From positions 1-13,293 of the forward strand of contig JALHET010000030.1 in NCBI GenBank assembly GCA_022839525.1: DNA of 13,293 nt, in the 5' to 3' direction. The DNA comes from Lentisphaerota bacterium. GTDB taxonomy: Bacteria; Verrucomicrobiota; Kiritimatiellia; RFP12; UBA1067. The position numbers were made by a program, and so were the translations under genes. This document shows, one piece after another, positions 1 to 13,293 of this stretch. Every line of letters begins with the position of its first letter. The stretch's first letter is position 1. Under the pieces are notes generated by a model, which worked only from the letters and a program-made list of their open reading frames with translations, was not told the DNA's origin and searched no databases.

Positions 1-143
1 CGGGAAGGAACGAGGAAGTCACGAGCCCCCTCGGGGGTGGACTTGATCATCGTCGGAGTCTCGATCTCGTAGAAACCGCGGGCTGAAAGATAGCGGCGGA
101 TCGCCCAGACCATATCATGGCGCAGCTTGATCCGCTTCTTCAT
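1..143 (-). CDS. aspS: Aspartyl-tRNA synthetase, fragment (catalytic-domain start only)
   Basis: Read on the minus strand, this frame gives a class II synthetase core segment: [14 protein letters not shown], then GFYEIETPT, then [15 protein letters not shown] running off the left edge. The last block is motif 1 and the following segment of AspRS (E. coli has TKATPEGARDYLVPSR), so the family call is firm. AspRS normally carries about 110-140 residues of OB-fold anticodon-binding domain before this point, ending in a block like YRYLDLRRP. Here the frame opens only at a TAA at 176-174 and the residues before about position 131 do not resemble AspRS. The ATG at 143-141 ([10 protein letters not shown]) is the only nearby start and has no well-spaced ribosome binding site. 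The gene is therefore 5'-truncated, either by a real rearrangement or by an assembly join, and it overlaps the start of the next gene on the other strand. Left end is incomplete. Confidence 0.75.
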
Positions 144-3100
144 CCCCTTCGCGGCACTCGTACCCGCCGCTGTTTATTATCTGACCGTTTTCAAACACGT
201 CTACCCCGGCACCTCCGCTTTCCTGACGGCTTCGGCAATCTCGATCTGCCCGCAGAACGACCTCTCTCACCCGTTTTTCACCCTGGCCATTCGGGCAGTG
301 GCCAACCTCCCTTTCGCCACGCTTCCCGTCCGCCTGAATCTTTTTTGCGCGGCCTGCGGCGCATTGGCCGTCTCGCTCTTCTACCTGTTCACCGCACGGC
401 TGGTCTTCTCCTGCGCCTGTGAGGATTCGGGCGGCTCAATGGCGGCGATGCCCCCCCAGACATGGGCAACCGGTGAGGCCGGTTCCGCCAACAGCCAACA
501 GGAGTTTGCGCGGAACGCCGACGGCTCGGTCTCGATCCCCGTCTCGGTACAGGCCCACAACTGGCGTGTCGCGCATGCGGCGGTTTTAGGAGGGCTGTGC
601 GGGGCGCTGGCGCTGGCCTTCTGTGCCCCGTTCTGGCTGGTGGCCACACGCCTTTACCCCTTTACGTTTGAACTCGCACTCTTTTTCATCATCGCAAACC
701 TGTTGATTTCGTACGACCAGAGCGCACGATTGTCCTCCCTCTTCCTGAGCGCGTTTTTGCTCACCGCCTGCAGTGTCGAATCCCTCCTCTTCCTGCTGCT
801 CTTGCCGATCGGGGGAGCCTTCCTGCTGCGGTCGCTCATCCTCAACGACCACGTAACCCTCTATAAAACGTTGTTCGTGGTTCTCTTGGGGCTGGCCGGA
901 GCCGTCCTCGCCTGTGCCATCCTCTGGCAGGCCTCCACCTGGTGTGCGGCCATCCCCATCCCTGCCCCGCGCCCGATCCTGCGCGAGTTCCAAGATACCG
1001 TCCTCCACGAAATCCGCGCTTGGGTTCCCAGCTATGGCTGGAGTTACATCTTCTTGCAGTTCCTGTTCCCTTCGGCTCTCGCGTTTTTCGTGTTTTCTTT
1101 TTCTTTCCACAAACGGACGCCCATCCTTTTCCTCCTGCAGCTTGTGTTGACCACCGCCCTCGTCCCCAGCCTGCTCAACCTGGGCATCTCGCCGTGGGCT
1201 ATCGCCCGCTCCACGTCAAAAATCCCGGTCTTCAGTTACACCCTCGTGGCGTTATGGGTGGGCCTGATGGTCGCTGTCTGGCATCTCATGCGCGAGATGT
1301 TTGAAGAGCAAATCAGCGAGGATCTCGATTATTACGAGTACCGCGACAACCCCCTCGTCTGCCGGATCGGCGCAACCATATGCTGGCTCTTAGTCCTGAT
1401 CGCCTGCCTGGTGCCGCTCCGCAGTTTCACAGACATCGACCCGCGCAACGGCACGTTTGTCGATGAGGTCACCGAAAAGATTTACCGGGAGCTGGGGCCG
1501 CGCGACTGGATCGTCAACAACCAACTGTTATCGCACCACCTCGCGATCCGTGCGTTTCAGGATGGACGGCACTTGCGCTTTATCTCCACAGACGAGGATG
1601 CCCCAGCCACCTACGACGCCTCCCGGCTCGCTGCTTATATCCGGGAGGATCCGTCGTTTGCCCCCTACCGCTTCCGGCTTCTGAACGCCGCCGACCTCTC
1701 CCCGACCTCCTTCCTGCGCGAGTGGTTGAGACACCAAACCAACGCCTACCAGCGGATCGCGCTCTTTGACGCTTCTGTTTTCCGGTTCGACAACGGCTTC
1801 ACGACCATTCCCGGAACCATCTTTTCCAGCTTTCTTCCGAAAGCCGTGCCTGTGGATGTTTCCGCGCTGCGTGCCCGTCACCTGTCCTTTGTCGAAACCA
1901 TGCGCCCGTATCTTTTTCCCGGCACGCCCGACACCATCCGGCTCTTTGCAAACATACGGATGGGGCTGCGCCGCCAGCTCGCCTTTATTGGTAATGAATT
2001 AGGCGTCTTGCTCGTCGCGCAGAAACGTCCCGAAGAAGCCGCCCAACTCTTTGAGCAGGCCGAGGACTTGGCACCCGACAATCTCTGTGTCCTTCTGAAC
2101 CGGTTCCATCTGGCGATGCGCCTGAACGTCCGCTCCGAAGCGCTCCCTGACCTTGAGACCCGTCTCCACATGATCCCCCAACGCCTCCCCAACACCCACC
2201 TCCTGACCGTAACCGGCCTGCAAACCGATGCCGGATCCCTGATCGATCCGGATGTTCTGGAGTATGTCCGGAAAAACTATTGGGTCAAATCTAACGCTTT
2301 CAGGCGGCTGGCGCTTGCCTTGCAGACGGGGTCTTCCGACTCGCTCACCGCCCTGCGCGACAAAAAACGTGAGCTCTACCAGACCATTGCCCAGCACATC
2401 GACACGTACGAGTTCGACACCGCCGACCTCCAGCTCAACCTGCTGCTGGACTTGGACGACAAAGACCGCTTCGCGCTGATCAACAAAGCGCGCATCGCCA
2501 TTGAACGCCAGAACCTTCCGGAGGCAGGCCTCTGGCTCGACCTCGCAAAAGAGAACGGCGTGAAACCCGACGAACTGATCTGGCACAACGCCGCCCTCCT
2601 GATTCTCAGCGGAAACCTTACCGAAGCGCGCGCCATGCTGAACGAGGCTCTTCCCTCCGCTGTTTCAAATATTGACCTGTGGGGGTTGTTGGCCGATATC
2701 CTGTTGCGCTTGGAGGAGTATCCAGAACTCGAGACCCGCGTCTTTCCTGCCCTGCGCAGCGCCTCGAGTAAAAAAGAGCACTACCTCACGTATAAGGTGC
2801 GCGGGTATCTCCTCAAACATAACGGGCCAAAAGAATATCGCGCGGCCCGCGCCGCCTTCCTGCGTGCGCTCGACCTCAATAAGAACCTCAGTTCCATCCG
2901 CGAGGAAATTCTCCGCCTTGATGACGCGCTCGGCGTTCCGGCATTCAGCGAGGAAGATGCCAAGGCCATTCTCCGCCGCAACCCCGACCACCCCTTCGCC
3001 AACTTTCTCCTCGGCATGGTGCGGCTGGACCGGAACGAACTCGATTTGGCCGAGGATCTCTTCCGCCGGAGTTTAGAGACAGAACGCAACGCGCCTGCCT

Positions 3101-3462
3101 ACGCCGGTCTCGGCGCAGTGCTTCTGGAAAAAAACAACCCCGACTCCGCTGAGAAATTCCTGCGCCGTTCGCTCGAACTGGACTCGTCGCGCCTTTTCAC
3201 CTGGCACACGCTCGCACGCCTTCTGATCGCCACAGACCGGCTCGACGAGGCCGTACGCGCGATGGCTCCCGTCATCGCCGGCCAGCCAAACGACCCTGCC
3301 GTCCGGTTAACCCTGCTTCGGCTCAATATCAAGCAGAAAAAAATCAATGCGGCGATCGAAATCTTCGCCGGGCTCCTCGAAGAAAAAGACCGTCTACCGG
3401 AACGCTTCGCCCGGCAACTCGAACCGCTGGCCACGCAACTTTCCAACGCCTTGCCGAAATGA
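127..3462 (+). CDS. DUF2723-family multi-pass membrane protein with C-terminal TPR repeats
   Basis: A 1111-residue protein with two halves. Residues 1-435 are very hydrophobic, with roughly ten membrane segments (near 3-22, 65-95, 148-172, 177-195, 202-236, 248-268, 305-326, 331-353, 368-386, 414-431). The N-terminus ([14 protein letters not shown], then [17 protein letters not shown]) fits DUF2723, a GT-C-like family that includes bacterial protein O-mannosyltransferase candidates. A hydrophilic insert lies at about 97-146. Residues 436-1111 are soluble and end in TPR-like helical repeats, clearest at about 955-1095 ([22 protein letters not shown], and similar). The likely role is envelope glycosylation or assembly, but the acidic residues usually found after the first helix are absent. 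The start is TTG at 127; an in-frame stop lies at 91-93 and no good ribosome binding site is visible, so the true 5' end may have been lost at the junction with aspS. It appears cotranscribed with the acyltransferase 10 bp downstream. Confidence 0.8.
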
Positions 3463-3472
3463 TCCGCACCGC

Positions 3473-4369
3473 ATGAATGTGCCACACACCCCCCTCGTTT
3501 ATCTCGAATATTTAGCGCTCCGCCTACTGGGACTGCTTTACACGCTCATCCCCGCGACAAAAGCCTATGCGATCGGTGCCGCGCTGACCTCCTGCGCCTA
3601 CCCGCTTTTCCCAAAGCGCCGACGCATCGCCACCGACAATATCCTCCAGGCGCACATCACCGATGATCCGAAAGAAGCTGACCGTATTGCGCGCAAAGCC
3701 TTTGGCCACCTCGCGGGGCACCTTTGCGAAGCCCTCAAGGTGGGACAAGTCATCACCGCCGAAAACTGGCGCGAGCACATCACCTTCGACGGCCCCGAAG
3801 AATCCTGGAAACTCTTGATGGAATCGCCAGAGATACCCATCATGATTCTCTCCGGCCATCAGGGCGCATGGGAAGCAGCCGTATCCATCATCTCCTTCAC
3901 ACGCCCAATGATCGCCGTGGCCCGCAAAATGAACAACCCGTTTGTTGAGCGCTTCCTGAAAAAACACCATTTCCGCGGCGAAATCACCATCATTTCAAAA
4001 AAACAGGGGTTCACTCCCAGCGTCCTGCGGGAATGGAAGGAAAAGGGTTCCGCAATGACCCTTCTGATGGACCAGCACGCCAGCAAAAAACAAGGCGTGA
4101 CCGTGAATTTTCTGGGACGTCCCGCCTCCACCCACACTTCGCCCGCCCGTCTCCACCTCAAAACCGGCGCGCCCATTCTGGCGGGCGCCTTCATCCGGGA
4201 CGGGGTTTTCAAATACCGAATGGTCACCGGCACACCGATCCGCCACAAACCCACCGGCAATAAACAGAAAGACCTCGTCACCCTCACAACCGAAATCAAC
4301 ACCCGCATTGAGGCCGCGATCCGCCGTTTCCCCGAACAATACCTCTGGGCTCATAACCGCTGGCGGTAG
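3473..4369 (+). CDS. LpxL/HtrB-family lipid A (lysophospholipid) acyltransferase
   Basis: A 298-residue protein, the usual length for the family. These inner-membrane enzymes transfer an acyl chain from acyl-ACP to a lipid A precursor or related lysolipid. A hydrophobic stretch lies at about 8-45. The catalytic HX4(D/E) motif is SGHQGAWE, with His129 and Glu134. Further family blocks are MDQHASKKQGVTVNFLGRPA followed by THTSPARL (about 208-235) and the C-terminal LWAHNRW. The start is taken as ATG at 3473 because it gives the standard N-terminus (a hydrophobic helix soon after Met) and follows the upstream stop by 10 bp; an open frame extends back to 3347 but lies inside the upstream gene. 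The Shine-Dalgarno sequence is poor, consistent with translational coupling. The acyl chain and acceptor cannot be read from sequence. The stop codon lies 1 bp from the end of the opposing small-RNA terminator. Confidence 0.88.
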   Translation: MNVPHTPLVYLEYLALRLLGLLYTLIPATKAYAIGAALTSCAYPLFPKRRRIATDNILQAHITDDPKEADRIARKAFGHLAGHLCEALKVGQVITAENWREHITFDGPEESWKLLMESPEIPIMILSGHQGAWEAAVSIISFTRPMIAVARKMNNPFVERFLKKHHFRGEITIISKKQGFTPSVLREWKEKGSAMTLLMDQHASKKQGVTVNFLGRPASTHTSPARLHLKTGAPILAGAFIRDGVFKYRMVTGTPIRHKPTGNKQKDLVTLTTEINTRIEAAIRRFPEQYLWAHNRWR

Positions 4370-4370
4370 A

Positions 4371-4412
4371 TAAAAAAGAACGGCGGATAAAAGCTTTTGC
4401 TTCTACCCGCCG
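4371..4412 (-). terminator. Intrinsic terminator of the small RNA
   Basis: On the minus strand, positions 4412-4399 pair with 4394-4381 to give an uninterrupted 14-bp stem (12 Watson-Crick and two GU pairs; GC-rich base CGGCGG with CCGCCG) closed by an AAAA tetraloop. It is followed at once by TTCTTTTTTA (4380-4371). The T-tract is present only in the minus orientation; on the plus strand the stem is followed by a purine-rich CAGGGAGG stretch. This fixes the direction of the RNA. Confidence 0.85.
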
Positions 4413-4530
4413 CCAGGGAGGACATATATTATTAACATGTGACCGTACAGGGGAAACCTGTATCCGCGATCACGGGGGAAGCGTCGCGGCAGGCCACATC
4501 GTTCAAGAACCTGGGGGAGGTTGCTTGAAC
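4371..4530 (-). ncRNA. Putative C-rich multi-hairpin small RNA
   Basis: No protein gene occupies this stretch, but the minus strand carries a full transcription unit: promoter at 4567-4538, predicted first base G4530, and an intrinsic terminator ending at 4371. The RNA of about 160 nt would fold by eye as follows. Hairpin 1 (4530-4501) has 7+5 bp around one bulged C and loop CCCCC. Hairpin 2 (4489-4464) has 6+3 bp and loop UUCCCCC. Hairpin 3 (4462-4446) has 6 bp, UACAGG with CCUGUA, and loop UUUCC. Hairpin 4 (4440-4422) is an AU-rich 6-bp stem. A linker CCUCCCU (4421-4415) precedes the terminator stem. The C-rich loops and linker resemble anti-Shine-Dalgarno seeds that bind G-rich ribosome binding sites in some known small RNAs. 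I do not recognise an Rfam family. It does not look like 6S, SRP, tmRNA or RNase P RNA. Function is inferred. Confidence 0.72.
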
Positions 4531-4537
4531 AGGGTGT

Positions 4538-4567
4538 ATAGTATGATAAGCACCCCCCGTTTGTCAA
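4538..4567 (-). promoter_or_regulatory. Sigma70-type promoter of the small RNA
   Basis: On the minus strand a perfect -35 box TTGACA (4567-4562) is followed after 18 bp by TACTAT (4543-4538), which matches four of six -10 bases. An alternative -10, CATACT at 4545-4540, would give a 16-bp spacer. The predicted start is a G at 4530, exactly where the first long hairpin begins, which supports the placement. No other -35 in the window is as close to consensus. Confidence 0.7.
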
Positions 4568-4576
4568 CAGGCTGGA

Positions 4577-4602
4577 GGAAAAATAATCTTTTTTTCTTTT
4601 TC
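4577..4602 (-). promoter_or_regulatory. A-tract upstream of the small-RNA promoter (possible UP element)
   Basis: Read on the minus strand this is an almost pure A run with a short T run, lying about 10 to 35 bp upstream of the TTGACA box. That is roughly the position of the distal UP-element subsite contacted by the RNA polymerase alpha C-terminal domain. It stands out in a GC-rich window. UP-element function is inferred from position and composition only. Confidence 0.4.
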
Positions 4603-4759
4603 ACCAAATAAAAATAAGCCCTTTGACACTTTTCCGCCTCTTATCTTCTCTCCGGCTGCCGGTCGTTACCTGCATACTCCGGTACTCGGTTCCGCTTGCG
4701 TCTCTGCGGGATTAGCAATCGGGTAGTAGCAGGGCGCATCCCGGGTCACTGACCGTTAA
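4603..4759. other. Intergenic stretch with no recognisable gene
   Basis: No frame here codes for a recognisable protein and no tRNA or rRNA is seen. It contains small inverted repeats only: GGTCA-C-TGACC at 4744-4754, which could be an operator-sized site, and CGGGAT at 4707-4712 matched by ATCCCG at 4738-4743. A TTGACA at 4623 has no usable -10 at proper spacing. Confidence 0.5.
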
Positions 4760-4782
4760 GGGTTCGGGTTCCGGGTTGAGGG
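4760..4782 (+). repeat. GGGTT-type short repeat forming a canonical G-quadruplex motif
   Basis: Four GGG runs at 4760-4762, 4766-4768, 4773-4775 and 4780-4782 are separated by loops TTC, TTCC and TTGA (3, 4 and 4 nt). This satisfies the usual G3-N1-7 four-run quadruplex rule on the plus (non-template) strand. It can also be seen as an imperfect tandem repeat of a GGGTTC-like unit. It ends 11 bp before the candidate -35 of the downstream operon, so it could affect that promoter. Folding is predicted, not shown. Confidence 0.6.
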
Positions 4783-4793
4783 TACGCCCCTGT

Positions 4794-4822
4794 TTGCATA
4801 GAGGTGTTTTTTTGTTTATACT
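4794..4822 (+). promoter_or_regulatory. Candidate promoter of the sugar-phosphate operon
   Basis: TTGCAT (4794-4799) and TATACT (4817-4822) are separated by exactly 17 bp. The -10 matches five of six consensus bases and the -35 three of six. Transcription would start near 4829, giving a leader of about 26 nt with the ribosome binding site AAGGGGG at 4841-4847, seven bases before the ATG at 4855. Confidence 0.5.
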
Positions 4823-4854
4823 TCTTTTTATTTGAACAACAAGGGGGCTACCTC

Positions 4855-6177
4855 ATGGCTGGTATTTTCAAAGCGTATGACATCCGCGGAGTTTACGGTA
4901 AGGATTTGACCGACGAGATCGCCTATCGGATCGGCCGGGCGTTCGCAACCTTCACGGGCTGCAAAAAAGCGGTCGTGGCGCGCGACATCCGCCCGCATTC
5001 GGAGCCGCTGTTCGCGGCGCTGGCAAAGGGCATCACTGAACAGGGCTCCGACGTGATCGATCTCGGTCACGGCTCCACGCCGATGGCCTACTTCGCCAAC
5101 GGCACGCTGGACGCGGACGCGGGCGTGATGATCACCGCGTCGCACAACCCGGCCGAGTGGAACGGCTTTAAGCTCTGCCGCGCGCAGGCGGTTCCGATCA
5201 GCGGCGCGACGGGCATCTTGGACATTGAAAACATCGTGGCCGAGGAAGCCTTCGCACCCCAAGCCTCGCGGCCGGGCAAGGTGACGCCGTACGATATCCT
5301 GCCGCAGTACGCCAAGCATGTGGCGCAGTTTGCGCACCTGAAACGGCCGGTTCACCTGGCGATCGACTTCGCGAACGGCATGGGCATCTGGGAGGCGAAA
5401 ACGCTTAAAGGCATCCTCACATGGGACGGCCTCTTCGAGGAGCCGGACGGCCGCTTCCCGAACCACGAGGCGAATCCGCTAAACACCGCGACACTCAAGG
5501 ATTTGCAGGCGAAAGTCCGCGCCGGCACCTACGCATTCGGCGTGGCGTACGACGGCGACGCTGACCGCGCTGGCTTTGTCGACGAGAAGGGCGATATCAT
5601 CCCGATGGACCTGATCACCGCGCTGGTGGCGCAGGACGTGCTGACCACACGCAAAGGCGTGATCTTTTACGACCTCCGCAGTAGCCGGGTGGTGAAGGAG
5701 GTCATCGAAGCCGCAGGCGGCACGCCGATGATGAGCCGCGTGGGGCACGCCTTCATCAAGCAGCAGATGCGCGAACACGACGCGATCTTCGCGGGCGAGC
5801 TGAGCGGCCACTACTACTTCAAGGATAATTTCACGGCCGAGAGCTCGGCCATGGCAATCCTTTCGCTGGCGAATATCGTCAGCAGATCCGACCGGCCGCT
5901 TTCGGCACTGATCGCCCCGCTGCGCAAGTATTTCGCCAGCGGCGAGATCAACACGCGCGTGAGCCGCGCCCCTCAGGCGATCCTCGACGAGATCCGGGCC
6001 AAGTACGCGGACGGCCACTCGTTTGATCTGGACGGCGTGAGCGTCGAGTATGCCGACTGGTGGTTCAATGTGCGCTGCTCCAACACCGAACCGCTGGTGC
6101 GCCTGAACCTTGAGGCCAAGACCCCGGAAGTGATGGAACGTAAACGCGACGAGCTGTTGGCGGTTATCAGGAACTAG
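4855..6177 (+). CDS. Phosphomannomutase/phosphoglucomutase (alpha-D-phosphohexomutase family)
   Basis: A 440-residue cytoplasmic enzyme that interconverts hexose 1- and 6-phosphates, feeding nucleotide-sugar synthesis and central metabolism. All four family signatures are present: active-site serine loop TASHNPAEWNGFK with phospho-Ser96; metal loop DGDADR at 233-238; sugar-binding loop GELSGHYYF at 314-322; phosphate-binding loop RCSNTEPLVR at 407-416. Length is normal for bacterial PMM/PGM (about 440-460). The frame opens from 4804, but ATG 4855 is the better start: it has a strong Shine-Dalgarno AAGGGGG seven bases upstream and yields MAGIFKAYDIRG, the standard N-terminus. It is the first gene of an apparent three-gene operon; the kinase follows after 38 bp. 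Mannose versus glucose preference cannot be decided; GELSGHYYF fits the dual-specificity PMM/PGM type. Confidence 0.93.
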   Translation: MAGIFKAYDIRGVYGKDLTDEIAYRIGRAFATFTGCKKAVVARDIRPHSEPLFAALAKGITEQGSDVIDLGHGSTPMAYFANGTLDADAGVMITASHNPAEWNGFKLCRAQAVPISGATGILDIENIVAEEAFAPQASRPGKVTPYDILPQYAKHVAQFAHLKRPVHLAIDFANGMGIWEAKTLKGILTWDGLFEEPDGRFPNHEANPLNTATLKDLQAKVRAGTYAFGVAYDGDADRAGFVDEKGDIIPMDLITALVAQDVLTTRKGVIFYDLRSSRVVKEVIEAAGGTPMMSRVGHAFIKQQMREHDAIFAGELSGHYYFKDNFTAESSAMAILSLANIVSRSDRPLSALIAPLRKYFASGEINTRVSRAPQAILDEIRAKYADGHSFDLDGVSVEYADWWFNVRCSNTEPLVRLNLEAKTPEVMERKRDELLAVIRN

Positions 6178-6215
6178 GCGTTCCGACGGCCGGCAATCCG
6201 CCCGAAAGAGACCCC

Positions 6216-7385
6216 ATGGTCAACAAAACCGTTTACGATGCGCTGGTGAAGAAATACCGCACGCACTTCGGGCGCGAGCCTGACGTCGTGGCGTATGCGC
6301 CGGGGCGCATCGAGGTGCTGGGCAACCACACGGACTACAATGAGGGTTTCGTCTTTTCGGCGGCGATCAACTTCGGCACCTTCTTTGCCGCGTCAGAAAG
6401 CGCGTCGACGTCCTGCCGCCTCGTGGCGGGCGACCTGATGAAAGAGGTCGGCTTTGATGTGGCCGGCATCCGTGCCTCGAAGACGGACACATGGCAGAAC
6501 TACGTCAAGGGCACGTTCGCCGGGCTGACCGCGCTCAAAGCGGTGCCGTGCGGTTTCGACGGCATGTTTCTCGGCAACCTCCCGCTGGGTAGCGGGCTCT
6601 CCAGCTCCGCCGCGCTCGAGATGTGCGCGGGGCTCGCGCTCGGTAAGCTTTACGGCATCGGCGTGGACACCGTGACCCTGGCGAAAATCGGGCAACGGGC
6701 GGAGCACGTCTACGCGGGCTGCAAATGCGGGCTGCTGGATCAGATATCGAGCCTGGCCGGCCAGGCGGGCAAGCTGGTGAAAACCGACTTCCGCTCCCTC
6801 GTTTACGAGACAGTTGAAATAGGCGGGGACGCCTGTTTCCTGATGTGCAACACGCACGCCAAACACGCATTGGTGGACGGCGCATACAACAGCCGTCGCG
6901 AGGCGTGTGAACAGGCCGCGGCGCACTTCGCCACCGTGCTGCGCCATCCGGTGCATGCGCTGCGCGATGTGAGCATGGCCGAATGGGTTCTCTACAAACG
7001 CGGCCTCCCCGAAACGGTGGCCAACCGCGCGGCGCACCCGATCGGCGAGAACGAGCGCGTGCTCAAGGGCGCGGGGCTTCTGGCCTTAGGCGATCTCGCC
7101 GGCTTTGGCGCGCTGATGTTCGACTCGCACGAGAGTTCGCGCGTGCTGTTTGAGAACTCCTGCGAGGAACTGGACGCGGTGGTCGAGGCGGCAAAAAGGA
7201 TTCCGGGCGTGATGGGTGCCCGGATTTCGGGCGGCGGGTTCGGCGGCTCCGCTGTGGTGCTGGTTCATCCGCGTGACGCGGAAACGGCGGCGGCGGCACT
7301 GGCCAGCGCATATGCCGCCCAGTTTGGTGCCCCGTGCGACGTGAGCGTGATCACGCCCTCCGCCGGAGCGCATGTGGTGAAATGA
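6216..7385 (+). CDS. galK: Galactokinase-family GHMP sugar kinase
   Basis: A 389-residue protein, the usual galactokinase length. Galactokinase phosphorylates galactose at C1 with ATP, the entry step of the Leloir pathway. Signatures: N-terminal sugar-binding motif GRIEVLGNHTDYNEG (30-44); ATP-binding GHMP motif LPLGSGLSSSAALE (122-135); catalytic aspartate in CGLLDQISS (Asp175); C-terminal glycine motif ISGGGFGGSA (337-346). The first motif departs from the classical GRVNLIGEHTDYN: Asn37 replaces the glutamate before His38, and Glu33 stands where Asn is usual. That glutamate helps bind galactose in characterised enzymes, so the substrate may not be galactose. The start ATG has a weak GAAAGAG site five bases upstream. 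The gene lies 38 bp after the mutase and 16 bp before the next gene, supporting one operon for handling a liberated sugar. Confidence 0.85.
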   Translation: MVNKTVYDALVKKYRTHFGREPDVVAYAPGRIEVLGNHTDYNEGFVFSAAINFGTFFAASESASTSCRLVAGDLMKEVGFDVAGIRASKTDTWQNYVKGTFAGLTALKAVPCGFDGMFLGNLPLGSGLSSSAALEMCAGLALGKLYGIGVDTVTLAKIGQRAEHVYAGCKCGLLDQISSLAGQAGKLVKTDFRSLVYETVEIGGDACFLMCNTHAKHALVDGAYNSRREACEQAAAHFATVLRHPVHALRDVSMAEWVLYKRGLPETVANRAAHPIGENERVLKGAGLLALGDLAGFGALMFDSHESSRVLFENSCEELDAVVEAAKRIPGVMGARISGGGFGGSAVVLVHPRDAETAAAALASAYAAQFGAPCDVSVITPSAGAHVVK

Positions 7386-7401
7386 GAGAACGGAGACCGG
7401 T

Positions 7402-8832
7402 ATGTTGCGTCGGATATTGGGAACGGCCTGTTTGCTGGCGTCTCTGACCGCAAACGCGGACGGGGAGCGGTTCATGGCTCTGCGCTGGGGCGGGACAATG
7501 GCCGGCCAACCGGAGGCGTTCGGGCAGTTGAGCGCCGCGCTGAGCCGTTATCCGTCTTGTTTCGACTCGATTCTCTACGATAGACAATTGGACGTCCCGT
7601 CTGCGGATGCGCTACGGAAGATGGGTCTCGCCGTCGACAAAACGGACACGGGGCTTCCGCCGCCTGCCGCTTTTTTTGATGACCACGCCCCGCGAGGCAT
7701 GATCGGCAGCGCCTTGCTCTCCGCGCTGGGCTCGCCGCAAACCGGCGCCGTGCTCGACAACCGCCGCCACTGCCTGTCGGGTAAATCCGCTCACGGGCTG
7801 TGCGTGGAATCGATGCTCTATCTGGCGTTCGGCGCGGAGCGGCTGACCTATGACCTGATGAGTTACGCCCATGAGCCGGCCGCGTGGTATGCCAACACCT
7901 ATATGAGCGAGCTGACACTCTGGCGCCCCTTCTATCAGGCGTATGTCCGCTACAACCAAGGCACGAAACCGGGAGGCCTCTTGCCGTTCTGCGGAAAAAG
8001 CGGCAAGCCGGAGCTGTCCGGAACGTTACGGGCGGCCAACGCCCTCGCGCCCTCGGGGTTTCCGGTGTGCCCGGGTTCGCCCTGGCCGGTCTGCTACCTC
8101 CTGAACGCGGAATCCGTAGACAGCATGTCCGCCGTGGACATCCAGCGCGTGCTTTCCGGCGGCGTGCTTCTGGACGGCGGGGCTGCGGCCCGCCTGCAGG
8201 CGCGCGGGTTCGGCGCCTCGATGATGATGTCCGCGCAAACACGGCTCCCGGATGTCCGCGAAGTCTTCACCGACGACGAACTGAACCTCAATCAGGTGAA
8301 TTACGTCTGGCAACCGGACGCAACCGGAGCCGACACCTACGCCTTCACACCCTCCAATGAAACCGCGCGCGTCATCGGGCGTTATCAAACGCCGGACGGC
8401 CGTTTCGCCGAAGCGTGTTCCGTGCTCACGGAAACGGCTACGGGCGGACGTATGGCGGCATTCGGGTTCATGGGGTTCTCCGCTGAAATGAGTGCGGCGC
8501 GTCAACGACAGGTGCTGCTGGCCGCGGACTGGGTCGCGCAGAACCGCCTGCCGGTTTTCGTGGAAACCGCGTCTCAGGTCATGGTGATCCCCCGGGTGAC
8601 CTTGGCGGGCGATCTGCGGAGCGTGACGGTGTTGAACGCATCCCTCGACGTGCAGCAGCCGGTCACGCTACGTCTGCGGGGCTGTCTGAAAGACATCGGG
8701 AGCATGGACTGGGTGACCCCAAAAGATAAACCCATCACCCTCCCGGTGCGCTGGGAACAGAAAGACGTGCTGGTCGTCCTTCCCGCGATCGGCCCTTGGC
8801 AGATCGGCTGGCTGCGCGCTGAAGGTCAGTAA
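7402..8832 (+). CDS. Putative secreted glycoside-hydrolase-like protein
   Basis: A 476-residue protein. Residues 1-20 (MLRR, hydrophobic core, ending TANADG) look like a signal peptide, so it is probably exported. Residues about 100-190, including LCVESMLYLAFGAERLTYDLM, resemble the closing part of a TIM-barrel glycosidase. Residues about 225-275 (YLLNAESVDSMSAVDIQRVL, then GGVLLDGGAAARL) resemble the amidotransferase-like or beta-galactosidase-trimerisation-like region of large putative glycosidases in Lentisphaerota and Verrucomicrobiota. Residues 395-472 look like a C-terminal beta domain ending in a PAIGPWQIGWL block. The part between the signal peptide and residue 100 is too short for a complete catalytic barrel, so it may be a reduced or non-catalytic member. 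A good ribosome binding site (CGGAG, 7391-7395) precedes the ATG. It follows the kinase by 16 bp. Family placement is from memory of such sequences and is tentative. Confidence 0.6.
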   Translation: MLRRILGTACLLASLTANADGERFMALRWGGTMAGQPEAFGQLSAALSRYPSCFDSILYDRQLDVPSADALRKMGLAVDKTDTGLPPPAAFFDDHAPRGMIGSALLSALGSPQTGAVLDNRRHCLSGKSAHGLCVESMLYLAFGAERLTYDLMSYAHEPAAWYANTYMSELTLWRPFYQAYVRYNQGTKPGGLLPFCGKSGKPELSGTLRAANALAPSGFPVCPGSPWPVCYLLNAESVDSMSAVDIQRVLSGGVLLDGGAAARLQARGFGASMMMSAQTRLPDVREVFTDDELNLNQVNYVWQPDATGADTYAFTPSNETARVIGRYQTPDGRFAEACSVLTETATGGRMAAFGFMGFSAEMSAARQRQVLLAADWVAQNRLPVFVETASQVMVIPRVTLAGDLRSVTVLNASLDVQQPVTLRLRGCLKDIGSMDWVTPKDKPITLPVRWEQKDVLVVLPAIGPWQIGWLRAEGQ

Positions 8833-8867
8833 TTTTCGTTATCACTCGAGGCAATCAATAACGAAAA
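8833..8867. repeat. Perfect 10-bp inverted repeat in a convergent intergenic gap
   Basis: TTTTCGTTAT (8833-8842) is matched by ATAACGAAAA (8858-8867) across a 15-nt spacer, starting at the base after the preceding stop codon. The gap separates the end of the sugar operon from the end of parC on the other strand. The stem could stall or protect transcripts from either side, but the T-runs are inside the stem rather than after it, so it is not a standard intrinsic terminator. The remainder of the gap up to 8949 has only a small ACGG-CTA-CCGT hairpin (8885-8895). Confidence 0.6.
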
Positions 8868-8949
8868 GCGGCGGACGGGAGCAACGGCTACCGTACGCCA
8901 CGCACGGAAACTTAAGCGGAACCCGCAGAGGAGATTTTCTTGCCCGCCC

Positions 8950-11091
8950 TTACGTCAGCACGCCTTTCGGGGTGGCTTCGCCGTCGTTCCACCAGCCGGG
9001 CTTTTTGGTCGCGATCTTAGAGATGTCCTTGGAGGTCATCTGGATGCCCTTGGCGGAAACGCCCTTGACCCGCACCTCGCTCGGCGAAAACACCTGCTGG
9101 TGGATGCGCTGAGCCTTGGCGGGCTTGTATTTGACGTAGACTGCCTCGGGCACGCCTTCCTCGAAAAGGAGCACGTTGCTGCCCTCCGGAGCAAGGCGGT
9201 ATTCCTTGTTCTGGATCGCGCCGCCAAAAGCAAACCGTTTGATGTAGGTGAAGCCGTAGTGCGGTTCGGTGTAGACCGCAGTGAACTCCTTGTCGCGGTC
9301 GAAAATCTGGCAGTAGCTCCCGCCCTGCTTGTCCACGAAAAACTTGTCTGGCGGCGGAATCATTTTGTAGCGGCCGTCGTTCCAGACCACGATGATCTTG
9401 TCGAGCGAGGAGCATTTGAAGAGTTCCTCGCCGCCGCGGATGTCGGTGCCGATGTAGCCGTTCTCGCGGTCGATCTTGAGCGTGAGTTCGGTGGCGGTGA
9501 GCGCCCGCACCTCGATCTGCGCGAATGCAGAAGGCGCGACCTTCGTCAGGCGCGGGTATGTGTCCTTGTATTTTTTGATCAGCGCCTTGAGATACCGGAT
9601 CGCGTAGCCGCGCAACCCTTTGATGTTTTCGGCGACCTCCGCCTCCTCTTGGAGAATGGCCGCGATCTCTTGCCGGTTTTTGTCGATGTCGTAGCGCGAG
9701 ATGCGGCGGATCTTGATCTGGAGCAGACCCTCCACATCGTCGAGCGTGACGTCGCGGCGCAGCTTCTTGCGGAAAGGCTTGAACCCTTCCAGCACGGCCT
9801 GCTGCACGGCCTCGTACGTGGTCTGCTCCTCGATGCGCTTGTAGATGCGCTCCTCGATGAAGATCTGCTCAAGCGTTTTGGTGTGGAAGAGGTTGTCAAG
9901 TTCGCCCCTGCGAAGCTCCAGTTCGCGGTTCAGGAATTCGAGAAGCTGCTCCGTGCAGGTCTGGAGGATTTCAGAAACCGTCATCTCGCGCGGCCGGTTA
10001 CGGAAGAGCACAACCGGGCGGCTGGCGATGGACGATTCGCAGGCGGTGAAGGCGTAGAGCGCCTTGATGGCCTGATCCTGCGTGGCGCCGGCGTTAAGGA
10101 GCAGTTCGATCTCCACTTTCTCGGCGGTGAAATCGAAGATCTGCTTGACCGGAACCTTCTTTTTCTTGACCGCCTCCTCGATGTTGGCGATCAGCGACTC
10201 GGTGGTCTGCCTCCACGGCAGGGCCGTGATGACCAGCTTGTTGTTCTGGCGTGACTCGATGGTCGCGCGGATCTTGATGTGCCCCACGCCGTCGGCGTAT
10301 TCGGAAACGTCCATCAGCCCGCCAGTCTGGAAATCCGGAAGCACCCGGAAAGGCTTCTTCTGGATGATGGCGACCTGCGCCTCGAGCAGTTCGATGAAGT
10401 TGTGCGGCTGAATCGCGGTGGTGAGCCCCACAGCGATACCTTCCGCCCCGAGCATCAACAGGAGCGGCAGCTTGCAGGGCAGGAGCACGGGCTCCTTGTT
10501 GCGCCCGTCGTAGCTGGGGATGAACGCGGTGAGCTTGGGGTTGAACAGCTCGTTGCGGGCGAGTTCGGTGAGGCGGCACTCGATGTACCGCGTGGCGGCC
10601 GCCGGATCGCCGGTGAACAGGTTGCCGTAGTTTCCCTGACCTTCGATCAGGTAGCGCTTGTTGGCAAGGTTGATGATCGCGTCGCCGATCGAGACGTCAC
10701 CGTGCGGGTGGTACTGCATGGTGTGGCCGACCACGTTGGCGACCTTGATGAAGCGGCCGTCATCCTTTTCCCAGAGCGAGTGCATGATGCGGCGCTGGAC
10801 AGGCTTGAGCCCGTCCTCCACCGTGGGAATAGCGCGGTTGCAGATGGTGTAAGAGGCGAACTGCAGGAAGTTCTCGTCCATCAGTTCACGCAACGGGCCG
10901 GTGCCGCCGTGCGCGGCCGCAGATGGCGAAGGGCCGCCATCCCGCTCCGATTCATCCGCGTCGGACTCCTCTTCAGCGGACGCGGTCGGCATGGCATCGA
11001 AGAGATCCATGTCGTCAAACAGGCTGGGCGGCTGGATAGCGTCTGTATCCGCCTTTTTTTTGCGTTTCGGTTTTCTGGGAGACTTGCTCAC
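8950..11091 (-). CDS. parC: DNA topoisomerase IV subunit A (ParC/GyrA family)
   Basis: A 713-residue type IIA topoisomerase breakage-reunion subunit, which cuts and passes duplex DNA together with ParE. Residues 1-64 are a low-complexity tail, basic (KSPRKPKRKKK) then acidic and Ser-rich. The winged-helix core starts near 65: LKPVQRRIMHSLWE, HTMQYHPHGD, then the catalytic Tyr169 in AAATRYIECRLTEL. A helical coiled-coil region spans about 420-530. The C-terminal part (about 535-713) is short for a beta-pinwheel, and no GyrA box (QRRGGKG type) is visible, which favours topoisomerase IV over gyrase. In the quinolone-determining loop the usual Ser is Val133 (HPHGDVSIGD). The start is GTG at 11091, overlapping the parE stop as GTGA, so translation is probably coupled. 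Alternative label: second GyrA-like protein of the Chlamydia/Bacteroidota type. Confidence 0.9.
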   Translation of the reverse strand: MSKSPRKPKRKKKADTDAIQPPSLFDDMDLFDAMPTASAEEESDADESERDGGPSPSAAAHGGTGPLRELMDENFLQFASYTICNRAIPTVEDGLKPVQRRIMHSLWEKDDGRFIKVANVVGHTMQYHPHGDVSIGDAIINLANKRYLIEGQGNYGNLFTGDPAAATRYIECRLTELARNELFNPKLTAFIPSYDGRNKEPVLLPCKLPLLLMLGAEGIAVGLTTAIQPHNFIELLEAQVAIIQKKPFRVLPDFQTGGLMDVSEYADGVGHIKIRATIESRQNNKLVITALPWRQTTESLIANIEEAVKKKKVPVKQIFDFTAEKVEIELLLNAGATQDQAIKALYAFTACESSIASRPVVLFRNRPREMTVSEILQTCTEQLLEFLNRELELRRGELDNLFHTKTLEQIFIEERIYKRIEEQTTYEAVQQAVLEGFKPFRKKLRRDVTLDDVEGLLQIKIRRISRYDIDKNRQEIAAILQEEAEVAENIKGLRGYAIRYLKALIKKYKDTYPRLTKVAPSAFAQIEVRALTATELTLKIDRENGYIGTDIRGGEELFKCSSLDKIIVVWNDGRYKMIPPPDKFFVDKQGGSYCQIFDRDKEFTAVYTEPHYGFTYIKRFAFGGAIQNKEYRLAPEGSNVLLFEEGVPEAVYVKYKPAKAQRIHQQVFSPSEVRVKGVSAKGIQMTSKDISKIATKKPGWWNDGEATPKGVLT

Positions 11092-12914
11092 GACAGCGAT
11101 TCCTCGGTGATCACCAGGTTGTCCATGATGTATTGGCGCCGCTCCTGGGTGTTGCGCCCCATATAAAAATCGACTGTGTCTTTGAGGTCGCGGTCGCGCG
11201 AGCTGTCGACCGGTGTGAGTCGCATGCTCTTGCCGATGAACGCCTTGAATTCGCCCGGAGAGATTTCGCCCAGACCTTTGAAACGGGTGATCTCAGGGTT
11301 TTTTCCGCATTTCTCAATGGCCTTGACGCGATCCTCTTCGTTGTAGCAGTAGAAGGTCTCTTTTTTGTTGCGCACACGGAAGAGCGGCGTCTCCAGGATG
11401 TAGAGGTGGCCTTCCCGGATGACGCGGTCGAAGTAACGCAGGAAAAATGTGATCATCAGGTTACGGATGTGGAGGCCGTCCACATCCGCATCGGTGGCGA
11501 GAATGACCTTCTGGTAACGCAGGCGGTCGACGGTCTCTTCGATGCCGAGGCTCTGCATGAGGTTGTAGATCTCGACGTTCTTATAGAGCGCGTCGCGCTT
11601 GAGGTCGCAGACATTGAGAGGCTTGCCCTTGATGGTGAAGATGGCCTGAGAGTTGACGTCGCGGCAGCTCACGATGGAACCTGCGGCGGACTGGCCCTCG
11701 GTGATGAAGATCATGGTGTCGAGGCCGGTACCCTTATGCTTGTTGAGGTGGTGTTTGCAGTCCTTGAGCTGCGGCACCCGCACTGATACGGCGCGCGAGC
11801 GCTCGCGGGCGAGTTTTTTGACGGCGTTCAGTTCGGCACGGAGCTTGCTGGTCTCCTCGATCTTGCCGATCAGTTTGGCGGCCTCGGCGGGTTCCCGGTG
11901 GAACATTTCCTCAATGACGCGCTTGACTTCCGCGACAAGGTCGGCGCGGATCTCCTGGTTCCCCAGCTTGTTCTTGGTCTGGGACTCGAAAATCGGATCC
12001 TTGAGGCGGATGGCGATGGCGCCAATGATCCCCTCGCGCACGTCGTCGCCGTCGAACCGCTTTTTGCTGAACTCGTTGACCGCCTTGAGCAGGCCCTCTT
12101 TAAAGGCCGACAGGTGCGTGCCGCCATCATTGGTGAATTGGCCGTTGACGAACGAATAGTACTCTTCACTGAATCGGTTGGTGTGCGTGAAGGCCAACTC
12201 CAACATCTTCGAGCGGTAATGGAAGGGCTGATACAGCTTCTCAAACTGCACGTCGTCGTGAATCAGATCCAGCAGACCGTTCTCGGAGACGATTTTGGCT
12301 CCGTTAAACTCCAGGATCAGTCCGGCGTTGAGATAGGCGTACATGCGCAGGCGGCGCAGCACATGCTCCTCGCGAAACTGAAACTTTTTGAAGATGTCGG
12401 CATCGGGGATAAAGCGTACATAGGTGCCGTTACGTTGTGGCGAGGCACACTTGCCGCGCTTGTGCGAGATCAGGACACCCCGCTTGAAGAAGGCTTCGGA
12501 GAACTCCCCGTCGCGGAACGAGCGGACCTCGAAATCGGTGGAAAGCGCGTTGACCGCCTTAGTGCCAACGCCGTTCATGCCGACGGAAAACTGGAAGGCG
12601 TCGTCGTTGAACTTGCCGCCGGTGTTGATCTGGGAAACGCAATCGACCACTTTGCCGAGCGGGATGCCGCGGCCGTAATCGCGAACGGTAACCTCGCCCG
12701 TGTTGTAGTTGATGGCGATGTCCACACGCTTGCCGTAGCCCATAATGAACTCGTCCACGGCGTTATCGAGAACCTCTTTGAGAAGAATGTAAATGCCATC
12801 TTCGTATTGGCTGCCATCGCTGGTGCGCCCGATATACATGCCGGTGCGCTTTCGGATGTGTTCAATAGCCGAGAGGGTCTGAATATGCTTATCTTCGTAC
12901 GTGTTGGCTGACAT
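11088..12914 (-). CDS. parE: DNA topoisomerase IV subunit B (ParE/GyrB family)
   Basis: A 608-residue ATPase subunit. The GHKL ATPase domain comes first: EVLDNAVDE (Glu47 catalytic, Asn51 metal ligand), RDYGRGIP (78-85), GMNGVGTKAV (112-121). A transducer domain contains SQTKNKLGN (311-319), including the ATP-contacting lysine. The TOPRIM domain has ITEGQSAAGS (404-413, Glu406) and ATDADVDG (473-480), followed by RFKGLGEISP (544-553). At 608 residues it lacks the extra insert of proteobacterial GyrB and fits ParE. The segment SRDVNSQAIFTIKGKPLN is close to Bacteroidota ParE. The TOPRIM motif has Gln408 where EGDSAGG has Asp. The ATG at 12914 is preceded by a pyrimidine-rich leader without a Shine-Dalgarno sequence; a TTTAAT at 12934-12929 might be a -10 giving a very short leader. 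parC follows with a 4-base overlap. Confidence 0.93.
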   Translation of the reverse strand: MSANTYEDKHIQTLSAIEHIRKRTGMYIGRTSDGSQYEDGIYILLKEVLDNAVDEFIMGYGKRVDIAINYNTGEVTVRDYGRGIPLGKVVDCVSQINTGGKFNDDAFQFSVGMNGVGTKAVNALSTDFEVRSFRDGEFSEAFFKRGVLISHKRGKCASPQRNGTYVRFIPDADIFKKFQFREEHVLRRLRMYAYLNAGLILEFNGAKIVSENGLLDLIHDDVQFEKLYQPFHYRSKMLELAFTHTNRFSEEYYSFVNGQFTNDGGTHLSAFKEGLLKAVNEFSKKRFDGDDVREGIIGAIAIRLKDPIFESQTKNKLGNQEIRADLVAEVKRVIEEMFHREPAEAAKLIGKIEETSKLRAELNAVKKLARERSRAVSVRVPQLKDCKHHLNKHKGTGLDTMIFITEGQSAAGSIVSCRDVNSQAIFTIKGKPLNVCDLKRDALYKNVEIYNLMQSLGIEETVDRLRYQKVILATDADVDGLHIRNLMITFFLRYFDRVIREGHLYILETPLFRVRNKKETFYCYNEEDRVKAIEKCGKNPEITRFKGLGEISPGEFKAFIGKSMRLTPVDSSRDRDLKDTVDFYMGRNTQERRQYIMDNLVITEESLS

Positions 12915-12959
12915 GGAGAAGAGAGGGAATTAAAGGTGAGAAGAAAACAGTGCTTTTAA

Positions 12960-12977
12960 CGGCGGGGGAAAACGCCG
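12960..12977 (-). terminator. Weak hairpin between cyclophilin and parE
   Basis: On the minus strand CGGCG (12977-12973) can pair with CGCCG (12964-12960) around an 8-nt loop, followed by TTAAAAG rather than a T-run. It lies 67 bp after the cyclophilin stop and 45 bp before the parE start. It could attenuate read-through from the cyclophilin gene, but the evidence is slight. Confidence 0.22.
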
Positions 12978-13043
12978 GTGCGGATTCAAGATGCCGTTTG
13001 TTTCCCTGAGCCGGCGCGGCGCGTCCGAACGCTGTTTTGCGGC

Positions 13044-13293
13044 TTAGGGCACACGGGCACCGGTTTTGAGCCGGACCGTATTGATGACCACAGGTTCAAC
13101 CGGCACATTCTGGTGAGGACCCGAAAAGCCGGTCCGGACTTTGGCGATCTTGTCCACAACGTCCATACCCCCGACAACCTTGCCGAAGACGCAATAGCCC
13201 CAGCCCGCATCAGTCTTGGACTTGAAATCGAGGTTGGCCGTATTGTCAACCAGATTGATGAAAAACTGGCTGGTCGCGCTGTCGACAACCCTT
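13044..13293 (-). CDS. Cyclophilin-type peptidyl-prolyl cis-trans isomerase, C-terminal part
   Basis: The minus strand has an 82-codon frame that enters from the right edge (one base left over at 13293) and ends in TAA at 13046-13044. It reads [17 protein letters not shown], then a [20 protein letters not shown] block, then [17 protein letters not shown]. These match the second half of bacterial cyclophilins (E. coli PpiA has [31 protein letters not shown] and PYQNVPSKPVVI). The enzyme isomerises X-Pro bonds to help protein folding. The active-site phenylalanine and glutamine of SQFFIN are present. The N-terminal half, including the catalytic arginine and any signal peptide, lies outside the window, so cytoplasmic or periplasmic location is unknown. 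It runs in the same direction as parE with a 129-bp gap. Confidence 0.9.

Follow-up and report, generated by a model that had tools for sequence, protein, structure and literature searches.

A new small RNA family with two invariant C-rich elements and a predicted antisense mode of action in Kiritimatiellia

The minus strand of a 13,293-nt stretch of Lentisphaerota bacterium DNA (contig JALHET010000030.1; the whole stretch is referred to as the window) carries at positions 4530-4371 a small-RNA gene of about 158-160 nt with a predicted start at 4530. The RNA is real and represents a new family, the functional kind of which is already known. Judged from the aligned copies, its universal core consists of two mostly unpaired C-rich elements, a UCCCCC loop and a UAUAUGUCCUCCCUG linker. 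With a probability of roughly 0.6 it is a free-standing, Hfq-independent, trans-acting small RNA which pairs with G-rich ribosome-binding sites and thereby represses. For the study of RNA regulation in a family without detected Hfq, the gene offers a defined starting point supported by covariation. The design of invariant C-rich motifs fitting ribosome-binding sites recurs here, with both the phylum and the scaffold being different ones; if the antisense reading is true, this would suggest that the same solution evolved repeatedly in hosts which lack Hfq or can dispense with it.

The gene and its transcription signals

The small-RNA gene is flanked by two plus-strand genes, encoding an LpxL-like acyltransferase (3347-4369) and, according to Pfam, a phosphomannomutase (4855-6177). 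The features of the unit are as follows.

4562..4567, minus strand: -35 hexamer TTGACA (TTGACA, TTGACT or TTGACG in 24/24 rows of the alignment)
4538..4543, minus strand: -10 hexamer TACTAT at spacing 18 (promoter scan; overlaps an imperfect palindrome)
4501..4530, minus strand: helix 1, a 30-nt 5' hairpin with loop CCCCC at 4513-4517 (fold; both-sided change in 10/12 pairs)
4437..4499, minus strand: three-way junction with an 8-bp closing stem (both-sided change in 8/8 closing pairs)
4464..4489, minus strand: arm a, hairpin with loop UUCCCCC at 4474-4480 (both-sided change in 8/9 pairs)
4446..4462, minus strand: arm b, hairpin with loop UUUCC at 4452-4456 (both-sided change in 5/6 pairs)
4415..4436, minus strand: linker GUUAAUAAUAUAUGUCCUCCCU with the anti-Shine-Dalgarno-like CCUCCC at 4416-4421 (invariant columns; mostly unpaired)
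4379..4414, minus strand: Rho-independent terminator stem-loop of 16 pairs (fold; 99.2% of cells paired)
4371-4378, minus strand: T-run of the terminator (sequence)

A complete minus-strand unit with a near-consensus promoter had been proposed in the initial annotation, and it was found as described: TTGACA-18-TACTAT is followed by a predicted start at the first base of the 30-nt hairpin, and a terminator is present. The terminator stem with its T-run had been foreseen as well, but its length had to be corrected from 14 to 16 pairs, two of which are basal G-U. An alternative -10 box of the window promoter, CATACT, lies at spacing 16. Around the gene three promoter-like sites were found against 0.6 expected, two of them being the TACTAT and CATACT alternatives. 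For the relatives 65 nt upstream were scanned and the best -35/-10 pair per row was taken; it matches 8-12 of the 12 consensus bases in 24/24 rows (raw counts). These promoters are of the sigma-70 type and lie 5-9 nt ahead of the first model base in 23/24 rows, the exception being locus L133, in which the 5' hairpin is misplaced by the model.

The imperfect palindrome GGTGC...CACC (GGTGCATA...TATGCACC) overlaps the -10 box in many relatives, as seen by eye, and is possibly a dedicated operator of the small RNA. A pattern derived from the promoters of these copies, with three mismatches allowed, recovered the small-RNA promoter in 10/13 genomes plus two other sites, while the reversed pattern gave 1 match as a control. 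A regulon sharing the palindrome was considered and rejected; with just two other sites in 13 genomes no regulator can be named. In the window (4538-4560) and in the homologous promoters the palindrome is nearly confined to the small-RNA promoter across the 13 genomes. On the plus strand, about 200 nt of non-coding DNA 5' of the phosphomannomutase gene (4630-4840) fold modestly (z -1.8).

Fold and covariation

The transcript 4530-4371 has a minimum free energy (MFE) of -69.6 kcal/mol compared to a mean of -40.4 (sd 3.75) for shuffled sequences (z -7.78), and none of 200 shuffles was as stable. All parts of the fold postulated at the outset were recovered, namely the 30-nt 5' hairpin with CCCCC, the arms with UUCCCCC and UUUCC, the linker ending in CCUCCCU and the terminator. 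Single-sequence folds contain the three-way junction in 16/17 cases by eye, with L094 as the exception.

This structure is also borne out by the homologues. In the 24-row alignment (23 distinct sequences), which was fitted to the model and hence is biased towards the structure, 95.6% of the paired cells are standard pairs and 37/51 pairs show both-sided change, comprising 185 cells in total (0/500 shuffles). The covariation score of the same fitted alignment is 0.538 versus 0.220 for shuffled (0/500), and slid versions did not exceed 0.102. An unfitted MAFFT alignment of 8 rows still gave a score of 0.289 versus 0.164 shuffled (0/500) and 13 pairs with both-sided change (1/500 shuffles); the count of further pair types was weaker (26/500). 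RNAalifold recovered the same architecture from the fitted alignment and the terminator alone from an unfitted alignment of 17 rows. Every pair of helices 1-4 varies somewhere, while both C-rich motifs are invariant.

Two universal C-rich elements

All rows agree in a stretch of fifteen consecutive columns, UAUAUGUCCUCCCUG, and this block extends into the first base of the terminator. The arm-a loop UCCCCC is found in 23/23 distinct rows with an unpaired probability of 0.86-1.00, each row being folded alone. For the linker CCUCCC single folds of the 23 distinct rows gave unpaired probabilities of 0.53-0.99, and 1-3 of its six bases are paired in the MFE structure of 7/23. The loop of helix 1 contains a C-run in 14/23 rows by model columns, or 15/23 with L133 read by eye, and that of arm b in 11/23; several copies carry A-rich loops instead at these two places. 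The initial annotation had laid emphasis on four C-rich elements. The window copy does have all four, but the emphasis is weakened because two of them are not conserved.

Distribution and gene neighbourhood

The relatives of the phosphomannomutase belong to metagenome-assembled genomes (MAGs) mostly titled Kiritimatiellae, Kiritimatiellaeota, Lentisphaerae or Verrucomicrobia, the closest showing 86% identity. Two loci titled 'Akkermansia muciniphila' (L003) and 'Victivallis vadensis' (L023) lie amid Kiritimatiellae-like phosphomannomutases, and these labels may be wrong. A BLAST search of 80 loci with the small RNA revealed one copy, L007, in a neighbourhood different from that of the window, and among the genomes of 50 of these loci 16 have a match at E <= 1.9e-6. 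A first covariance model built from eight copies (R1) matched 23/161 genomes of the order and 23/114 of the family. The second model (R2, 24 rows) found the same 23 in 345 genomes of the class, all belonging to one family; the strict filters of such large searches can miss diverged copies. Each carrier has a single full-length match. Second weak matches in some genomes correspond to the reverse strand of the terminator or, in G273, to an overlap of 21.6 bits on the other strand.

In a sample of the phylum 7/387 genomes matched, comprising five known carriers and two terminator-like cases (G449, G349). The latter were rejected, as they span the terminator end of the model alone, and the G449 match as read is a GC-rich inverted repeat. 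At that locus (L348 220-300, G449:C25) tandem GC-rich inverted repeats (CACCCGCCGCGGCGGGTGAAGGGGTACCCC) are seen by eye directly 5' of an FTLIELL-like, prepilin-like segment. The exact motif TATGTCCTCCCTG occurred in 5/146 genomes of the class sample; only the G001 site is real, and the other four genomes are without the small RNA. One pattern match in IMG/VR (L347) lies, by eye, inside a phage portal-like ORF without a model match and is due to chance. BLAST searches of plasmids and phages with the small RNA gave no match.

A phosphomannomutase tree was drawn from 38 rows, the window plus 37 of the 80 loci, and 17 of these rows have the small RNA. Its presence needs 3 changes on this tree versus 12.9 after shuffling, a pattern that a single origin followed by two losses could produce. 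Gaps in MAGs may account for some absences: L005 is without the small RNA and its near-twin L006 has it.

The LpxL-like acyltransferase is the convergent 3' neighbour in 13/24 loci including the window, and a thiamine-pyrophosphokinase-like ORF, the family of which was judged from its sequence, lies 3' of the RNA in 4/24; the others differ. Because the neighbours differ between lineages, the small RNA is regarded as an independent gene and not as a leader. An own promoter and terminator together with independence from the neighbours, as read from sequence signals only, place it with the trans-acting small RNAs. At locus L127 a 16S rRNA gene (L127 1-349) starts on the same strand about 1.15 kb downstream of the small RNA.

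Proposed mode of action and target tests

According to the proposed mechanism the linker would pair with the G-rich Shine-Dalgarno (SD) segment and the A/U-rich spacer of GGGAGGAcAUAU-type start regions, and its pairing with a limited set of mRNAs would block ribosome binding. G-runs would be contacted in addition by the arm-a loop, and in some species further contacts would come from loop 1, arm b or the terminator loop. Hfq-dependent small RNAs presuppose a host encoding Hfq; a search for PF17209 detected it in 0/110 genomes of the family, the same search being positive in 5/14 control genomes including E. coli and B. subtilis.

The target tests covered 400 kb of about 6.3 Mb of genome G001 and 1.74 Mb of about 2.4 Mb of G003, with gene starts defined by simple ORF rules and not by a gene finder. 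One set of starts prefers SD-preceded ATGs, which inflated the G-rich counts, and the main tests were repeated with a first-ATG rule; the probabilities given to the readings did not change as a result. Use of SD sites, mostly AGGAG-like ones, is evident in the G003 sample, where an SD-like 4-mer precedes 112/258 first ATGs versus 224/2342 internal ATGs. A cruder test on 16 carrier loci gave an enrichment of 1.55 for GGAGG, below that of the CCTCC control (1.8). The best fits to the C-runs are GGGAGG and GGGGGA. At the first-ATG starts of G003 (n=1124) GGGAGG was counted 10 times versus 0 and GGGGGA 13 times versus 1 in coding controls; the corresponding values for the SD-preferring starts (n=1343) are 18 versus 1 and 10 versus 3. 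As such G-rich starts are uncommon, the RNA is unlikely to shut off translation in general, and it is more plausible that its regulon is limited.

Linker pairing with start regions has computed support in G003 and, weakly, in G001. The ten best start duplexes of the G003 linker were equalled by only 1/160 linkers with shuffled flanks and intact CCUCCC, both with 1134 SD-preferring and with 1124 first-ATG genes, whereas for the ten best duplexes in coding regions 63/160 (SD-preferring) and 29/160 (first-ATG) shuffles were as good. The mean at G003 starts was reached by 3/160 and 5/160 shuffles, respectively. Strong start duplexes are not unusually numerous (29/160 and 31/160), and the mean energy at first-ATG starts is not above that of coding controls (-7.83 versus -7.87 kcal/mol; likewise on 258 genes). 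In G001 the ten best start duplexes were matched by 71/300 shuffles with 195 SD-preferring genes and by 21/300 with 178 first-ATG genes. The corresponding values of this genome are 9/300 and 24/300 for the number of strong duplexes and 26/300 and 33/300 for the start mean. The multi-target translational repressor suggested in the initial annotation is therefore a candidate role: the G003 duplexes favour it, but the result in G001 is weak and a conserved target did not emerge.

Among the matches listed, covering 13/23 genomes, none is perfectly complementary to the 14-nt linker apart from the RNA itself, and near-complements show no recurring ortholog at plausible starts. Similarly, the 27 sites of the type GGGAGGACA-N2-10-ATG in 9 genomes do not belong to a recurring orthologous gene, as judged by blastp with frames of at least 40 aa. 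From 20 near-match regions chosen among the matches listed, three were judged to lie at plausible starts, each in a single genome: a GH95 gene (L326) and, by eye, a DUF1080-like (L309) and a lipoprotein-like gene (L310). Recurring near-match sites in L314/L315/L316 (G006/G189/G190) and L317/L318 (G189/G191) were discarded, the frames looking like shadow frames rather than real starts. As extended matches did not recur at orthologous start regions, the regulon probably varies from species to species.

Nine high-ranking candidates of G003 have no common theme in Pfam; they comprise GH95, a hydrazine-synthase-alpha-like protein, an ammonium transporter, a secretin, IMPDH, two oxidoreductase types and two proteins without family. 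Exported proteins appeared enriched in a first test at nominal p values of 0.044 (linker) and 0.009 (core), but a short generic anti-SD control reached 0.011. The top 30 contained 7 exported proteins versus a mean of 6.0 and a maximum of 12 for shuffles; in the same test set the top-5 energy of the linker was better than that of 40/40 flank shuffles. A second test showed no enrichment of exported proteins (12/45 and 6/15).

Alternative explanations

The main rival to antisense repression is protein binding, a tenable but clearly less probable reading; the titration of a C-rich-binding protein named in the initial annotation belongs here. The invariant C-rich loop and the AUAUAUGUCCUCCC linker would then be a sequence-specific protein site, either in a sponge or in the core of a ribonucleoprotein (RNP), and pairing with mRNA would be incidental. 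Fifteen consecutive invariant bases on a fixed three-way-junction scaffold fit such a site, and the block exceeds the length needed by a simple anti-SD seed, which counts against the antisense model. The single full-length copy per carrier, the lack of a conserved mRNA target in the searches described above and the weak target statistics of G001 point in the same direction. However, the motifs match G-rich SD sites, and the start duplexes of the G003 linker beat those of shuffles. Known sponge RNAs usually repeat one motif many times, whereas two different universal motifs are present here. A more far-reaching version is rather doubtful: a clade-specific RNA in a family with no detectable Hfq, the two invariant unpaired elements of which form the site of an RNA-binding protein or chaperone, would constitute an undescribed kind of regulatory RNP with a dedicated single-site operator.

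An action on the ribosome is improbable. The C-rich parts would in this case be directed at the 3' end of 16S rRNA or imitate it, as an anti-SD mimic or as an antisense of helix 45. The linker indeed resembles the anti-SD tail, and arm b with its 3' flank (CAGGUUUCCCCUGUACGGUCAC) in the window and its close relatives resembles by eye the complement of helix 45. But this stretch is missing, again by eye, in L122, L123, L128 and L129-L137; the likeness is therefore not a feature of the family.

Even less can be said for a cis-acting leader or attenuator of a neighbouring gene, a reading which is largely refuted. The thiamine-pyrophosphokinase-like ORF begins 17-39 nt 3' of the RNA in L123, L127, L130 and L132, and the linker of the L007/L123 copy can pair with a GGAGGAGG site of this gene. 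Nevertheless, the contexts vary by lineage, L130 and L132 are without a complementary site before the start, and the downstream gene is convergent in the 13/24 loci mentioned above.

A non-functional origin, as a chance intergenic fold or as a small coding gene running through AUGUCCUCCCUGGCG, has next to no probability: the former is refuted by the covariation, and although the linker contains an AUG, the third codon positions directly after it are invariant and the frame in the window has no stop ahead of the T-run.

Comparison with known RNAs

The RNA had looked undescribed in the initial annotation, and Rfam agrees. A search of the whole window against Rfam 15 gave no match at the gathering score, and the loci of 20/23 relatives yielded only one 16S and one tRNA, both elsewhere in the loci. 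At E values up to 10 the region 4330-4840 hit an OmrA-B fragment and HCV_5BSL1, chance matches far below the gathering score. Literature searches on small and noncoding RNA in Kiritimatiellota/Kiritimatiellae, and on Verrucomicrobiota noncoding RNA and Rfam, turned up no paper whose title points to an RNA of this kind. For Lentisphaerae the accessible part of a survey of 104 motifs lists Acido-Lenti-1 (RF01687).

The small RNA, read as an antisense repressor, is nearest by design to alpha-r14 (NfeR1) and LhrC, and it has the defining architecture of neither as far as the accessible parts of the two reports describe them. There, alpha-r14 of alphaproteobacteria is a trans-acting RNA with redundant C-rich elements, in which ultraconserved unpaired anti-SD motifs contrast with diverging stems, and three hairpins each carry CCUCCUCCC (PMC10746234). 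An invariant anti-SD motif with divergent stems, as described in that source, is present here too. In contrast to it, one hairpin, a three-way junction and a linker carry the motifs UCCCCC and UGUCCUCCCUG; by reading, CCUCCUCCC does not occur in the window RNA and the three-hairpin arrangement is missing. The host belongs to a different phylum, and the search of Rfam at the gathering score was negative.

LhrC of Listeria is presented in the accessible part of its report as a multicopy RNA with two stem-loops and redundant binding to the SD region, for which Hfq is dispensable; a three-way junction is not described in that part (PMC4132741). It shares with the small RNA a C-rich loop plus linker (23/23 here), and Hfq, dispensable for LhrC, was found in none of the family genomes. 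It differs by the one full-length copy per carrier and the three-way junction found here. UCCC in the terminator loop was found in 0/23 rows by model columns, and a C-run of the terminator loop is seen by reading in 2/23 (UUUCCCCC in L134 and L136).

RepG has a C/U-rich loop and a host that is not known to encode Hfq, and it differs from the small RNA in architecture and size. In the small RNA, by contrast, a junction scaffold bears two invariant elements. According to the accessible part of its report, RepG of Helicobacter pylori is directed at a G-repeat within the leader of an mRNA (PMC8295292).
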